Assembly (NCBI GenBank): GCA_028698585.1 | Contig: JAQVWG010000009.1 | Span: 1-64,000 of the forward strand | Reading direction: 5' to 3' | From: Clostridia bacterium | GTDB lineage: Bacteria; Bacillota; Clostridia; Christensenellales; CAG-314 | Length of the DNA: 64,000 nucleotides | Part shown: positions 1 to 64,000 of the stretch, piece by piece | Numbering within the stretch: the first letter of the stretch is position 1 | How the letters are laid out: each line of letters opens with the position of its first letter | Notes under the pieces: model-generated | Told to the model about the DNA's origin: nothing | Database searches by the model: none | The model's input: only the letters and a program-made list of their open reading frames with translations | Made by a program: the position numbers and the translations under genes

Positions 1-34
1 TTGGTAAGGAGTTTTTGGGTTACAATTCCCAATC
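1..34 (+). other. tRNA-Thr-like anticodon-loop fragment at window edge (possible attachment site)
   Basis: The window opens with TTGGTAAGGA, the anticodon loop and start of the 3' anticodon stem of a tRNA-Thr. It is followed by a T-arm-like stretch (TTGGG, an 8-base loop, CCCAA), but no acceptor end follows. The same ten bases recur at 5095-5104, where a good tRNA-Thr 3' half follows. This could be the left junction of an element inserted in a tRNA-Thr gene whose 5' half lies upstream of the window; the missing sequence makes this uncertain. Confidence 0.35.
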
Positions 35-70
35 AAAAAAATTGAATTTTTATGGAGCTATTCTCATCAT

Positions 71-145
71 GCTGATGTAGCACAGTGGTAGTGCACTGCC
101 TTGGTAAGGCAGAGGTCATGAGTTCGAGCCTCATCATCAGCTCCA
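71..145 (+). tRNA. tRNA-Thr (anticodon GGT)
   Basis: A complete cloverleaf can be folded. The acceptor stem GCTGATG pairs perfectly with CATCAGC. The D stem is GCAC/GTGC, the anticodon stem CTGCC/GGCAG has loop TTGGTAA (anticodon GGT), and the T stem ATGAG/CTCAT has loop TTCGAGC. The discriminator is T and the CCA end is encoded at 143-145. A strong terminator follows at 152. The gene sits at the left edge of an AT-rich accessory region that holds two other tRNA-Thr-like fragments. Confidence 0.96.
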
Positions 146-151
146 ACACCT

Positions 152-203
152 AAATCCCTTTATTTATCGTGGTTTTACGATATTTGAAGGGATTTATTTT
201 TTT
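152..203 (+). terminator. Rho-independent terminator of tRNA-Thr
   Basis: AAATCCCTT (152-160) pairs with AAGGGATTT (187-195), with an inner hairpin TATCGT/ACGATA (165-182) and a T run to 203. It fits termination of the tRNA-Thr transcript. Confidence 0.85.
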
Positions 204-515
204 AGAAATTTTTAATAATTTTATGGAGCTAAACTTATTTTTGAACCCGAGAACACACTGAACCAAATTGTTAAGTTGCATTACTTATCATTTTTTTTGA
301 AAATGCGTTTTAAGTCGGTCTAAATAGCTCTAATTCTTGGTAAATAGCTCCATACTGCTCCATGCTAAAATACTAAAGGAGTATAATTTCTAAGAAAGAA
401 GAAAGTGTTTTATGAAAAATTATTAAAAATATTATGTAAATAAAGTTTCTTTTTTTATAATATTGTTATAAAATATATTATACTTAAAAATTATTTTGGT
501 ATAGTAGGAGAAAAT
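204..515. other. AT-rich intergenic stretch with tRNA-end-like motifs
   Basis: No gene is visible. The stretch holds an inverted TGGAGCT at 224-230, two copies of TAAATAGCTC (321-330 and 341-350), a TTGGTAA tag at 337-343 and a GCTCCATACTGCTCCA motif at 347-362. These resemble degenerate tRNA 3' ends (AGCTCCA). The last 20 bases hold the ribosome binding site (TAGGAG) of the next gene. Confidence 0.5.
347..362 (+). repeat. GCTCCA-pair motif, copy 1
   Basis: GCTCCATACTGCTCCA occurs here and identically at 1787-1802. A third copy at 4971-4986 differs at two bases. Each holds two GCTCCA units like the end of the local tRNA-Thr genes. They separate blocks of the accessory region and may be relic attachment or recombination sites. 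Confidence 0.6.
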
Positions 516-1562
516 ATGAATAAATTTGAAAAGTGGGTCGTTGGATTACCTATATGGGTACATGTAATATTTATCTTGCTTTCTTGGTGGATCTGGATAA
601 TAATTTTAGCTATCTGCAAAGCAAAGGAAAGTAAAGTTCTTGCGGAAACTTTAAAAACTGCCAACCTTAAGCCAACTGAGATTAAGGCAACAGATGTAAA
701 TCCAACGGAGATAAAGGCAACCGATATTAAGCCAACTGATATCAAGGCGACAAAAATTGAAGCCACTGATATTAAACCAACTGAAATAAAGCAAGGAACA
801 TTTTCTTCCTCTAATTCGTTGTTTCAAACTCTAAAATGGCTAAAAATTTACCTATGGGCTGGGATTTTTTGTGGAATTGGTGCAGGAATAATTGGTATAG
901 TAAGTGGTATAGGTTATAGTTTTTATGTAGCATTAGGAATGACAGCTTTTGCAATTGTGTTATTTTTCTTAAATTTAAGGAAAATTGAAATACCAAATGA
1001 AGAAATATCTATTTGGAATAATGAATTAAAAGTAAAACCAAACACAACACAAATCACTGAAGCTAGTTCAAAAAATATTTCAACTAAGTTTAAATATTGG
1101 ATAAAATCTACAAAAAAATCTGCTACAAAAATTGTAGCTGTAATTGCTATCGCCTGTTCTTTTGGCCTTTTGTTAACTGGAACAATTATCGGTGCAACTG
1201 GTGGGGTGGACACAAACATTGAAGGAACTTGGGAATATATTTCTTATAGAGATGGTACTATTTGGCCTGAATACGGTTGGTTAAACGTTATGTGCGATGA
1301 TGACTATGGTTACGATGACGATTGGAACACAAACAATTTGTATCTAAAAGTCTATGAAGACCACACATATGATGTTTGCGTTGGCTCTTCTGCAGAGAAC
1401 TCAACCTTGGTTTACACAAGCACATGGGAGTATATTGAAGGTGAAGCTTGTCCTTATATCTTCCATGCCGATCCAGATTCATGGTTTAGTGGGCAAACAC
1501 AAGAATATGACATCTTGGGAAACTACCTTGGAATATACGAAGGCGTCTTCAAAAAAATTTAA
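516..1562 (+). CDS. Repeat-bearing multi-pass membrane protein of unknown function
   Basis: Not a family I recognise. The 348-residue product has a membrane segment at about 13-34, then eight tandem pentapeptides of the type I-K-[PA]-T-[DE] (residues 51-90). Two more hydrophobic hairpin-like segments follow (about 110-155), and one near 207-232. The rest, from GTWEY onward, is a soluble, acidic and aromatic C-terminal domain of about 115 residues that should lie outside the cell and resembles small lipocalin-like or immunity-type domains only in a general way. The start is supported by TAGGAG six bases upstream of ATG. It stands alone, with a terminator at 1583, inside an AT-rich region of mobile character. 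A role in envelope stress or phage defence is possible but nothing in the sequence proves it. Confidence 0.8.
   Translation: MNKFEKWVVGLPIWVHVIFILLSWWIWIIILAICKAKESKVLAETLKTANLKPTEIKATDVNPTEIKATDIKPTDIKATKIEATDIKPTEIKQGTFSSSNSLFQTLKWLKIYLWAGIFCGIGAGIIGIVSGIGYSFYVALGMTAFAIVLFFLNLRKIEIPNEEISIWNNELKVKPNTTQITEASSKNISTKFKYWIKSTKKSATKIVAVIAIACSFGLLLTGTIIGATGGVDTNIEGTWEYISYRDGTIWPEYGWLNVMCDDDYGYDDDWNTNNLYLKVYEDHTYDVCVGSSAENSTLVYTSTWEYIEGEACPYIFHADPDSWFSGQTQEYDILGNYLGIYEGVFKKI
666..791 (+). repeat. 15-base in-frame tandem repeats (pentapeptide repeats)
   Basis: Eight degenerate 15-base units encode I-K-[PA]-T-[DE] pentapeptides in the linker of the membrane protein at 516-1562. The unit keeps the reading frame, so copy number could change without breaking the protein. 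Confidence 0.85.
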
Positions 1563-1582
1563 AATAAAAAATATGACTTATA

Positions 1583-1610
1583 AAAAGCTCCTAACTTTTG
1601 GAGTTTTTTT
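1583..1610 (+). terminator. Terminator after the membrane protein gene
   Basis: A short GC stem CTCC/GGAG extended by A and T pairs (AAAAGCTCC and GGAGTTTT) ends in seven T. It lies 20 bases after the stop codon at 1562. Confidence 0.75.
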
Positions 1611-1786
1611 ATGAACTGATTTTATTGAGTAAATTTAATATTTTCTCTCCCTTATAATTTTTACATTATGTCTAATTGAAATATATGGTTTTAAGAAACA
1701 AAATGAAAACATCCTGTGCAAGGTTAAACCAAGAAAAAGACTATTTCAAGAAATTAACCAAAAAATCGTCGAGCATTTGGTTCGGT

Positions 1787-1802
1787 GCTCCATACTGCTC
1801 CA
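1787..1802 (+). repeat. GCTCCA-pair motif, copy 2
   Basis: Identical over 16 bases to copy 1 at 347-362. It lies between the membrane protein gene and the restriction-modification remnants, as if marking a boundary between two inserted blocks. Confidence 0.6.
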
Positions 1803-1845
1803 CAGTAAATACTAAAAAGCCAAGTTGAGAAACTCGGCTTTTATT

Positions 1846-2187
1846 TTACATTTCATCATTTTGTTGTTTCTTTTTTGAGCGTCTTTCTGCAAGCATTTTT
1901 TCTAGCATTAAAATTTCAGGATCAGTTTCTACATTTTCAATTTCTTCCATAGGTCTTTGTAATGCAGGCACATCACGTTTCTTTTCAAGTTCTTTGTATT
2001 CTGCCATTTTCTCACTATTAAATAAGTTATTAAGTTTGTTGGTAGCTTCACGATAATAACTTTTATCAATACTGTTGTAAACTGTTAACATATATTTGTT
2101 CATTGTTATCTTTCTGACAGCTCCTTCTTTATAAACTTTAACCCACTCTTTGTAATAATCATAAAATAATTTATTTTTTGTTAGCAT
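1846..2187 (-). pseudogene. Chimeric fragment: N-terminus of a type I R-M associated tyrosine integrase joined to other sequence
   Basis: The first 35 or so residues (LFYDYYKEWVKVYKEG, then a TMNKY segment) read like the SAM-like N-terminal domain of tyrosine recombinases found inside type I restriction loci, where they invert hsdS halves. From about residue 40 the sequence changes to a charged stretch of about 70 residues (rich in E and K, ending RRSKKKQQ) that I do not recognise. The catalytic R-H-R-Y domain is absent, so it cannot be an active recombinase. Start ATG at 2187 has a good AAAGGAG site. It lies just downstream of the hsdS fragment on the same strand, the usual place for such integrases. 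It may be translated as a 113-residue protein of unknown role or be junk from a deletion. Confidence 0.5.
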
Positions 2188-2211
2188 TTTTTCTCCTTTT
2201 GTATTATATTT

Positions 2212-2697
2212 TTACTCTCGCTGATGAAGGGTGATAAGATTGTCTAAGTTGTAAAATAAGTTGCCGATTTGTTCTTGTTCTTCTTTGAGCTTAGGTATAA
2301 TCATTTCTGCATTTTGTATGTTTTCTGAGTTTAATGATTCAAATGTTGAGCCTGATGATAATTTTTTCCAATATCCATCAGCATCCATTTTTGACAGAGA
2401 TTGGAAAATAAATTCATTGCCTTTAATAGAGGCTACACCACGCCCAATTACAGCATTATAGGCTGTTTTGCCCATTGCGCCCGCTGGAGCTCTTACACTC
2501 ATAATCAAATCATTTTTATCTGCTTTTTTTGTAACTTGTGTAGTCCAAATGCGTGGGCATACCCAACCATTTTTTAAATCTGCATTTCCCTGAACAAGAA
2601 TATAATCACTTGGAATATCACTATATGTATTCCCATTAGGCGATTGTCCCATCGTGATTTTAACGATTTCTCCCAACTTACGCTGTTCCCAAGCAAA
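2212..2697 (-). pseudogene. hsdS: hsdS fragment: type I restriction specificity subunit, one target recognition domain
   Basis: Translation gives one target recognition domain of a type I specificity subunit, flanked by both conserved HsdS boundary motifs: WEQRKLGE at the start (codons about 2674-2691) and the LDNLITLHQRE helix at the end. A complete HsdS has two recognition domains and is about 400 residues, so more than half is missing. The frame has no convincing start: the nearest usable codon is TTG at 2676, inside the WEQRKLGE motif, and the frame runs upstream into the terminator hairpin of hsdR'. No methyltransferase (hsdM) gene is present in the window. I infer a decayed specificity cassette, perhaps once an inversion partner. 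Confidence 0.75.
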
Positions 2698-2730
2698 AAT
2701 AAAAAAGAGCCATAAATTTATGACTCTTTT
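2698..2730 (-). terminator. Terminator after the hsdR fragment
   Basis: On the minus strand AAAGAGTCATAAATTTATGG and its partner CTCTTT form a long, nearly perfect hairpin (2704-2729) followed by a T-rich run. It lies 14 bases after the hsdR' stop codon. Confidence 0.75.
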
Positions 2731-2743
2731 AATGTTTATTGAA

Positions 2744-4465
2744 TTATTCTATCTCAAATCCGCCCTTAAGAACAAATTCTCGCAATAAATTATCCATTTT
2801 TATATATATTTTTCTTGTTGGGATAGTTTGATTTTCTTTTTTCTCAAAATATTGTTTGGCAATATCAATGTTTATAGTTGCTTTTAATTTATCAAATCTT
2901 CCAAATTCATTTATATCTGATACATTAACATTTAGAGCCATGAAATCTCTTAATGCATCTTCATTAATTCCAACTGCCTCAGAAAATCTATGCATTTGGT
3001 CATTTTTTGATTTGATTTGATATTCCGTGATGTATTCCCGCATTGTTTTGCCTGCTTCAACTTTAATATCGCCTCGTTGAATATCGTGAATGAAAATATT
3101 CGCAAACTTTTGTTCTTCTTGAGTTAAAGAAGCAAATGATTTATGTAAGTCGGATAATGCTGATTTTTCTAATTCGTTATTTGTATGTAACAGTTTTAAA
3201 TACTTTTCAAAGCGAGTATTCATGTAATTTATATCAATTGTACCTGTGTTTATTTCAGTTAAATATCCATTTATTTCAAAAGGAACATCGGCAGGTAATG
3301 GACCACCTTTTCCACCAAACAATTCTTTATAACGCATTGCAAGAATTAAGTATGTTTGTTCATCTAAATGCATTTCCATTTTTCCAAAAGAATAGTTTGT
3401 TTTACCCCATATAAAGCCTTGAATTTTAGAAGCTTCTAGGTATTTATTAAACTCATTAAATAACTTTGCAAACTTAGCTCTTTCTGATTGTTCCTCAGGT
3501 AATTTTTGAAAGTTTTCAATACCGGCATTAATAAATAATGACTTAATATCATCAAACAACTCATTCATTTTTTTAAGATTTTCTTTTAGTTTTTGAGCTT
3601 TAATCCCAAAAGGTTTATCTCCTGAATAGATTTTTAAAGCCCTATCAATCATTCTCTCCATTGTATGAGGTCTGCGATAATATTTAATTGTTCCGAACGG
3701 CTTTTCAGGACCGAATAACCTGTTGGTTCTTGAAAATGCCTGTATAATTGATTCATCACGAAGAATTTTGTCAAGATATAATGTATTTATCCATTTAGAG
3801 TCAAATCCCGTTAGCATTTGGTCAACAACAATTAATATATCAATTTGTTTATTTTTATCATTTTCAATGGATATGTAGGGTTCTTTGTGTGCCAACCTTG
3901 AAGATATATCTTTTTTATATTTCGCATAAGTAGAAATTGTATAGTTTTGATTAAATTTCTTGTTATAATCTTCCAACATACGAACAATCGCATCTTCTTT
4001 TATGAGTGCTTTTTCTCCATTGTTGTCTATGTTTTGATCAAATAAAGCGACAATATTTAAGTTTGTATTTTTAGATTTAAATAATTCATAATACTGAATC
4101 GCTTCAGGTATGCTACTTGTTGCAAATAAGGCGTGAAATTTGCCACCATAGCTTAATGTTTGCCAGCCCTCTAATATGTCTTTAACAACCATTTCTCGGT
4201 GCTCTATGCGTTCATATTGGCTGTTTGGAAGGTAATCTTCAATGCCTTTGACATATTTTCCTTGTTCTTCATTTAAATAACCTGCCATCGGGATATTAGA
4301 TCTATTCATGTAATAGAAATAAACTTCTTTTTTTTCATCACTTTGCATTACTTCATCTTCATTTTGTGCTTTTGATAACATCAAAGATACTTTTTTTCTA
4401 ATGTCATTGTCTTTATAAGTTAAAACTTTATAAGGATCAAATCCTAAAACATTCTTAGGGAGTGG
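2744..4465 (-). pseudogene. hsdR: hsdR 3' fragment: type I restriction endonuclease, C-terminal motor part
   Basis: This encodes the second RecA-like motor and the C-terminal part of a type I R subunit. Visible motifs are ILIVVDQMLTGFDSKW (helicase motif V region) and SIIQAFSRTNR (motif VI). The N-terminal PD-(D/E)XK nuclease and the first motor with Walker A and DEAD box are missing. Full HsdR proteins are about 1000 residues; here about 570 remain. Homology continues upstream of the first ATG (4384) through GFDPYKVLTYKD to about 4460, where it stops abruptly at the joint with the start of an unrelated gene (4444-4536). A deletion therefore removed the 5' half. The product, if made, could not cut DNA. 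Confidence 0.85.
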
Positions 4466-4536
4466 TTTGCATCAGTATACTTATTAAGTATTTCTGCGAT
4501 ATATAAAAGATTTACTTTTTTATCTTCAAATTGCAT
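4444..4536 (-). pseudogene. 5' stub of a WYL-type regulator gene, fused out of frame to hsdR'
   Basis: A 30-codon frame starts at ATG 4536 with a strong AAAGGAG site. Its product begins MQFEDKKVNLLYIAEILNKY and continues TDANHSL, which matches the usual opening of WYL-domain regulators (an LLYILEILRKYTDENHPLS-like helix). It then runs into a stop at 4444, because the sequence switches, in another frame, to hsdR. The joint lies near CACTCCCTAAG (about 4456-4468). This is direct evidence of a deletion that joined two genes. Confidence 0.6.
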
Positions 4537-5094
4537 ACCTTTTCTCCTTTGAAATCTAATTCATTATAACATAATAATTTGAAATCCGTATCAATTTTTA
4601 CAAACATTTTGGAAATTTTATCATTTTCGTAATAACGAAAGGACAAAAAAAGGATTTCTTTTATTTCAAAAAGAGAGGCAATTATTATTAAGGATTAAAA
4701 AATCCCATCGATAACGATAGGATTGATTTCTTTTGATCAATGAGGCTGTTTCCAAGACACTTTTTATGGATATAAATATTCTGAAATAATTTATCATCCA
4801 TCTCAATACTTTGGATAACTCAATGTGTGTTTGGTTTTCTTAATTTTTTGTGTTATACTTACTTTGTCATAGAGATTTGCAAAAGGGTATTTTGGTTCAG
4901 TCCTCAATTCGCCCTAAATCGCCAAAAATGATATCAATTTGCTCAAAAATTAGTGAAAAACAGGTAGGTTGCTCTATATTGCTCCATTAAAACTTTAACC
5001 AGGTAGAGCAAATAAAATAAAAATGTCTTAAATTGCTTTAATTATCGTAGTTTTATCAAGGTGGTGCAAATACTCTTAAAAATAATTATGATAT
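4537..5094. other. AT-rich intergenic stretch with no gene
   Basis: No credible coding region is seen. The stretch is AT-rich and holds the third GCTCCA-pair motif (4971-4986). It ends where a tRNA-Thr 3' half begins. Confidence 0.6.
4971..4986 (+). repeat. GCTCCA-pair motif, copy 3 (two mismatches)
   Basis: GCTCTATATTGCTCCA differs from copies 1 and 2 at two positions, both C to T. It lies about 110 bases before the tRNA-Thr 3' half at 5095. Confidence 0.45.
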
Positions 5095-5139
5095 TTGGTA
5101 AGGACGAGGTCGCGGGTCCGAATCCCGCCAATAGCTCCA
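5095..5139 (+). pseudogene. 3' half of a tRNA-Thr gene (likely displaced attachment site)
   Basis: The sequence starts exactly in the anticodon loop (TTGGTAA), then gives part of the 3' anticodon stem, variable loop AGGTC, a perfect T stem GCGGG/CCCGC with loop TCCGAAT, the acceptor 3' strand CAATAGC, a T and CCA. No D arm, 5' anticodon strand or matching 5' acceptor (GCTATTG) lies upstream. It is followed by its own terminator. Its sequence differs from the 3' half of tRNA-Thr at 71-145, so it comes from a second tRNA-Thr gene. Integrases often recombine at anticodon loops, which suggests an attR-type remnant. Confidence 0.75.
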
Positions 5140-5147
5140 CTAACAAT

Positions 5148-5180
5148 AACCTCTATCCCAACCGGAATAGAGGTTTTTTG
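5148..5180 (+). terminator. Terminator following the tRNA-Thr 3' half
   Basis: AACCTCTAT (5148-5156) pairs with ATAGAGGTT (5167-5175), followed by a T run. It shows the tRNA fragment is still in its original downstream context. Confidence 0.85.
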
Positions 5181-5247
5181 TTTCTTAGCTTAGCAGTAGT
5201 ATGCATCTATAATTATTGGATATTAAGCCAAGGCAAGCAATCAGTAA

Positions 5248-5838
5248 CTAATTAGAACTAATAATTTTTAGTATAGAATTAATACACAGATTCCGCGAAG
5301 GCTTATTATTTTTGTTATATATTTTGCTTCTATCATAAGGGATTATTTTCTTCCCATCTTGGACACGAAGGTCACCAGGTAGTCCCAAATGATACAAGTC
5401 TATTAAATAAACATTCAGTATATTATCATCTAATTTTATATAAAGCTGGAACTCTTTTTCTTTCTTATGCTTATATTTTATCAATTCCGTAATGTCTTCA
5501 ATTTTCTCATCAGATTGATTATTTATTATTTGTAAAACTCTATCAGTATTTGTTTTTTCCTCTCTCAGTTCTTTCACTTCGAATGATTTTTCTAAAAATT
5601 TTGCGGTTTTTCCAACAGCTTCTTTTAGCATAAGTAAAAGATCTTTTATCTCTTTTTTACCTTCTACAGGTAAATAATTAATAAACTCAAGAGCTTGATA
5701 ATTCACTGATTTATAATTTTTTATCTCGATAGTTCCTTTTTCGTCTTCCGCAAAATTGCTAAAGCTACCAAAAATAGACCCCTTATTAAAATGGTATTTT
5801 TTATTACGAAAATTACTAGATGCGTTTTGAATACTCAT
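5248..5838 (-). CDS. Putative partner (toxin candidate) of the Panacea-domain protein
   Basis: The 196-residue product is charged and soluble, and I do not recognise its family. Visible features are a charged middle region (residues about 60-135, KEIKDLL and KHKKEKEFQ segments) and a C-terminal part with an IDLYHLGLPGDLR motif and a basic tail. It overlaps the 3' end of the Panacea gene by 23 bases and follows it on the same strand, so the two are co-translated. Genes next to Panacea-domain antitoxins are usually toxins; that is the only basis for this role. Start ATG at 5838 is preceded by GAGGATAT. It lies directly downstream of a tRNA-linked junction, a usual place for toxin-antitoxin modules. 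Confidence 0.6.
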   Translation of the reverse strand: MSIQNASSNFRNKKYHFNKGSIFGSFSNFAEDEKGTIEIKNYKSVNYQALEFINYLPVEGKKEIKDLLLMLKEAVGKTAKFLEKSFEVKELREEKTNTDRVLQIINNQSDEKIEDITELIKYKHKKEKEFQLYIKLDDNILNVYLIDLYHLGLPGDLRVQDGKKIIPYDRSKIYNKNNKPSRNLCINSILKIISSN

Positions 5839-6322
5839 CTAATATATCCTCTTTTTTTATTTCGTGGTTATGGAAACTCTCTAAATAACAAAACTGGTCT
5901 TTCCAGCTCTTATCTTGATGAGATAAATCAACCAATTTGAAATCGCTTACTCGAAACAAATCATTTAGAAGGTCATCAATAAAAGCTTTTACAAACGGGA
6001 AACCGTTTATTTTGACGCAGGCTTTTTGAGCTTGTTCTTTATTATTTAAATCGAAAGACTTAAATACGCTAGGAACAACTGGGCCATATATCCAAGCCTC
6101 TATAGTATTATCAAACAGGTAAGGACGGTAATCTTTTACTTCGAAGCTCTCTCTGTCATCTTTACTTGCTTGGTTGCTTTTCTTCACGAAGCCTCCCCAG
6201 TATGCAAAAAGAAAATAAAGAGATTTTTGTAATTTAATACTCGAAATCTTTTCCTTAAATTTCTTCTCAAATGATTGTGATGTATAATAAGCCAAGTCTT
6301 CTGCATTAAAATATGCCTTCAT
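5816..6322 (-). CDS. Panacea-domain (DUF4065, SocA-like) putative antitoxin
   Basis: The 168-residue protein carries the Panacea/DUF4065 hallmarks: a KLQKSLYFLFAYWGG helix near residues 28-42 and EAWIYGPVVPSVFKSF near residues 80-95. This domain is known as an antitoxin module that pairs with many unrelated toxins, and as the adaptor-like SocA. I place the start at ATG 6322, preceded by AAGGAG with seven-base spacing, not at an upstream ATG that would add nine residues. It is the first gene of a two-gene unit and overlaps the 196-residue partner gene. The pair stands alone in an AT-rich accessory block. Confidence 0.8.
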   Translation of the reverse strand: MKAYFNAEDLAYYTSQSFEKKFKEKISSIKLQKSLYFLFAYWGGFVKKSNQASKDDRESFEVKDYRPYLFDNTIEAWIYGPVVPSVFKSFDLNNKEQAQKACVKINGFPFVKAFIDDLLNDLFRVSDFKLVDLSHQDKSWKDQFCYLESFHNHEIKKEDILDEYSKRI

Positions 6323-7346
6323 CTTGAGTCTCCTTAATTTTGTTGTCATTTTATTTTACGAAGAAAGCCACAAAAATGATTATAATACATTGTATCACAT
6401 ATTCCAAATGTTTTACAATATGAATGACATAAATAATTATTTTATCCCAATGATAAAGCTTGATTTATGTCGCTAAATATATGAATCTGACTTGCCGATG
6501 CAAGAAAACATGCTAACTGGCTTATCTACAGTATATCTATCAAATAAAATGGTTTTTTTCTGTTTGTTTTTATGCCTCGGCTGCTATTTTCCAAAGTGTT
6601 ACAATGTAAATCTTTTTATGTGCATCTATTAGTAATATCAGTGTGTTTTTGTACTTCGTTGAAGATTTTTTTAATTCTTTTTCACTAATCATACGACATT
6701 TATGGTTTATATTATTTGCATATTTTACTAATCTGCATTATATTTTTGCGAATAAAAATTGCCTGTATCAGTCGTGCATCGTGTGTGTTACACTTTTGGT
6801 ATAGTGATAGAAAATATTGAGTGTCGCAGTTTCTATCTTTGAATTCATTGTCATTTGATTTGTTTTGATTTTCAACATAACATCAACACCTAATAAGTCT
6901 GTTGCTCTGTTCTTGATGTAATCTTATACTTAATAATCACTATTTGTATGGATGTCAATTCTTATTAGCATAATGCAATTATCTTCAAATAAGTTCGTAT
7001 GTGTGCAGGAACTGGCGAACTATCATAGCAAGTAGCATTTAGTTTTAAACGCAAACAATAAAAATTTAAAGTAAAATATTTATATAAATTGCTTTCGCAG
7101 AGATCATCACAAGTCTAAAATACTACTTTATCTTTTATATGATTTTGTGATTCCTTTATTACTTTTTCATATCTGATAATATGTTATTAAACTCGTCAGC
7201 CTTATTTCCTTGAAAATGTCCATTGGTTTAGTCGCCATTTTTGCCCTTTTTATACCGAAAATGACTTGAGTATTTAGACTATATGAAATTTCGTAAAGGT
7301 GTACAGGTATTCTTGGGGAAAAGAGATGTGGGAGGGACAGAAAGGG
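6323..7346. other. Long AT-rich non-coding stretch with coding relics
   Basis: About one kilobase without a convincing gene. On the minus strand a 40-codon frame (6570-6692) reads like part of a protein (a KNTLILLIDAHKKIYIVTLW segment) but has no ribosome binding site. A second short stretch with DYIKNRATDLLGVDV lies near 6880-6930. I take these as decayed gene remains at the right border of the accessory region. Confidence 0.5.
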
Positions 7347-7375
7347 TTGACAATGGTGTGAAATGGTGGTAAAGT
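7347..7375 (+). promoter_or_regulatory. Sigma-A type promoter for the AbrB-like gene
   Basis: TTGACA (7347-7352), 17-base spacer, TAAAGT (7370-7375), about 45 bases before the start codon. Confidence 0.65.
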
Positions 7376-7419
7376 ATTTGCAAAGTTATACTTTTCATAC
7401 CAAAAAGGGGGATAGTGCA

Positions 7420-7611
7420 ATGCAAGGGAATAAGGGTAAATATCTATTCGGTGTGTGCAAGGTGGGTGAGAAAGGGCAGATCGTTATCCCTGCTGAGGCA
7501 CGCAAGATATTCGATATTAAGACAGGCGACAATCTACTTGTTGTAGGCGATATTAAGCGAGGGATAGCCATAATCAAGGCAGACCAAATTAAACTTGATG
7601 AGGCAGACTAG
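7420..7611 (+). CDS. AbrB/SpoVT-type DNA-binding protein
   Basis: A 63-residue protein almost wholly made of one swapped-hairpin AbrB domain: CKVGEKGQIVIPAEARKIFD, then IKTGDNLLVVGD and IKRGIAIIKAD. Such small proteins are transcription factors, often autoregulated and placed in front of transporter genes. Start at ATG 7420 fits AAAAGGGGG upstream; an upstream in-frame GTG lacks a site. The ABC-2 exporter genes begin 165 bases downstream on the same strand, so it may regulate them. Unlike MazE-type antitoxins, no toxin gene follows. It lies at the border where the AT-rich accessory region gives way to core sequence. Confidence 0.85.
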   Translation: MQGNKGKYLFGVCKVGEKGQIVIPAEARKIFDIKTGDNLLVVGDIKRGIAIIKADQIKLDEAD

Positions 7612-7775
7612 CCACAGATACGACAAGAATACCATGGACGAGTGACTGAAATAATGAACTACATCACACTGAGAATAGACATGGAATTAAGGTATACAGC
7701 TACTCCACGCTTGGCACAGTAGTGCGCAAATGCACACTTGTGTTATATACTCGCAGTAACAAGGAGGAATAATAA

Positions 7776-8510
7776 TTGATTGCTATACAGACAGTGGGCT
7801 TAACCAAGAGATATAAGGACTTGACAGCTGTTGATAATCTCAATCTCACCATTGAGCAAGGTGAGTTGTTCGCATTATTAGGCATTAACGGTGCAGGCAA
7901 GACTACAACAATCAAAATGCTGTGTTGTCTAACCCAGCCAGACGATGGCGATGCAACAATAATGGGTCACAGTATCACTAACAACAGTCAGGCGGTTAAA
8001 CAACTAATCAACATTTCGCCACAGGAGACTGCCATAGCACAGGGATTATCTGTCAAGGAGAACTTATTACTGATTGCCCAACTACATGGTGCTACCATGC
8101 AAGAGGCAGAACAAAAAACGCAAGATTTGGCTACAAACTTCGGCTTGACCGAGGTACTACACAATAAGGCAAAAACTCTCTCTGGAGGCATGCAGAGACG
8201 CTTATCAATAGCGATGGCCCTCGTTTCAGCCCCACAGATACTGTTTCTTGACGAGCCGACACTAGGGCTAGATATTATCGCACGGCGTGAGTTATGGCGC
8301 ACAATCGAGGCATTAAAGGGCAAAATAACCATTATTTTGACAACACACTACCTTGAAGAGGCAGAACACTTGGCAGACAGAATCGGCATTATGTATAAGG
8401 GTAAGATTACAGCCGTGGGCAGTAGTGAGCAGTTAATCGAGCGAAGTAAAGCGATTAATTTTGAAGAAGCGTTCATCGCATATGCAACGGAGGGTGGAAC
8501 TGATGAATAG
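7776..8510 (+). CDS. ABC-2 type exporter, ATP-binding subunit
   Basis: A 244-residue ABC ATPase with Walker A GINGAGKTT (residues 36-44), signature LSGGMQRR, Walker B ILFLDEPTLGLD and a switch histidine in ILTTHYLEEAEHLAD. This is the pattern of drug or lipid exporters of the CcmA/NatA type. Translation begins at TTG 7776, eight bases after a perfect AAGGAGG; no ATG fits. It overlaps the permease gene by eight bases, so both subunits are made together. Substrate is unknown; an antibiotic, peptide or lipid are all possible. Confidence 0.93.
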   Translation: MIAIQTVGLTKRYKDLTAVDNLNLTIEQGELFALLGINGAGKTTTIKMLCCLTQPDDGDATIMGHSITNNSQAVKQLINISPQETAIAQGLSVKENLLLIAQLHGATMQEAEQKTQDLATNFGLTEVLHNKAKTLSGGMQRRLSIAMALVSAPQILFLDEPTLGLDIIARRELWRTIEALKGKITIILTTHYLEEAEHLADRIGIMYKGKITAVGSSEQLIERSKAINFEEAFIAYATEGGTDE

Positions 8511-9267
8511 GATACGAGCATTTACTATACGCAACATTAAGGAGCTGTTGCGTGACCCACTTACACTGTGCTTCGGTATCGGTATGCCCATAGCCCTACT
8601 GTTGATTGTTCAGTTAATTATGCACAGTATACCACAGACGCCTGACAACACAATTGTTGTGCCACAGTTTATAATCAATAACTTCGCGCCTGCAATGGCA
8701 GTGTTCAGTCTATCCTTCATTTCTCTGTTCAGCGGTATGATGGTATCTAAGGACAGAACAAGTGCATTTCTAATGCGCCTATTCGCATCCCCCTTGACAG
8801 CATTCGAGTTCATCATCAGTTATACACTCCCCTATGTAGTAATGGCATTAATACAGACTGTGATTTGCTTCGGTTTTGCGTGCATATTCGGTTACACAAT
8901 TACCGTTAGCATACTGGTGGCACTGGCATTATCCATACTGGTGTCGCTATTCTACGTATCTATAGGCATTCTGCTGGGATCCTTTCTCAATGATAAACAG
9001 ACGAGTGCTATCTGTGGTGGCGGCATTGTAACCATTGCATCTGTATTAAGTGGCGCATGGTTTGATGTATCTGTCGTTACCGGTGTTTTTAAGACTATAT
9101 GTTATGTCCTACCATTTGCCAATGCAGTAGACATGGTCAAGTCTGCCTCACAAGGAGATTTTGCTGGTATACTCCCCCATATATGGATTGTGTTAGCATA
9201 TACTATTGTCATTTTCGCAGGGGGAGTTGTCGTGTTCAGTCACAAAATGAAGAATGGCGACACATAA
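8503..9267 (+). CDS. ABC-2 type exporter, permease subunit
   Basis: A 254-residue integral membrane protein with six predicted membrane segments and an N-terminal cytoplasmic helix (IRAFTIRNIKELLRDP), the usual start of ABC-2 permeases. It pairs with the ATPase encoded just upstream. I chose ATG 8503, which overlaps the ATPase stop and follows GGAGGGTGG; earlier codons in this frame lie within the ATPase gene. A terminator follows at 9336. With the AbrB-like gene it forms a compact regulator-exporter unit. Confidence 0.92.
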   Translation: MNRIRAFTIRNIKELLRDPLTLCFGIGMPIALLLIVQLIMHSIPQTPDNTIVVPQFIINNFAPAMAVFSLSFISLFSGMMVSKDRTSAFLMRLFASPLTAFEFIISYTLPYVVMALIQTVICFGFACIFGYTITVSILVALALSILVSLFYVSIGILLGSFLNDKQTSAICGGGIVTIASVLSGAWFDVSVVTGVFKTICYVLPFANAVDMVKSASQGDFAGILPHIWIVLAYTIVIFAGGVVVFSHKMKNGDT

Positions 9268-9335
9268 CACATTCACGACCACACAAGTATGGCAACCTAT
9301 CGTAATTTCTATATATTTTCCATAACTATCATATT

Positions 9336-9365
9336 AACAAGGTTGGTAATCAACCTTGTTTTTTA
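9336..9365 (+). terminator. Terminator of the ABC-2 exporter operon
   Basis: AACAAGGTTG (9336-9345), loop GTAAT, CAACCTTGTT (9351-9360), then T. A ten-pair perfect stem. Confidence 0.9.
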
Positions 9366-9485
9366 TCAGATAAACTATCTGACCGTCAATTATGACAGTT
9401 TATATCATTCATGCAACAACATTATTACAGAGTACTGTAAGTATGATAATTTTTACGAAAAGCGTGTGAATATTCTCTATAAGCA

Positions 9486-9514
9486 TTGACAAAAATACAC
9501 TGTGAGCATATAAT
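9486..9514 (+). promoter_or_regulatory. Consensus promoter of the MarR-MMPL operon
   Basis: TTGACA (9486-9491), exactly 17 bases, TATAAT (9509-9514). This is a perfect match to the sigma-A consensus, 58 bases before the MarR start. A strong promoter next to a MarR gene suggests repression by that protein, but I cannot point to a clear operator. Confidence 0.85.
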
Positions 9515-9572
9515 TGTTAACACTATAAACTATTCATGATTCTAACTATTATTAGTGGTATGGGAGAGTAAA

Positions 9573-10019
9573 ATGATGACTAAGACAGCACAAGAACAGG
9601 TGCTAGATACTATCAGGGAAATGTATGACTGCGGGATATTTTCTCACCTTATGGACTTATGCCAAGGTGAGTTTAGGACACTATATTATCTCAATTGTAA
9701 CATCAACAGAGAAATCATTCCCTCCATGATAAGTACTGCACTTAACGTATCACGGGGCCGTACAACTGCAACACTAACACTGTTGAGAGAGAAGGGCTAC
9801 ATAACCATGGAGATATCACCCGCCGACAGGCGCCGTATGTTGGTCAAGCTGACAGATATGGGGATAACCTATACTCTTAATAAGCAAAGGCAAGCAGAGA
9901 GATATGTCAACTATATTGTAGACTTCTTGGGAGAAGAGAACTCGAGTAAACTAATCAACTTATTTAAATTGATAACTAATAAAACTAAACTAATGGAGAA
10001 CATGCGCCATGAAAACTAG
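9573..10019 (+). CDS. MarR family transcriptional regulator
   Basis: A 148-residue winged-helix regulator. The recognition region SMISTALNVSRGRTTATLTL (about residues 50-70) is followed by the wing with REKGYITMEISPADRRRMLVKLT, the classic MarR D-x-R-R motif. MarR proteins repress exporter genes and release DNA on binding a small ligand. The start ATG 9573 follows GGGAGAG; an upstream GTG at 9555 would place that site inside the gene. It overlaps the MMPL exporter gene by 11 bases and both lie behind a consensus promoter, so it probably controls its own operon. Confidence 0.9.
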   Translation: MMTKTAQEQVLDTIREMYDCGIFSHLMDLCQGEFRTLYYLNCNINREIIPSMISTALNVSRGRTTATLTLLREKGYITMEISPADRRRMLVKLTDMGITYTLNKQRQAERYVNYIVDFLGEENSSKLINLFKLITNKTKLMENMRHEN

Positions 10020-12711
10020 AAAACCCAATAAGTCACTCAACGTTAAGAGCAAGACCTGGACAACTATCCTAGTGCGCATTCTCATAGGACTGCTAATGGT
10101 AGCTATTGTCGCCGTATCCGCAGTTGGATACTTCAAGACAGGCATCAACTACTCATTAATAGACTACTTGCCTGCTAACAGCGATACGTCCAAAGGTTAT
10201 CTTAAGGTAGAAGAATGCTTCGGCAGTGCCAGTTATGCAAGAGTTATGCTCAAGAACGTATACATTGAGAGTACGCCAGCTATTAAGGCCAAGATAACTA
10301 ATGTTGAGGGCGTCAAGTTCACTCTATGGCTGGATGATATAATCCTTATGGCACTGACACCGCTAGAAGAGAACCTAGGTGGCACAGTTACATCCTACGA
10401 GGATTTATTCAACAGCTTGAGATTATTAGTCCCCTCAATGGATATGCCAGATGAAGTAATGGAGTTCGCCAGATTGCTTGACGAAGGCTTAACACAGGAG
10501 ATTGACGGTGTAACTGCTCTCAATCCCAAGATTCTTCAGTCGCTCAACGATAATCCGGAGATACTGGACATAATAGACTTAATAACCAAGACATACTTTG
10601 ATAATGCAATAAGCCTTTCTAATTATTACAATGTCGAGGAGAATACTGCTCTCATCGAGATATATTTCGAGGATAGCGATTACAGTTTATCCACAGCATC
10701 AGCCCTTAAAGAGATACAGGCTATATGTGGTAAGGACGCCCACTATGACGGCACCGCAGTCAGCATCCAAACGGCCATGACGACAACAGTCTCCGAAATA
10801 GGTAAAATATTGCTTATTGTACTGCCATTAGCTATTGTCATACTGCTTTTTTCGACCAAATCAATAATTGACCCGTTGGTACTGCTAATTTCTATCGGAT
10901 TCGCAGTAATAATCAATATGGGCACCAACTATTTTCTAGTATCTCTTGGCATATTACCACACGGAGTGAGTTTCATAACCAACAGTATGGTCGCAGCGTT
11001 ACAGATGGCTATATCCATGGATTATTCCATATTCATTCTGCATAGGTATCAAGATGAGGTTAAGGCCGGCACGGACGAGAGAACTGCCGTACGTATAGCG
11101 CAGCGTAAATCTATCCTGCCTGTGGCTGCAAGCTGTTTGACAACGGTGATAGGATTTATTGCAATATCCCTTATGGAGTTCGGCATAGGTAAGGACATCG
11201 GACTGGTGTTCGTTAAGGGCACAATAATAAGTTTCGTAGTGGCAATACTCTGTATGCCCTTCCTAATAGGAGTTTTTTCTAAACTAACCAAGAGAACAGA
11301 ACACCGCCTATTGTTGCCTCAAGGTAAAGCGCTAACCAGATTGATTATCAAGTTCGGACTGCCCTTAATCATATTCTTTGTTGTTCTGTCCGGACTGAGC
11401 ATTACACAACAAGACGGTATCAATTTTAGCTACGGCGAGAGCGCAATCAGCGCCAGTGAAGGTACCAAATCATACGAGGACGCACAGGAAATCCAAGATA
11501 CATTCGGTATTTACAATCCCATAATAATACTTATCCCCTTGCAATTAAGAGAACAAGCGGGTAATGCCGAGGCTAAACTAGTGGATGAATTATGCAGTGT
11601 TACCGTCAATGGCAAACCTATTATAACTAGGGTGATGTCTTATCAATCGCTACAGGTTGAGGGGGTTAGTCTGGGCGCACTGGACTCGGTAATTAAACAA
11701 AACTTCGATAGTGACGGATACACCCGTATTCTTGTTAACGTTAACGCTATCGCTGAATCGCCTGAATCATTCGAAGTGTTGTCTAAGATTAAGAATGAAA
11801 TACTGCCTAAGTACTGTATGGGTTACGATTACTACATGACGGGTAGTACCGTCGCAGCATACGACCTCAAGAACATAAGCAAGGGCGAGGCAGATAAAGG
11901 GTTATTAGAGCAAAGGGATTATGGATTCGTCAATACATTCGCTATTGTTGCAGTTTTCCTGGTTATTATGCTAACATTTAGGTCTATTGCACTACCCATA
12001 TTATTGGTCGCAACGATTGAGTGTGGCATATTCATCAATATGACAATCTCTGCACTGTCAGGCAATACTATCGCATTCTTGGGATATATGGTAGTATCAT
12101 TAATTCAACTGGGTGCTACCATAGACTATGCAATCCTATATACGCAGAATTATGTCAACAGTAGAAGATTGCATAACAAGAACATAGCCACGTACGAAGC
12201 CATGAGATTATCGCTGGGAAGCATTTTTACTTCCTCACTGATATTATGCGCTGCAGGATTCTCTATTTACTTCTCCTCATCCGTTCAGGGTGTAGCGGAA
12301 ATAGGTTTAATGGTGGGACGAGGTGCGTTAATAAGTGGTATAATGTGTCTCACATTCCTTCCTGCCCTACTGCGTCTGTGTGATAAATATATCAATTTAC
12401 TGTCGCTCAAAATGAACTTCAAGATGCCCGGTAAATCCATTATGCAGGAGGAGAACAGCGCAATAGCCGAAATCAATCAGTATATTTCTCTTAATGATTT
12501 GTCCGAGCAACTAGAGGAGACCACCACAACTAGTGTGTCGACTGATAATAACGCCGAGAGTCCATATACTAGTCTGCAACAGCAACTAGAACAAGAGAAT
12601 ATTGACTGTGCCGAGAGCAAACTAGAAAACAGTCTAGCGCAGGCAGAATATGAACAGGAACATAACACTGAGCGAGTTGAGGGCGAAGATACGCCAAGAG
12701 AAGATAAATAA
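10009..12711 (+). CDS. MMPL/RND family exporter
   Basis: A 900-residue membrane protein of the MMPL branch of the RND superfamily. Each half has one membrane helix, a large extracytoplasmic domain (about residues 55-255 and 470-640) and a block of five helices. The helix IYHSIFILHRYQDE-like region (MDYSIFILHRYQDE near 345) and its second-half counterpart TIDYAILYTQNYVNSRR mark the two pseudo-repeats. An acidic, Gln-rich cytoplasmic tail of about 90 residues ends the protein. Such pumps move lipids or hydrophobic drugs using the proton gradient. It is translated together with the MarR regulator (11-base overlap). Confidence 0.92.
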   Translation: MKTRKPNKSLNVKSKTWTTILVRILIGLLMVAIVAVSAVGYFKTGINYSLIDYLPANSDTSKGYLKVEECFGSASYARVMLKNVYIESTPAIKAKITNVEGVKFTLWLDDIILMALTPLEENLGGTVTSYEDLFNSLRLLVPSMDMPDEVMEFARLLDEGLTQEIDGVTALNPKILQSLNDNPEILDIIDLITKTYFDNAISLSNYYNVEENTALIEIYFEDSDYSLSTASALKEIQAICGKDAHYDGTAVSIQTAMTTTVSEIGKILLIVLPLAIVILLFSTKSIIDPLVLLISIGFAVIINMGTNYFLVSLGILPHGVSFITNSMVAALQMAISMDYSIFILHRYQDEVKAGTDERTAVRIAQRKSILPVAASCLTTVIGFIAISLMEFGIGKDIGLVFVKGTIISFVVAILCMPFLIGVFSKLTKRTEHRLLLPQGKALTRLIIKFGLPLIIFFVVLSGLSITQQDGINFSYGESAISASEGTKSYEDAQEIQDTFGIYNPIIILIPLQLREQAGNAEAKLVDELCSVTVNGKPIITRVMSYQSLQVEGVSLGALDSVIKQNFDSDGYTRILVNVNAIAESPESFEVLSKIKNEILPKYCMGYDYYMTGSTVAAYDLKNISKGEADKGLLEQRDYGFVNTFAIVAVFLVIMLTFRSIALPILLVATIECGIFINMTISALSGNTIAFLGYMVVSLIQLGATIDYAILYTQNYVNSRRLHNKNIATYEAMRLSLGSIFTSSLILCAAGFSIYFSSSVQGVAEIGLMVGRGALISGIMCLTFLPALLRLCDKYINLLSLKMNFKMPGKSIMQEENSAIAEINQYISLNDLSEQLEETTTTSVSTDNNAESPYTSLQQQLEQENIDCAESKLENSLAQAEYEQEHNTERVEGEDTPREDK

Positions 12712-12852
12712 CGATAGTCTATCGTTAATAGCAACGCTCACTATCTACACAAGCAATCACTTTGGCTCATTATCGTTATGCAGTACTATATGTGGTAACA
12801 ACAATATAACTAAGCATAATAACGTTTATTATCCCATATCAGATATAACTAG

Positions 12853-12890
12853 ATAAATAAGTGGTCTAGACAGACCACTTATTTATTTAT
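12853..12890 (+). terminator. Terminator of the MarR-MMPL operon, twin of the ppiB terminator
   Basis: ATAAATAAGTGGTCT (12853-12867), loop AGAC, AGACCACTTATTTAT (12872-12886). A 15-pair perfect stem with a T-rich 3' side. Its 22-base core recurs exactly, inverted, at 13053-13074. Confidence 0.85.
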
Positions 12891-13050
12891 ATGTTAACAT
12901 AATTATGTTTAGTGGGGTATACACGCGTATCTGCCAATAATAATCACGCTGACAGATTGCATTTACACAGTATCACGATAGTGTTATCGTAGTTATTACT
13001 ACTGCAATAATTATGATTATTAGCCCAACATAACACATTAAGGTAACAAT
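12891..13050. other. Convergent intergenic gap between twin hairpins
   Basis: Bases 12712-13198 hold no gene. They lie between the rightward MMPL operon and leftward ppiB, and contain only the two hairpins and AT-rich sequence. Confidence 0.7.
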
Positions 13051-13076
13051 AGAAGTGGTCTGTCTAGACCACTTCT
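13051..13076 (-). terminator. Terminator of ppiB, twin of the MMPL terminator
   Basis: AGAAGTGGTCT (13051-13061), loop GTCT, AGACCACTTCT (13066-13076). Read on the minus strand, its core is identical to the terminator at 12859-12880 read on the plus strand. Confidence 0.7.
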
Positions 13077-13198
13077 GTATTTATGCGTCAGCATGATTGA
13101 GTTCGTTAAGGTGAGTGATATGTGATTATGTACTCATATCGGCACAATTGTTACAATTATCATTAATCACACAGGTTGTAAACAACGGTTGTGACAAT

Positions 13199-13678
13199 CT
13201 AGATAATCTCTATAGCCTTGATTCTCTGTTCAGCAAGAGGCTTATCCTCTCTGTCCGTAGGCGTGCTGGCTATCTCATCAATAACCTCTAAACCTTCGAT
13301 AACCTTACCGAATGCTGCATACTGACCGTCAAGGTGTGGACAAGTTGCATGCATAATAAAAAATTGACTACTTGCACTATTAGGTCTGTTAGTTCTTGCC
13401 ATACTCAACACACCTTTTGTGTGTTTAAGCGGGTTGTCAACGCCATTAGAGGTAAACTCTCCCTTGATAGTATGTTTACTACCACCCATACCCGTTCCTA
13501 GAGGATCTCCACCCTGAATCATGAATCCACTGATAACTCTATGGAAAATCAAACCGTTGTAGAATCCTTTACTTACAAGACCGATAAAGTTATTAACTGT
13601 TATCGGCGCATACTCTGGGTATAACTCTGCTGTCATTGTTTTACCATTATCCATGGTAATCTTAATTAGTTGCGACAT
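13199..13678 (-). CDS. ppiB: Peptidyl-prolyl cis-trans isomerase, cyclophilin type
   Basis: A 159-residue single-domain cyclophilin without signal peptide, so cytoplasmic. The active-site signature FHRVISGFMIQGGD is intact (R47, F52, M53, Q55), followed by GMGGSKHTIKGEF and the SSQFFIMH core strand. It speeds up proline isomerisation during protein folding. Start ATG follows AAGGAG. It lies 21 bases downstream of a lipoprotein gene on the same strand and probably shares its promoter at 15023-15051. Confidence 0.95.
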   Translation of the reverse strand: MSQLIKITMDNGKTMTAELYPEYAPITVNNFIGLVSKGFYNGLIFHRVISGFMIQGGDPLGTGMGGSKHTIKGEFTSNGVDNPLKHTKGVLSMARTNRPNSASSQFFIMHATCPHLDGQYAAFGKVIEGLEVIDEIASTPTDREDKPLAEQRIKAIEII

Positions 13679-13699
13679 GATAATCTCCTTACGTTGTAG

Positions 13700-14977
13700 T
13701 TATTGACCTAGCGATGACGCATTATTGCTCAAAGACTGAATATCATATGCCACAAGTGCAAAGAAGGCTTCTAGTGGTATATATGGGTAATCGTCCTGAT
13801 GTGTGGGTGGTGCAAAATTGCCATTATTCGCAGTGTATTCAAACTCTTGTATTGCTACTACCGTTGTCAGTACCATGCTGTCACCCTGTTCAGGATGAAT
13901 GGTAGCAAGCCAGGTGGTCTGCATACCAATCGGCGTTAGATTGTCCAATACTAGCACCGTTTCTGCGTTATTCTCAACCGCGCCAGAAAATGTGCTGGGC
14001 GTAGATGTACCTGTGTCATCAGACTGTATATCATATGATTGCATGAGTGGTTGGAACTGTTGACGGAAGAACTCGTCATCCATAACATACTTATATTTGC
14101 TCGGGGGAATAATACTCGGCAAAAAACTCTTGACTACGTACAAGTCTGTCTGTTGCAGAATACCAATCATATCGGTAATTAGGTCGGAAACGCTCTTGGG
14201 ACTATCCGTGTCGGGTTCTGTCGGACTGTTGGGGTCTGTAACAGTGCCATCACTATCACCCTGTTGCTCATGTGATAATGCGGTATTGCCATAGATATAG
14301 TCGACTATCTCCTCTATGGACAGCTTGTATGCGCATTTATTACTACCGAATGTGCGTCCAATATAGATATAACCACCGTTAATGAATATTGAGCAGTCTA
14401 TCACTACGCTCATAACACTACCACTTATCTTGCCTCTACCAGTTATATCATTATAATCAGGTGCAAGGGATATCATCATATCTATATCAACTGTTCCTAT
14501 CGATAGAATATTGCGCTGAAGGGTAACAGAACTGTTAATCCAGAAGTCTTTAGTATCGAACTGGTCTTTATTAGTTACTAGATATAGCGTCAAAGCCCCA
14601 GCAGATACCGTCATATCTCTTTCCCTGTGTTCGTCATCCATGACGTAATTACCACTATAATCTACAGCTGTTGGATGAACGGGATAGGTCTCATCCTCAC
14701 TTTCGTAGTTGGTATCCACGCCCAAATAGTATGCCTGCAACATGCCACATATAGAACATGTGCCATTAACGAAATCGTGTGGTGCAAGTTCGCCATAGCG
14801 TTTACCGCATTGGTCACATATGGCTTGCTGAGTACACGTAGAAACACCCCCGCTATGAACGCACGCGGGAGTAGGAGTGGGCTTGATGTCAATAGGCTCA
14901 TCCTTACCACAACAGACAAGACAAAACAGGTTAAGCATCATCACTATTATCAATAATAAGGATATTATTCTTTTCAC
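13700..14977 (-). CDS. Lipoprotein with N-terminal cysteine-rich motif, function unknown
   Basis: A 425-residue protein starting at GTG 14977 behind GAGGAGG. The signal peptide ends in the lipobox LVCC, giving a lipid-anchored extracellular protein. Residues about 38-80 hold paired Cys motifs (CDQCGKRYG and CSICG with two more Cys), a zinc-ribbon-like or disulfide segment seen in many secreted Clostridia proteins. The rest lacks a domain I recognise. A linker near residues 235-255 is rich in D, S, T and P. Transcribed from a good promoter together with ppiB. Confidence 0.8.
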   Translation of the reverse strand: MKRIISLLLIIVMMLNLFCLVCCGKDEPIDIKPTPTPACVHSGGVSTCTQQAICDQCGKRYGELAPHDFVNGTCSICGMLQAYYLGVDTNYESEDETYPVHPTAVDYSGNYVMDDEHRERDMTVSAGALTLYLVTNKDQFDTKDFWINSSVTLQRNILSIGTVDIDMMISLAPDYNDITGRGKISGSVMSVVIDCSIFINGGYIYIGRTFGSNKCAYKLSIEEIVDYIYGNTALSHEQQGDSDGTVTDPNSPTEPDTDSPKSVSDLITDMIGILQQTDLYVVKSFLPSIIPPSKYKYVMDDEFFRQQFQPLMQSYDIQSDDTGTSTPSTFSGAVENNAETVLVLDNLTPIGMQTTWLATIHPEQGDSMVLTTVVAIQEFEYTANNGNFAPPTHQDDYPYIPLEAFFALVAYDIQSLSNNASSLGQ

Positions 14978-15022
14978 TTAATCGCCTCCTCGCCACCATT
15001 CTTACATTACTATTACCACATT

Positions 15023-15051
15023 ATTATAGCACAAAATATGAATACATTCAA
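15023..15051 (-). promoter_or_regulatory. Promoter of the lipoprotein-ppiB unit
   Basis: On the minus strand TTGAAT (15051-15046), 17 bases, TATAAT (15028-15023), 46 bases before the GTG start. Confidence 0.8.
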
Positions 15052-15157
15052 GTATTTTGGCATTTTTGTGTTTATGCGCAGGAATATCACTTGTTGACTA
15101 TACTATCGCAGTCATATTATATACAAACGCGGTAAATATAGTGATAGCTATATTCTG

Positions 15158-16015
15158 TTAAGGTAATTGCTTGACAATTAATCTGTCCCAGCCTAGCGTT
15201 GTCAACTCGGCCTCTGCACTGATTTTGAGCAGTATGGTTTTTACTATCCTGTCGAGCAATGTGTCGGCAGAGTAATCGGAAGGACAGTAGAAGGATACTC
15301 TATCATCTTGAACTAGATAGTCATTACTCTTGTTCTGATACACCCCGATTGAATAGCCACCATTCATGCGTGTCAGTTTCATTGCGGGCACGTCTGTAAA
15401 ACCATCGCCGAAGTAAATCATATTGCTAAACGGTACTTGTATATCCGCTTGATTGGTGCGTCTGTTGAGTTTATAATGCTCGTTGGTATCCTCTACGCCC
15501 TTATGTATGCGATACAAAAATTGCGTTTTAGAGGAGTAATTGATTGCCATGCTGGGCCATATGGGTAATCCGTCCTGATCATAGATGAAATCCGATGCAT
15601 ATATTTTGGCAAAATACTTGGCTATACTCGTGCCATCAATAATAGTCTTAAGGCCACTAGATATTACGTAGTGCTTGACATTGAGCCCTAACTGGTTACC
15701 ATACTCTGTTATACGGGGGAACCAGCCTTTAACGCCCTTGTGCAGTTTAATTTTGCTCCCCTGTGCCATAAGTGCATTCTTGGTGATGTCCACATTGCCT
15801 TTTTTGGCGCTGTTGACCATGAGAAACATGGTACATAGGATGCCGTCCATGTTATTCTTGGTTGCCATCTGATCGCTCATTAACCAGAACTGCTCAGGCG
15901 TCATATTCAACTGCGGTATGAATACGTATTCCTGCATATCCTTAGTGGATAATGTCTTGTCGAAGTCGTACATCAATGCCACTGTCCTATTGGATTGACA
16001 ATCAATATTACTCAT
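15158..16015 (-). CDS. HAD superfamily phosphatase
   Basis: A 285-residue haloacid dehalogenase fold enzyme. Motif I is DFDKTLS (nucleophile D17 and acid D19), a motif II-like VISSG segment follows at mid length, and motif IV is GDGFTDVPAMK. The long insert between motif I and the core suggests a helical C1 cap, as in phosphoserine-phosphatase-like members. The substrate is unknown. It is a single gene with its own promoter, divergent from yitT. Confidence 0.85.
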   Translation of the reverse strand: MSNIDCQSNRTVALMYDFDKTLSTKDMQEYVFIPQLNMTPEQFWLMSDQMATKNNMDGILCTMFLMVNSAKKGNVDITKNALMAQGSKIKLHKGVKGWFPRITEYGNQLGLNVKHYVISSGLKTIIDGTSIAKYFAKIYASDFIYDQDGLPIWPSMAINYSSKTQFLYRIHKGVEDTNEHYKLNRRTNQADIQVPFSNMIYFGDGFTDVPAMKLTRMNGGYSIGVYQNKSNDYLVQDDRVSFYCPSDYSADTLLDRIVKTILLKISAEAELTTLGWDRLIVKQLP

Positions 16016-16045
16016 AGAATTATCTCCTTGTTGTATCTGTAGTCT

Positions 16046-16074
16046 ATTATATCAAACAAGGCAAAGTATCGCAA
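16046..16074 (-). promoter_or_regulatory. Promoter of the HAD phosphatase gene
   Basis: On the minus strand TTGCGA (16074-16069), 17 bases, TATAAT (16051-16046), about 30 bases before the start codon. Confidence 0.75.
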
Positions 16075-16156
16075 GAGAATGCAACTTTTTTTTGTCTTAT
16101 CTGCTATGAAATAACGGCTATTTATGATACAATTGAATCAAGTCGAGGAGTAGAAT

Positions 16157-17200
16157 ATGGTCAAGATTAACAGTCAAGAGAGTAAGTTATCAATAATTCA
16201 AATTATCATGCTTATAGTAGCAGGTCTTGTTAACGCAACGGGTGTCGCATTGTTCCTAACACCAGCAACAGTACTTGACGGAGGTATATCCGGTCTGTCG
16301 GTACTCCTATCGATGTTGACGGAAGTGCCCGTAAGTGTATTCATTATTGTAATCAATATTCCCTTCTACCTGTTCGGTTGGAGGAGAATGGGCATAAGAT
16401 TCATCATTTACTCCATAATAGCTATTGTGTCTTATTCACTTTTCTCTGCACTGTATCAATTTACTGGGTTGGACGACATAATGTATGCGCTACTAGGCGG
16501 AGACAGAATACTGTGCCTTGTGTTTGGAGCAATACTGTCTGGTATCGGTAGTGGAATGACGATTAGATACGGCGGTGGAATAGATGGTGTCGAAGTAATG
16601 GCTGTTCTGTTCGCTAAGAGGTTGACTATCACAGTAGGACAGTTCGTAATGATTTTTAACTGCATATTATATACAACATCGTGTTTTCTGACAATGAACT
16701 TCCAGATAGGGCTGTATTCTATACTGGCGTACGCCATTGGACTCAAGGCTGTTGACTTCGTGGTAGAGGGTCTTGACAGGGCTAAGGCATGCATAATCAT
16801 TACTGACCATTGCGATGCTCTCGCAGGTGCAATAAGTGGCAAGATGATGCGAGGAGTTACATTAATTGACTCTAAAGGATACTACTCAGGCCAAGAGAAA
16901 ACAATGGTATATTGCGTAGTAAATAGATTCGAGATTGGACTGCTTAAGAGCATAGTCGCAGAGATTGATCCGAGTGCATTTGTTACCATTAACGATATAG
17001 GTGAGGTGCTGGGCAGTGGCGTTAAGAAACGCTCCAAGAGAGAGCGAACACAGTACAGTAAGCAATACAATCTGTGCAGAGATGCGATAACGGTGGCAAG
17101 TGTATGTGATAATCTAGAGCGAACGACAACAGAAGAAACGGATAGTATTGATACCGACAACAACGTTAATAATGAACAAACAAGTCAAGACAATGCATAA
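16157..17200 (+). CDS. YitT family membrane protein (DUF161 plus DUF2179)
   Basis: A 347-residue protein with five or six membrane helices in residues 10-190 (GLVNATGVALFLTPATVLDGG is part of the family opening), followed by a soluble DUF2179 domain (about 225-290: GKMMRGVTLIDSKGYYSG, then a segment with SIVAEIDPSAFVTI). A charged tail rich in E, D and N ends the protein. The transport role of the family is not settled. It lies 48 bases before lplA on the same strand but shows no functional link to it. Confidence 0.88.
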   Translation: MVKINSQESKLSIIQIIMLIVAGLVNATGVALFLTPATVLDGGISGLSVLLSMLTEVPVSVFIIVINIPFYLFGWRRMGIRFIIYSIIAIVSYSLFSALYQFTGLDDIMYALLGGDRILCLVFGAILSGIGSGMTIRYGGGIDGVEVMAVLFAKRLTITVGQFVMIFNCILYTTSCFLTMNFQIGLYSILAYAIGLKAVDFVVEGLDRAKACIIITDHCDALAGAISGKMMRGVTLIDSKGYYSGQEKTMVYCVVNRFEIGLLKSIVAEIDPSAFVTINDIGEVLGSGVKKRSKRERTQYSKQYNLCRDAITVASVCDNLERTTTEETDSIDTDNNVNNEQTSQDNA

Positions 17201-17248
17201 GACGATAGATATTAACAGTTAATGCGACTAGTAATTCAATAGTGCAGT

Positions 17249-18187
17249 ATGAGATTGAGCGTATATAATTCTCCATTTACTAACATATATCGCAATCTGG
17301 CGATTGAGTGTTACCTTGCCAACACATATATCTGTGGGCTGACTGTATATCTATGGAGTAATGACAATACGGTGGTCATAGGTAAACACCAACTGGCTGG
17401 CAAAGAGTGCGATTATGCCACTTTGAATGCAGATAATGGTCATCTGGCAAGGAGATTATCGGGAGGTGGCGCAGTTTATCACGATATTAATAACCTGTGT
17501 TACACCTTTATATATGACAAGACTGTATTGAGTACTCATGATACGTATCCTATAATACTCAATGCACTTAATAAACTAGGGCTGAACGCCCAACTGACAG
17601 GCAGGAACGATATAGAACTGTCAGGCAAAAAAATATCTGGTAACGCATATTACACTAGGGGTAATACGCAGGTACATCACGGTACATTACTCATTAGCAC
17701 TGACATTGAACGCATGCAGAGATATTTGACCGTGGATAAACGTAAACTGATTGGACACGGCGTGCAGTCTGTTCGTAGCAGAGTGGGCAACCTTATTGAG
17801 TTTGACAGCAGTATTACTAAACAGGTATTGTGTCATGCAATAATGTCAAGTCTTGAACAACTATACGGCAACGACATTACATTACCAACCATTGATGAGC
17901 AATATATAGCTGAGCAGGAATCATTCTTGCATAGTCCTGAATGGTTATATAGTTTCGAGACCTATGACAACAGCGTTACAGGACAATTCCCGTGGGGACA
18001 GGCAGAAGTTAGGTATACGCTCGTTAACGGAATAATAACTCAGTTAGTCATATACACCGATTGTCTAGAGGTGCAGATAATCGACGACGTTAAGCAGAAC
18101 CTAGTAGGAAAATCTCTCTATGTCACACCCAACTTGCCTAATAGTATTACAGCCGAGATTTATCACCTTTGCCAGCAAAACAATTGA
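17249..18187 (+). CDS. lplA: Lipoate--protein ligase
   Basis: A 312-residue ligase that activates free lipoate with ATP and attaches it to a lysine of carrier proteins. The signature RRLSGGGAVYHD is at 68-79 and the ligand lysine segment NDIELSGKKISGNA at 120-133, followed by HHGTLL. It stands directly before the glycine cleavage genes, so its main client here should be GcvH (Lys55). Notably, I see no good ribosome binding site before ATG 17249, so translation may be weak or the start may be slightly off; the MRLSVYNSPF start fits the family. Confidence 0.92.
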   Translation: MRLSVYNSPFTNIYRNLAIECYLANTYICGLTVYLWSNDNTVVIGKHQLAGKECDYATLNADNGHLARRLSGGGAVYHDINNLCYTFIYDKTVLSTHDTYPIILNALNKLGLNAQLTGRNDIELSGKKISGNAYYTRGNTQVHHGTLLISTDIERMQRYLTVDKRKLIGHGVQSVRSRVGNLIEFDSSITKQVLCHAIMSSLEQLYGNDITLPTIDEQYIAEQESFLHSPEWLYSFETYDNSVTGQFPWGQAEVRYTLVNGIITQLVIYTDCLEVQIIDDVKQNLVGKSLYVTPNLPNSITAEIYHLCQQNN

Positions 18188-18212
18188 CAAACAACGACAG
18201 AAGATGTAGAAG
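18184..18212 (+). promoter_or_regulatory. Possible internal promoter for gcvT
   Basis: TTGACA (18184-18189) overlaps the lplA stop codon; 17 bases later comes TAGAAG (18207-18212). It could let the gcv genes be transcribed without lplA. No glycine riboswitch is visible in the short leader. Confidence 0.4.
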
Positions 18213-18278
18213 ATAATAGGATAGATTTACGCTATACCCGTTCTAACAACATATACATTTTTTTTAAGGAGTAACTAT

Positions 18279-19346
18279 ATGATTAAACTAACACCCTTGT
18301 ATGATTTTCACTTGACCAGAGAGGGCAAGATTGTCGAGTTTGCAGGGTATTACCTGCCCATTCAGTATCCAACCGGCATAGTTGCCGAACATAACGCAGT
18401 GCGCAACAACGCTGGATTGTTCGATGTATCCCATATGGGGGAGTTCGAGATAACCGGAGATAATTGCTTGCAGTTCCTTAATAACTTATTGAGCAATGAC
18501 TTTACCGACCTAACTAATAATCACTGTCGATACTCACTGATGCTCAATGATAACGGTGGCATGGTTGATGACCTACTGGTTTATAAGTTTAATGATAATA
18601 AGTACTGGCTGATTGTCAATGCCGGCAATAAGGATAAGGATGCCGAATGGGTTAATTCCCATTTGATTAAGGGCGTCAACTTTACTGATAAATCTGACCT
18701 GTACGGACAGGTTGCCTTACAGGGGCCTAAGGCAGAGCACATACTTGCCAAGATTACTGATAGAATACCAACAGAGAACTACACGTTCATTGACGGGGTG
18801 GAGCTATTCGGTCAGCAATGTGTGCTATCTCGTACAGGTTATACTGGCGAGGACGGTTTTGAGATATATATACCCAGCAGTATAGCAATTAAGGTAGCAG
18901 AGGCAATAGAACTGGCCGGCAAAGATGATGGTCTGCTGTGCTGTGGACTAGGTTGCCGTGATACATTGAGATTCGAGGCTTCTATGCCACTGTACGGACA
19001 TGAGTTGACGGAGGATTATTTAGCGACCGAAGTAGGACTGGCATTCGCTATCAAGATGACTAAACCGAAGTTCATCGGCAGGCAAGCGTTAGAGCAGAAT
19101 GAACCAATCTATCGCAGACGTGGTGTAGAATTGATTGACCGTGGTATTGCAAGAGAACATTCCCCTATCTATGACGGCGATAATTTGATTGGAGAGGTTA
19201 CAACTGGTACTATGTCCCCCACACTGGGTAAAGCCATAGCAATGGTGCGCATTCTCAAGAGTTATAAGGGAGATACAATCGAGATAGACGTGCGTGGGCG
19301 TAGATTGAAGGCTAAGTTCGTCAAGATGCCTTTCTACAAGAGATAA
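18279..19346 (+). CDS. gcvT: Glycine cleavage system T protein (aminomethyltransferase)
   Basis: A 355-residue T protein that moves the aminomethyl group from lipoyl-GcvH to tetrahydrofolate, releasing ammonia and methylene-THF. Family hallmarks are FDVSHMGEF early, LLNDNGGMVDDLLVYK, ALQGPKAE, SRTGYTGEDGFE and the C-terminal GEVTTGTMSPTLGKAIAMV barrel. Length is normal. It has a strong AAGGAG site and leads gcvH, gcvPA and gcvPB on the same strand. Confidence 0.97.
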   Translation: MIKLTPLYDFHLTREGKIVEFAGYYLPIQYPTGIVAEHNAVRNNAGLFDVSHMGEFEITGDNCLQFLNNLLSNDFTDLTNNHCRYSLMLNDNGGMVDDLLVYKFNDNKYWLIVNAGNKDKDAEWVNSHLIKGVNFTDKSDLYGQVALQGPKAEHILAKITDRIPTENYTFIDGVELFGQQCVLSRTGYTGEDGFEIYIPSSIAIKVAEAIELAGKDDGLLCCGLGCRDTLRFEASMPLYGHELTEDYLATEVGLAFAIKMTKPKFIGRQALEQNEPIYRRRGVELIDRGIAREHSPIYDGDNLIGEVTTGTMSPTLGKAIAMVRILKSYKGDTIEIDVRGRRLKAKFVKMPFYKR

Positions 19347-19428
19347 CTAACTAATGCCAACTATTAAGCATATCACATTAACAGCAATTACATATTAAAT
19401 TGATATAATAACAAGGAGAATAATTACT

Positions 19429-19770
19429 ATGAGTATTCGTTTCTTAAAAACACATGAGTGGCTAAACGGTAACAAGGTAGGCATATCCAACTATGCACAA
19501 GACCAATTAGGAGATATCGTATATGTCAGTTTGCCACAGGTAGGCGACAAGGTATACGCTGGCAAGTCATTTTGCGAGGTGGAGTCCGTTAAGGCAGTCA
19601 GCGAAGTTAATAGTCCCGTAACAGGCACAGTAGTTGCTGTCAATGAGGCACTTAACGATAAACCTGAGTTCATTAACAGTAACCCCTACGACGCATGGAT
19701 TATCGAGGTGGAGATAGAGAGCGAGGGCGAACTGTTGAGCCAAGCAGACTACGACAAGTTAATCGCTTAA
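19429..19770 (+). CDS. gcvH: Glycine cleavage system H protein
   Basis: A 113-residue lipoyl carrier, somewhat shorter than the usual 125-130 residues. The lipoyl lysine is K55 in the motif CEVESVKAVSEVNSPV. The N-terminal KTHEWLNGNKVGIS segment and QDQLGDIVYV strand are typical. It shuttles the aminomethyl group between the P, T and L proteins; lipoylation probably depends on the LplA encoded upstream. Good AAGGAG site; gcvPA begins 13 bases later. Confidence 0.97.
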   Translation: MSIRFLKTHEWLNGNKVGISNYAQDQLGDIVYVSLPQVGDKVYAGKSFCEVESVKAVSEVNSPVTGTVVAVNEALNDKPEFINSNPYDAWIIEVEIESEGELLSQADYDKLIA

Positions 19771-19783
19771 TAAGGAGTAAATA

Positions 19784-21079
19784 ATGTCTAAATACACTCC
19801 ACATACAGAGCAAGAGATTGCACAAATGTGTGCCAAAGTGGGCGTTAATAGTCTTGATGAGTTATATGCAGATATACCCAATGAGATTGTCAATCCCACA
19901 ATAAATATAGGTGAGGGTGCCAGCCAATTCGAGGTATATGCTCATATCAAGAGCCTCGCAGACAAGAACAAGTGTTATTCTGCCGTTTTGCGTGGGGCAG
20001 GCATATACGACCACTTAATACCACCAGTAGTAACTTCGCTAGCCAGCAGAGAGGAGTTCGTAACGGCATACACCCCATATCAGCCAGAGATAAGTCAAGG
20101 TATATTACAGAGCATATTCGAATACCAGACGCAGATGTGTATGCTAACAGGCATGGACGTGTCTAACGCTTCGGTGTATGACGGCGCTGTTGCTATGGCA
20201 GAGGCAATAGTCATGTGCTGTGAGAGGAAGAACCGCGCAATCATCACTGGCAAAGTCAATCCACAATATATTCAAGTAGCTAAGACATACTGTTATGCTC
20301 ACGAGATAGAATTGATAATAGTTCAAGATAAGGACGGGCTAGTAGATATAGACAAGACAACCCATATGATTGATGACCAAGTAGCATGCGTTGTCGCACA
20401 GTGCCCCAACTATGTCGGCTTAATAGAAGACATGGCATCAATAGGACAGATGACTAGCAGTAAGGGCGTCAAGTTCGTATATGTGTTCAATCCAATCAGC
20501 GCAAGTATTCTGCCAACACCAGCAGAGGTTAACGCAGACGTGGCTGTTGGTGAAGGTCAATGTCTGGGATTGCCCATGTGCTATGGTGGTGCAACGCTAG
20601 GCATAATGACATCTACCAAGGCTATGAGCAGGCGTCTACCAGGCAGAATTGTTGGTCAAACAACAGATAATAGAGGTAACAGGTGCTTCGTACTGACATT
20701 ACAAGCCAGAGAGCAACACATTAGGAGAGAAAAGGCTCTGTCTAGTATCTGCTCCAATCAAGCACACAATGCACTTCGTGCTAGCATTTACCTCAACTGC
20801 GTGGGTAAAGTTGGGCTAGTACAGATAGCACAACAGTGTATAGATAAGAGTCATTATCTAGCTCAACAGTTGTGTAAGTCAGGTGGTAAACTCAAGTATA
20901 AGGGTGAGTTCTTCGACGAGTTTATGCTAGAAGGTGGAATTAATACCGTTGAACGGTTGAAGGAACAAGATATACTAGGTGGATTGCCCGTTGATAATGA
21001 CACATTATGGTGTGTAACCGAGAAACCGACTAAATCAGTCCTTGACTGTGTAGTAGAACAATATAAGGAGGCAAAGTAG
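19784..21079 (+). CDS. gcvPA: Glycine decarboxylase (P protein) subunit 1
   Basis: A 431-residue N-terminal half of the split P protein, as found in many Bacillota. The HTEQEIAQMCAKVGV opening, the YTPYQPEISQGILQ motif and SNASVYDGAVAMAEA are family marks. It lacks the PLP lysine, which lies in subunit 2, and forms the heterotetrameric decarboxylase with it. Its stop codon is followed at once by the ATG of gcvPB. Confidence 0.97.
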   Translation: MSKYTPHTEQEIAQMCAKVGVNSLDELYADIPNEIVNPTINIGEGASQFEVYAHIKSLADKNKCYSAVLRGAGIYDHLIPPVVTSLASREEFVTAYTPYQPEISQGILQSIFEYQTQMCMLTGMDVSNASVYDGAVAMAEAIVMCCERKNRAIITGKVNPQYIQVAKTYCYAHEIELIIVQDKDGLVDIDKTTHMIDDQVACVVAQCPNYVGLIEDMASIGQMTSSKGVKFVYVFNPISASILPTPAEVNADVAVGEGQCLGLPMCYGGATLGIMTSTKAMSRRLPGRIVGQTTDNRGNRCFVLTLQAREQHIRREKALSSICSNQAHNALRASIYLNCVGKVGLVQIAQQCIDKSHYLAQQLCKSGGKLKYKGEFFDEFMLEGGINTVERLKEQDILGGLPVDNDTLWCVTEKPTKSVLDCVVEQYKEAK

Positions 21080-22492
21080 ATGAAACTTGTATTTGAACAG
21101 AGCGTACAGGGTAGAATGGCTATTACTTTGCCAGCAAGTAATGTACCCAGTTACACTTTACAGTGTGCCACAAGGAAAACACAGGCAGATTTATCAGAGA
21201 TAAGCGAAATTGATTTAGTAAGACACTACACTAGACTGGGCAAACAAGTGTATGGCGTGGATAACGGATTCTATCCGTTGGGCAGTTGTACAATGAAGTA
21301 TAACCCACGACTGAATGAACAGGTAGTCGAGTTGGAGGGATTTAACAACGTACACCCCACTCAATGTCCTTGCGAAACTAAGGGCACTATCGAAGTAATG
21401 ACCAACATGCAACAGGACCTATGCGCAATCACCGGTATGGATTATGTTACACTTCAACCGGCAGCAGGCGCACACGGCGAGTTCTGCGGAATGCTACTCA
21501 TTAAGAAATATCACCAGAGCAGAGGAGACACTCTGCGCAAGAAAATAATCGTACCAGACAGTGCGCACGGTACCAACCCCGCCAGTGCCAATATGTGTGG
21601 ATTCGAGATTGTAACGGTGTCCAGCAATAAAGAAGGTGGAGTTGATATTGACAACCTTAAACAGATAGTCGGTCCTGACACCGCAGGACTAATGCTAACT
21701 AATCCTAACACGCTGGGGCTATTTGACAAGAATATCCTATCTATAACTAGGATAATCCACGACGCTGGTGGTCTGTGTTATTATGACGGCGCCAACCTCA
21801 ACGCCATAATGGGAATGTGCAGACCGGGTGATATGGGATTCGATTGCGTACACCTTAACATCCATAAGACATTCTCGGCACCACACGGTGGTGGTGGCCC
21901 AGGTAGTGGTCCGGTCGGTTGCAAGCAGATGTTAGCTAAGTTCCTGCCGACACCAATAATCGGCAAGCAACCAACGGTTGAGTATAGTCTAGGCAAAGTC
22001 AAGAGTTACTGCGGTAATTTCCCTGTAATCCTGCGTGGATATACCTATATCAAGACGCTTGGCTCAAGTGGACTCAAGCAGGCCAGTCAACTGGCAGTGC
22101 TTAACGCCAACTACCTGCGTATATTACTGCAACAAGACTACACTACTGCAATAGATAGGATATGCATGCACGAGTTCGTACTAGATGTCAAGGACTACCA
22201 TGACAATTATTCCACTAGCGCACTAGACATATCTAAGACAATGATTGACTACGGTATGCACCCACCAACCATGTATTTCCCCCTCATTGTGCATGAAGCT
22301 TTGATGTTCGAGCCAACCGAAACGGAGAGCAAGCAAACATTAGAAGAAGTGGCAGAGATTATGCACAAAATATCTATAAGGGCTAAAGATAGTCAAGATG
22401 ACTTACACGCAAGTCCAGTAACTACGCCTATCGGCAGAGTAGACGAGGTCAAAGCAGCCCGTCAACCCATACTCAAGTATCAACCTCAATAA
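21080..22492 (+). CDS. gcvPB: Glycine decarboxylase (P protein) subunit 2
   Basis: The 470-residue catalytic half. The PLP-binding lysine is K263 in HLNIHKTFSAPHGGGGPG; also visible are YPLGSCTMKYNP and QPAAGAHGE. It decarboxylates glycine and passes the aminomethyl group to lipoyl-GcvH. Start follows AAGGAGG with no gap after gcvPA. The L protein (dihydrolipoamide dehydrogenase) is not in the window, so it must be encoded elsewhere. A terminator closes the operon at 22509. Confidence 0.97.
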   Translation: MKLVFEQSVQGRMAITLPASNVPSYTLQCATRKTQADLSEISEIDLVRHYTRLGKQVYGVDNGFYPLGSCTMKYNPRLNEQVVELEGFNNVHPTQCPCETKGTIEVMTNMQQDLCAITGMDYVTLQPAAGAHGEFCGMLLIKKYHQSRGDTLRKKIIVPDSAHGTNPASANMCGFEIVTVSSNKEGGVDIDNLKQIVGPDTAGLMLTNPNTLGLFDKNILSITRIIHDAGGLCYYDGANLNAIMGMCRPGDMGFDCVHLNIHKTFSAPHGGGGPGSGPVGCKQMLAKFLPTPIIGKQPTVEYSLGKVKSYCGNFPVILRGYTYIKTLGSSGLKQASQLAVLNANYLRILLQQDYTTAIDRICMHEFVLDVKDYHDNYSTSALDISKTMIDYGMHPPTMYFPLIVHEALMFEPTETESKQTLEEVAEIMHKISIRAKDSQDDLHASPVTTPIGRVDEVKAARQPILKYQPQ

Positions 22493-22508
22493 CGGCATAT
22501 TAACTACG

Positions 22509-22545
22509 AACAACTCTTGGCACATGGTGTTAAGAGTTGTTTTTG
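22509..22545 (+). terminator. Terminator of the lplA-gcv operon
   Basis: AACAACTCTT (22509-22518) pairs with AAGAGTTGTT (22532-22541), then TTT. Confidence 0.85.
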
Positions 22546-22673
22546 AGTACAATGATATAATCGATTGAATTGTTATCTGGCGATATATATATTGCGATAT
22601 TATGATATCTCTGCTTATGCCAATAACGAATACTCAACAGTATTATGCTTATTGTGCAAATTATCTGATTTAC

Positions 22674-22702
22674 TTGACAATAATTGGTATTGAGTATAGA
22701 AT
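22674..22702 (+). promoter_or_regulatory. Promoter of the zinc importer operon
   Basis: TTGACA (22674-22679), 17 bases, TAGAAT (22697-22702). A second TTGACA at 22704 with CATAAA at 22728 (18-base spacer) could act as an alternative. No Zur box could be recognised with confidence. Confidence 0.7.
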
Positions 22703-22802
22703 GTTGACAGTATTTTTGGTGCGTTAGCATAAAGGTTCGCCTGTCAATTATCCCTAACTGAACGCCTATTACTTATCATTACACCGACACGGGAGCGCAA
22801 CA

Positions 22803-23087
22803 ATGAGGGTCAAGTCATACCTTGTTATATTATTTATTACACTACTTGTACTGTGTTCTCTGACAACCTTCAATATCTGTCTTTCGTTACACCATGATTG
22901 CGACAGCGAGCAGTGTATAGTGTGCAGTATAATTGGTGTATTAAGGCACGAGATGCACTCCGTTAGTATGTATCTGTGCATGTTGGCGTGTTGTTTGACA
23001 ATCTATCTACTTATATCTCTACTATGTGCTACACTTCACTCTTGGCTCAGAACTCCTGTTGCGCTATGTGTTAAACTTACTGCTTGA
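22803..23087 (+). CDS. Small membrane protein with His/Cys metal-binding motif
   Basis: A 94-residue protein with a membrane segment or uncleaved signal at residues 5-28, then LHHDCDSEQCIVCSII, and a second membrane helix at about 55-78. From memory, small proteins with an HHDC-x4-C-x2-C type motif occur beside zinc importers in Clostridia; their role is not known to me. The motif could bind zinc and hand it to, or sense it for, the importer. It leads the operon, 60 bases before znuA, with GGGAG upstream. Confidence 0.7.
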   Translation: MRVKSYLVILFITLLVLCSLTTFNICLSLHHDCDSEQCIVCSIIGVLRHEMHSVSMYLCMLACCLTIYLLISLLCATLHSWLRTPVALCVKLTA

Positions 23088-23146
23088 TTGCCCTGTATTG
23101 AGCGCAGACAAGAATACATATAGCAATTAATAAGAGAGGTAAATGA

Positions 23147-24097
23147 ATGAAAAAATTATTATGTCTGGTAATGGCGATTGTATTACTGACAAGCATGTGC
23201 AGTTGCAAAACGTCAGATGACGACGATAAACTGAGTGTTGTGTGTACAGTTTTCCCCAATTATGACTGGACAAGGCAAATAATAGGTAATCTTATAGATA
23301 ATTACCAACTGACACTACTAATGGACAGTGGTGTAGATTTACACAGTTATCAGGCTACAACAGATGATATAGTAACTATATCTACTTGTGATATGTTAAT
23401 CTATATAGGTGGCAATAGCGACAAATGGATAGAGGATACATTAGCCCAAGCGACTAACGATGATATGATAGTTATCAATCTAATGGATGTTCTTGGTGAT
23501 GCGGTGCTAGATGAAGAACACTTGGCAGGAACAGATGAACACGACCATGAGCATGATGTTGACAAGGACGAACATATCTGGTTATCTCTCAAGAATGCTA
23601 TAGTTTGTTGCAATTATATCGCTTCGCAACTTGCCACATTAGATAGCGCAAACGCTTCTGTCTATCAATCGAATATGCAATCATATGTTACCCAACTAGA
23701 CGACTTGGATACTCAGTTTCAGAGCGTAGTGGACAACGCCGAAACTGCCACGCTGTTGTTTGCGGACAGATTCCCATTCCTATATCTTGTTCACGACTAT
23801 AATATAACGTACTATGCAGCATTTTCCGGATGCTCTGCTGAGACTGAGGCAAGTTTCGAGACCATAGCATTTCTGGCAGGTAAAGTAGATGAGCTATCAC
23901 TTAAGTATCTCATTGTATTAGAGGGTTCACAGGTGAATATTAGCCAGTCCATTATCAACAGTACTAGTGCCAAAAATCAAACTGTACTTACACTTAACTC
24001 ATTACAAACAACAAACAGAAGCATTATAGATGCAGGAGCAACTTACCTTGCCATAATGCAGAGTAACCTTGCCATACTGACAACTGCATTATCATAG
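23147..24097 (+). CDS. znuA: Zinc ABC importer, substrate-binding lipoprotein
   Basis: A 316-residue ZnuA/AdcA-type binding protein. The signal peptide ends in a lipobox (LTSMC), giving a lipid anchor. A His/Asp-rich loop (EHDHEHDVDKDEHIW, residues about 127-143) is typical of zinc-specific members. Candidate ligands are H in DLHSY, H in DEHIW, and D/H in DRFPFLYLVHDY, followed by the conserved GCSAETEASFET. It delivers Zn to ZnuBC encoded next. The operon order is small protein, znuA, znuC, znuB, OB-like protein. Confidence 0.94.
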   Translation: MKKLLCLVMAIVLLTSMCSCKTSDDDDKLSVVCTVFPNYDWTRQIIGNLIDNYQLTLLMDSGVDLHSYQATTDDIVTISTCDMLIYIGGNSDKWIEDTLAQATNDDMIVINLMDVLGDAVLDEEHLAGTDEHDHEHDVDKDEHIWLSLKNAIVCCNYIASQLATLDSANASVYQSNMQSYVTQLDDLDTQFQSVVDNAETATLLFADRFPFLYLVHDYNITYYAAFSGCSAETEASFETIAFLAGKVDELSLKYLIVLEGSQVNISQSIINSTSAKNQTVLTLNSLQTTNRSIIDAGATYLAIMQSNLAILTTALS

Positions 24098-24104
24098 GAG
24101 ACTA

Positions 24105-24818
24105 ATGAGCCAATTATCATGCAAAAACTTGAATATCGGTTATGGTAGCAAGACTATCATTGACAATTTGAGTTTTGAAGTAGAATCAGGCGAATACTTG
24201 TGCATTATAGGACATAACGGCACGGGTAAGAGCACATTAATGCGTACCATACTTAGGCTACAGCCATTAAACAGTGGCAGTATTACGCTAGATGACGGCG
24301 TTAAACTGAATGAAGTTGGATATTTGCCACAACAGACGCCTGCACAAGCTGACTTTCCTGCATCGGTGTGGGAAATAGTGTTATCGGGCTGTCTTAACAG
24401 GTGTGGAGTACGCCCATTTTATAACGCGAACGAGAAGAAGAGGGCTAATCACTACATTGACATGTTGGAGATTACACCACTGTCAAAGCGCTGTTATCGT
24501 GAATTGTCTGGCGGACAGCAACAGAGAGTATTGTTGGCAAGGGCACTGTGTGCAACGCACAAGATGTTATTATTAGATGAGCCGACTGCATCATTGGACC
24601 CCGACGCTACTCAAGAGTTATACAGACTAATTAAGGATATCAATCAGAAAGAAGGAATAACCGTGATTATGATATCACACGATTTAACTGTTGCGACGCA
24701 GTACTGTGATAAGGTACTTAAACTAGGAGATAGTCCCTTCTACGGTACAAGAACAGAATATATACAATCTATGCAAATTGAACATAACGACAATCAAGGG
24801 GGAGAGGTCAATGGTTGA
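24105..24818 (+). CDS. znuC: Zinc ABC importer, ATP-binding subunit
   Basis: A 237-residue ABC ATPase with Walker A GHNGTGKST (36-44), Q-loop near LPQQTP, signature ELSGGQQQRVLLARAL and Walker B LLLLDEPTASLDPDA, with a switch His in MISHDL. It powers the ZnuB channel. It starts seven bases after znuA behind TAGGAG and overlaps znuB by eight bases. Confidence 0.95.
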   Translation: MSQLSCKNLNIGYGSKTIIDNLSFEVESGEYLCIIGHNGTGKSTLMRTILRLQPLNSGSITLDDGVKLNEVGYLPQQTPAQADFPASVWEIVLSGCLNRCGVRPFYNANEKKRANHYIDMLEITPLSKRCYRELSGGQQQRVLLARALCATHKMLLLDEPTASLDPDATQELYRLIKDINQKEGITVIMISHDLTVATQYCDKVLKLGDSPFYGTRTEYIQSMQIEHNDNQGGEVNG

Positions 24819-25659
24819 GATAATGCACAAACTTAGCCTGTATTTCCAATTCCCATTCGTACAATACGCAATGATTGTGGGTGTACTTATCGCACTGTGT
24901 GCATCATTACTAGGCGTCATACTGGTTCTCAAAAGGTTCTCATTCATTGGGGACGGACTCTCTCACGTAGCATTCGGTGCTATGGCAATAGCAACTGTTG
25001 TAGGACTAACAACGGATATGTTGATTACCATGCCCATTACTGTGCTCTGCGCTGTGTTATTGCTTCGCAAGGGTAAGCGTTCCAAGATAAGTGGAGATGC
25101 AACTGTCGCCATGGTATCTGTGGCAAGCATGGCTATAGGATATCTATTAGTCAACATCTTCTCAACATCGGGCAACTTGAGTGGAGACGTATGTAGTACA
25201 TTGTTCGGGTCGACATCTATATTGACGCTAACCAACACCGAGGTATGGGTGTGCATAGTGTTATCTGCACTGATGATAGCGGTATTTATTATATTCTATA
25301 ATAAGATATTCGCTGTAACATTCGATGAAAACTTCGCACGGGCTACAGGTACGCCTGCATCACTATATAACTTAATTATAGCAGTTGTAGTGGCTGTGGT
25401 GGTAGTGCTGGCAATGAATCTAGTTGGTTCTCTACTGATATCAGCTCTCATTATTTTCCCGACATTATCGGCAATGAGACTATTCAAGAGCTTCAAGTCA
25501 GTAGTAATATGTTCAGCAATAGTGTCTGTATTATGCGCAGTAATTGGTATGCTAGTATCCATTGTTGCAGGCACTCCTGTCGGGTCTACAATAGTGGTTG
25601 CCAACATAGCTGTGTTCGGCGTATTCTGGCTGATAGATATAATACGAGGTTCAAGGTGA
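24811..25659 (+). CDS. znuB: Zinc ABC importer, permease subunit
   Basis: A 282-residue ABC-3 family permease with about eight membrane helices. FSFIGDGLSHVAFGAMAIA, with its GLSH-x2-F pattern, is the family mark, and NLVGSLLISALIIFPTLSA forms the late conserved region. I use ATG 24811, preceded by GGGGGAGAGG; the frame stays open a little upstream inside znuC. The stop overlaps the GTG start of the next gene. Confidence 0.94.
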   Translation: MVEIMHKLSLYFQFPFVQYAMIVGVLIALCASLLGVILVLKRFSFIGDGLSHVAFGAMAIATVVGLTTDMLITMPITVLCAVLLLRKGKRSKISGDATVAMVSVASMAIGYLLVNIFSTSGNLSGDVCSTLFGSTSILTLTNTEVWVCIVLSALMIAVFIIFYNKIFAVTFDENFARATGTPASLYNLIIAVVVAVVVVLAMNLVGSLLISALIIFPTLSAMRLFKSFKSVVICSAIVSVLCAVIGMLVSIVAGTPVGSTIVVANIAVFGVFWLIDIIRGSR

Positions 25660-26135
25660 AAAAAATAATCATTGGCATTATCGTATCCATTCTGGTCGTT
25701 GCATGTATTGTTATAATCTGCATATTTGCGTTTGGCAACACTCGACCTAATGATACTATTAACAACCCACAACAGCAAGGTGCTAAACAAGTCGATTATG
25801 ACCTATCAGCAATGGGTAAATCCATGGCTTATTCCACTGTTGTCAATGTCAAGGAAAATCCACTCGGTTATATCGGTAAGACATTCAAAGTCAGTGGTGT
25901 CTACAAGGCCAGTTTTTACGATGTAACACAGCAATACTACCACTACATACTCATAATTGACAGTACTGCGTGTTGTCAAACAGCCATAGAATTCGTATAT
26001 AATGGCAAGACATATCCAACAGACTTTCCCAGTATTGACGCCAACATAACTATCGAGGGCACATTCGGCTCATATCAAGAAGAAGACATTACGTACTACT
26101 GTATTTTCGTAACCTCACTGACTGTGATTAATTGA
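25656..26135 (+). CDS. Membrane-anchored OB-fold-like protein of the zinc operon
   Basis: A 159-residue protein. It opens with a lysine-rich start and one membrane helix (IIIGIIVSILVVACIVIICI), then a polar linker, then a domain reading YSTVVNVKENPLGYIGKTFK, IDSTACCQTAIEFV and ITIEGTFGSY, compatible with an OB-like beta barrel. I recall similar proteins, with a conserved ACC-x4-EF motif, next to zinc importers in Clostridia, where the double Cys might touch metal. Start is GTG 25656 (GAGG upstream), overlapping the znuB stop; the longer frame from 25509 lies inside znuB and is not used. Confidence 0.7.
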   Translation: MKKIIIGIIVSILVVACIVIICIFAFGNTRPNDTINNPQQQGAKQVDYDLSAMGKSMAYSTVVNVKENPLGYIGKTFKVSGVYKASFYDVTQQYYHYILIIDSTACCQTAIEFVYNGKTYPTDFPSIDANITIEGTFGSYQEEDITYYCIFVTSLTVIN

Positions 26136-26140
26136 TAAGT

Positions 26141-26187
26141 CGTAGTTAGATAGCAATCACATTTCGTAGTTAGATAGTACAATCACC
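26141..26187. repeat. Short direct repeat after the zinc operon
   Basis: CGTAGTTAGATAG occurs at 26141-26153 and 26165-26177, each followed by a CAATCAC-containing stretch. It lies just past the last gene of the operon. Function unknown. Confidence 0.6.
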
Positions 26188-26433
26188 TTCGTATTTTTTT
26201 CGCATCTCCACTGGCAATAGACGATATGACTTACTACATAATAATCTATCACTGGGTAATATGTAAATCATTACAACAATTCGACACACCTTGTCATATG
26301 CAAAGTGTGTTTTATTATTTGTGATACTAATCCAACAAATATTGCGTAGTGATTGACTACGCTGGGACAATAATTGTCAATAGTAGTCAATATTTGCTCA
26401 TATATCGCAATCAAGAGCATATAGAATACCATT

Positions 26434-27213
26434 ATGTTAAGGCAAACACTCATAATCAAGCAGATAGACAACAGATTCAGTAAGGACAGGAACAGTATAA
26501 CTGGTATAGCCAAACTGACCTGCGAGAACACTACAACTAACGTGGAATTGAAGTTGTATAATGTTAACACACGCATTAATGCACAGTGGATACTGGCATT
26601 ACAGTGTGGTAACGCTCACTATCTACCTATGGATTCTTTGACAACCTTCACTCACACCATTGTTGAGAACAAGATAGACAGGGTGTCATTGATTGTACTT
26701 GCTAAACAAGACAAACTGTATCCCGTTGCTCACGCATCAACCCATTTAGTAGACTACGACAACAGATTACTCACACTGGCTCAAGCACAGGACTACGGCG
26801 ACCACCAGTCGAGTTATTCGCAATACGAGAAGTTCATCGTTGCAACAGATAACTACTACACATTTAATCCCGATTTAATTTCCCAATACAGAAGCGCTCT
26901 GGATATATTCTACCAGAACGGCACTACTGGATATTTCGTTCAAGTTAAGAAGCATTTGATAGAGTTATTCGACAGTTTTCCTGCTTATCCCCCATTGATT
27001 CAACTCATAGACAACTCATATTGGATAAGAATACAACGCAAGGACGCATTTTTCTGCCTAGGTATATTGACGGATAGGGGTGTACCTACACATATCTGTT
27101 ATGCACTACCCCTAAGGCATGCTTTATCACCCAATTTACACGATTATCACATCATATACCAGAGTGCCATAGACGGCAAACTGACTACTGATTATCAACC
27201 CATAACTCAATAA
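26434..27213 (+). CDS. Hypothetical protein
   Basis: A 259-residue soluble protein without signal peptide or membrane helix. I recognise no domain. The N-terminal 70 residues look like a beta-rich domain (IKLTC and VELKLYNVN strands), while the C-terminal 100 (SQYRSALDIFYQNGTTGYF, then WIRIQRKDAFFCLGIL) looks mixed alpha/beta. Base composition is like the core genes. The coding sense is supported by the absence of stops over 780 bases and by core-like codon choice. The ribosome binding site is weak. It stands alone between the zinc operon and a lipoprotein gene. Confidence 0.65.
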   Translation: MLRQTLIIKQIDNRFSKDRNSITGIAKLTCENTTTNVELKLYNVNTRINAQWILALQCGNAHYLPMDSLTTFTHTIVENKIDRVSLIVLAKQDKLYPVAHASTHLVDYDNRLLTLAQAQDYGDHQSSYSQYEKFIVATDNYYTFNPDLISQYRSALDIFYQNGTTGYFVQVKKHLIELFDSFPAYPPLIQLIDNSYWIRIQRKDAFFCLGILTDRGVPTHICYALPLRHALSPNLHDYHIIYQSAIDGKLTTDYQPITQ

Positions 27214-27601
27214 CACTTATAATACGTTAAACTGTCAACGGAAGCAACGTTTCTATCAACACACTTATTGTGTTATCAACCTAATGTAATTTTCTGTTGG
27301 ACCTTATTATAACATTAACTGTGACAAACGCAACCTAACTATGATAACATCATTTTAATTTATTATAAACGGCCTTAACGTAAATCTATTTTCATCATGC
27401 CAACGCAACTATAATTAATAACGCATCAATAGAGTGCCGTAATTAACAGAGCCCCTTTCCTTTCCCACCAACAACAAGATATTATATATACATATTGACT
27501 GCGATAGGCAGTATGGGTATCTAATAACTTTGACAACGATAGCACTTATTTATTATGCTTCGCCTTAATAACGTGGATTTATACTTTGATTATAATTTTG
27601 C
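27214..27601. other. AT-rich intergenic stretch
   Basis: No gene is seen. There is a small hairpin AACACA/TGTGTT at 27258-27275 without a T run. The promoter at 27602-27630 follows. Confidence 0.6.
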
Positions 27602-27630
27602 TTGCTTTATTCGCGTTATTATTATATAAT
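27602..27630 (+). promoter_or_regulatory. Promoter of the propeller-like lipoprotein gene
   Basis: TTGCTT (27602-27607), 17 bases, TATAAT (27625-27630). The leader also contains a possible hairpin TCGCCTT/AAGGCGA between about 27648 and 27679. Confidence 0.7.
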
Positions 27631-27699
27631 ACTTGCTGACAAAAAAATCGCCTTGATAGAGCATAGATGAAGGCGAACAGGACAGTAGGAGAACTAACA

Positions 27700-29160
27700 A
27701 TGGTAAAAAAGATTTCTATAGTTGTGGTTATGGTGTTACTCCTTAGCGTATTGCTGACCTTGGTCGGCTGTGGCGGAGAGAATTATGACTTTGTTGCGTT
27801 GACTGGAGATACAACCGGCGAGGTTACCAGTAATGGTGGTATTGCCGTTATTAAAGGCAACTATCTGTATTATGTCAATGGATACCTCCCATACAGCAAC
27901 TCGCTATCTAACAAGTATGGCGCAGTTACGGAAGGATGCATTATGCGTATGGCACTTGCCGACTTGGACACTTACTATCAAGCCGAAGAGGCAGATAGGA
28001 CAGCTATCCTTAATGCCAAGTCTGTAATAGTTGTACCTAAACACATTCACTATGAGAACACCAGCGATAAATCATTAAATGGTATCTATATTTTTGGCGA
28101 CAGACTATACTACTTCTCAACCAGTGTTACTACTGATAAGAACGGCAAGATACAGAGTCAGTGGCCAGTATTACTCAGTTGTAAACTAGATGGCACGGAC
28201 ACTAAACTGCACTACACATTTAATTCATATAATCTATCTACTTCGACAGACGCAACACTGATTACCTGCCTATGTCAGAACGGTAATTCCGTATACGTTA
28301 TGTATGTTGAGGGTACTACACTTAATTGTCTAGAAGTAAGTGATAATACCAAGATAACCAAGAGCGTGCAGGACATTCACAACTACGTTTTCGACCAAGA
28401 GAATTGCAGAGTGTACTTCACTAATGATGACAAGAGCGTGCTATATTGCTACACCATAGGTAAAGAGAACAAAGAAGCCATTCATGTATCCCCTGCTGAT
28501 TACTTTGACAATGTTACCCTATCGCCCAACTTCATTGCCGATGGTAAACTGTACTATCTAGTAGAAGGTGTAGTTCGTGATACCAACAATTCTATATATC
28601 GTGCTTATTACAACAATAACGGCGTTGCAACGAAAGAACTTATAATTGGACCGTTAGCCACGCTTCCTAGCAGTTATTTAGCGTGTGACGGTTATTATAT
28701 CTATCCCGACACTAACAGCACCAAGGTTGCAATATATGACGTGAGCACACAACAAATCAAGAGGACCTCAGCACTAACAGGTATAGTGCTGGACAAGATA
28801 GATAATGGCGTAATCTATTTTTATGCAACCAACGTACTATACAGAATAGATATGAGCACAATCGACTGGACAAGCGACAGAGCAATTACCGTTACAGGCA
28901 CAGAAGTAAATGAGACCATTGTAGACCTGATGAAGGGTATCATTACCAACGTAAATCAGTCTATATGGTGCAAGTACGATATGTGTGGCGACTATGTGTT
29001 CATCATTTCTAACACATCAGTGACTGCCGACACCTATGATGGACAGCTTAAGTACAACGCTATTAAAGTTGCCCACAAGAATAACTTCAGCGTTGAGGCC
29101 AGTACAGAGAAGCAACTCAACCTATCTGTTTATACAGAAGTGATACAACCCACTGAATAA
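27700..29160 (+). CDS. Lipoprotein with beta-propeller-like (DUF5050-type) repeats
   Basis: A 486-residue secreted lipoprotein. The signal peptide (KKISIVVVMVLLLSVLLTL) ends in lipobox LVGC. The mature part repeats short strands of the kind YLYYVNG, RLYYFST, KLYYLVE and VIYFYA, each with paired aromatic residues, as in DUF5050-like beta-propellers that occur on Clostridia surfaces. Ligand unknown. I start at ATG 27700, which follows AGGAG; an upstream in-frame ATG at 27667 lacks a site and would put a charged stretch before the signal peptide. Confidence 0.8.
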   Translation: MVKKISIVVVMVLLLSVLLTLVGCGGENYDFVALTGDTTGEVTSNGGIAVIKGNYLYYVNGYLPYSNSLSNKYGAVTEGCIMRMALADLDTYYQAEEADRTAILNAKSVIVVPKHIHYENTSDKSLNGIYIFGDRLYYFSTSVTTDKNGKIQSQWPVLLSCKLDGTDTKLHYTFNSYNLSTSTDATLITCLCQNGNSVYVMYVEGTTLNCLEVSDNTKITKSVQDIHNYVFDQENCRVYFTNDDKSVLYCYTIGKENKEAIHVSPADYFDNVTLSPNFIADGKLYYLVEGVVRDTNNSIYRAYYNNNGVATKELIIGPLATLPSSYLACDGYYIYPDTNSTKVAIYDVSTQQIKRTSALTGIVLDKIDNGVIYFYATNVLYRIDMSTIDWTSDRAITVTGTEVNETIVDLMKGIITNVNQSIWCKYDMCGDYVFIISNTSVTADTYDGQLKYNAIKVAHKNNFSVEASTEKQLNLSVYTEVIQPTE

Positions 29161-29203
29161 CGTTAAGGCTACTTGACAGTGGTTGAGTATAAACTATCAA
29201 TAT

Positions 29204-29240
29204 AGGGACTGTCCCATATAAGACACGTCCCTTGTTTTTT
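29204..29240 (+). terminator. Terminator or attenuator before proS
   Basis: AGGGAC (29204-29209) pairs with GTCCCT (29227-29232), then TTGTTTTTTT. It can end the lipoprotein gene. A TTGACA at 29173 with TATCAA 16 bases on would put transcription start just before it, so it could instead act as an attenuator of proS. No T-box or S-box sequence is evident. Confidence 0.6.
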
Positions 29241-29292
29241 TCGATAAGCCCCTATACAGTAACATTAATGTAGGGCGATTAAGGAGAGCATT

Positions 29293-30720
29293 ATGGAAAA
29301 AGAGTTCGTTAAAGAGATAGCAGACATTAATACTGACTTTTCTCAATGGTATACAGACGTAGTCAAGAAGGCCGAACTGGCTGATTATGGTCCTGCAAAG
29401 GGCACAATAGTTTTTCGCCCATACGGATATGCTATATGGGAGAATCTACAACACGAGTTGGACACGCGATTGAAGGCTACCGGACACGTCAATGCATACT
29501 TTCCCATGCTCATACCAATGTCTTTGCTAACTAAAGAGAGCGAGCATGTCGAGGGATTTGCACCGGAGGTGGCGACCATTACACAGGTTGGCAAGGAAGT
29601 GTTGGATGAACCCATTGTCATAAGACCCACCAGCGAGACGGTTATTTGCTCAATGTACAGCAAGTGGGTGCAGTCATACAGAGATTTACCGATACTAATC
29701 AATCAGTGGGCTAACGTCGTGCGCTGGGAGAAGACGACTCGTCCGTTTTTGCGCACTAGAGAGTTCTTATGGCAAGAGGGACACACGGTACACGCAACTG
29801 AGTCGGAGGCACTTAACGAGGCTATAGATATACTGAAATTATATGAGAAGTTCTGCAAGGAGATTCTGGCGATACCAGTACTTACAGGTCGCAAAACGGA
29901 AAAAGAAAAGTTCGCTGGTGCAGTTACGACATTCGGTATGGAGAGCATGACGCTAGACGGCAAGAGTCTGCAATCGGGTACAACACACTATCTAGGACAG
30001 AACTTTTCTCACGCATACGATATCAAGTTCCTCGATAAGACGGGTAAACTCGAATACGCATATCAGACCAGCTGGGGAGTATCGACAAGACTATTGGGCG
30101 CATTGATTATGGCGCATGGCGATCAGAGAGGACTCGTTCTGCCCCCTATGGTAGCACCCGTTCAGGTTATCGTTATACCTATCGCTCAACATAAAGAGAG
30201 CGTTACCCAGACGGTCGAAAAATTAGTTGCGCTACTCAAAAGTAAAGGTATCAGAGCTCAGGCTGACTATAGCGAGAACAGCACTGGTTGGAAATACAAT
30301 CAATGGGAGATGAAGGGAGTATCTCTACGCATTGAGGTTGGACCTCGTGACATCGAGAACGGCGCTATGATACTCACTCGCAGAGATACTCACGATAAGG
30401 TAACCGCAACTCTATTCGACGTAAAGGCCGTTAAAAAACTGCTCAGTACCATACAGAAGGATATGTATGTGAAGGCCAAGAAGTTCATGCAGGCACATAT
30501 TGTCAAAGTCCACACTATGGAGCAGATGAAAGAACAGCTAGATAAGGGCAATATGGTCAAGGCTATATGGTGTGGCTGTCAAGAATGTGAATTGATGGTT
30601 AAGGAGCGACTTCAAGCAACCATCAGAGTCATTACTAACGAACACCTCAAGGGCAAGTGCATATTCTGCACGCAAGTTAAAGAAGATGCCAAAGAAGTAA
30701 TATTCGCAAGGGCATACTAA
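29293..30720 (+). CDS. proS: Prolyl-tRNA synthetase (short, archaeal/eukaryotic-like type)
   Basis: A 475-residue class II synthetase that charges tRNA-Pro. Motif 2 and flanks read IRPTSETVICSMYSKW, WANVVRWEKTTRPFLRTREF and WQEGHTVHAT; the anticodon-binding domain follows near residue 290. The C-terminal domain has CGCQECE and CIFC, the Cys pairs of the zinc-binding domain of this type. It lacks the editing insertion of the long bacterial type. Behind AAGGAG, single gene, closed by a terminator at 30749. Confidence 0.97.
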   Translation: MEKEFVKEIADINTDFSQWYTDVVKKAELADYGPAKGTIVFRPYGYAIWENLQHELDTRLKATGHVNAYFPMLIPMSLLTKESEHVEGFAPEVATITQVGKEVLDEPIVIRPTSETVICSMYSKWVQSYRDLPILINQWANVVRWEKTTRPFLRTREFLWQEGHTVHATESEALNEAIDILKLYEKFCKEILAIPVLTGRKTEKEKFAGAVTTFGMESMTLDGKSLQSGTTHYLGQNFSHAYDIKFLDKTGKLEYAYQTSWGVSTRLLGALIMAHGDQRGLVLPPMVAPVQVIVIPIAQHKESVTQTVEKLVALLKSKGIRAQADYSENSTGWKYNQWEMKGVSLRIEVGPRDIENGAMILTRRDTHDKVTATLFDVKAVKKLLSTIQKDMYVKAKKFMQAHIVKVHTMEQMKEQLDKGNMVKAIWCGCQECELMVKERLQATIRVITNEHLKGKCIFCTQVKEDAKEVIFARAY

Positions 30721-30748
30721 TAATCATAAGTGTCGCAATGCAAATCTA

Positions 30749-30783
30749 AAGGGCTGTATGAAATAACGTACAGCCCTTATTTA
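30749..30783 (+). terminator. Terminator of proS
   Basis: AAGGGCTGTA (30749-30758) pairs with TACAGCCCTT (30769-30778), followed by ATTTAAT. Confidence 0.85.
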
Positions 30784-30908
30784 ATAACCACTCATAAAAA
30801 TTGTCTATTTGTTGTGTTGATACATTATATCAGTACGTCTCTAGTGCCACTTACCTTAGCAGTGCACGCATCAATCAAACGGATATCACATTAGCTTGAA
30901 GAGTGCAC

Positions 30909-31334
30909 TTAATTTATCCTCTTGAGCACTTCTTGAACTGTGCGCATATCGCACTGTCCTGCGTACTGACTCTTGAAGTGTTTCATAACGTAGGGAACAC
31001 TCTTATCGGGTAGACATGCAATAATGTCAGCTATCTCGTGTTCGCTTAGCATTTTGGGCAAAAATCTCTCTACACAGTTGTATTGAGCCTGAATCTTGGC
31101 CGTTCTCTCTGCGTTACCTACCTTGATATAACCATCTTTTTCCTCACTCAACTCCTTGAGCGTTTTCATCAAAATAGCAACTACGTCACTGTCATTCAGT
31201 TCCCTTTCCTGTGTGCGCAGGTTAATCTCTGCCAGTTTGACTTTATTAAGCACCACACTTAATATATCTCTTGTGTCTGTATCCTTGTCTTTGAGGGCCT
31301 GAATATTGGCCTTCTTTAATTCATCTATTAGCAT
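30909..31334 (-). CDS. yqeY: GatB/YqeY domain protein
   Basis: A 141-residue YqeY-like protein, similar to the tail domain of GatB (tRNA-dependent amidotransferase). The opening MLIDELKKANIQALKDKD, the central EKDGYIKVGNAE and the end MKHFKSQYAGQCDMRTVQEV are typical. The biochemical role of free YqeY is not settled. I chose ATG 31334 (GGAGG upstream), not an upstream ATG that would reach into the preceding gene. It follows the SMC-like gene by 16 bases, so both are likely co-transcribed. Confidence 0.88.
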   Translation of the reverse strand: MLIDELKKANIQALKDKDTDTRDILSVVLNKVKLAEINLRTQERELNDSDVVAILMKTLKELSEEKDGYIKVGNAERTAKIQAQYNCVERFLPKMLSEHEIADIIACLPDKSVPYVMKHFKSQYAGQCDMRTVQEVLKRIN

Positions 31335-31350
31335 ATTATATCCTCCTTTA

Positions 31351-33909
31351 TTAGTTACGTGTATATTGCACTGCATTGACCACATTAAGTTGATTGAACT
31401 TATATATGGCATTCTTGATTACGTCCTTCTGACTTGACATCTTATCATCAATAATCAGCCAGTTACCTGATTGTGTGTACAAAGTGGGCACCGCCAACTC
31501 CAAACAAATATAGATAAGGCATTTATCAGAAGTGGATAGTTTACTGTACTCGATTGTTAAATCCTCCTTACGAACGATAATACCATTATTATATTCAACT
31601 GAATACTGGTCAGCGACCATGGCTAGGTTAGCGTTAGCATTAACTATGAATCTGTCAATCTTATCGGTGTCTGTTACAAGGCGTCTAATCACCTTGACCT
31701 TACTATTGTCTAATTGCTTATTGCGTTCCTGTTGTATAACTAGACGCCTAATCAATTTCTCTTGCTTATCAATAGCATTATCTAACTCGGTGCTAAGTCT
31801 ACACATACGCTTGTACTCGTTCTGTGTGCGACTGTTATAGGTGCATATCTTATCTATCAGTTTATCTAGGTAGAACCTGCGCTTGTCCTCTCTATCCAAC
31901 ACCTCTAAGAGGGCGTCCGTCCATTGTGGGTAAGGATTATACTTTCGTATGTTGCCTATCAGCTTGTTCTTGATTCTGTCGCTATCCGTATTCTCTTTAG
32001 TTGCCACAACTCTCAACTTATTCGACTGCATTCTCATGGATTTGACTTGCTTATTGGCCATAGTACGAGCGCGCGAGAACTCATTAACTTTATCATTCAA
32101 CTTGTCTTTGAGCGATTGTTTCTTCTGTAACAACACGTACAGCTTGTCAATAGTATTGAGTAATGTCTCCCTTCTCTCCTCTCTCTTGCCAATAAGTATG
32201 CTAACGGGTCGTTTGGCACCCAGTTTGCTCTTAATTGTCAATAACTCCTCTCTCTCGGCTGTCAATTCAGCTATTCTCTGCTGTGGCGTCTTGTCGGCGT
32301 TGTCTATAAGCCACTTGCTATCTGCACTGTTGATACGGCATCCTAACAAGTCTACGCTATCCCCCAGTTCTATTGCCTTAAGATAGGGTAGAATGTTAAC
32401 TTTGCCCTTCTCGATAAGTTCACACTCAAATGCGTTGTAGATAAGTTTAGCATGCAAGTCGAAGTTAGTGGAGGTTGCAATAGTATTGTCGATTCGCCGT
32501 TCTGTAGCCTCTTTTCTGCCTATCAGCTGTAGCAGTTCCTCTCTTAATTGTAACAATCTGTCGTTCTTATCTGATATTGCTTCTTGATAATGTGTCAGTT
32601 GGTTTAGGGCAGTCTGCGCATTGTGGTCCAGTACCTGTTCATCCTTATCGCGATCTGTTAACACGAAGTCTCTGTAGTATGACTGCGTTTTCATCTGCGA
32701 TACTGTATTGCCTAGATTATCTATCTCGGCCTCCGTGCGCATAAGTTCGGTGCCTAATAGCTCGGTATCCTTGTCTATGCGTGTAATCTGCCCTTGCAGT
32801 TGACAAATGATGGCGTTGTACTCCTCCTTCTTGAGGTTGATTGCGCGTTGCAACACCTTCTTGGGGTCGGGAGGAATAACTTCGCCCGTACGCTCTAACA
32901 CGTGTGACAATATGGGACACTTTCGTTTGGCTTCATTGCGCAGTAATTGGTTGATATTGGCAATTTTAGCATCAGTGTCTTCTAGCGCAACATTGATTTC
33001 TAGTGAGCGCAATAATCCGTTTAACGTGCGCTGTGTAATGCCGAACTGCTTGGCTAGTGCCATCTGTTCATCTATAGATATCTCGAGTGCAACCTGTGCT
33101 TGTTTAATTAAACCTATGTCGGCGTATAAACTGTTAGTGCACTCGATAGGCTTATTTATCAGTCTATTTACATGCAGTGGATTATCAAGTAGATAATCCC
33201 TAATAATGCTATCACATCTATGGTCTATGAGGTCTGCGACATGCGTCAGTTTGTCGGCGTTGTCACGCTTGCCCATCAACAGTTTATAATCAGGCAGTAC
33301 TTGTCGCAATTTATTGACAGCAACTGCCTTAGGCAGAACTGATTGCATCTGCTCTTGTCTGGCCTCTAATTCATCTTGTAAGGCTTGTAGTCTAACTATA
33401 AGCGCACGCTTTTCTTCGATAACTGCCCGATTGCGCTCCTCTATGGCTTGATAATCCGTCTTCTTAATCTCTTCTACAACTTTATTAAAATCATCAAAAA
33501 TCTTGATATCCATCGTTTTCTCAAATCTCTCTTGTTGGTAAAAACTTACATAACATGCATCGATTACTGACTTAATGTTCCTCCCCAGTAATTTAGTGAG
33601 ATAAACTCCAATCTGGCTATCCTTAGCAATCAATTCTTCGTTAGTGCTATTGGTGTCGTATAGTAAGCAATCTATCCCCGAATCACTAACGTGCCTTTCT
33701 ATGCGATAATTACGGTTATCACAACTAAAATCTATATAGCAATCAATAGGCTCATAGAATCTGGTGGTAAGAAAAGTGGCTTGAATAATCCTTTGTAGTT
33801 TAGCAGTGCGCTTGAGCATCAAGTCATCCGTAGAACTCAATTTACCGATAGTATAGGTAAACTCCTCATTGCTGATGGTATCTACTATCTTGACTCTATG
33901 TAGTTGCAT
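31351..33909 (-). CDS. SMC/SbcC-like coiled-coil protein lacking a recognisable Walker A
   Basis: An 852-residue protein with the layout of an SMC or SbcC-type ATPase: N-terminal head, two long coiled-coil arms (about 150-430 and 520-760, rich in L, E, K, R), and a C-terminal head. The C-terminal head keeps a signature-like KLSTSDKCLIYICLELA and a Walker B-like NWLIIDD. A Q-loop-like SFYQQERFEK lies near residue 125. But the N-terminal head has IGKLSSTDDLMLKR where GxxGxGKS/T should stand, so ATP binding may be lost. It could be a structural or regulatory member. ATG 33909 follows GAGGAGGGG. It is divergent from the DnaD-like gene. Confidence 0.75.
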   Translation of the reverse strand: MQLHRVKIVDTISNEEFTYTIGKLSSTDDLMLKRTAKLQRIIQATFLTTRFYEPIDCYIDFSCDNRNYRIERHVSDSGIDCLLYDTNSTNEELIAKDSQIGVYLTKLLGRNIKSVIDACYVSFYQQERFEKTMDIKIFDDFNKVVEEIKKTDYQAIEERNRAVIEEKRALIVRLQALQDELEARQEQMQSVLPKAVAVNKLRQVLPDYKLLMGKRDNADKLTHVADLIDHRCDSIIRDYLLDNPLHVNRLINKPIECTNSLYADIGLIKQAQVALEISIDEQMALAKQFGITQRTLNGLLRSLEINVALEDTDAKIANINQLLRNEAKRKCPILSHVLERTGEVIPPDPKKVLQRAINLKKEEYNAIICQLQGQITRIDKDTELLGTELMRTEAEIDNLGNTVSQMKTQSYYRDFVLTDRDKDEQVLDHNAQTALNQLTHYQEAISDKNDRLLQLREELLQLIGRKEATERRIDNTIATSTNFDLHAKLIYNAFECELIEKGKVNILPYLKAIELGDSVDLLGCRINSADSKWLIDNADKTPQQRIAELTAEREELLTIKSKLGAKRPVSILIGKREERRETLLNTIDKLYVLLQKKQSLKDKLNDKVNEFSRARTMANKQVKSMRMQSNKLRVVATKENTDSDRIKNKLIGNIRKYNPYPQWTDALLEVLDREDKRRFYLDKLIDKICTYNSRTQNEYKRMCRLSTELDNAIDKQEKLIRRLVIQQERNKQLDNSKVKVIRRLVTDTDKIDRFIVNANANLAMVADQYSVEYNNGIIVRKEDLTIEYSKLSTSDKCLIYICLELAVPTLYTQSGNWLIIDDKMSSQKDVIKNAIYKFNQLNVVNAVQYTRN

Positions 33910-33966
33910 ATACCCCTCCTCGGCGTGAGATGTTGTCATATCATAGGTGCAAAAAATGAAATTGTC

Positions 33967-33994
33967 TTGACAAAATCTCTTGAATTAATACGCT
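33967..33994 (+). promoter_or_regulatory. Likely promoter of the DnaD-like/DnaC-like operon
   Basis: TTGACA (33967-33972), 16-base spacer, TACGCT (33989-33994). It lies in the divergent gap between the SMC-like gene and the DnaD-like gene. Confidence 0.5.
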
Positions 33995-34121
33995 ATCTGT
34001 GGTAGACTAGTTGCTACACAGTACCACATACGTCATAATTATATAGCCAAATATTAAATTAATCAAGACTTTTTTGTATTTGATGTGGCGATAGACAAAA
34101 AATTAAAGGAGATGCCATTAA

Positions 34122-35558
34122 ATGCCTTTTTGCACCTACTCGCAGGATATGAACGATACCAATTTCACAGTTGTTGATAACTGGTTCATAACACAATATA
34201 TGCCTGATGCACCCATCCATTGTGTAGAGGTATATTTGTTCGGATTAGCACTGTGTAAGGAGCACCCGTCCACTAATACCGTTGAGGTCATGAGTCGTGT
34301 TCTAGGCATCAGCAGAGATGACATATTGTCTGCATATTATTACTGGGAGGAGTTGGGACTGGTCAACATATTCAACAATGCAGAGTTGGAAATAGTCTAT
34401 TTACCCATTAGGCAGAATCAAAATATTCTTAAGAAAATCAAGAGTAGCAAGTACAATAGTTTTTGCAAACAAATGCAGAATACGTTCAAACACAGAATGT
34501 TGACACCTAATGAACTCAACGAATATTTCCTGTTTTTAGAGACAACATTCTTCCAGCCCGAAGCATTGGTTCATGTTGCGCAGTACTGTCTTGACCTCAA
34601 AGGGCAAGATATATCATATCAATACATACTGACTGTGGCACGCAGTCTATCTAGTGGTGGTATTAAGACCCTAGAAGCAGTACAGGATAAACTGAATGAA
34701 CATCCTAAATATAATCAAGATTTAATGTTGATATTTAAGGCTCTTAGAGTCAAACGCAAGATAGAGTACTATGACCGTGATATGTATGATAGGTGGACTA
34801 AAGAGTTTACGTTTAACCTAGACACCATTATTAAGATTGCGTCGACGTGTAAGGTAGGTGGAATGACTAGACTTAATAGTCTGTTGGAGGACTACTATCG
34901 CAAGAATCTGTTGTCAATTAAGGAGATAGATGCCTACGCAGAGCAGAAACAGGAGTTATTAACTATCGCCAAAGATATCAACAAGGCCATGGGAATATAC
35001 TACCAGAATGTCGACCCTATAATCGAGGAATACATAACACCTTGGCTTAATAAAGGATATGACTGCCCTACTTTGCTCAAGATTGCTAAATATTGTTTTA
35101 AGAACAACATAAGAACACTGTCAGGCATGGCAACGGTTGTTGATAAGTTCTACAAGAGAGGTTTAACATCAATCGAGGCAATAAATCAATACATAGAGCA
35201 GGTGTTATATAGCGACAGCAGTATCAAGCACATTCTTGACCAACTGGGTATAGTGCGTAGTGTGAGTAGTTATGACAGACAGTGTTATAAGACTTGGACA
35301 ACGGACTGGAAAACAGACAGTAAACTGTTAGAGTACGCTACCACTTTAGCGCAGAATACCACTAACCCAATGGCATATCTCAACAAAGTGCTATCTAATT
35401 ATCACAGTAATGGTATTAATTCTGTCGATATGGCTAGGAACACGACGGTCGCCACAGATATATTACCAAGGCGCAAGCAGAGAGATTATTCAGAGAGAGA
35501 ATACAGCGACCAAGAGTTGCGAGCATTGTTCGATAATCTCGAAGATGTGGAGGTATAG
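34122..35558 (+). CDS. DnaD-family replication protein with four DnaB_2-like repeats
   Basis: A 478-residue protein. An N-terminal winged-helix region (to about residue 95, with EVMSRVLGISRDDILSAYYY) is followed by four repeats of the DnaB_2 type at about 125-190, 203-272, 283-358 and 368-440. Each has a pattern like LLxIAxxCxxxxxxTL, then Yxx(N/G)LxSIxxI. DnaD proteins help load the replicative helicase at origins and restart sites. A usual DnaD has one or two such domains, so four is unusual. The gene for a DnaC-like ATPase follows after three bases, which supports a primosomal role. Confidence 0.85.
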   Translation: MPFCTYSQDMNDTNFTVVDNWFITQYMPDAPIHCVEVYLFGLALCKEHPSTNTVEVMSRVLGISRDDILSAYYYWEELGLVNIFNNAELEIVYLPIRQNQNILKKIKSSKYNSFCKQMQNTFKHRMLTPNELNEYFLFLETTFFQPEALVHVAQYCLDLKGQDISYQYILTVARSLSSGGIKTLEAVQDKLNEHPKYNQDLMLIFKALRVKRKIEYYDRDMYDRWTKEFTFNLDTIIKIASTCKVGGMTRLNSLLEDYYRKNLLSIKEIDAYAEQKQELLTIAKDINKAMGIYYQNVDPIIEEYITPWLNKGYDCPTLLKIAKYCFKNNIRTLSGMATVVDKFYKRGLTSIEAINQYIEQVLYSDSSIKHILDQLGIVRSVSSYDRQCYKTWTTDWKTDSKLLEYATTLAQNTTNPMAYLNKVLSNYHSNGINSVDMARNTTVATDILPRRKQRDYSEREYSDQELRALFDNLEDVEV

Positions 35559-35561
35559 ACA

Positions 35562-36473
35562 ATGAACGGCAAAGTACTTTCTCAGGCTAAACGCACCGTA
35601 TTAGCAAGACGCACGCAGGCGCAACAGAGGGCAGAGGATAATTTGTATAGCTTACTTGCCCAACCAGACTTCCTTACAAACTACAATAATATTCAAGAAC
35701 AGATACTAGTAGTCGCACGTAGTTATGCCACCAAGACAGGACAACGTGAGCAACAGGCTATACTGGACAACCTTCGCATATCGCAAGAGCAGATAATATG
35801 CAATTACGGATATGATAAGGGTGCACTTACACCACAATATCACTGTGCATTATGTCAAGATACAGGTATGTATCAAGGCCAACAATGTAAATGTGTCAGT
35901 GCCGAAGTGGTTAAACTGTTATCGCAACAATCCAATATAATATATCCGCAGTACACATTCAGTGCGTCAACGGATACAGTCAATACTCTAGCATACGCTA
36001 AATCAGCCAGTTGGTGCGATAAATATCCTACAGTTACACATAAGAACATTCTTATATGCGGTATGACGGGTGTGGGCAAGACATACCTAGCCAGTTGCAT
36101 AGTCAATAAGCTGATTTCGTTACAACAAGAGGTGCTGTTCATTACTGCGTACGACCTCAATAAACAATTCCTACGCATACATCTAGCTGATATTGCGGAT
36201 AAACAGATACTGACAGAGGCAATGGAGAATATACCTGTGCTGGTAATAGATGACTTAGGGAGTGAACAGATGTACAACAACGTTACAGAAGAATACTTGT
36301 TCGCTCTGTTTAACCAACGACTATACCACAATCTATCCACCATAGTATCCACCAACTTAACGCCCAAATCTATTTTGACTAGGTACGGCGAGAGAATATT
36401 TACTCGCATAGCAGGCAAGTCCAACACCCTTATGCTGGAACTGGTTGGTAAGGACAAAAGGTTAAATAAGTAA
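35562..36473 (+). CDS. DnaC/DnaI-like helicase loader ATPase
   Basis: A 303-residue AAA+ loader. An N-terminal helicase-binding part ends in a Cys-rich zinc site (CALCQDTGMYQGQQCKC, residues 96-111), as in Bacillus DnaI. Walker A is GMTGVGKTYLA (167-177), Walker B VLVIDDLGSE, then sensor STNL and an arginine finger region RIFTRIAG. It should load the replicative helicase with the DnaD-like protein encoded just upstream. ATG follows GGAGG within the last codons of that gene. Confidence 0.9.
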   Translation: MNGKVLSQAKRTVLARRTQAQQRAEDNLYSLLAQPDFLTNYNNIQEQILVVARSYATKTGQREQQAILDNLRISQEQIICNYGYDKGALTPQYHCALCQDTGMYQGQQCKCVSAEVVKLLSQQSNIIYPQYTFSASTDTVNTLAYAKSASWCDKYPTVTHKNILICGMTGVGKTYLASCIVNKLISLQQEVLFITAYDLNKQFLRIHLADIADKQILTEAMENIPVLVIDDLGSEQMYNNVTEEYLFALFNQRLYHNLSTIVSTNLTPKSILTRYGERIFTRIAGKSNTLMLELVGKDKRLNK

Positions 36474-36797
36474 TACTAATTGTGTGCAAGTACGACTCTG
36501 CATGCTGATAATCCCACGCAATGCCGGATGTCTATGTGACTGCTGTTACACAAGCGAGTAGTATTACACAATGCTCTATACTGTGTTGCGCTATTACGCC
36601 GAGTCAATATATATCAGTAAGATTATTTCTTAAACCACTGCACATTCCCTGACAGTATTGAGCAAACATAAGTATTAATCAACACTTCTACCCACATAGA
36701 TATGATTAACACTTGTCAATGTTTATTAGTTGTTGCGTAATTAGATTTGTTTGCAGATAATTTATTAGCCAATAGTTTAGTCGCTGATTATAAATTG
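36474..36797. other. AT-rich intergenic stretch
   Basis: No gene is seen. It lies between the convergent DnaC-like and YhaN-like genes and runs into 30-base tandem repeats. Confidence 0.6.
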
Positions 36798-36857
36798 TCC
36801 AGTTGTTTGTTCGTAGATTAATAAATATCCAATAGGTTGTTCATAGATTAATAAATA
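36798..36857. repeat. Two 30-base tandem repeats
   Basis: Two adjacent 30-base units share TTGTTC, one variable base, then TAGATTAATAAATA. A more diverged unit may precede them (about 36765-36797). The array abuts the terminator at 36866. Confidence 0.7.
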
Positions 36858-36865
36858 TCTAATGA

Positions 36866-36892
36866 AAATAGGGCTTTATAGCCCTATTTTTG
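36866..36892. terminator. Bidirectional terminator between convergent operons
   Basis: AAATAGGGCT, loop TTAT, AGCCCTATTT, then T on the plus side and A-rich on the other. It can serve the DnaC-like gene on plus and the YhaN-like gene on minus. Confidence 0.85.
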
Positions 36893-36999
36893 ATTATTAA
36901 CATATCACAATGTACTCTATATTCGATGATTATCACACCATTACTCACATGCGCTACTTAATTATTATGCTAACATACTGTTGTTAACACTCTTATGGC

Positions 37000-39051
37000 T
37001 TACGTACTTAATGGCAAGTCTGCTCTATTGCTATGACAGACAAGATATATCACTTGATATCTAGCTGCGATACTGTTGAGCAGGTTAATGGCTGTGCGCT
37101 GTTTAGAAGCATCCAAATTGACAAACGGGTCATCGAGGATTATCAATTGCCCGTCGCTGCCACATAAACAGTCAACCAGAGCAAGCCTAATGCAGAAGTC
37201 AACTAAATCTCTGTATCCTACCGACAGATAACTCACTTCTCTAGATTGACCGTTGTGAACGAACATGGCTTCTAACTGGTCATTGAGCATAATGGGCGAG
37301 GCATTGTCCTCTATCAAACTGAGATATTTATTGGTGTACTCCTGCATTCTGGGTAAATACATAGATTGCAGATTACTCTTGGCCTCTTTAAGATACTGCG
37401 CAGTCAGTTGAATCGTATCTAGCCTATCTTTATAACAATCAAGGGTATCCGTGCAATCTGCTATCTCTTGATAAATATCCGGTATAGTGTCAACTATTCG
37501 TTGCGCGTTAGCAATCTGCGCCTTAGTCTGCTCAAGTTTAATACGGTACTGCTGTAATTCAGTATCCTTATTCTTGCGACTACTGCGCAGTTGTTCTGCG
37601 TCAAAATCATCGGGTAGTTGAGCGGTTAGGTCGGTACTACTTATAAACTGGTCGATGATTGCATTCTGGCTAGCCATCCTGCTCTTTAATTCCATAGCCT
37701 TACCGTATATCTGTTCGAATGTCTCCACGCCTCTATCAATGTCGGTATCAGCAATGTTGACGCTCATTAAGAAGTCTTGCACTTGGGCCCTGTTATCTGT
37801 TATGCTCTGTTTAATAGCTTGCCATCTTGCACTCTGGCTATGTAAGTCGTTAGCAGTACTGTTATCTATGAGAGGTGTTAATGGGCGTATTCTGAACACA
37901 TTGCCATACATTAATAGGCCAATAGTTGTGCATAAACAGATTGCACCACACACAATTAGCACTGTGCCTAATATTGCGTTGATAGTAAATCCATATATGC
38001 TGATTAATAGTAGAGCGACTGACATAACTGCCGTAATTATGGAAATAATAATAGCGGGTTTTCTGGCTGTGCGAGCATGCAGAGTGGGTTTATCTGTACG
38101 TAAATTACTATCAGAATCTAAGTCATCTAACAGTGCTGATTGAGCCTTGATTTGATGTATACACTGCTTATTCTGTTGCAGTAAGACGTAGGTATCATCG
38201 TTGATATTATGCTGACTAACACGTTGCTCATACTCTTGTTTAGTGACTTGATACTGTGCCTGCATTTTGCGCAGACTGTCACGGTTGGCAATCTGCGTGG
38301 AGTACTTCTCTCCAAGTATCAATTGCTCATCAATGCCTATAATTTGCCCTTCTAGAGCCTCTATTTGCCCTTCTAGAGCCTGTTGCACTTGGTTTAGAGT
38401 ATTTATTAGCCCTTGCTGTTGCTCGGCAGAAAATAGCCTTCTTCGAGCAGATTGAAGTGCTTCTTGACTAGCATTGATAACACCTTTACCTCCTCGTTTC
38501 TCATATATTTGGCGCTGTTCATCCAACAGTTTGAGCGCGCTTTCGCAGTTGTTTACATCATTAGTATTCTCGATTAAGTTAGTTAGTTTAGCAGTCAAAC
38601 TATCGCTGTTTTTGACTCTTATGTCCTTCTGTGGCAGATAGCAACTGCGCTCGAAACTGTCTGCGTCTATACCAAACACTTCTAATCCCGTTTTTTCCGA
38701 GAACGCATTACTGATACTGTTGCTTTGCACATCGAACAAGGCATAGTGTCCCTCACTCTTGTTCCTAGCGTCAAAAAATCTCTCTATGCGATATTTCTTA
38801 TTATCTTGTTCAAAAACTAGACTACCACCGAACGGCTGTCCATTGAAAGGCAGATACTTGAGATATTCGTTCTTGTCCACTCCCTGCAGTCTATCACCAC
38901 TTAATCCGTAGAACATGGCCTTAATAAACATTGCCAATGTGGTCTTGCCCCATCCGTTGGGCTTACAGATAGTATTGAGTCCTTGCGTAAAGTTGAAATG
39001 CTCATCGCTTAACACGCCGAAATTGACAATATGACAACTAATCAGTCTCAT
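37000..39051 (-). CDS. YhaN-like (SbcC/Rad50-type) ATPase
   Basis: A 683-residue ABC-type DNA-repair ATPase. Walker A CKPNGWGKTTL lies at about 29-39; coiled coils run on both sides of a central pair of hydrophobic helices (about 330-385: IIISIITAVMSVALLLISIY and ILGTVLIVCGAICLCTTIGL), a feature of YhaN proteins. The C-terminal head has signature YLSVGYRDLVDFCIRLALVD and Walker B LIILDDPFVNLD. It should work with the nuclease encoded upstream (four-base ATGA overlap). Possible roles are end processing or repair near the membrane. Confidence 0.88.
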   Translation of the reverse strand: MRLISCHIVNFGVLSDEHFNFTQGLNTICKPNGWGKTTLAMFIKAMFYGLSGDRLQGVDKNEYLKYLPFNGQPFGGSLVFEQDNKKYRIERFFDARNKSEGHYALFDVQSNSISNAFSEKTGLEVFGIDADSFERSCYLPQKDIRVKNSDSLTAKLTNLIENTNDVNNCESALKLLDEQRQIYEKRGGKGVINASQEALQSARRRLFSAEQQQGLINTLNQVQQALEGQIEALEGQIIGIDEQLILGEKYSTQIANRDSLRKMQAQYQVTKQEYEQRVSQHNINDDTYVLLQQNKQCIHQIKAQSALLDDLDSDSNLRTDKPTLHARTARKPAIIISIITAVMSVALLLISIYGFTINAILGTVLIVCGAICLCTTIGLLMYGNVFRIRPLTPLIDNSTANDLHSQSARWQAIKQSITDNRAQVQDFLMSVNIADTDIDRGVETFEQIYGKAMELKSRMASQNAIIDQFISSTDLTAQLPDDFDAEQLRSSRKNKDTELQQYRIKLEQTKAQIANAQRIVDTIPDIYQEIADCTDTLDCYKDRLDTIQLTAQYLKEAKSNLQSMYLPRMQEYTNKYLSLIEDNASPIMLNDQLEAMFVHNGQSREVSYLSVGYRDLVDFCIRLALVDCLCGSDGQLIILDDPFVNLDASKQRTAINLLNSIAARYQVIYLVCHSNRADLPLST

Positions 39052-40112
39052 AATGCCTCCTTGCGACCGGACAATGCAGACAGACCCAGTTTAATAATCT
39101 CGTCCTTCTTGCGTTGGTCTAGTTGACTGCCTAGAACACACTTAATGAACATTCCTCTAAGTGATATCTCGTCCTTATAATGAGCAATATTAACTGCGTA
39201 TGATGTACAATCCTTTATCCGTCCGAAAAAGAAAGTGTCATTAACCAACTGAGTTAGGTGTGTTGTATCCACTTGGCAGTTCTCATCTACTTCGCCTGTC
39301 AGAATAACCTCTACCATATCATTAACACTTATTCCGAGTAGACTCTTGTTGATTGCATTCTCTATATCTGTAAACTTGATTAAACTACTGATATCTACAT
39401 AGATTCTGTGCAACGTGCGATAAGCAAACGGAACAAAATTGTAGTTTACACTCCTATCTATGTCGAGCAAAACGAAACCCTTATCACCACTCTCATCGAA
39501 TCCCCTGCCCTCAAGGCACCCACAATAGCACCATTGACCCCTACTGTCTATATCGCCGTGAGAATAAGAATGTTCATGTCCTAACGCTAAATAATCGATA
39601 TTCTTATTGCGCAGTAAGTCAAGGGGTATGCCATCCTCTTGTGCAGAAGCATACTTGCGCAGTTGACCGTGAGCAACAACTATGTTGATATTATTACTAT
39701 CTAACTCTAACTGTGTTAGTGCCTGTTGGCAGGACGCACAACTTATGCCGGTAATGGCTATATTGTCATACTTATAGGTAGTAAATCGGTCATTAAAAAC
39801 CACAAGGTTGGGTAAATCTAACCCTAAGAATGTGTCAGCACTCTCGTGATTGCCCATGCAGTAGAAAAAGTTAATGTTCCCATTGTGCGCAATCCTGTCG
39901 CATACATAATCTAGCGCTTTGGCCGAAGTTGTAGTCATATCGAACATATCGCCTGCTATAATAATAACATTAACACCATTTTCGTTAGCATAGTCAATTA
40001 GTCGGTCGAAGTTGTTAAGTAACTCGTTTCGCCGTCTGCGTGATTGCTCAATATCCATATTGGTGTTTAGTGCGCTGTCCAAGTGTAAATCGGCACAATG
40101 TATTGCTCTCAT
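39048..40112 (-). CDS. YhaO/SbcD-like metallophosphoesterase nuclease
   Basis: A 354-residue calcineurin-type nuclease. Metal-binding motifs are CADLHLD (7-13), IIAGDMFD, CMGNHES, VVAHGQLRKY and LGHEHSYSHGD. This matches SbcD/Mre11 exonucleases of the YhaO branch. It forms a pair with the YhaN-like ATPase, whose start overlaps its stop. Start ATG 40112 has a GGTGAG site. Confidence 0.88.
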   Translation of the reverse strand: MRAIHCADLHLDSALNTNMDIEQSRRRRNELLNNFDRLIDYANENGVNVIIIAGDMFDMTTTSAKALDYVCDRIAHNGNINFFYCMGNHESADTFLGLDLPNLVVFNDRFTTYKYDNIAITGISCASCQQALTQLELDSNNINIVVAHGQLRKYASAQEDGIPLDLLRNKNIDYLALGHEHSYSHGDIDSRGQWCYCGCLEGRGFDESGDKGFVLLDIDRSVNYNFVPFAYRTLHRIYVDISSLIKFTDIENAINKSLLGISVNDMVEVILTGEVDENCQVDTTHLTQLVNDTFFFGRIKDCTSYAVNIAHYKDEISLRGMFIKCVLGSQLDQRKKDEIIKLGLSALSGRKEAL

Positions 40113-40275
40113 AACTCACCATAACCAAGTAATTATTGTCAACATTATATCACACACGAGGCAATTATTCAAGTGCAATTCCGTTACAATTATTTCCATA
40201 AACATTCATTGATTAATATCTACGATTACTGCATTATATTGGCAAAAATATGCAGTTGTGATTACTCTATTGCTA

Positions 40276-40304
40276 TTGACAATAAGCTAAACTTCAATTA
40301 CAAT
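40276..40304 (+). promoter_or_regulatory. Promoter of the alr-arcA-arcB unit
   Basis: TTGACA (40276-40281), 17 bases, TACAAT (40299-40304), 26 bases before the alr start. Confidence 0.85.
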
Positions 40305-40330
40305 GTTTGCAGACGGGTAGAGGGCTTGCT

Positions 40331-41512
40331 ATGATGCAAGCGACAACAGATTTTTCCACAAGAGTCTGGGCAGAAATTAACCTCGACAGTATAATTCACA
40401 ACTACAATTTATGCAAGAGTTTACTGCCCGAACGTATGCAGATAATTGCAGTTGTCAAGGCTAACGCATACGGACACGGTGCTATACAGATAGCTCATCA
40501 CCTTAACAGTCTAGGTTGCACTTCTTTTGCAGTCAGTAACATTACTGAAGCTGTTAGTTTACGAAAGGGCAATATTAAAGGTACTATACTGGTGCTAGGA
40601 TACGTGCATTGGCAGGATGTAGGGTTGCTCGCACGATATAATATTACTGCAACTGTATACAGTACGGAATATGCGCTATTGCTCAATCAACAGGCAACTA
40701 AACTAGGTTACGTAATAGATACTCATATCAAAATAGATACTGGCATGGGTAGAATCGGTTGGCTAGTCGACGATGAGCAGGTGTATAAACACATACTGCA
40801 TGTGAGTATGTTGTCCAACTTGCGCATTAAGGGAATATATACGCACCTTAGCGTAGCAGACAGTCAGGATAGTGCCAATCAACAATTTACCGCCCAGCAG
40901 ATTGATAGGTTCGAGCAGTTAGTAGAACAATTACTACGGCAATATGGACTACAATTCGAAGTTATACATTGTTGTAACAGCGCTGGTACATTCTGTTATG
41001 GTCGACACATAGGTAATGCGATAAGGGTCGGTATCTGTCTGTACGGACTGTATCCCAATAATTATTGTTTGTCACACTTGCCATTACAGCCGTCAATGAC
41101 TGTAAAGAGCACTATATCCTATGTCAAGGGCATTAAGGCTAATCAGTACATAAGTTACGGTCGTACTTATCGTTCAACAAGAGATATGTCTGTTGCAACC
41201 GTCACTATAGGATACGCAGACGGCTATAATAGATTATTGAGTAATAACGGACAGATGTGGGTTAATGGACACCTTGCTCCCATTGTAGGCAGGGTTACCA
41301 TGGACCAAACTATGATTGATGTTACGGACATTGATTGTCGAATGGGAGACAATGTAATCATTTTCGGTCCACCGTCAGACATCAGTATGGAGTTGTTAAG
41401 TCGTTCAATAGGCACAATTAACTACGAAACTGCCTGCTGTATATCGGCAAGAGTGCCCAGAGTATTTATTAAGAATAATCGGGTCGTTGATATCGACCGT
41501 TATATATATTAA
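40331..41512 (+). CDS. alr: Alanine racemase
   Basis: A 393-residue PLP-dependent racemase of the alr fold. The PLP lysine is K43 in VVKANAYGHG; the second catalytic residue, a tyrosine, is in SYGRTYRS, followed by VTIGYADGYNR. It makes D-alanine for peptidoglycan. Start ATG 40331 follows AGAGGG; an upstream TTG is less likely. It is 15 bases before arcA, an unusual neighbour, so a broader substrate range (for example arginine or another amino acid) is possible but not shown by the sequence. Confidence 0.93.
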   Translation: MMQATTDFSTRVWAEINLDSIIHNYNLCKSLLPERMQIIAVVKANAYGHGAIQIAHHLNSLGCTSFAVSNITEAVSLRKGNIKGTILVLGYVHWQDVGLLARYNITATVYSTEYALLLNQQATKLGYVIDTHIKIDTGMGRIGWLVDDEQVYKHILHVSMLSNLRIKGIYTHLSVADSQDSANQQFTAQQIDRFEQLVEQLLRQYGLQFEVIHCCNSAGTFCYGRHIGNAIRVGICLYGLYPNNYCLSHLPLQPSMTVKSTISYVKGIKANQYISYGRTYRSTRDMSVATVTIGYADGYNRLLSNNGQMWVNGHLAPIVGRVTMDQTMIDVTDIDCRMGDNVIIFGPPSDISMELLSRSIGTINYETACCISARVPRVFIKNNRVVDIDRYIY

Positions 41513-41526
41513 AGAGTAGGTTACCT

Positions 41527-42735
41527 ATGACAACTGTAAATGTAAAAAGCGAAATTGACAATCTTAAACGCATAATGCTTCACCGTCCCGGACGAGAGTT
41601 GCAGAACCTAGTGCCCGAGTACTTGGAGGAAATGTTGTTTGATGACATACCCTACCTTGATGTCGCACAGACAGAGCACGACTTCTTCGCCCATACACTG
41701 CGAGAGTGTGGCGTAGAAGTAGTATATATTACTGATTTAGTTAAACAGTCAATAGTCAATGACGATGTCAAATGTATGTTGATTGATGAATATATTGCCG
41801 AAGCAGGTAATTATAACACGCTAGAATCAAGTGTGCTTAAGGATTATTTGCTCGGGCAATCTACTAATAGATTGGTTAATATGCTTATAGGTGGCATAAG
41901 GAAAAATGAATTGTCCTTAAGCGACTATCCATTGGTTAAGGAATACATAGACCGAGATTACCCCTATATTGCACCACCTATCCCCAATATGTACTTTAGC
42001 AGAGACGCATTCGCATTCGTCGGCAACGGTGTGATAATTAACAAAATGAGCACTCATCAGAGGGCTAGGGAAACACTGTTTGCCAAATACATATTCAGTT
42101 ATAATCCCGAATATAAGGATATACCTCAGTTTTACGACAGGAATGCACAATACAGTATAGAGGGTGGCGATGTGCTGGTGTTAAGCGACAATGTACTGGC
42201 TATCGGCATATCACAGCGCACTCAATATGAAGCTATCCTACTGCTTGCGCATAAACTATTACGCAATAGCAATTTTAAGACCATACTTGCCATAGATATA
42301 CCTAAAGGGCGTGCGTCCATGCACCTCGATACAGTATTTACGATGGTAGGACATAATGTATTCACCATACACGATAGTGGCAAACAGGAGTTTACTACGC
42401 AGTTGATAACAATGGGCGCCAACAACAATTTACACACCCAGCAGATAGTGGGACAACTGGATGTAATACTCGGCGACGTACTCAACCTAGACAATGTAAC
42501 CCTCATTAAGTGTGGTGGAAATGACCCTGTGGACGCCTCGCGAGAACAATGGAGTGACGGTGCCAACACTTTAGCCGTCGCACCTAACGAAGTTATAGTG
42601 TATTCTCGCAACACAGTAACCAACGAGTTACTTAATCAGCATGGCATTAAGACGCACAAGATACCTTGCTCTGAATTGTCAAGGGGCAGAGGTGGGCCTC
42701 GCTGCATGAGTATGCCGATAATTCGCATTAAATAA
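41527..42735 (+). CDS. arcA: Arginine deiminase
   Basis: A 402-residue deiminase that turns arginine into citrulline and ammonia. The N-terminal LKRIMLHRPGREL, the PPIPNMYFSRDAF substrate loop, the EGGDVLVL segment and the C-terminal nucleophile C393 in RGRGGPRCMSMP are all intact. It opens the energy-yielding deiminase pathway. Ornithine carbamoyltransferase follows; carbamate kinase and the arginine/ornithine antiporter are not in the window. Confidence 0.97.
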   Translation: MTTVNVKSEIDNLKRIMLHRPGRELQNLVPEYLEEMLFDDIPYLDVAQTEHDFFAHTLRECGVEVVYITDLVKQSIVNDDVKCMLIDEYIAEAGNYNTLESSVLKDYLLGQSTNRLVNMLIGGIRKNELSLSDYPLVKEYIDRDYPYIAPPIPNMYFSRDAFAFVGNGVIINKMSTHQRARETLFAKYIFSYNPEYKDIPQFYDRNAQYSIEGGDVLVLSDNVLAIGISQRTQYEAILLLAHKLLRNSNFKTILAIDIPKGRASMHLDTVFTMVGHNVFTIHDSGKQEFTTQLITMGANNNLHTQQIVGQLDVILGDVLNLDNVTLIKCGGNDPVDASREQWSDGANTLAVAPNEVIVYSRNTVTNELLNQHGIKTHKIPCSELSRGRGGPRCMSMPIIRIK

Positions 42736-42784
42736 CAATTATTAACAATATTATGAACACAAGTATTATAAAGGAGTAAATCAA

Positions 42785-43792
42785 ATGACAATCAATCTCA
42801 AGGGGAGACATCTATTAACACTTAAGGACTACACGCCAGAGGAAATCAAATACTTACTGGCAAGAGCCAAACAGTTGAAGACCGATAAACACAACGGTAT
42901 AGTGGGCAAGAGTCTTGTAGGGCGCAACATTGTGCTCATATTCGATAAAACCAGCACACGAACAAGGTGTGCATTCGAGACGGCGGGGTTTGACGAGGGC
43001 GCATGCGTGACTTTCCTAACCAACAGTCAAATGGGCAAAAAAGAGAGTCTAGAGGACACGGCTAAAGTGCTGGGTAGATTCTATGACGGCATAGAGTACC
43101 GTGGGTTCAAGCAAGAAGTTGTCGAAGAGTTGGCACGCCATTCAGGGGTGCCTGTATGGAACGGCTTGACTGATAAGTATCACCCAACACAGATTCTGGC
43201 AGACTTCCTCACCGTTATGGAAGAGGTAGACAAGGAGTTCAATGATATCAAGTTCGTTTACGTTGGAGATGCACGCAATAATATGGGCAATAGCCTAATG
43301 ATAGGCGCAGCCAAAATGGGCATGCAGTTCGTATCCCTTGCACCACAAGAGTTATTCCCCAATCCACAACTGGTACAGGAAATGCAGGAGTTGTGCAAGC
43401 AGACTGGTGGAAGTATCACATTGACAGACGATATCGCCACAGCAGTCAAGGGAGCAGATGTAATATATACAGATGTGTGGGTATCTATGGGCGAGGAGGC
43501 TCAGTTCGAACAGCGTATTAAACTGCTAACACCATATCGTGTTACCATGGATATGATTAAGGCTACAGGCAACGAGAATGTTATTTTCCTGCACTGCTTA
43601 CCATCATTCCACGACCTTGAGACCTCTGTCGGTAAAGAGATATATGAGAAATACGGTCTAACGGAGCAAGAGGTTACTGATGAGGTGTTCAGGAGTAAAT
43701 ACAGCAAAGTCTTCGATGAGGCTGAGAATAGAATGCACACAATTAAGGCAGTAATGGTAGAGACTATCGACGGACCACGCACTCGCAGATAG
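42785..43792 (+). CDS. arcB: Ornithine carbamoyltransferase
   Basis: A 335-residue enzyme. The carbamoyl-phosphate site STRTRCAFE (about 57-65), [11 protein letters not shown] and the ornithine-site HCLPSFHD are visible (HCLPAFHD is more usual). Next to arcA its likely direction is catabolic: citrulline plus phosphate gives ornithine and carbamoyl phosphate. It could also serve arginine synthesis. Behind AAAGGAG, 49 bases after arcA. Confidence 0.95.
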
Positions 43793-44006
43793 TATGGGTA
43801 CGACAGCGACACCTAATAGAGTTAACTGAGTGCACAGCCTTAACCGACATGATTATTATAACTGATTGAAAACAAATAGTAATACGCACACCATTAAGGC
43901 TGTAATAATAGTGTTATTGACGGTATGCATACTAACAAATAGCCTTATTGCCATAACATCAGTTGTCACAGCGTAGCGAGTAATGATTAATCGGTAATTG
44001 TATAGT
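43793..44006. other. Intergenic stretch after arcB
   Basis: No gene is visible. A ten-base inverted repeat ACAGCCTTAA (43834-43843) and TTAAGGCTGT (43894-43903) is too far apart for a simple hairpin. The terminator follows at 44007. Confidence 0.55.
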
Positions 44007-44040
44007 AAAACAAGAGGTATATCTACCTCTTGTTTTGTTA
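44007..44040. terminator. Bidirectional terminator after arcB
   Basis: AAAACAAGAGGTA (44007-44019), loop TATC, TACCTCTTGTTTT (44024-44036). A 13-pair perfect stem with A and T tails on each side, between convergent operons. Confidence 0.9.
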
Positions 44041-44231
44041 TGTTATGAGTATACGCTGTTTATCTTGCTTGACTGATATTGATTAATTAAGGTGTGTTTG
44101 CCTCTAATTAATCTATGCTAGGATTTATTGCTTAATATCTCGTTTGACAATGACATTATGTTGAGGTAAGTAAGTGGATTAGTTATCCTTTGTTATTATA
44201 TGTCGCAATATCCTCGACAATATTATATTAA

Positions 44232-44789
44232 TTACAGATTGAAGTTATCCTTAATGCGTTGCGCCACTACATCTGCAGGAATGTCAGTATTATTAATCTT
44301 GATATAGTTGTCATAAGGTATCTCGCCCTCAAAACTCTCCAGTCGGTATTTACCCTCCTCTCTCAACATTCGCTTATTGGATGTGTCAATATCTCTCTTA
44401 GAGGACTTATGAAGTAACCTATTCTCTGTGGCGTTGCGCATTAGTCTAACGGCAATGTCAGCCACCAACTCGACATAGTAGAACTCAGTATCCGGCTTGA
44501 CGTTACGAAAAACTTGTTTAACATGCTCTACATGTTGCCAGTCCTCTTCTGTGTTAAACGCCCACATGAATGTGTATATGAGGCCGTATTTATCCGTATG
44601 AGCAAACGAATCGAATATAACATCTCTTAGTTTGAGTATCACATCTGTGTTGAACTCACCGAATATCTCTAATATAGGCTCTATAGTCATATGATTATGG
44701 AACAATTTAAGATCTGTTATCTTGGTCAGTTGCTGTCCGACAGTCATCTTGCCTACTGCTCCACTGCCGAATATAAATAATACTTTCAT
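44232..44789 (-). CDS. P-loop kinase-like protein
   Basis: A 185-residue P-loop protein with Walker A FGSGAVGKMTVG near the N-terminus (residues 6-17) and a compact kinase-like size. The pattern (HNHMTIEPILEIFGEF after the P-loop, and an arginine-rich RLMRNATENRLLHKSSKRD lid-like part) fits small shikimate-kinase-like or AAA nucleotide kinases of unknown substrate. The start is ATG 44789 after AGGAG, six bases inside a possible GTG start. It lies 68 bases after nfnB on the same strand and may be the last gene of that operon or an independent one. Confidence 0.75.
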   Translation of the reverse strand: MKVLFIFGSGAVGKMTVGQQLTKITDLKLFHNHMTIEPILEIFGEFNTDVILKLRDVIFDSFAHTDKYGLIYTFMWAFNTEEDWQHVEHVKQVFRNVKPDTEFYYVELVADIAVRLMRNATENRLLHKSSKRDIDTSNKRMLREEGKYRLESFEGEIPYDNYIKINNTDIPADVVAQRIKDNFNL

Positions 44790-44857
44790 TAGCACTCCTA
44801 ATTGGTTATACTAATCTAATTCTGTTTATTGTTACTTGCAGACAGTACGATAATCTA

Positions 44858-46234
44858 TTATAGACTTGATAGATACTCGTCTATAGATGTGGCTGCTATC
44901 TTACCTGCACCCATAGCAGATATAACTGTGGCTGCACCGGTTACCGCATCTCCGCCTGCATATACACCTTGCATACTTGTCAATCCATTCTCTTGTATCA
45001 CTACGCAACCATGCTTGTTAAACTGCAGATTAGGAGTTGTCATTCTAATGAGTGGATTAGGGGTAGTGCCCACAGCGACTATTATGCAGTCGCAGTCAAT
45101 GAAGAAATTACTACCCTTAACAGCTACTGGCCTTGCTCTTCCGGACGCGTCCGGTTGTCCAAGTGTCATTCTCTGGCACTCGATTCTTGAGACAAATCCT
45201 TTTTCGTCCCCCACTATACTGACAGGGTTGGTCAACAAGTCGAATATAATGCCCTCTTCTTGAGCATGTATAACTTCCTCGTGTCGTGCAGGCAGTTGTT
45301 CGAACGCTCGTCTATACACTATGTGCACCTCTGCACCTAGTCTGCGAGCCACTCTGGCGCCGTCCATTGCCACATTACCACCACCTATTACAACCACTTT
45401 TTTGCCAATAAACAAGGGGGTGGCATAGTCAGGCTTATCTGCGTGCATTAGATTAACCCTAGTCAAGTACTCGTTGGCAGAATACACACCCTTCAGTTCT
45501 TCGCCCTTAATGCCGAGGAATCCCGGTAGTCCTGCGCCAGTGCCAATGAACACAGCCTTATAACCTTCATCGAACAGCTCCTGTATATTCTCGTTGCGCC
45601 CGATTACTCTGTTGGTAATCAACTGTACACCTTTAGTTAATAGACAATCAATTTCTTGATTAACAATCCTCTTGGGCAGTCTAAACTCTGGTATTCCGTA
45701 GTTTAGCACGCCACCGCCTATTGATAATGCCTCGAAAATAGTTACTGGATAGCCCAGTCTGTTCAATTCACCTGCGCATGCTAGTCCAGATGGACCTGCG
45801 CCAACTATGGCTACTCTGGACTGCTTAGTAATGGCAGGGTCAGTCGCACAGTGCGAATGAGAGTTGTAATAATCTGCAACGAACCGTTCTAGGTTGCCAA
45901 TAGACACACTACCTCCCTTCATTCCGAGCCAACAACTGCCCTCGCATTGATTCTCCTGTGGACACACTCTGCCACATACTGCTGGTAGACTGTTGGATTG
46001 AGTTATTATCTCGTATGCGCCGTCATAATCTCCCTGCGTTATCTTGTGTATGAATGCAGGTATATTAATATTGACAGGACAACCTGTCACACAGCGTGGA
46101 TTACGACAATTAAGACATCTATCTGCCTCCTGTTGTGCCTGTTCTATCGTATATCCTAATGCTACTTCGTCAAAATTACGTATTCTCTCCTGTGCATCCT
46201 GTAGGGGCATAGGCACTCTTTGTTTAAGCGTCAT
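44858..46234 (-). CDS. nfnB: NADPH-dependent ferredoxin:NAD oxidoreductase, large subunit (NfnB; GltD-like)
   Basis: A 458-residue flavoprotein of the glutamate synthase small-subunit family. N-terminal Fe-S cysteines are in CLNCRNPRCVTGC and CGRVCPQENQCEGSC. Two dinucleotide folds follow: VAIVGAGPSGLACAGEL and VVVIGGGNVAMDGARVARRLG. Beside a sulfide-dehydrogenase-like NfnA subunit it is best read as NfnB, the electron-bifurcating enzyme that links NADPH to NADH and reduced ferredoxin. Start ATG 46234 follows GGGGAGG and overlaps the nfnA stop (ATGA). Confidence 0.9.
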   Translation of the reverse strand: MTLKQRVPMPLQDAQERIRNFDEVALGYTIEQAQQEADRCLNCRNPRCVTGCPVNINIPAFIHKITQGDYDGAYEIITQSNSLPAVCGRVCPQENQCEGSCWLGMKGGSVSIGNLERFVADYYNSHSHCATDPAITKQSRVAIVGAGPSGLACAGELNRLGYPVTIFEALSIGGGVLNYGIPEFRLPKRIVNQEIDCLLTKGVQLITNRVIGRNENIQELFDEGYKAVFIGTGAGLPGFLGIKGEELKGVYSANEYLTRVNLMHADKPDYATPLFIGKKVVVIGGGNVAMDGARVARRLGAEVHIVYRRAFEQLPARHEEVIHAQEEGIIFDLLTNPVSIVGDEKGFVSRIECQRMTLGQPDASGRARPVAVKGSNFFIDCDCIIVAVGTTPNPLIRMTTPNLQFNKHGCVVIQENGLTSMQGVYAGGDAVTGAATVISAMGAGKIAATSIDEYLSSL

Positions 46235-47058
46235 TTGTGAACCTCCCCTGTTAGATTGCACTTGTGCACGTTATCGTACATGGAATTACGACTAATGAGC
46301 CCATCGAAGTCAACCAAATGTCCGTCAAAATCGGGTCCATCCACGCACGCAAACTTGACTTGACCTCCCACTACTACACGACATCCACCGCACATGCCTA
46401 TGCCGTCTACCATAATAGGGTTAAGTGATACTGTAGTCTTAATATTGTGTTTAGCAGTAATTTCACACACTTTTTTCATCATAATTATAGGGCCTATAGC
46501 GAAAACATGGTCGTATTTAACGCCCTCGTCCAGTAGTTGTGATAATTTAGCAGTAACGAATCCTTTATCACCGGCAGAGCCGTCATCCGTTACAAGATAT
46601 AGGTTATCACAATGCGACCTTATCTTGTCTTCGAGTATAACAAAATCAGCATTCTTATATCCTGCGATAACGTCTACTGGTACGTCGTTGTTGAAGTGTG
46701 CTTTAGCAACAGGATATGCTATGGCATTGCCCACGCCACCACCTATTACGCATACTCTGTCGGCATAAGAATCAATGTGCGTGGGTACACCTAGTGGACC
46801 AACTAAATCCAGTATGCTATCTCCCTCCATTACGGTATCTAGCTGTTTAGTGGTGTTGCCTATCAACTGATAAATTAACGTTACGGTGCCTTGGTGCTTG
46901 TCGCACCAGGAAATTGTCAGTGGTATTCTCTCGCCCTTTTCGTCTATCCTCAATACAACGAATTGCCCCGCAAGCGCTTTATGAGCAATTGCAGGGGCAC
47001 TAATTGTTATTTGGCTAAGACAACTGTTCAACCTAACTCTCTTAGTAATTGTAAACAT
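46231..47058 (-). CDS. nfnA: NADPH-dependent ferredoxin:NAD oxidoreductase, small subunit (NfnA)
   Basis: A 275-residue ferredoxin-NADP reductase-like subunit, with an FAD-binding N-terminal barrel and an NAD-binding part (VCVIGGGVGNAIAYPVAKA). A [2Fe-2S] site is visible as MCGGCRVVVGGQVKFACVDG near the C-terminus. Together with NfnB it forms the Nfn bifurcating complex. Its location after icd and before nfnB, in one operon, places it where NADPH from isocitrate oxidation could be exchanged. Confidence 0.9.
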   Translation of the reverse strand: MFTITKRVRLNSCLSQITISAPAIAHKALAGQFVVLRIDEKGERIPLTISWCDKHQGTVTLIYQLIGNTTKQLDTVMEGDSILDLVGPLGVPTHIDSYADRVCVIGGGVGNAIAYPVAKAHFNNDVPVDVIAGYKNADFVILEDKIRSHCDNLYLVTDDGSAGDKGFVTAKLSQLLDEGVKYDHVFAIGPIIMMKKVCEITAKHNIKTTVSLNPIMVDGIGMCGGCRVVVGGQVKFACVDGPDFDGHLVDFDGLISRNSMYDNVHKCNLTGEVHK

Positions 47059-47103
47059 AGTCCTACTCTTTAATGATAATATTCACATTTGCTCAATGTG
47101 TAA

Positions 47104-48321
47104 TTAATTTTTTAGTAACTTCTCTAACCTTGTTTGGATTTGAGTTAAGAACTCTTCTGTGTTAACACTAATAGGTGATATACCCTCGGCAAGCCCTACC
47201 AAGTCTTTGGTCATAATGCCCTCTTCTAGCGTACACAGGGTTGCTTTCTCCACACATTCGCCATATTTGACTAGCTCGGGCAGATTGTCCAACTCACCCC
47301 TCTTCTTGAATGCGCCTGACCATGCGAAAATGGTAGCAACTGGGTTAGTGCTGGTCTCCTCGCCTTTAAGGTACTTATAATAGTGGCGTGTTACCGTTCC
47401 GTGAGCTGCCTCGTACTCGAACTTGCCTGTTGGAGATACCAACACACTCGTCATCATTGCTAGGCTACCGAATGCTGTGGACACCATATCCGACATAACA
47501 TCACCATCATAGTTCTTGCATGCCCATATATAGCCACCTTTACTACGAATAACGCGTGCGACTGCGTCATCTATAAGGGTATAGAAGTAAGTTATGCCCA
47601 GTTTATCAAACTCTTGTTTATATTGAGTCTCGAATAAATCCTCGAATATCTGCTTGAATCTGCCGTCATACTTCTTACTGATTGTCTCTTTAGTACTGAA
47701 CCATAAATCTTGTTTGGTTGCTATAGCATACTTGAAACAAGCGTGAGCAAAAGAAGTAATAGAGGTATCCTTATTATGCATACCTTGAAGTACACCAGGG
47801 CAATTCATTTTGGCCACTTCGACAGTGGTCTCCTTACCACTGGCGCCCTTGAATGTCAGGTAAGCTGTGCCAGCCTCCTCAGTCCTTATCTCGCTTGCCT
47901 TATACACGTCACCATAAGCGTGACGAGCGATTGTGATAGGTGCTTCCCAGTTCTTAACAACCGGCTTAATGCAATCGATTATGATAGGTGCACGGAATAC
48001 TGTGCCATCTAGTATAGAACGAATAGTGCCGTTAGGGCTCTTCCACATCTCCTTGAGTTGGGGGTACTCCACCATTCTAGCCGCATTTGGAGTAATGGTG
48101 GCACACTTGACGCCTACGCCCAGTTCGTTAATCCTGTTGGCTGCGTCAACTGTAACTTGGTCATTAGTATCATTCCTGTTAATTAGACCTAGATCATAGT
48201 ACTCTGCCTTGAGATCCACGAAAGGAAGAATCAACTTGTCCTTAATCATTTTCCAAAGTATTCTGGTCATTTCATCTCCGTCCATTTCTACTAACGGAGT
48301 ATTCATCTTAATCTTGTCCAT
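47104..48321 (-). CDS. icd: NADP-dependent isocitrate dehydrogenase
   Basis: A 405-residue enzyme of the homodimeric eukaryote-like type (opening MNTPLVEMDGDEMTRILW, then ATITPNAARMVEY, GTVFRAPI and the Mn-site YDGDVMSDMVS region). It interconverts isocitrate and 2-oxoglutarate plus CO2 with NADPH. Good GAGGAG site. It lies 25 bases after aconitase and 45 before nfnA in the citrate operon. Confidence 0.96.
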   Translation of the reverse strand: MDKIKMNTPLVEMDGDEMTRILWKMIKDKLILPFVDLKAEYYDLGLINRNDTNDQVTVDAANRINELGVGVKCATITPNAARMVEYPQLKEMWKSPNGTIRSILDGTVFRAPIIIDCIKPVVKNWEAPITIARHAYGDVYKASEIRTEEAGTAYLTFKGASGKETTVEVAKMNCPGVLQGMHNKDTSITSFAHACFKYAIATKQDLWFSTKETISKKYDGRFKQIFEDLFETQYKQEFDKLGITYFYTLIDDAVARVIRSKGGYIWACKNYDGDVMSDMVSTAFGSLAMMTSVLVSPTGKFEYEAAHGTVTRHYYKYLKGEETSTNPVATIFAWSGAFKKRGELDNLPELVKYGECVEKATLCTLEEGIMTKDLVGLAEGISPISVNTEEFLTQIQTRLEKLLKN

Positions 48322-48346
48322 ATATATCTCCTCAATATGTTATCTA

Positions 48347-50605
48347 TTATTGCTTGCCATTCATATAAGCATAGTAGTTCATCAGGCAACCGGTCAACAG
48401 AATAGTTTTCTCATCGTCTGTCAGTCCCTTAACGTGTAGTAGTATGTCGTGTGCCTTACCTTGGCTGATAACCTTGGCAGGTATGTCCTCAACGCCATTA
48501 GCTATGGCATCACGTATGCCCTCTACATATACAAAATCATGTACATTATACTCAAAAGGCGTTGTCTCGTCAATGGTAAAGGGTACGATACCCCAATTTA
48601 TACAGTTGCTACGATATCTCTTAGTTGCATAAGCATAGCAGATATTAGCGTCCGTTCCCAGCACTTTTTGACAACTTGCTGCCTGTTCTCTTGCAGAACC
48701 ATCACCTGGTTTATTAGCATATACGCATGAGCCGAATGACGTAATCTTGGATAGTTTATCAGGTGTATCGCTCACTGTTGATAGCGCCTTGATAATCTTG
48801 TCGCTCACGTTGCCTTGTCTTCTCTGTCTATCCTCGTTCTGCACTGCTTGGCTGTCTGCAACATATGTCGGTACACGGCGAGATAGTGTGAACGTTGATA
48901 GTTTGAGTGGGTTACTACGATAACTGCTTGTTTCGCCGGAAGGAATCAATTCATCGGTTGTCGTTACAGCGTCCTTGATTACTGCTGTCAGTTCGAGTAG
49001 CATATTATCTGATAGTGGATACAATGTTGGCCAGTCGGTAATATTGGGCCCCAGTTTGAGTTCCTCTTTGCCGTCAGCCTTCTTCCAGCCATTATACACT
49101 CTCTTGGCATATACGCTACCATCGAATACGTATTTATTGGTTGGTTGTCTATACTCTATACTAGTTGCAGCAGTCAGTACACCACCGTTTGCAGCGGTTG
49201 CTGCGATGCTTCTGGCATCCATAAGAGCAACTGAAGATATCTGTTTCTGGTCGGGCTTACTACCCTCTCTGTTGGGGAAGTTCCTCGTAACGTGTCTAAT
49301 TGATAATCCGTTGTTGGCTGGCACGTCTCCTGCACCAAAGCATGGTCCACAGAAGGACGGTTTAATAATTGCGCCTGCCTCGATAAGTTGCTCCGCTGTG
49401 CCGTCCTTAGTAATAGCTAGAGCTACTGGTTGACTAGACGGATATACAGATAGTCCGAAATAGCCATTGCCTGTATTAGCGCCGTCAAGTATGGCTGCTG
49501 CGTGAGATATATTCTCATATAGACCACCTGCACAACCTGCAATTATGCCTTGGTCAACGTGCAGTTTGCCATTAATTATCTTACTGGACAGATTGAAATC
49601 TACATCCTTGCCGAACTTAGATGCTGTCTTGGTATCTAGGTCGTGCAGTATGTCTTCGAGATTGGCGTTAAGCTCATCTATTGCGTATGCGTTAGATGGG
49701 TGGAATGGCAGTGCTATCATGGCTTGAGCCTTACTCAAATCAATCTCTATAACACTATCATAATAGGCTACTTTGGCAGGTTTTAACTCGGTGTAGTCAT
49801 TCAGTCTGCCGTGCATAGCATAGAACTCCTTGACTTTATCATCTGTCTGCCAAATGGAAGATAGACAGGTGGTCTCGGTGGTCATGCAATCTACGCCGTT
49901 CCTGAAGTCCACAGATAGATTAGCAACTCCGTCACCGACGAACTCTAGTATCTTATTCTTAACGAAGCCGTTGTCAAATACAGCCTTAACAAGCGCGATA
50001 GATATATCGTGTGGACCTACGCCTTGTGGCACTTCACCGGTCAACTTAACCAGTACAACTTGTGGCATGTCTATATCGTATGTGTTGTTGAGCAGTTGCT
50101 TAACCAACTCGGGTCCACCTTCGCCAACACCCATAGTGCCTAGTGCACCATATCTGGTGTGAGAGTCAGAGCCGAGTATCATACTACCGCACTTGGTCAT
50201 CATTTCTCTTGCGTACGAGTGAATGATGGATAGATTGGTGGGAACGAAAATACCACCGTATTTTTTGGCTGCTGATAAGCCGAATACGTGGTCGTCCTCA
50301 TTAATTGTACCACCGACTGCACACAATGAGTTATGACAGTTAGTCATTGCATAGGGCAGTGGAAACTCTTTAAGCCCACTTGCACGCGCTGTTTGGATGA
50401 TGCCGACATAGGTAATGTCATGCGACATTAAGGCATCAAACTTGATGTTAAGTTTTTGGTTATTGCCTGACACATTGTGCTTAGTCAGGATTGAATGGGC
50501 CATAGTGCCCTTTCTTGCCTCATCGGGTGGTGGCAGATTGTTGCCATCCTTAACCACTGTTTTACCGTCTAATAGATAGACAGGTTCATTAATTAACCGA
50601 ATCAC
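48347..50605 (-). CDS. acn: Aconitate hydratase
   Basis: A 752-residue aconitase-fold hydratase. The Fe-S cysteines are in AGCAGGLYEN and FCGPCFGAGD; other marks are ILGSDSHTRYGALGTMGVGEGG split by conserved G and the C-terminal swivel domain. This branch is common in Clostridia, where it is often annotated simply as hydratase. It turns citrate to isocitrate. It begins at GTG 50605 with AGGAGA upstream, between citG and icd. Confidence 0.92.
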   Translation of the reverse strand: MIRLINEPVYLLDGKTVVKDGNNLPPPDEARKGTMAHSILTKHNVSGNNQKLNIKFDALMSHDITYVGIIQTARASGLKEFPLPYAMTNCHNSLCAVGGTINEDDHVFGLSAAKKYGGIFVPTNLSIIHSYAREMMTKCGSMILGSDSHTRYGALGTMGVGEGGPELVKQLLNNTYDIDMPQVVLVKLTGEVPQGVGPHDISIALVKAVFDNGFVKNKILEFVGDGVANLSVDFRNGVDCMTTETTCLSSIWQTDDKVKEFYAMHGRLNDYTELKPAKVAYYDSVIEIDLSKAQAMIALPFHPSNAYAIDELNANLEDILHDLDTKTASKFGKDVDFNLSSKIINGKLHVDQGIIAGCAGGLYENISHAAAILDGANTGNGYFGLSVYPSSQPVALAITKDGTAEQLIEAGAIIKPSFCGPCFGAGDVPANNGLSIRHVTRNFPNREGSKPDQKQISSVALMDARSIAATAANGGVLTAATSIEYRQPTNKYVFDGSVYAKRVYNGWKKADGKEELKLGPNITDWPTLYPLSDNMLLELTAVIKDAVTTTDELIPSGETSSYRSNPLKLSTFTLSRRVPTYVADSQAVQNEDRQRRQGNVSDKIIKALSTVSDTPDKLSKITSFGSCVYANKPGDGSAREQAASCQKVLGTDANICYAYATKRYRSNCINWGIVPFTIDETTPFEYNVHDFVYVEGIRDAIANGVEDIPAKVISQGKAHDILLHVKGLTDDEKTILLTGCLMNYYAYMNGKQ

Positions 50606-50650
50606 GATACTTCTCCTATTATACCAAAAATATTCTTGGTTATTATCATA

Positions 50651-51484
50651 TTAATTTTCTTGCCCTATATCTATAAGGCCTTGTTTATATAAGTTATACA
50701 CTAATATGCTCAGTGCGAGTAAATCGGCAGAACCACCACAACTAATATTACTATCAATAAGTTTTTTGTCAAGTCGTTCCACACCATTGATGCTAAAATC
50801 TCTAATTAATTGTCTAACCTCTCTCTTGACCATGTCTGCGCCTGCTTTACCACCGCGGTAATATACGGTTGTGTCCTCAATGCATGACATTATGTTGAGT
50901 AGAGCACGCACCCTAGCCTCGTTGTCAGACATATCTACATCATCGCACATCAACAGTATATATACGCTCTCAAGCAGTACGGGGAAAAAACCACTCTTAG
51001 CTTGTTCGAGCGCTGTTGGTATGTTGTACTCTTGGCTGGCTAGGTTGCCATGCGTACGTTCTGGGGTATGCATTCTTGACAGGACTTCGGCAATCTTGCC
51101 CATTCTAAACGATACTTGTCCTAGCGTTATCTCGCTGTCGTACTTATAACATAATGCGCCTATAAATAGCCCGAATAGGAATATGGCTCCCTTGTGAGTG
51201 TTGACCCCATTAGTGGCTCTATACATAGCGCGCTCGGCGTTTATACCCACTAGTTTAAGCGATGTGGCAAGTTGCTCTAATCCGTTGCTGTTCTGTGCTA
51301 CCTGAACGAACTTGCCAAAATATGGCGTCAGCGCAGTAATACTCTTAGCCATGGTGTTATAATCCATATCTTGGTGTGCGCCACTGTTGTTCTTGTCAAT
51401 CAATCCTGGTTTAGGCGTGGTATCTAACTCTGCATATAGCGCCTCCACAGCCATGTCGGCTATCTGTCGAGCAAAACTATCCAT
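50651..51484 (-). CDS. citG: Triphosphoribosyl-dephospho-CoA synthase (CitG)
   Basis: A 277-residue enzyme that makes the precursor of the citrate lyase prosthetic group from ATP and dephospho-CoA. Family marks are AELDTTPKPGLIDKNNSGAH with the LID-x-N core, NTHKGAIFLFG and GGSADLLALS near the C-terminus. It overlaps citC by eight bases. Confidence 0.95.
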   Translation of the reverse strand: MDSFARQIADMAVEALYAELDTTPKPGLIDKNNSGAHQDMDYNTMAKSITALTPYFGKFVQVAQNSNGLEQLATSLKLVGINAERAMYRATNGVNTHKGAIFLFGLFIGALCYKYDSEITLGQVSFRMGKIAEVLSRMHTPERTHGNLASQEYNIPTALEQAKSGFFPVLLESVYILLMCDDVDMSDNEARVRALLNIMSCIEDTTVYYRGGKAGADMVKREVRQLIRDFSINGVERLDKKLIDSNISCGGSADLLALSILVYNLYKQGLIDIGQEN

Positions 51485-52487
51485 TATTGGTTACTCCCGA
51501 GTGTAGTTCAGTCAAAAAACGCATTGTATTACTCGGCACTAGTGGCGCTATTCTGTCCAATGCGCCCTCATTGAATAGTTTTCGTACTCTGCTGGCACTG
51601 ATTACTTCGCCACCAGTAGTAATCCTTTCAATTACTTCTACGTTAATGCCATATTCGGGTAGATAGGACTTCATCATTTGATTATAGTTATTAGTAGCGT
51701 TATCCAGTGGCTCACTGCCAACGAATCTCAGGCTGATATTAAGTGCTGGCGCTATGTGGGTAGCGAATATATTAAGGTCTAATTGCATTTGATTGAGCGC
51801 CACAGCAGATGAATCCTTAATAAAATATGCGGGAAACGTAGCAGAAGATATGATATACTGGGTACCCTTATGTACTACTACGTTATCCATCTGTCTGCAA
51901 TTTTCTTGAACCAGCGTGAATCTTTGCATGAATGTAAATGGCTTCTGTTCCTCTGCAACGATGAATATATGTAGTCTGTCTACTCGCTTGCGTGCTTGTT
52001 CTATCAAGTATAGGTGACCATTAGTCATTGGATTGCAATTCATCACTATAGCGCCAGACAACGATACGCACCTGTACTGACGTAGTTGCTCAACGTACTC
52101 CCGTATCCCATTATGCTTACTCTCTAGTAGTACGGCATCTTGAGAGCGTCCAACAGGGTAGAAGGATAGCCAAGCGAAAAGATTGTTATACTTGGGCTTA
52201 GTAAACAAGAATACGTTGGTGTAACCCTGCATGAATACTATCTGTCTGAGTTGAGTTATTAAACTGTTGGTCAACTGCTCGTTCTGATATTCATCCAGTA
52301 TGGCTACACACTTGATAGTGTTCTTGTATACACCCCCGCCACCAATCAATTTGTCACCATCGAATATGCCTAGATAACAATCCAATTGTTCCATAGCCAG
52401 TCCACAAGCAGTCAAAAACTGCTTGACCCTATCTCTGTTATTAACGTATTCAAGGGAAATCTCTTCGATATTGTAGTTGTTATACAT
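51477..52487 (-). CDS. citC: Citrate lyase ligase (CitC)
   Basis: A 336-residue [citrate (pro-3S)-lyase] ligase that acetylates the thiol of the lyase ACP. An N-terminal GNAT-like domain (to about 130) is followed by a nucleotidyltransferase domain with TNGHLYLIEQ (155-164) and a late ISASRVRKLF motif. The start ATG at 52487 has the site CTAAGGATAACG. Strikingly, this whole initiation region is tandemly duplicated just upstream (see repeat at 52488-52573). Confidence 0.95.
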   Translation of the reverse strand: MYNNYNIEEISLEYVNNRDRVKQFLTACGLAMEQLDCYLGIFDGDKLIGGGGVYKNTIKCVAILDEYQNEQLTNSLITQLRQIVFMQGYTNVFLFTKPKYNNLFAWLSFYPVGRSQDAVLLESKHNGIREYVEQLRQYRCVSLSGAIVMNCNPMTNGHLYLIEQARKRVDRLHIFIVAEEQKPFTFMQRFTLVQENCRQMDNVVVHKGTQYIISSATFPAYFIKDSSAVALNQMQLDLNIFATHIAPALNISLRFVGSEPLDNATNNYNQMMKSYLPEYGINVEVIERITTGGEVISASRVRKLFNEGALDRIAPLVPSNTMRFLTELHSGVTNNG

Positions 52488-52573
52488 CGTTATCCTTAGA
52501 TTGCTAGATTGTAAATGTAGTGTTATACATCGTTATCCTTAGATTGCTAGATTGTAAATGTAGTGTTATACAT
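52488..52573 (-). repeat. Perfect 43-base tandem repeat duplicating the citC ribosome binding site and start codon
   Basis: Units 52488-52530 and 52531-52573 are identical. On the minus strand each unit holds a start ATGTATAAC, preceded in the next sequence by GGATAACG or GGATAACC. The two extra ATGs (52530 and 52573) each open an eight-codon mini-ORF (MYNTTFTI, stop TAG at 52504 and 52547). The upstream unit overlaps the last codons of citX. Confidence 0.95.
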
Positions 52574-53111
52574 GGTTATCCTTTGATTGATAGGCTGTAA
52601 TTATGGTCTGTATACATTGATTAAGTTGCTGTTGCGAATGCGTCTTGGCTCTAACGCAGATATGGGCATCCTGCTGACACATAAGACATGTTCGTGCCGG
52701 TTGCCCGACTTGTTGTCTAGTCAGAGGTATATAGTCCAGTCCCAACACATCTATATCTGATAGTCTGCCTAAAGGGTGAGAATGCTCAATATTAACACAT
52801 GTCCTCTTGATATCGAATACATCTCCATTTACCACCAGCATGGCGTTATAACCTGTCGGTAGTTGTGTGACACACGTATATACGATGTTGTCATTAAATG
52901 ATTGTTTAAGTTGCTCAAGTATTGCGTCGCCAACTAATATGGTGTCGCTTGTCAGTTTAACCTGTCCTACAGCCATAATCGTTAGTGATATGAGTGGTAA
53001 TCTATATTTGTCAATTAAGAGGCGTTGGGTGCGTGCTCGGCACTCCTTCGCCTCTAGTAGTTGTTCTAGTGTAATAGGTATATTCAGATTGTCATTATAT
53101 TTGTTCATCAA
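52566..53111 (-). CDS. citX: Citrate lyase holo-ACP synthase (CitX)
   Basis: A 181-residue transferase that adds the phosphoribosyl-dephospho-CoA group to the serine of CitD. Recognisable are the ITLEQLLEAKECR-like opening, VNIEHSHPLGRLSDIDVLG and the C-terminal PARTCLMCQQDAHICVRAKTH. Its stop codon (52566-52568) lies inside the duplicated segment, where citC probably once overlapped it. It overlaps citF by 17 bases. Confidence 0.93.
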   Translation of the reverse strand: MMNKYNDNLNIPITLEQLLEAKECRARTQRLLIDKYRLPLISLTIMAVGQVKLTSDTILVGDAILEQLKQSFNDNIVYTCVTQLPTGYNAMLVVNGDVFDIKRTCVNIEHSHPLGRLSDIDVLGLDYIPLTRQQVGQPARTCLMCQQDAHICVRAKTHSQQQLNQCIQTIITAYQSKDNHV

Positions 53112-54642
53112 TTATCTGATGTATTGTGTCTAGCACTGCACCGTCACGACTAGTAACCACGCCTACGATTTTTTCGCCGAAAACCAGTGAATCAGGCTTA
53201 CCAATGACGCTCTCTGCCTTATCCTTCAACTCCTGTATAGACATAATGGGTAATTTAGCCTTGCGAAGTCTCTGCTCTATCTCTGGTCTTGCAGGATTGA
53301 CTGCTACACCCTGATCGGTAACTACCACATCAACACAATCGCCTGTGGTGATTAATGTGGTAACCTTATCCACAACGCACGGTATCCTACCTCTTATTAG
53401 TGGCACTACCACTATGGATAGCGCTGCGCCTGCTGCGGTGTCTGGATGACCGCCAATTGCACCTCTTATGACGCCGTTGCTACCCGTCAAGACATTGACA
53501 TTGAACTCGGTGTCTACCTCTAACGCAGATAGTATGACTACATCCAGCCAGTTGATAGCAGAACCGTTCTCGAAAGGGTTAGCATAGGTCGATGCGCTGA
53601 TTTGCTGGTGGAAACGGTTGTTCTTAAGTGAAGTTGCTGCAACTAAATCAAAACTCTGTACATCTAGTAGTTTATCAATCAAGCCTTCCTCATGCAGTTT
53701 AACCATATGAGAGGTAATACCGCCTAGTGCGTATCTAGCCTTGATGTTCTTGGTTATCATGGCTTCTCTTAGATACTTAGTAACGGCAAGTGACGCGCCA
53801 CCACTGCCTGTCTGTAAACTAAAACCATCATAGAAGTATCCTGAGTGTTCTACTACCTTGGCTGCAGTCTCTGCAAGTAGTATATCGTGTGGATTCTTAG
53901 TGTCCCTTATTGCGCCACTAGATATCTTGGACGCATCACCTACTTCGTCAACCAATACTATATAGTCAACATCGCCCTCAGATATTGTCACGGGCACATT
54001 TGGATACGTTACTATGTTGTCAGTTAGAATTATAACCTTGTCTGCGTTCTCTGCATCTACCTTGGCGTATCCTAAGGAACCGCATATTGACTTCTCTCTA
54101 CCGCTGCGTGAATAACCGTTAGCGTTGCCCAGATAATCACAGGAGGATGCTCCCAAGAATGCGACGTCTATGTGTAATTCACCATTCTCAATGGCTGCTG
54201 CTCTGCCACCGTGTGAACGAAATATAACTGGATTATCCATAAGGCCGTGTGATATAGCATCTGCTAATTCTCCACGCAGTCCTGATGTCTGTATACGAGT
54301 TATTACACCGTTCTGTATATGTTTAATCAATGGCGCGTGCACATCGGATAATGATGATGAGGCCAGTTGAAGGTCTCTATAACCCATCTGCGCCAACTTG
54401 TCCACTACCATATTGATTATCTTGTCGCCCTCTCTAAAGTGGTGGTGGAATGATATTGTCATGCCGTCCTTAAGACCACTCTTCATAATAGCTGTTTCTA
54501 GGTCGACTAACTTACTACTCTGTGTCTGCAATTCTATGCGTGGAACGTAACTCCTATCATGAGTGGCGCTGTTCCAACCCTTCTTGTATGGTTTCATATT
54601 AAGACTCTGTGCAACATTCTTGATTTCTTGCTGTTTATCCAT
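53095..54642 (-). CDS. citF: Citrate lyase alpha subunit
   Basis: A 515-residue subunit (citrate:acetyl-ACP transferase) that swaps acetate for citrate on the ACP arm. Family marks are ISFHHHFREGDKIINMV, HGGRAAAIENGE, GSGGASLAVTKYLRE and the late VVTDQGVAVNP. Start at ATG 54642 (GAGGTGG upstream) overlaps citE by eight bases; earlier in-frame ATGs lie deep in citE. Confidence 0.96.
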   Translation of the reverse strand: MDKQQEIKNVAQSLNMKPYKKGWNSATHDRSYVPRIELQTQSSKLVDLETAIMKSGLKDGMTISFHHHFREGDKIINMVVDKLAQMGYRDLQLASSSLSDVHAPLIKHIQNGVITRIQTSGLRGELADAISHGLMDNPVIFRSHGGRAAAIENGELHIDVAFLGASSCDYLGNANGYSRSGREKSICGSLGYAKVDAENADKVIILTDNIVTYPNVPVTISEGDVDYIVLVDEVGDASKISSGAIRDTKNPHDILLAETAAKVVEHSGYFYDGFSLQTGSGGASLAVTKYLREAMITKNIKARYALGGITSHMVKLHEEGLIDKLLDVQSFDLVAATSLKNNRFHQQISASTYANPFENGSAINWLDVVILSALEVDTEFNVNVLTGSNGVIRGAIGGHPDTAAGAALSIVVVPLIRGRIPCVVDKVTTLITTGDCVDVVVTDQGVAVNPARPEIEQRLRKAKLPIMSIQELKDKAESVIGKPDSLVFGEKIVGVVTSRDGAVLDTIHQIIDEQI

Positions 54643-55558
54643 TATTTTCCACCTCATAACCATATAATTCATCCTTACTGATGATACCGCTTGCTATTGC
54701 TAGGTCTATGGTGCGTTGAGCACGCAGTAATACTGGTCTGTCAATCATCTTGCCTTTAAGCGATATAACACCAGAACCCTTAGCAGTTGCCTCCTGCATT
54801 GCTCTTATTATATTGAGAGATTTTTCAATCTGTTGACTCTCAGGTGCAAAAATGTTATGCACAATCGGTATCTGCCGTGGATTGATAACCGATTTACCGT
54901 CGAATCCTAACTGCTTAATCAACTTGATTTCGTTAGCAAATCCCTCCATATCATTGAGGTCGGAGAATACTGTATCCAATGCGTCAATGCCTGCAGCTCT
55001 TGCAGCTACCACTATGGTCTGGCGAGCGAGTAAGAGTTCAATACCTTCCTTACTACGGTTAGTTTTGAGGTTAGCAGAGTAGTCCTCTGCTCCTAATGCA
55101 ATACCCATCATACGAGGGGATGCAGTGGCGATAGCATAGGCGTTGACAACACCCAGCGCAGACTCTATGGCAGCCATAATCAGTGTCGAACCGACTTCTC
55201 TGCCACATTCTCTCTCAACCCTAGTTATCTGTTCATCGCATTCTACGACATCCTGGGCAGTCTCAGTCTTGGGCATACGCACTACGTGTACTCCTGCTCT
55301 AACTACTGCCTCTATATCTTGCATGCCGTATGGGGTAGATAGTGGGTTAACACGCACTACCAACTCCGTGTTGCCATAATTGCATGACTTCAAAGCATTA
55401 TATACTAGCAGTCTAGCGGCGTCCTTCTGAGCAAGCGCAACGCTATCCTCTAGGTCCATCATAATAGAATCGGCACCATATATATGTGCATCTTGAATCA
55501 TACTGGGGTTATTACCAGGCGCGAACATCATAGTTCTGCGCAATCTATTCTTATTCAT
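54635..55558 (-). CDS. citE: Citrate lyase beta subunit
   Basis: A 307-residue TIM-barrel lyase subunit that cleaves citryl-ACP to acetyl-ACP and oxaloacetate. Opening LRRTMMFAPGNNPSMIQDA, MMDLEDSVA, RVNPL and ALGAEDYSANL with the Mg-binding acidic residues are visible. It starts 15 bases after citD. Confidence 0.96.
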   Translation of the reverse strand: MNKNRLRRTMMFAPGNNPSMIQDAHIYGADSIMMDLEDSVALAQKDAARLLVYNALKSCNYGNTELVVRVNPLSTPYGMQDIEAVVRAGVHVVRMPKTETAQDVVECDEQITRVERECGREVGSTLIMAAIESALGVVNAYAIATASPRMMGIALGAEDYSANLKTNRSKEGIELLLARQTIVVAARAAGIDALDTVFSDLNDMEGFANEIKLIKQLGFDGKSVINPRQIPIVHNIFAPESQQIEKSLNIIRAMQEATAKGSGVISLKGKMIDRPVLLRAQRTIDLAIASGIISKDELYGYEVENNG

Positions 55559-55573
55559 TATACACTTATCCTC

Positions 55574-55855
55574 CTAATCCCACTTGATGACTTCAGTGTC
55601 CATTGCGCGGTTCAAGACGGCATTGATTCTTGCCTTTACGGTGCAATCTCTGGCGCCCTTATCTACAACATTGACGCTGATTCCGTTTAAATCACGCTTG
55701 GCTATCTCATCTATAATGATTTGTTTGATTCGTTTGCCAAACTGTTGTGCTACGATACTGGTTAACTTGACATCGATTTTGTGCTCAATAATAGGAGATA
55801 CTTCTATATAAATATCTCCCGATTCCAGCGTGCCTGCTGATGCTGATTTCAACAT
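55574..55855 (-). CDS. citD: Citrate lyase acyl carrier protein (gamma subunit)
   Basis: A 93-residue carrier protein. The attachment serine is S12 in AGTLESGDIYIEV. It heads the operon, behind GGGAGAAAAG. CitX and CitG provide its CoA-derived arm, CitC acetylates it. Confidence 0.95.
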   Translation of the reverse strand: MLKSASAGTLESGDIYIEVSPIIEHKIDVKLTSIVAQQFGKRIKQIIIDEIAKRDLNGISVNVVDKGARDCTVKARINAVLNRAMDTEVIKWD

Positions 55856-55908
55856 TACTTTTCTCCCATTAAAAGAGTTGTATTTTTGCTTATTTCAAGC
55901 ATATAGAG

Positions 55909-55937
55909 ATTATAAACCATAACCAGAAGTAAAGCAA
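55909..55937 (-). promoter_or_regulatory. Promoter of the citrate operon
   Basis: On the minus strand TTGCTT (55937-55932), 17 bases, TATAAT (55914-55909), 53 bases before the citD start. It is probably the only strong promoter for citD through nfnB. Confidence 0.8.
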
Positions 55938-56033
55938 TACAAATGAGGAAAATTATTGCATTTTTCAACAATAATTCAACTTATGACGCAAATAGTGATG
56001 CGGGATTATTGCGCCCAACAGGTCGAAAGGTAA

Positions 56034-56070
56034 AAAAACACCTCCGCTCCATGATAGAATGAAGGTGCTG
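56034..56070 (-). terminator. Terminator of the cysteine desulfidase-family gene
   Basis: On the minus strand CACCTTC and GGAGGTG can pair around an imperfect stem, followed by TTTTTTT (56038-56032). It separates the upstream gene from the citrate operon promoter. Confidence 0.55.
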
Positions 56071-56132
56071 TAATGAATATATATTTTGCGCTATTGTTAG
56101 CCTAAACGCTTACACAATCTCAAATCAAGCAG

Positions 56133-57407
56133 TTAACATTTAGTCATAATCTCGAGTATTTCGCTGTCCGTCTGCTTCATTCCGCGGGCAATCTTGCTAA
56201 TGTTGGCAATGGTGCCATCCACTTGCGAGGATACTATACCGTCTCCTGAATCAAACTTCTTGTTGCATAGGCACATATTATAACCAAGTATGCCAGCTTC
56301 AACAGCTGTGGCAATTTTGGCTGCACACGAGGGTTTAGCACCGTCGCACACCATGCCTGACGCTATAGCCAGCGTATTAGTTATTGTCTGTGCTATCTGT
56401 CGATAGGTACATCCACGTAGATATGCAATTCCCGCTGCCGCGCCACATCCTGCCGACACTGCGCCACAGAATGCCGAGAGGCTACCTATACCTGTCTTCT
56501 GTTCTATAGTAACGAGGTTACTAACCACTAGTGCACGAATAAGTCTGTCCCTGTCAGCACCGATGTAATGAGCAAACTCGATAACGGGAATACTGGTTGT
56601 CATGCCCTGATTGCCACTGCCAGATACTATGATGACGGGCATTTCGCATCCGGACATTCTAGCGTCACTGCCTGCAGCGGCTGCAGCCTTAAGTCTTGTA
56701 TTGATATCGTTGCCGTACGTTGCCAATAGAACTTTGCCTACACTTGCGCCCCAGTCATTAGTCAATCCCTCTTTAGATATGGCACTGTTGCACTCAATCT
56801 GTCCCTCTATTGCAGGGGATACGTCATGTATATCTAGCGTATCGGCAAAATCCAGTATGTCATATACTGTTAAACTGCCTCTATCCGTCTGTTTGGTACC
56901 AGGCATTATATATTCGCCGGACTTATACAGCGTGTCATTATTGCGTTCAATCAATATGATGTTAGTGTGATAGCCCTCAATGACTACCCTTGCGCTGTCC
57001 TGCCCTTCATATACCGTTACGCTAATGTAGAACAATGCGCTGTTGCTAGCAACTCTAATCTCAACAGGACAGTCCTTGACATAACTGTCCAACTTGCGTA
57101 TATCACACTCGGTAACGCAGCCTAATACATTGAGCATGTTGTCAGCATTACCCAGTAGTATTCCGGCGAGCACAGCAGAGGCAATACCTTTATTTCCACC
57201 GCAGTTGGGCACTACTACACTCTTGGTATTCTTGATAATATTGCCCGATACCTCGACTATGCATCTGGAAGGAAGTCTGCCCAGAGTTGCCCTTGCTTTG
57301 GCAGAACAATATGCTATGGCAATCGGTTCTGTACACCCTGTTGCCGGAACTAACTCCTCTGTCAATATTTTACAGTAATTTATATAACAAAAATCCGTCT
57401 TTTTCAT
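56133..57407 (-). CDS. L-cysteine desulfidase / serine dehydratase alpha-like protein (UPF0597 family)
   Basis: A 424-residue protein of the YhaM/CyuA family. The opening EELVPATGCTEPIAIAYCSAKA and PNCGGNKGIASAVLAG, and later GSGNQGMTTSIPV, SAFCGAVSAGCGAAAG and CDGAKPSCAAKIA give the cysteines expected for a [4Fe-4S] cluster. The family degrades cysteine (to pyruvate, sulfide, ammonia), and some members are annotated as serine dehydratase subunits. Single gene; GAGG-type site ten bases before ATG. Confidence 0.9.
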   Translation of the reverse strand: MKKTDFCYINYCKILTEELVPATGCTEPIAIAYCSAKARATLGRLPSRCIVEVSGNIIKNTKSVVVPNCGGNKGIASAVLAGILLGNADNMLNVLGCVTECDIRKLDSYVKDCPVEIRVASNSALFYISVTVYEGQDSARVVIEGYHTNIILIERNNDTLYKSGEYIMPGTKQTDRGSLTVYDILDFADTLDIHDVSPAIEGQIECNSAISKEGLTNDWGASVGKVLLATYGNDINTRLKAAAAAGSDARMSGCEMPVIIVSGSGNQGMTTSIPVIEFAHYIGADRDRLIRALVVSNLVTIEQKTGIGSLSAFCGAVSAGCGAAAGIAYLRGCTYRQIAQTITNTLAIASGMVCDGAKPSCAAKIATAVEAGILGYNMCLCNKKFDSGDGIVSSQVDGTIANISKIARGMKQTDSEILEIMTKC

Positions 57408-57499
57408 GTTATTAATTATCCTCGTGCATGCAATATAATTCCCTAGGAGAGTCCAACAGTTTACGTTAGTGTTCTCCCCTAAGGTATATTATGACTGAG

Positions 57500-60394
57500 T
57501 TATATAAGTTTACCGAATAACTCTGCGTCCTTCTTGAGCACTTCTGCATTACCCAACACGCAAATGTATCCTTGAGCGATTACATCCTTAACTAGCTTGG
57601 CAAACTTGGCAATATCGCTAGGCTTAATATCAAATATCTGGTTGCGAGCCCTCTGCATATCGGCCTTAGATATATTACACAGATAGTTGGTAAGGGCATA
57701 AGTCCCAGCCCTCTCAGCCAGCAGTGGATAGTCTACTTCTTGGAAAGTGCCTATGATGTACTTGGTCATCTCTCTGTCACTTATCTTATAGGACTTGAGG
57801 TAGGACACAATTTCCTTGTACGCTTTTAACGTATTTTTGAGTTGTGGGTCACGGTAAGATACCAGCAGGAATGCTCCCGTTCTGCGTATGTCTATCATGC
57901 ACCCGTATGCACCGCCTTTAACCCTCACTGCATTCCACAGATAGTCGTTGGACAGAATAGTCTTAAGCACCTGTAATTTCCCGTTGTACTTGTGTCCTAA
58001 GTCGATATAGTTATATCCGGTTGCGACATACTGCACGTTGCTAGGTGTTAAGAAACCTTCGTTCTTCTTCTCGGCAACGAATGGCTTGAGAGCGCACTGA
58101 CTCTCTATGCTGTTAAGGTTGCCTATCATGTCGGCTATATATGGTGTGTATTTGGTCAACTCCTTCACTTTGCATGTGATATTGACTGTTAGGTTGCGTC
58201 TGCTGAACAGCATATGGGCTATCTCTTTAATCTTGACTATAATTCCGTCAATTCTGTTGTCGAAGTTGTCAATCAGTTGTTTAACAAAGTCGTAGTAGCC
58301 ATAATTGTTGGTCATCTCGGTGTAGTAGCCGGCTTGAGAATAATAAGATGATAAGCGTGACGCAGCAATACGGTGTCCTACGGCAGTCATATAGCGTTGC
58401 GAACGCACGAATACCATATTAAGTATCTGCTTGATACGTTGTTTGTCTGTATAGTCGGTAGCAGTCAGAATGTCTTGAAGTATCTCTAGCGCAGTTGGAG
58501 TCTTACTTGCAAGAGTCTTGAGTTGCACTTCGAAGAAATACTTGGTCTTGGAGATATCTTTACTGTCTGTATAGGTGGTCGTTGAATACTTAATGTCACC
58601 AGTATGAGTTAATATGTCGTTACTCAACTGTTCATACGAGCGATTACTCGTGGACATCTTGCCTAATAAATCCTTTAACAAACCCAAGTATGGCAAATCG
58701 TCACTATCAATGCAACAAGACTTGAACATCATATTGAGATATATTATACCTGATGTAAATGTGTTATGGTGCAGTAATGGTGAACCGGCAATCTCTGTCT
58801 CTTTAATGGCTAGATACTTTACTTTACGATCTATATCATCTAGCGATAACAGAGGTATAGTCTCTAATTGTTCTGGTGTGTCGGGCGTGTTCTGGCGTGC
58901 GAGCAGTTTATTAGTGTCATCTACAATCTGTTGTAATGCAGACTGGTCAAGACTGGCCCTATATTTAGCAAGTTTATCCTCTAGCGTCTTGCTCTGTGAT
59001 GCACCTAACCCCTTCTGTGGGTCTAAGAGTATGACTACATTATGATTATTCTTAACTAGATACTTGTCAAGGAGTTTCTCGAAATAGTCTTTTTTCGCTC
59101 CTGAGCGAAGTTTCTTAAGCAGTGTGTTGTACATCAATGGTTGCATCATATCTAGTCCATAAGTCCATGGTCCAATACATTGTAGACAATATTCCAGTCC
59201 CTTAGGATACCCACCATCGCCCTCACGCAGTTTGAACTCTGTGGAGTTAAGGCATGCTTCGATTAGGTTCTTATCTAATCCTTTAGATAGCTCAACAAGG
59301 GTGGAGGTGATAATGTCTTGAACTCTCTGCTTATTCTCCTTCTTGACATTAGATACAAGTATGGTAAATGCAGGTTGTTTGAGCCAACTGTTGTTATTGC
59401 AAGTGACATTGCCACATAGACCTTCTTTGAGCAGGGCTTGTTTTAACGGCGATGCGTCGGTATTAACTAACACGTCTGCTAGTATGTCAAGGCCGAGGTT
59501 AAGTAAACTATCATTTTGTTTAATCAACCATCTCTGTAGCACGTAGGTTTTGCCCTCTTCATCATCGGTGTCTGCTATAGCGTACGTTTGGGTTATTACC
59601 TTGGACTTGCGAATGGGTTTAGTGTCAGTAATCAATGCATAACTAACGTCCAGTTGACTGTACTTGGATAAGAACTGTTCATCCATGGCTTTGGTAATCT
59701 TATTGATATCGCAGTCGCCATATACGAATGTGCAACTGTTAGATGGGTGATAATATCTCTTGTGGAAATCACAGAATGCTTGATATGTAAGGGTGGGTAT
59801 AGCCTCTGGCCAACCGCCCGAACTATAATGATAACAGTTATCATATAATGCTCTGTCTGCATAGAAGTCAATCAGTCTCTCTGGACTCGAGTATGCACCC
59901 TTCATTTCACTATACACAACTCCGTTAAGTGTCAATGGGTCAGTTGGCTGTTCTAGATGATAGTGCCAGCCCTCTTGTTCGAATATCTGTTTAATAGAAT
60001 GAATACTGGGATTGAACACTGCGTCGAGATAGATATCCATTATATTCATATAGTCTTGTTCGTTACGACTAGCGAACGGATATATCGTAATATCTGCAGA
60101 TGTCATTGCATTAAGGAATGTATTGAGAGAGCCTTTCAATAGTTCTACGAACGGTTCCTTGACTGGATACTTGTCAGAGCCACACAATACGCTGTGTTCA
60201 ATAATATGTGGCACGCCTGTATCGTCTGTTGGTGGCGTCCTGAAACCAATGCTGAATACCTTATTGTCATCATCGTTGGCTAGATGAATTAGGGTGGCGC
60301 CAGTCTTGGCGTGAATGTAGTGGTAACCAATAGCATTGATTTCCTTGATTGGTCGCGAACTCTGCAATACGAATCCGTTGAGTTTGTCTGTCAT
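57500..60394 (-). CDS. M16C family zinc metallopeptidase (PreP-like)
   Basis: A 964-residue peptidase of the pitrilysin/insulinase clan, C subfamily, which includes presequence protease. The inverted zinc motif HIIEH lies at 63-67 (H63, E66, H67), with a distal glutamate expected in the region near 135-150. Length and four-domain layout are as usual. No signal peptide is seen, so it probably degrades peptides in the cytoplasm. Start has AAGGAG six bases upstream. Confidence 0.94.
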   Translation of the reverse strand: MTDKLNGFVLQSSRPIKEINAIGYHYIHAKTGATLIHLANDDDNKVFSIGFRTPPTDDTGVPHIIEHSVLCGSDKYPVKEPFVELLKGSLNTFLNAMTSADITIYPFASRNEQDYMNIMDIYLDAVFNPSIHSIKQIFEQEGWHYHLEQPTDPLTLNGVVYSEMKGAYSSPERLIDFYADRALYDNCYHYSSGGWPEAIPTLTYQAFCDFHKRYYHPSNSCTFVYGDCDINKITKAMDEQFLSKYSQLDVSYALITDTKPIRKSKVITQTYAIADTDDEEGKTYVLQRWLIKQNDSLLNLGLDILADVLVNTDASPLKQALLKEGLCGNVTCNNNSWLKQPAFTILVSNVKKENKQRVQDIITSTLVELSKGLDKNLIEACLNSTEFKLREGDGGYPKGLEYCLQCIGPWTYGLDMMQPLMYNTLLKKLRSGAKKDYFEKLLDKYLVKNNHNVVILLDPQKGLGASQSKTLEDKLAKYRASLDQSALQQIVDDTNKLLARQNTPDTPEQLETIPLLSLDDIDRKVKYLAIKETEIAGSPLLHHNTFTSGIIYLNMMFKSCCIDSDDLPYLGLLKDLLGKMSTSNRSYEQLSNDILTHTGDIKYSTTTYTDSKDISKTKYFFEVQLKTLASKTPTALEILQDILTATDYTDKQRIKQILNMVFVRSQRYMTAVGHRIAASRLSSYYSQAGYYTEMTNNYGYYDFVKQLIDNFDNRIDGIIVKIKEIAHMLFSRRNLTVNITCKVKELTKYTPYIADMIGNLNSIESQCALKPFVAEKKNEGFLTPSNVQYVATGYNYIDLGHKYNGKLQVLKTILSNDYLWNAVRVKGGAYGCMIDIRRTGAFLLVSYRDPQLKNTLKAYKEIVSYLKSYKISDREMTKYIIGTFQEVDYPLLAERAGTYALTNYLCNISKADMQRARNQIFDIKPSDIAKFAKLVKDVIAQGYICVLGNAEVLKKDAELFGKLI

Positions 60395-61099
60395 AATTGT
60401 CTCCTTAGATATATTAAGTTTTTCAAAATTAAACTACTTTGAGGTCAAAAGTACCAATTTGAAGCACACCAATTATAACCCCTCATAATACCGTTGTCAA
60501 TACACTACAGTAAAATGCATTTGATTTATTATTCCTTATGACCGTAATCCGTTATAATATGAATCAATACACCTAGATTAAAGTCTACTAATTATCAGTT
60601 ATCACATTGTTACGGCACTACTAATGCATAGATACAGCATATTTGCCATACCACTCCAATGTGCATTGTGATATCACATAAATAAACATAATTATACTAA
60701 TGTTGCCAATACACTTGATGACGATAAAAATCTAACAATCGCTGCAAATATATTGCTTTTTGAGCCATTGTGAGTTATAATATCACAGCAGTTAAGCTAT
60801 TAAGTGGATAAGACGTATTGAGCGCAGTCAATCAATTATTCGAATTAAGTAATTGCCGTGCCACAAGATAGTAAGTTAAGACCAACAAAGTGGCAGAGTA
60901 AGGGTAAGATTCAGTACCACTATTGTACCCTATCGCTAGCCAATACGTATGGTATGGTATGATTGCACAGGCTAGAGTTAGCATATTGACAAGAAATAAC
61001 CGATTGCACTCGAACTAACGAGATATTAGCTACTTGATATACACCGCACTGGTTGAGTGGACTAATCAATCTAATTGTCCACTACACCCAATGTAAGTA
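60395..61099. other. Intergenic stretch before the repeat/tRNA zone
   Basis: No gene is recognised. A small hairpin AGTGGAC (61056-61062) and GTCCACT (61077-61083) is present. The composition resembles the core region. Confidence 0.6.
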
Positions 61100-61145
61100 A
61101 CTTAACATACGCTCTCTTAGCTAAATGGATATTATAAGCGCTTCC
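61100..61145 (+). repeat. 46-base direct repeat, copy 1 (tRNA 5'-half-like)
   Basis: Matches 61266-61311 at 44 of 46 positions. From GCTCTCTTAG onward it reads like the acceptor, D-arm part of a tRNA (GCTAAATGGATA), but no anticodon arm or 3' half follows. Probably derived from a tRNA gene. Confidence 0.8.
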
Positions 61146-61229
61146 CTTGAGGTTAGTTGTGGGTTCGTAGCCGAGCAGGGGTGCGTGAGCCCTGCGACAC
61201 CAACACGCTAGTGTTGTCCCGCAATATCC
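61127..61229 (+). ncRNA. Possible structured RNA between the two repeats
   Basis: GGATATT (61127-61133) can pair with AATATCC (61223-61229). Inside lie hairpins GCAGGG/CCCTGC (61175-61195) and CAACAC/GTGTTG with loop GCTA (61201-61216). This multi-branch layout is more ordered than expected by chance, but fits no RNA family that I recognise. It may be an RNA or merely the structured end of a mobile element. Confidence 0.3.
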
Positions 61230-61265
61230 ACTTCTCTCTGTGGGGAGCGAACGGGATAAATTACA

Positions 61266-61311
61266 ACTTAATATACGCTCTCTTAGCTAAATGGATATTA
61301 TTAGCGCTTCC
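61266..61311 (+). repeat. 46-base direct repeat, copy 2
   Basis: Second copy of the tRNA-like repeat, two mismatches from copy 1. It is followed by GAGGGAAAC; about 120 bases later AAGGGAAAC appears just before a T-arm-like GTTCGATT segment (61452-61460), as if an insertion had split a tRNA gene. Confidence 0.8.
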
Positions 61312-61481
61312 TGAGGGAAACCTCTAAAAAATAAGGGCGAAAAAAGCCTTAGTAACAAGGGATTTTTGGCACTCCCGATACCTACGAAAATGAAAATGGT
61401 ACCTTTTGGCACTTTTTGGGTTTTTTTCGTGCAACTAAGGGAAACACATGTGTTCGATTGGTACCTTATATAACTGAATAT

Positions 61482-61556
61482 GCTCCTGTAGTTAAATGGA
61501 TATAACATGTCCCTCCTAAGGACAAGTTCTGGGTTCGATTCCCGGTAGGAGTGCCA
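61482..61556 (+). tRNA. tRNA-Arg (anticodon CCT)
   Basis: Acceptor GCTCCTG pairs with TAGGAGT using two G-T pairs. The D arm is GTTAAATGGATATAAC, the anticodon stem TGTCC/GGACA has loop CTCCTAA (anticodon CCT), and the T stem CTGGG/CCCGG has loop TTCGATT. Discriminator G and CCA are encoded. A terminator follows. Confidence 0.92.
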
Positions 61557-61566
61557 CATTAAGTAT

Positions 61567-61595
61567 AAGTCACCCAATTAGGGTGACTTTTTTCT
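61567..61595 (+). terminator. Terminator of tRNA-Arg
   Basis: AAGTCACCC (61567-61575), loop AATTA, GGGTGACTT (61581-61589), then T. Confidence 0.9.
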
Positions 61596-62133
61596 TGCTA
61601 TTATACCAAACAAGCCCTCTGTATGCTTTGTGTTGGCTTTTCTTTCTCTCTTGGTTGCTTCCTTCGAAATAGTTCCTGTCAGCTGGCACATGCCAACTGT
61701 CTGGGTCACTATTTTGCTTTTGACACTTTATTGGAATATCTTTTCTACTTTCGTTTATATACTTGACTTATCTCAAAACCCATTGCATTTATCTGGTATG
61801 CTAATTCCAAGATTAAAACACATACCAAGTGTATTCACACTGTTTAAGAGCCGAGATGAAGAAACTGCCCTCAGGAAGTGCTTTGTGCATACCTTAATAA
61901 AGAAAAGGGTAATTACTGCCCAGTAATAGCAACCGAAATATCGTCGACCTTGATGAATTAATCGAGGTCTTAACACGCCCAACAATGCTGTTCGTGAGCA
62001 ATCCCCACAAGAGCATAATGAACTGTGTTCCATAAGTGAAGTAGTAGCACTGTTTAGAACGCAGATAGGGAAACAGTTATGCGTAAACCGTTACTCCGTT
62101 CTATGAGCTAGGAAGGTAATTTGCAGTTATTTT
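61596..62133. other. Non-coding or decayed stretch after tRNA-Arg
   Basis: A 98-codon frame (61630-61926) has no ribosome binding site and reads unlike a folded protein. Short coding-like bits (for example SISEVVALFRTQIG at about 62030-62072) lie in a frame broken by stops. I take this as a decayed gene, identity unknown. Confidence 0.5.
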
Positions 62134-63003
62134 CTAGATAACCTTTTTACCCCAAACCTCGCTGTAGCCAACAGTTTGGTAGCCTATGGCGGTATAAAAA
62201 TCTCCCGAGCCGCCCGTTATGTGATTACACCCTAAGGGAGTGGTACGACGGATAAGCTCGGCTATTGCCGCAGCTGCAATACCTTTTTTGCGGTGCAGGG
62301 GATGCACGCAAAGCGGCTCTAAGTAAGCGAGCTTATTATCGGGCACTACCCATATGCCTGCATAACAAACGTAGTTGCCGTCATTATCTACCACAATACA
62401 GCACAAGTCGGATCGGAAATTAGGCGTTACGCTCATGTGGATTCTGAAGTCCAAATCACCATCCGGCTCCCCCTCGTGGTCGAAGCCATAATGCAAGCAT
62501 ACGTCTAGCTTAGCTATATCTATTAGCTCTGTTACATTGTCAAGGAAGCGGTATCCGCAGGGCAGAGAATAATTTATGCATTTGCCGTAGCTGAAAACTT
62601 TTTCGGGATATTTGCCCAGCAGGGAATATCCTCCTTGCTTGGCAAGAGCAATAAATTGCGTTTGTCCGCTTGATAAATTCAAGCATAGTTTGTTTTCCTT
62701 GTCGCATAGTTGCGTTTCGGCGTATATTAACATTTCTTCGGCAAGAGCAGAATACTGCGGATCAAGAATAAAAAACGCCTCGCCAAGCTGAGTTTCGTAG
62801 GTTGCTACACCAACTAATTCGCCGTCGTCCTCCCAAAGACCTATACGGTGGAAGTTAAGCACGTCAGCGTCGCCGGAGGACTGTCCGTATTCCCAATAGG
62901 GTGCACATATTCCGTTATCGCCCGCTATGGTATAACACTTAACACACAAATTATATACCTTAGAAAAATCGCTTAAAAAACAATATCTGCGAAACTTTAC
63001 CAT
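62134..63003 (-). CDS. GNAT family N-acetyltransferase
   Basis: A 289-residue acetyltransferase. The C-terminal half has the acetyl-CoA site LEPLCVHPLHRKKGIAAAAI and the closing GSGDFYTAIGYQTV, standard GNAT motifs A and B. The N-terminal half looks like a second, more diverged GNAT fold (GELVGVATYE). Substrate unknown. Start ATG 63003 follows GAGGAGAGG. Codon use is richer in G and C at third positions than in neighbours, which suggests transfer. Confidence 0.88.
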   Translation of the reverse strand: MVKFRRYCFLSDFSKVYNLCVKCYTIAGDNGICAPYWEYGQSSGDADVLNFHRIGLWEDDGELVGVATYETQLGEAFFILDPQYSALAEEMLIYAETQLCDKENKLCLNLSSGQTQFIALAKQGGYSLLGKYPEKVFSYGKCINYSLPCGYRFLDNVTELIDIAKLDVCLHYGFDHEGEPDGDLDFRIHMSVTPNFRSDLCCIVVDNDGNYVCYAGIWVVPDNKLAYLEPLCVHPLHRKKGIAAAAIAELIRRTTPLGCNHITGGSGDFYTAIGYQTVGYSEVWGKKVI

Positions 63004-63638
63004 AATCCTCTCCTCAACAATGTGAAGTATTTGCATGTTGCCACACAGGGGCAGAATTGATTGTCGCTTTTATACCCGCTGTAATTTGCTTGCGCTACAC
63101 AGGGATAATTCTGCATTGGCTATACCTCTGCTTTTGTTTTTAGTAAACCTATGTTAAAAATTATATCACAATTAAGACACTGAGCCAATCCCGCCAGCAA
63201 GGTTAAACAGAAAAGACATACCAATAGCCAATATGCTTTTTATTTTTCTACTGGTATTGCAGTATTTGGCTTGAAAAGAGCTTTGCCGTAACACTACGCG
63301 TTTGGAATTAAGATAACTTTCCCGAATAAGGATAGTTATGCACTTCTTGTCTGTGTCGTAATCCAGTTTGAAACATTATATGCTTTGTGTAAGTGTTGAG
63401 TGTTAAGACTGGAAACGGTAACCAGTTACACAGGCTCTTACATAATACTGAGAAAGAATACCTAGTGCGAACTCCTCATGCATTGTGTACACGAAAGCTG
63501 TTATCTTTTGTTTGTCTCCTTATACAGGTTTAAAAATTACCTCTATTTCACTCTTGCAGTAGTAGATTGGATAACCTTCATATCTGTCAAGACGAGCTTC
63601 GTCTGGTAGATTTATGTGATATTTTTTATTTTCTTTTT
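63004..63638. other. Intergenic stretch without recognisable gene
   Basis: Nothing I can support as coding or RNA. It may contain decayed sequence. Confidence 0.5.
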
Positions 63639-63683
63639 GAGGGGTTTTCGCACAAAAGATATGTGAAAATCCCTTTTATTTTT
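63639..63683 (+). terminator. Hairpin terminator
   Basis: AGGGGTTTTCGCACA pairs imperfectly with TGTGAAAATCCCT, followed by TTTATTTTT. What transcript it ends is unclear, since no gene lies directly upstream on this strand. Confidence 0.65.
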
Positions 63684-63694
63684 CCCGGAAGATA

Positions 63695-63723
63695 TTGACG
63701 AACACGCCTCTTTATGGTATACT
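63695..63723 (+). promoter_or_regulatory. Promoter of the last lipoprotein gene
   Basis: TTGACG (63695-63700), 17 bases, TATACT (63718-63723). The leader to the start codon is about 165 bases long and AT-rich. Confidence 0.8.
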
Positions 63724-63892
63724 TTGCACATATAATTATAACCAGATGCCTTGAAATAGAATTGTTACATACACTTTTTAGGCTTCTTCCATCTTTGGTA
63801 AACTAATTAGCGTGTAAATAACCAATGCCATTAGCTAATTAGCTACATTCCTTTGCGTAGTGTAAACTCACTCATCAAAAAAGGAGACTATA

Positions 63893-64000
63893 ATGATCAA
63901 AAAAAGTAAAATCCTAGGTATAGCAATTATTCTTTTGCTGTTATTTTCATCACTAGTTCTAAGTGCATGTGGTGGATTAGCAATAGGCACTAAGAGTATT
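63893..64000 (+). CDS. Lipoprotein, partial (cut by window end)
   Basis: The first 36 residues are visible: a lysine-rich start, hydrophobic core ILGIAIILLLLFSSLVL and lipobox LSAC followed by GG. Start ATG 63893 has AAGGAG. The mature protein lies outside the window, so its role cannot be told. Confidence 0.85.
   Translation, partial: MIKKSKILGIAIILLLLFSSLVLSACGGLAIGTKSI

Follow-up and report, generated by a model that had tools for sequence, protein, structure and literature searches.

A degenerate SbcC of the Rad50 family encoded beside dnaD in Clostridia, most likely an ATP-independent structural rod

The locus and the predicted protein

The window analysed here is a stretch of 64,000 nucleotides from a Clostridia bacterium (contig JAQVWG010000009.1, positions 1 to 64,000). 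At 31351..33909 on its minus strand lies a gene of 852 codons plus stop (ATG at 33909, stop at 31351), with an AGGAGG Shine-Dalgarno sequence just upstream of the start; position and reading frame are as the initial annotation gave them. We refer to it as the pseudo-SbcC gene, an assignment that rests on profile membership (see below), and its own genome contains a single match to it. The neighbours named initially are likewise in place. The next gene downstream on the same strand is yqeY (30909..31334; PF09424, E 2.6e-17), while back to back with the pseudo-SbcC gene, on the plus strand, lie a dnaD-type gene (DnaB_2/DnaD; 34122..35558; PF07261, E 1.8e-26) and a dnaC-type (DnaC/IstB) helicase-loader gene (35562..36473; PF01695, E 5e-13). 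The dnaD-type gene was matched in 59 of 61 genomes and was used as the synteny anchor. Elsewhere in the window a YhaN/AAA_27-type, Rad50-like ATPase is encoded at 37000-39051 on the minus strand, with a cysteine for the first glycine of the P-loop (CKPNGWGKTT), and is preceded by a gene that is weakly SbcD/YhaO-like (39048-40112, minus strand), the only SbcD-type gene in the window. In the 33 other loci of the window's family (f1), tblastn at 1e-4 gave no hit for YhaN near the pseudo-SbcC gene and none for a linked sbcD with four SbcD queries.

The window protein had nothing over cut-off in Pfam or NCBIfam and no PADLOC match at E 0.1, and the SMC_N and hinge domains had no Pfam match in the window protein, L093 or L037. 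The prediction of both heads that had been proposed was run with AlphaFold2 (mean pLDDT 70.5, pTM 0.40); the heads were modelled confidently and the rod less so, and since the pTM was 0.40 the geometry of the rod is uncertain. All parts lie on the minus strand. The N-terminal head lobe (residues 1-135; 33505..33909; pLDDT 81-91 by 10-residue blocks) is predicted to have a Rad50/SbcC fold without a P-loop, as judged from the model and from VIA-align to Rad50 heads. It is followed by the long coils expected from the initial annotation, a predicted coiled-coil rod without a CxxC hook (residues 136-747; 31669..33504), taken from AlphaFold2 secondary structure of low confidence in parts, with a possible apex loop at about residues 420-424 (32638-32652). 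The C-terminal head lobe (residues 748-852; 31354..31668) was delimited by the model and by alignment of the family to the SbcC C-lobe.

By alignment, Walker A would be expected at residues 21-47 (33769..33849). As reported initially, no GxxxxGK[ST] is present, and a search of the rest of the protein for a missed P-loop found none. The loss is general, with Walker A at the P-loop position in 0/33 family proteins (32 relatives and the window protein) and in 9/9 intact SbcC; a local sequence error is therefore unlikely. One relative (L043) contains GTAAQGKS at residues 21-28, but in the alignment this stretch precedes the P-loop strand, with a lysine and a serine that the family does not conserve, and we therefore read it as a chance match. 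The signature-like motif that was thought to be kept in the C-terminal head proved to be degenerate (KLSTSDK; 31522..31542), with STSDK where intact SbcC has SGGEK; SGG[EQ] was found in none of 29 family proteins, nor in the window protein (0/1), but in all nine intact SbcC. The Walker B-like NWLIIDD (31444..31464) is altered, reading WLIIDDK where intact SbcC has FLFIDEG. Strict hhhhDE occurs in 5/29 family proteins and 9/9 intact SbcC, the window protein having IIDD, whereas a looser pattern of a hydrophobic strand with any two acidic residues occurs in 24/33, the window protein included. Since this acidic pair survives in many family proteins, the strand may retain a residual nucleotide or metal role. 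The Q-loop and H-loop positions are also lost in the family when aligned to SbcC, so that the pseudo-ATPase character, judged by motif, is borne out. The zinc hook (CxxC at the apex) is absent from the family (0/29; window protein 0/1) and present in the degenerate SbcC of two further families, f24 (33/33) and f14 (5/5). Only 5/9 intact SbcC have it, hence it is not universal; the four without it that have intact ATPase motifs (L172, L173, L175 and L178) are from families f15 and f29.

Descent and distribution

Within f1 no member is shorter or more diverged than the window protein, which has 852 aa where the others have at least 1016 aa. When used to search 61 genomes it gave four matches, and in a profile search of the genome contigs it gave none on its own where the family alignment gave 31 loci. 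With dnaD as the anchor, 56 loci were fetched, 33 of them from f1, and in 32 of these 33 an open frame of 1016-1246 aa runs divergently from dnaD. In the remaining genome (G008) the related gene is only weakly similar (E 7.5e-11) and lies away from dnaD. All pairs among the 32 proteins match (blastp E 1e-3), as do the window protein and 20 of the 32. The family profile matched 36 of 37 f1 genomes at E 1e-10 or better, a count that includes two genomes (G005 and G031) in which the gene is fragmented at contig ends; the single genome without a match (G036) likewise has no dnaD match. The suggestion of a lineage-specific component is thus upheld, and it is a conserved one. Most of the named relatives are MAGs of uncultured Clostridia, and for many of them the record titles point to animal gut samples. 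Three (L097, L102 and L120) are named Corallococcus sp. or Candidatus Fimimonas, which NCBI places in Myxococcota, yet carry this gut-Clostridia family, and the names look wrong. Three other members (L047, L055 and L056) have an additional acidic, proline-rich C-terminal tail and a total length of 1189-1246 aa. A short contig (L004; G016:C7) carries a second dnaD and a cut-off second pseudo-SbcC, perhaps a contaminant or a duplicate.

Profiles and models together indicate that the family descends from SbcC and not from SMC. In profile-profile comparison f1 matched intact SbcC over most of its length (E 2.1e-21) and the f24 pseudo-SbcC over 1012 columns (E 7e-28), and intact SbcC matched f24 (E 1.4e-35) and f14 (E 2.3e-38). 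The window protein alone had no significant match to the intact SbcC profile and is tied in through f1 (E 4e-19 over 816 columns). Against single sequences the f1 profile reached a probability of 52-95% for eight SbcC targets representing seven genes (L069 and L150 are one gene), and less than 6% each for SMC (0.6-5.6%), RecN, RecF (0.1%) and YhaN; among PDB sequences, Rad50 ranked first (3aux, E 1.2e-6). The structural comparison agreed, the window head aligning by VIA-align with Rad50 3qg5 at Z 18.5 (rmsd 3.6, 242 aligned), with E. coli SbcC 7yzo at Z 16.3 (rmsd 6.3, 279 aligned) and with 6qj1, the best SMC head among the matches listed, at Z 15.1 (rmsd 8.3, 330 aligned). For a model of a second family member the gap was smaller, with Z 16.5 for Rad50 3qg5 (rmsd 8.0, 283 aligned) and Z 14.9 for Smc5/6 8t8f (rmsd 8.5, 290 aligned), SMC heads thus trailing Rad50 heads by less than 2 Z units. 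The initial description as SMC-like therefore stands as far as heads of the SMC/Rad50 type are concerned, but not for SMC proper, the head being of the Rad50/SbcC type by profiles, fold and PDB search.

The genome also encodes a separate SMC, of 976 aa and with the hinge absent (L278:176-3106, G000:C4), as does a sister genus (977 aa; L279:237-3170, G003). PF06470 was absent from both at E up to 1 and was found at E 6e-32 in the 1192-aa SMC of G010; the heads of the hingeless SMC look intact. The absence is surprising, since B. subtilis requires dimerization through the hinge (PMC5344682). Co-variation of SMC length with the rod was considered but is not supported, as G003 combines a short SMC with a rod of full length.

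The family profile was also run against 297 genomes drawn from the order and matched 33, comprising 22 from f1 and 11 others. Nine of these 11 have sbcD-sbcC, with Walker A present, divergent beside dnaD (families f15, f19, f29 and f32). The other two are a locus on a contig without a dnaD hit (G120) and a degenerate one from f14 whose contig ends nearby (G076). These 11 loci were chosen by SbcC profile match (G054 being L069). Sampling by dnaD instead gave sbcD-sbcC at this position in 1/23 other-family loci (L069), with L075 (f24) carrying the degenerate form, and the ancestral status of sbcD-sbcC divergent from dnaD is therefore only an inference. The divergent position, which intact sbcD-sbcC can share, is also the only link of pseudo-SbcC to dnaD. 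True SbcD (TIGR00619 over cut-off) was found in 1/37 f1 genomes, 4/38 f24 genomes and 9/24 genomes of other families, one of these nine (G049) being an altered f14 SbcD. In the two genomes where it was read (G011 and G326) it stands with an intact sbcC at another locus, and the pseudo-protein thus coexists there with SbcCD.

In f24 a related gene was found in 35/38 genomes, divergent from dnaD in the 31 fetched loci with both genes readable. Its proteins (32 fetched and L075) have Walker A in 0/33 and a CPxC hook in 33/33; three (L211, L233 and L243) were trimmed past the N-terminus, and by eye their untrimmed N-termini are also without Walker A. In f14 all six genomes matched and an SbcD-like gene adjoins pseudo-SbcC in 6/6 loci; dnaD adjoins in 2/6, and the contigs of G076 and G148 end within 0.5 kb. 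Judged against intact SbcD, the metal-ligand motifs were changed in all five f14 SbcD read (L171 and L226-L229), the first Asp being retained; the motifs compared were DxH, GDxxD, GNHD, SH and GHxH. In the f14 SbcC the S/T of Walker A is lost in 5/5 and the lysine kept in 3/5 (GxxxxGK without S/T in L226, L227 and L228; R for K in L171), L229 being shortened there, although a later 8-mer in this protein (residue 50, after the helix) fits the Walker A pattern in the automatic count. The hook is kept in 5/5. The altered SbcD and degenerate SbcC of f14 perhaps form a dead Mre11-Rad50-like pair.

Degeneration may have occurred once or several times. Grouping every degenerate lineage in a single clade was rejected on a DnaD tree (AU p 0.0024), a result from one gene and a quick tree. 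The first DnaD tree, from which 16 family rows were omitted on account of size and one further row for being short, joined f1 to f15/f29/f9 (SH-aLRT 90). The second, from which L178 (a mis-called DnaD), 13 other long-branched or distant rows and 13 more f24 rows (to thin f24) were dropped, did not join f1 in this way and grouped the intact f19/f32 with f24/f14 (95). Against several origins, full-length profiles of f1 and f24 match each other better than f1 matches intact SbcC, hooked or hookless, and the degenerate SbcC of f1, f24 and f14 all exceed the 856-912 aa of the intact SbcC that were read.

Selection and alternative explanations

The dN/dS was 0.079-0.194 in seven f1 pairs and 0.033-0.183 in six f24 pairs, at dS of 0.84-2.0 and so partly near saturation; one intact SbcC pair gave 0.135 and a second was saturated. 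The window protein has no close relative and hence no dN/dS of its own. The coil was more conserved than the heads in 376/378 pairs for f1, 103/351 for f24 and 0/36 for intact SbcC, the pairs sharing sequences and so not being independent. These counts exclude the window protein, the three members with C-terminal tails, L088 (which has no DnaD row), five f24 rows whose starts are unsure and L221 (without dnaD). At a DnaD identity of 0.7-0.8, the coil was 80% identical in f1 (six pairs) and 42% in intact SbcC (two pairs). Sequence conservation along a whole coil has been taken to mean that residues along the coil matter (PMC5082667). The net charge of the heads per 100 aa was -4.9 in f24, -3.4 in f1 and -0.2 in intact SbcC; the window protein is less acidic, with -1.7 in the heads and +1.6 in the coil. 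Since the f1 and f24 heads are more acidic than those of intact SbcC, their composition speaks for protein rather than DNA contacts.

A decaying sbcC pseudogene that is open by chance would account for the loss of the catalytic motifs together with the sbcD partner, and the window copy is both short and fast-evolving. This explanation is very improbable, however, and for the f1 family it is contradicted by the sequences: 32 of 33 f1 dnaD loci keep an open frame of at least 1016 codons, the f1 coil is as well conserved as DnaD, or better, at the identities compared, and in f24 the hook has been kept in every protein after the ATPase motifs were lost. Since dN/dS was 0.03-0.19 in 13 pairs, the pseudo-SbcC of f1 and f24 are, on this evidence, not decaying relics. 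Continued use of nucleotide by the head is also unlikely, whether by way of an atypical loop or in a heterodimer that pairs this inactive protein with an active ATPase such as YhaN or SMC. The surviving acidic pair would suit such a role, as would the YhaN-like gene about 3 kb from the pseudo-SbcC gene, and ABC proteins with one degenerate site have been described (PMC7756269). But P-loop, signature, Q-loop and H-loop have all gone, the heads are the less constrained part of the protein, and no counterpart of the YhaN-like gene was hit by tblastn at 1e-4 near the pseudo-SbcC gene in the 33 other f1 loci.

DNA binding without ATP, as a DNA-end tether or reduced SbcCD, finds some encouragement in the hook kept in f24 and f14 and in the altered SbcD kept in f14, hook and hinge both serving to link two arms (PMC6969161). 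We consider this doubtful for the window's family, which has no hook, and the acidity of the f24 and f1 heads argues against it, though less so for the window protein. A subunit of an SMC-type defence system such as Lamassu (LmuB) or Wadjet (JetC) was suggested by weak PADLOC matches (LmuB E 3e-8 for an f24 protein, JetC E 7e-6 for an f1 protein). The best-matching stretches lie in the coil, however, the window protein has none, and the gene keeps a constant place next to dnaD in almost all f1 genomes, unlike a patchy defence island. A defence role is very improbable.

Proposed role and comparison with known systems

We propose that the window protein is a degenerate SbcC of the Rad50 family that most likely (probability about 0.7) acts as an ATP-independent structural rod. 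An sbcD-sbcC operon divergent from dnaD would have given rise to its family. The protein would neither bind nor hydrolyse ATP in the ABC manner and would not cut; having no ABC-type ATP cycle, it would therefore be a constitutive coiled-coil rod with small non-motor heads, serving as a tether or scaffold with contacts along the rod. The scaffold suggested in the initial annotation is thus plausible, with the motifs lost, head fold and rod kept and the rod under the strongest selection. As dimerization modules, hook and SMC hinge are interchangeable (PMC6969161; PMC5344682), so that a form without the hook must either dimerize in another way or be monomeric. A predicted loop at residues 526-540 of L093 is a candidate apex.

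More tentatively, and with somewhat less than even confidence, we suggest that SbcCD has been turned, perhaps repeatedly at one locus, into a selected dead complex or rod: in f14 a pseudo-Mre11/pseudo-Rad50 pair that has the hook, in f24 a pseudo-Rad50 by itself, also hooked, and in f1 a rod that lacks the hook and works through its coil. If this is true, the arms of SbcCD have a structural job, independent of ATP and nuclease, that outlives the enzyme in these bacteria. Within a single order, intact SbcCD, pseudo-SbcDC with the hook, pseudo-SbcC with the hook and hookless pseudo-SbcC are all encoded beside dnaD. Current understanding treats Rad50 and SMC proteins as machines that run on ATP. 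Lost motifs, a retained protein and a coil more constrained than the heads together amount to a natural separation-of-function experiment, and the lineage makes a structural role of SbcC/Rad50 rods without ATP testable. Among the matches listed in a search of open-licence PMC papers, by titles and the starts of abstracts, there was no Walker-A-less SbcC/Rad50, inactive SbcD or hingeless SMC.

Among known systems, the YhaN-type ATPase of the same window is also Rad50-like but, unlike pseudo-SbcC, has kept CKPNGWGKTT, which resembles a P-loop, and LIILDD, which resembles Walker B; a gene with weak similarity to SbcD precedes it. With condensin-type SMC the window protein shares the general SMC-like architecture, and SMC heads rank among the structural matches that come next; it differs in having no PF02463 match, its genome has a separate SMC and the profiles favour SbcC. 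SbcC/Rad50 itself is the closest system. The f1 proteins depart from it in lacking Walker A, signature, Q-loop and H-loop, in their altered Walker B, in having neither an adjoining SbcD nor a zinc hook and in the constraint being on the rod and not on the heads. They resemble it in the head fold, in the order of N-lobe, rod and C-lobe, in a profile that matches, along most of its length, intact SbcC from the same order, and in their position beside dnaD, which is that of the sbcD-sbcC locus in four other families. We therefore rate the f1 proteins as a pseudo-enzyme derivative of SbcC and not as a functional SbcC.
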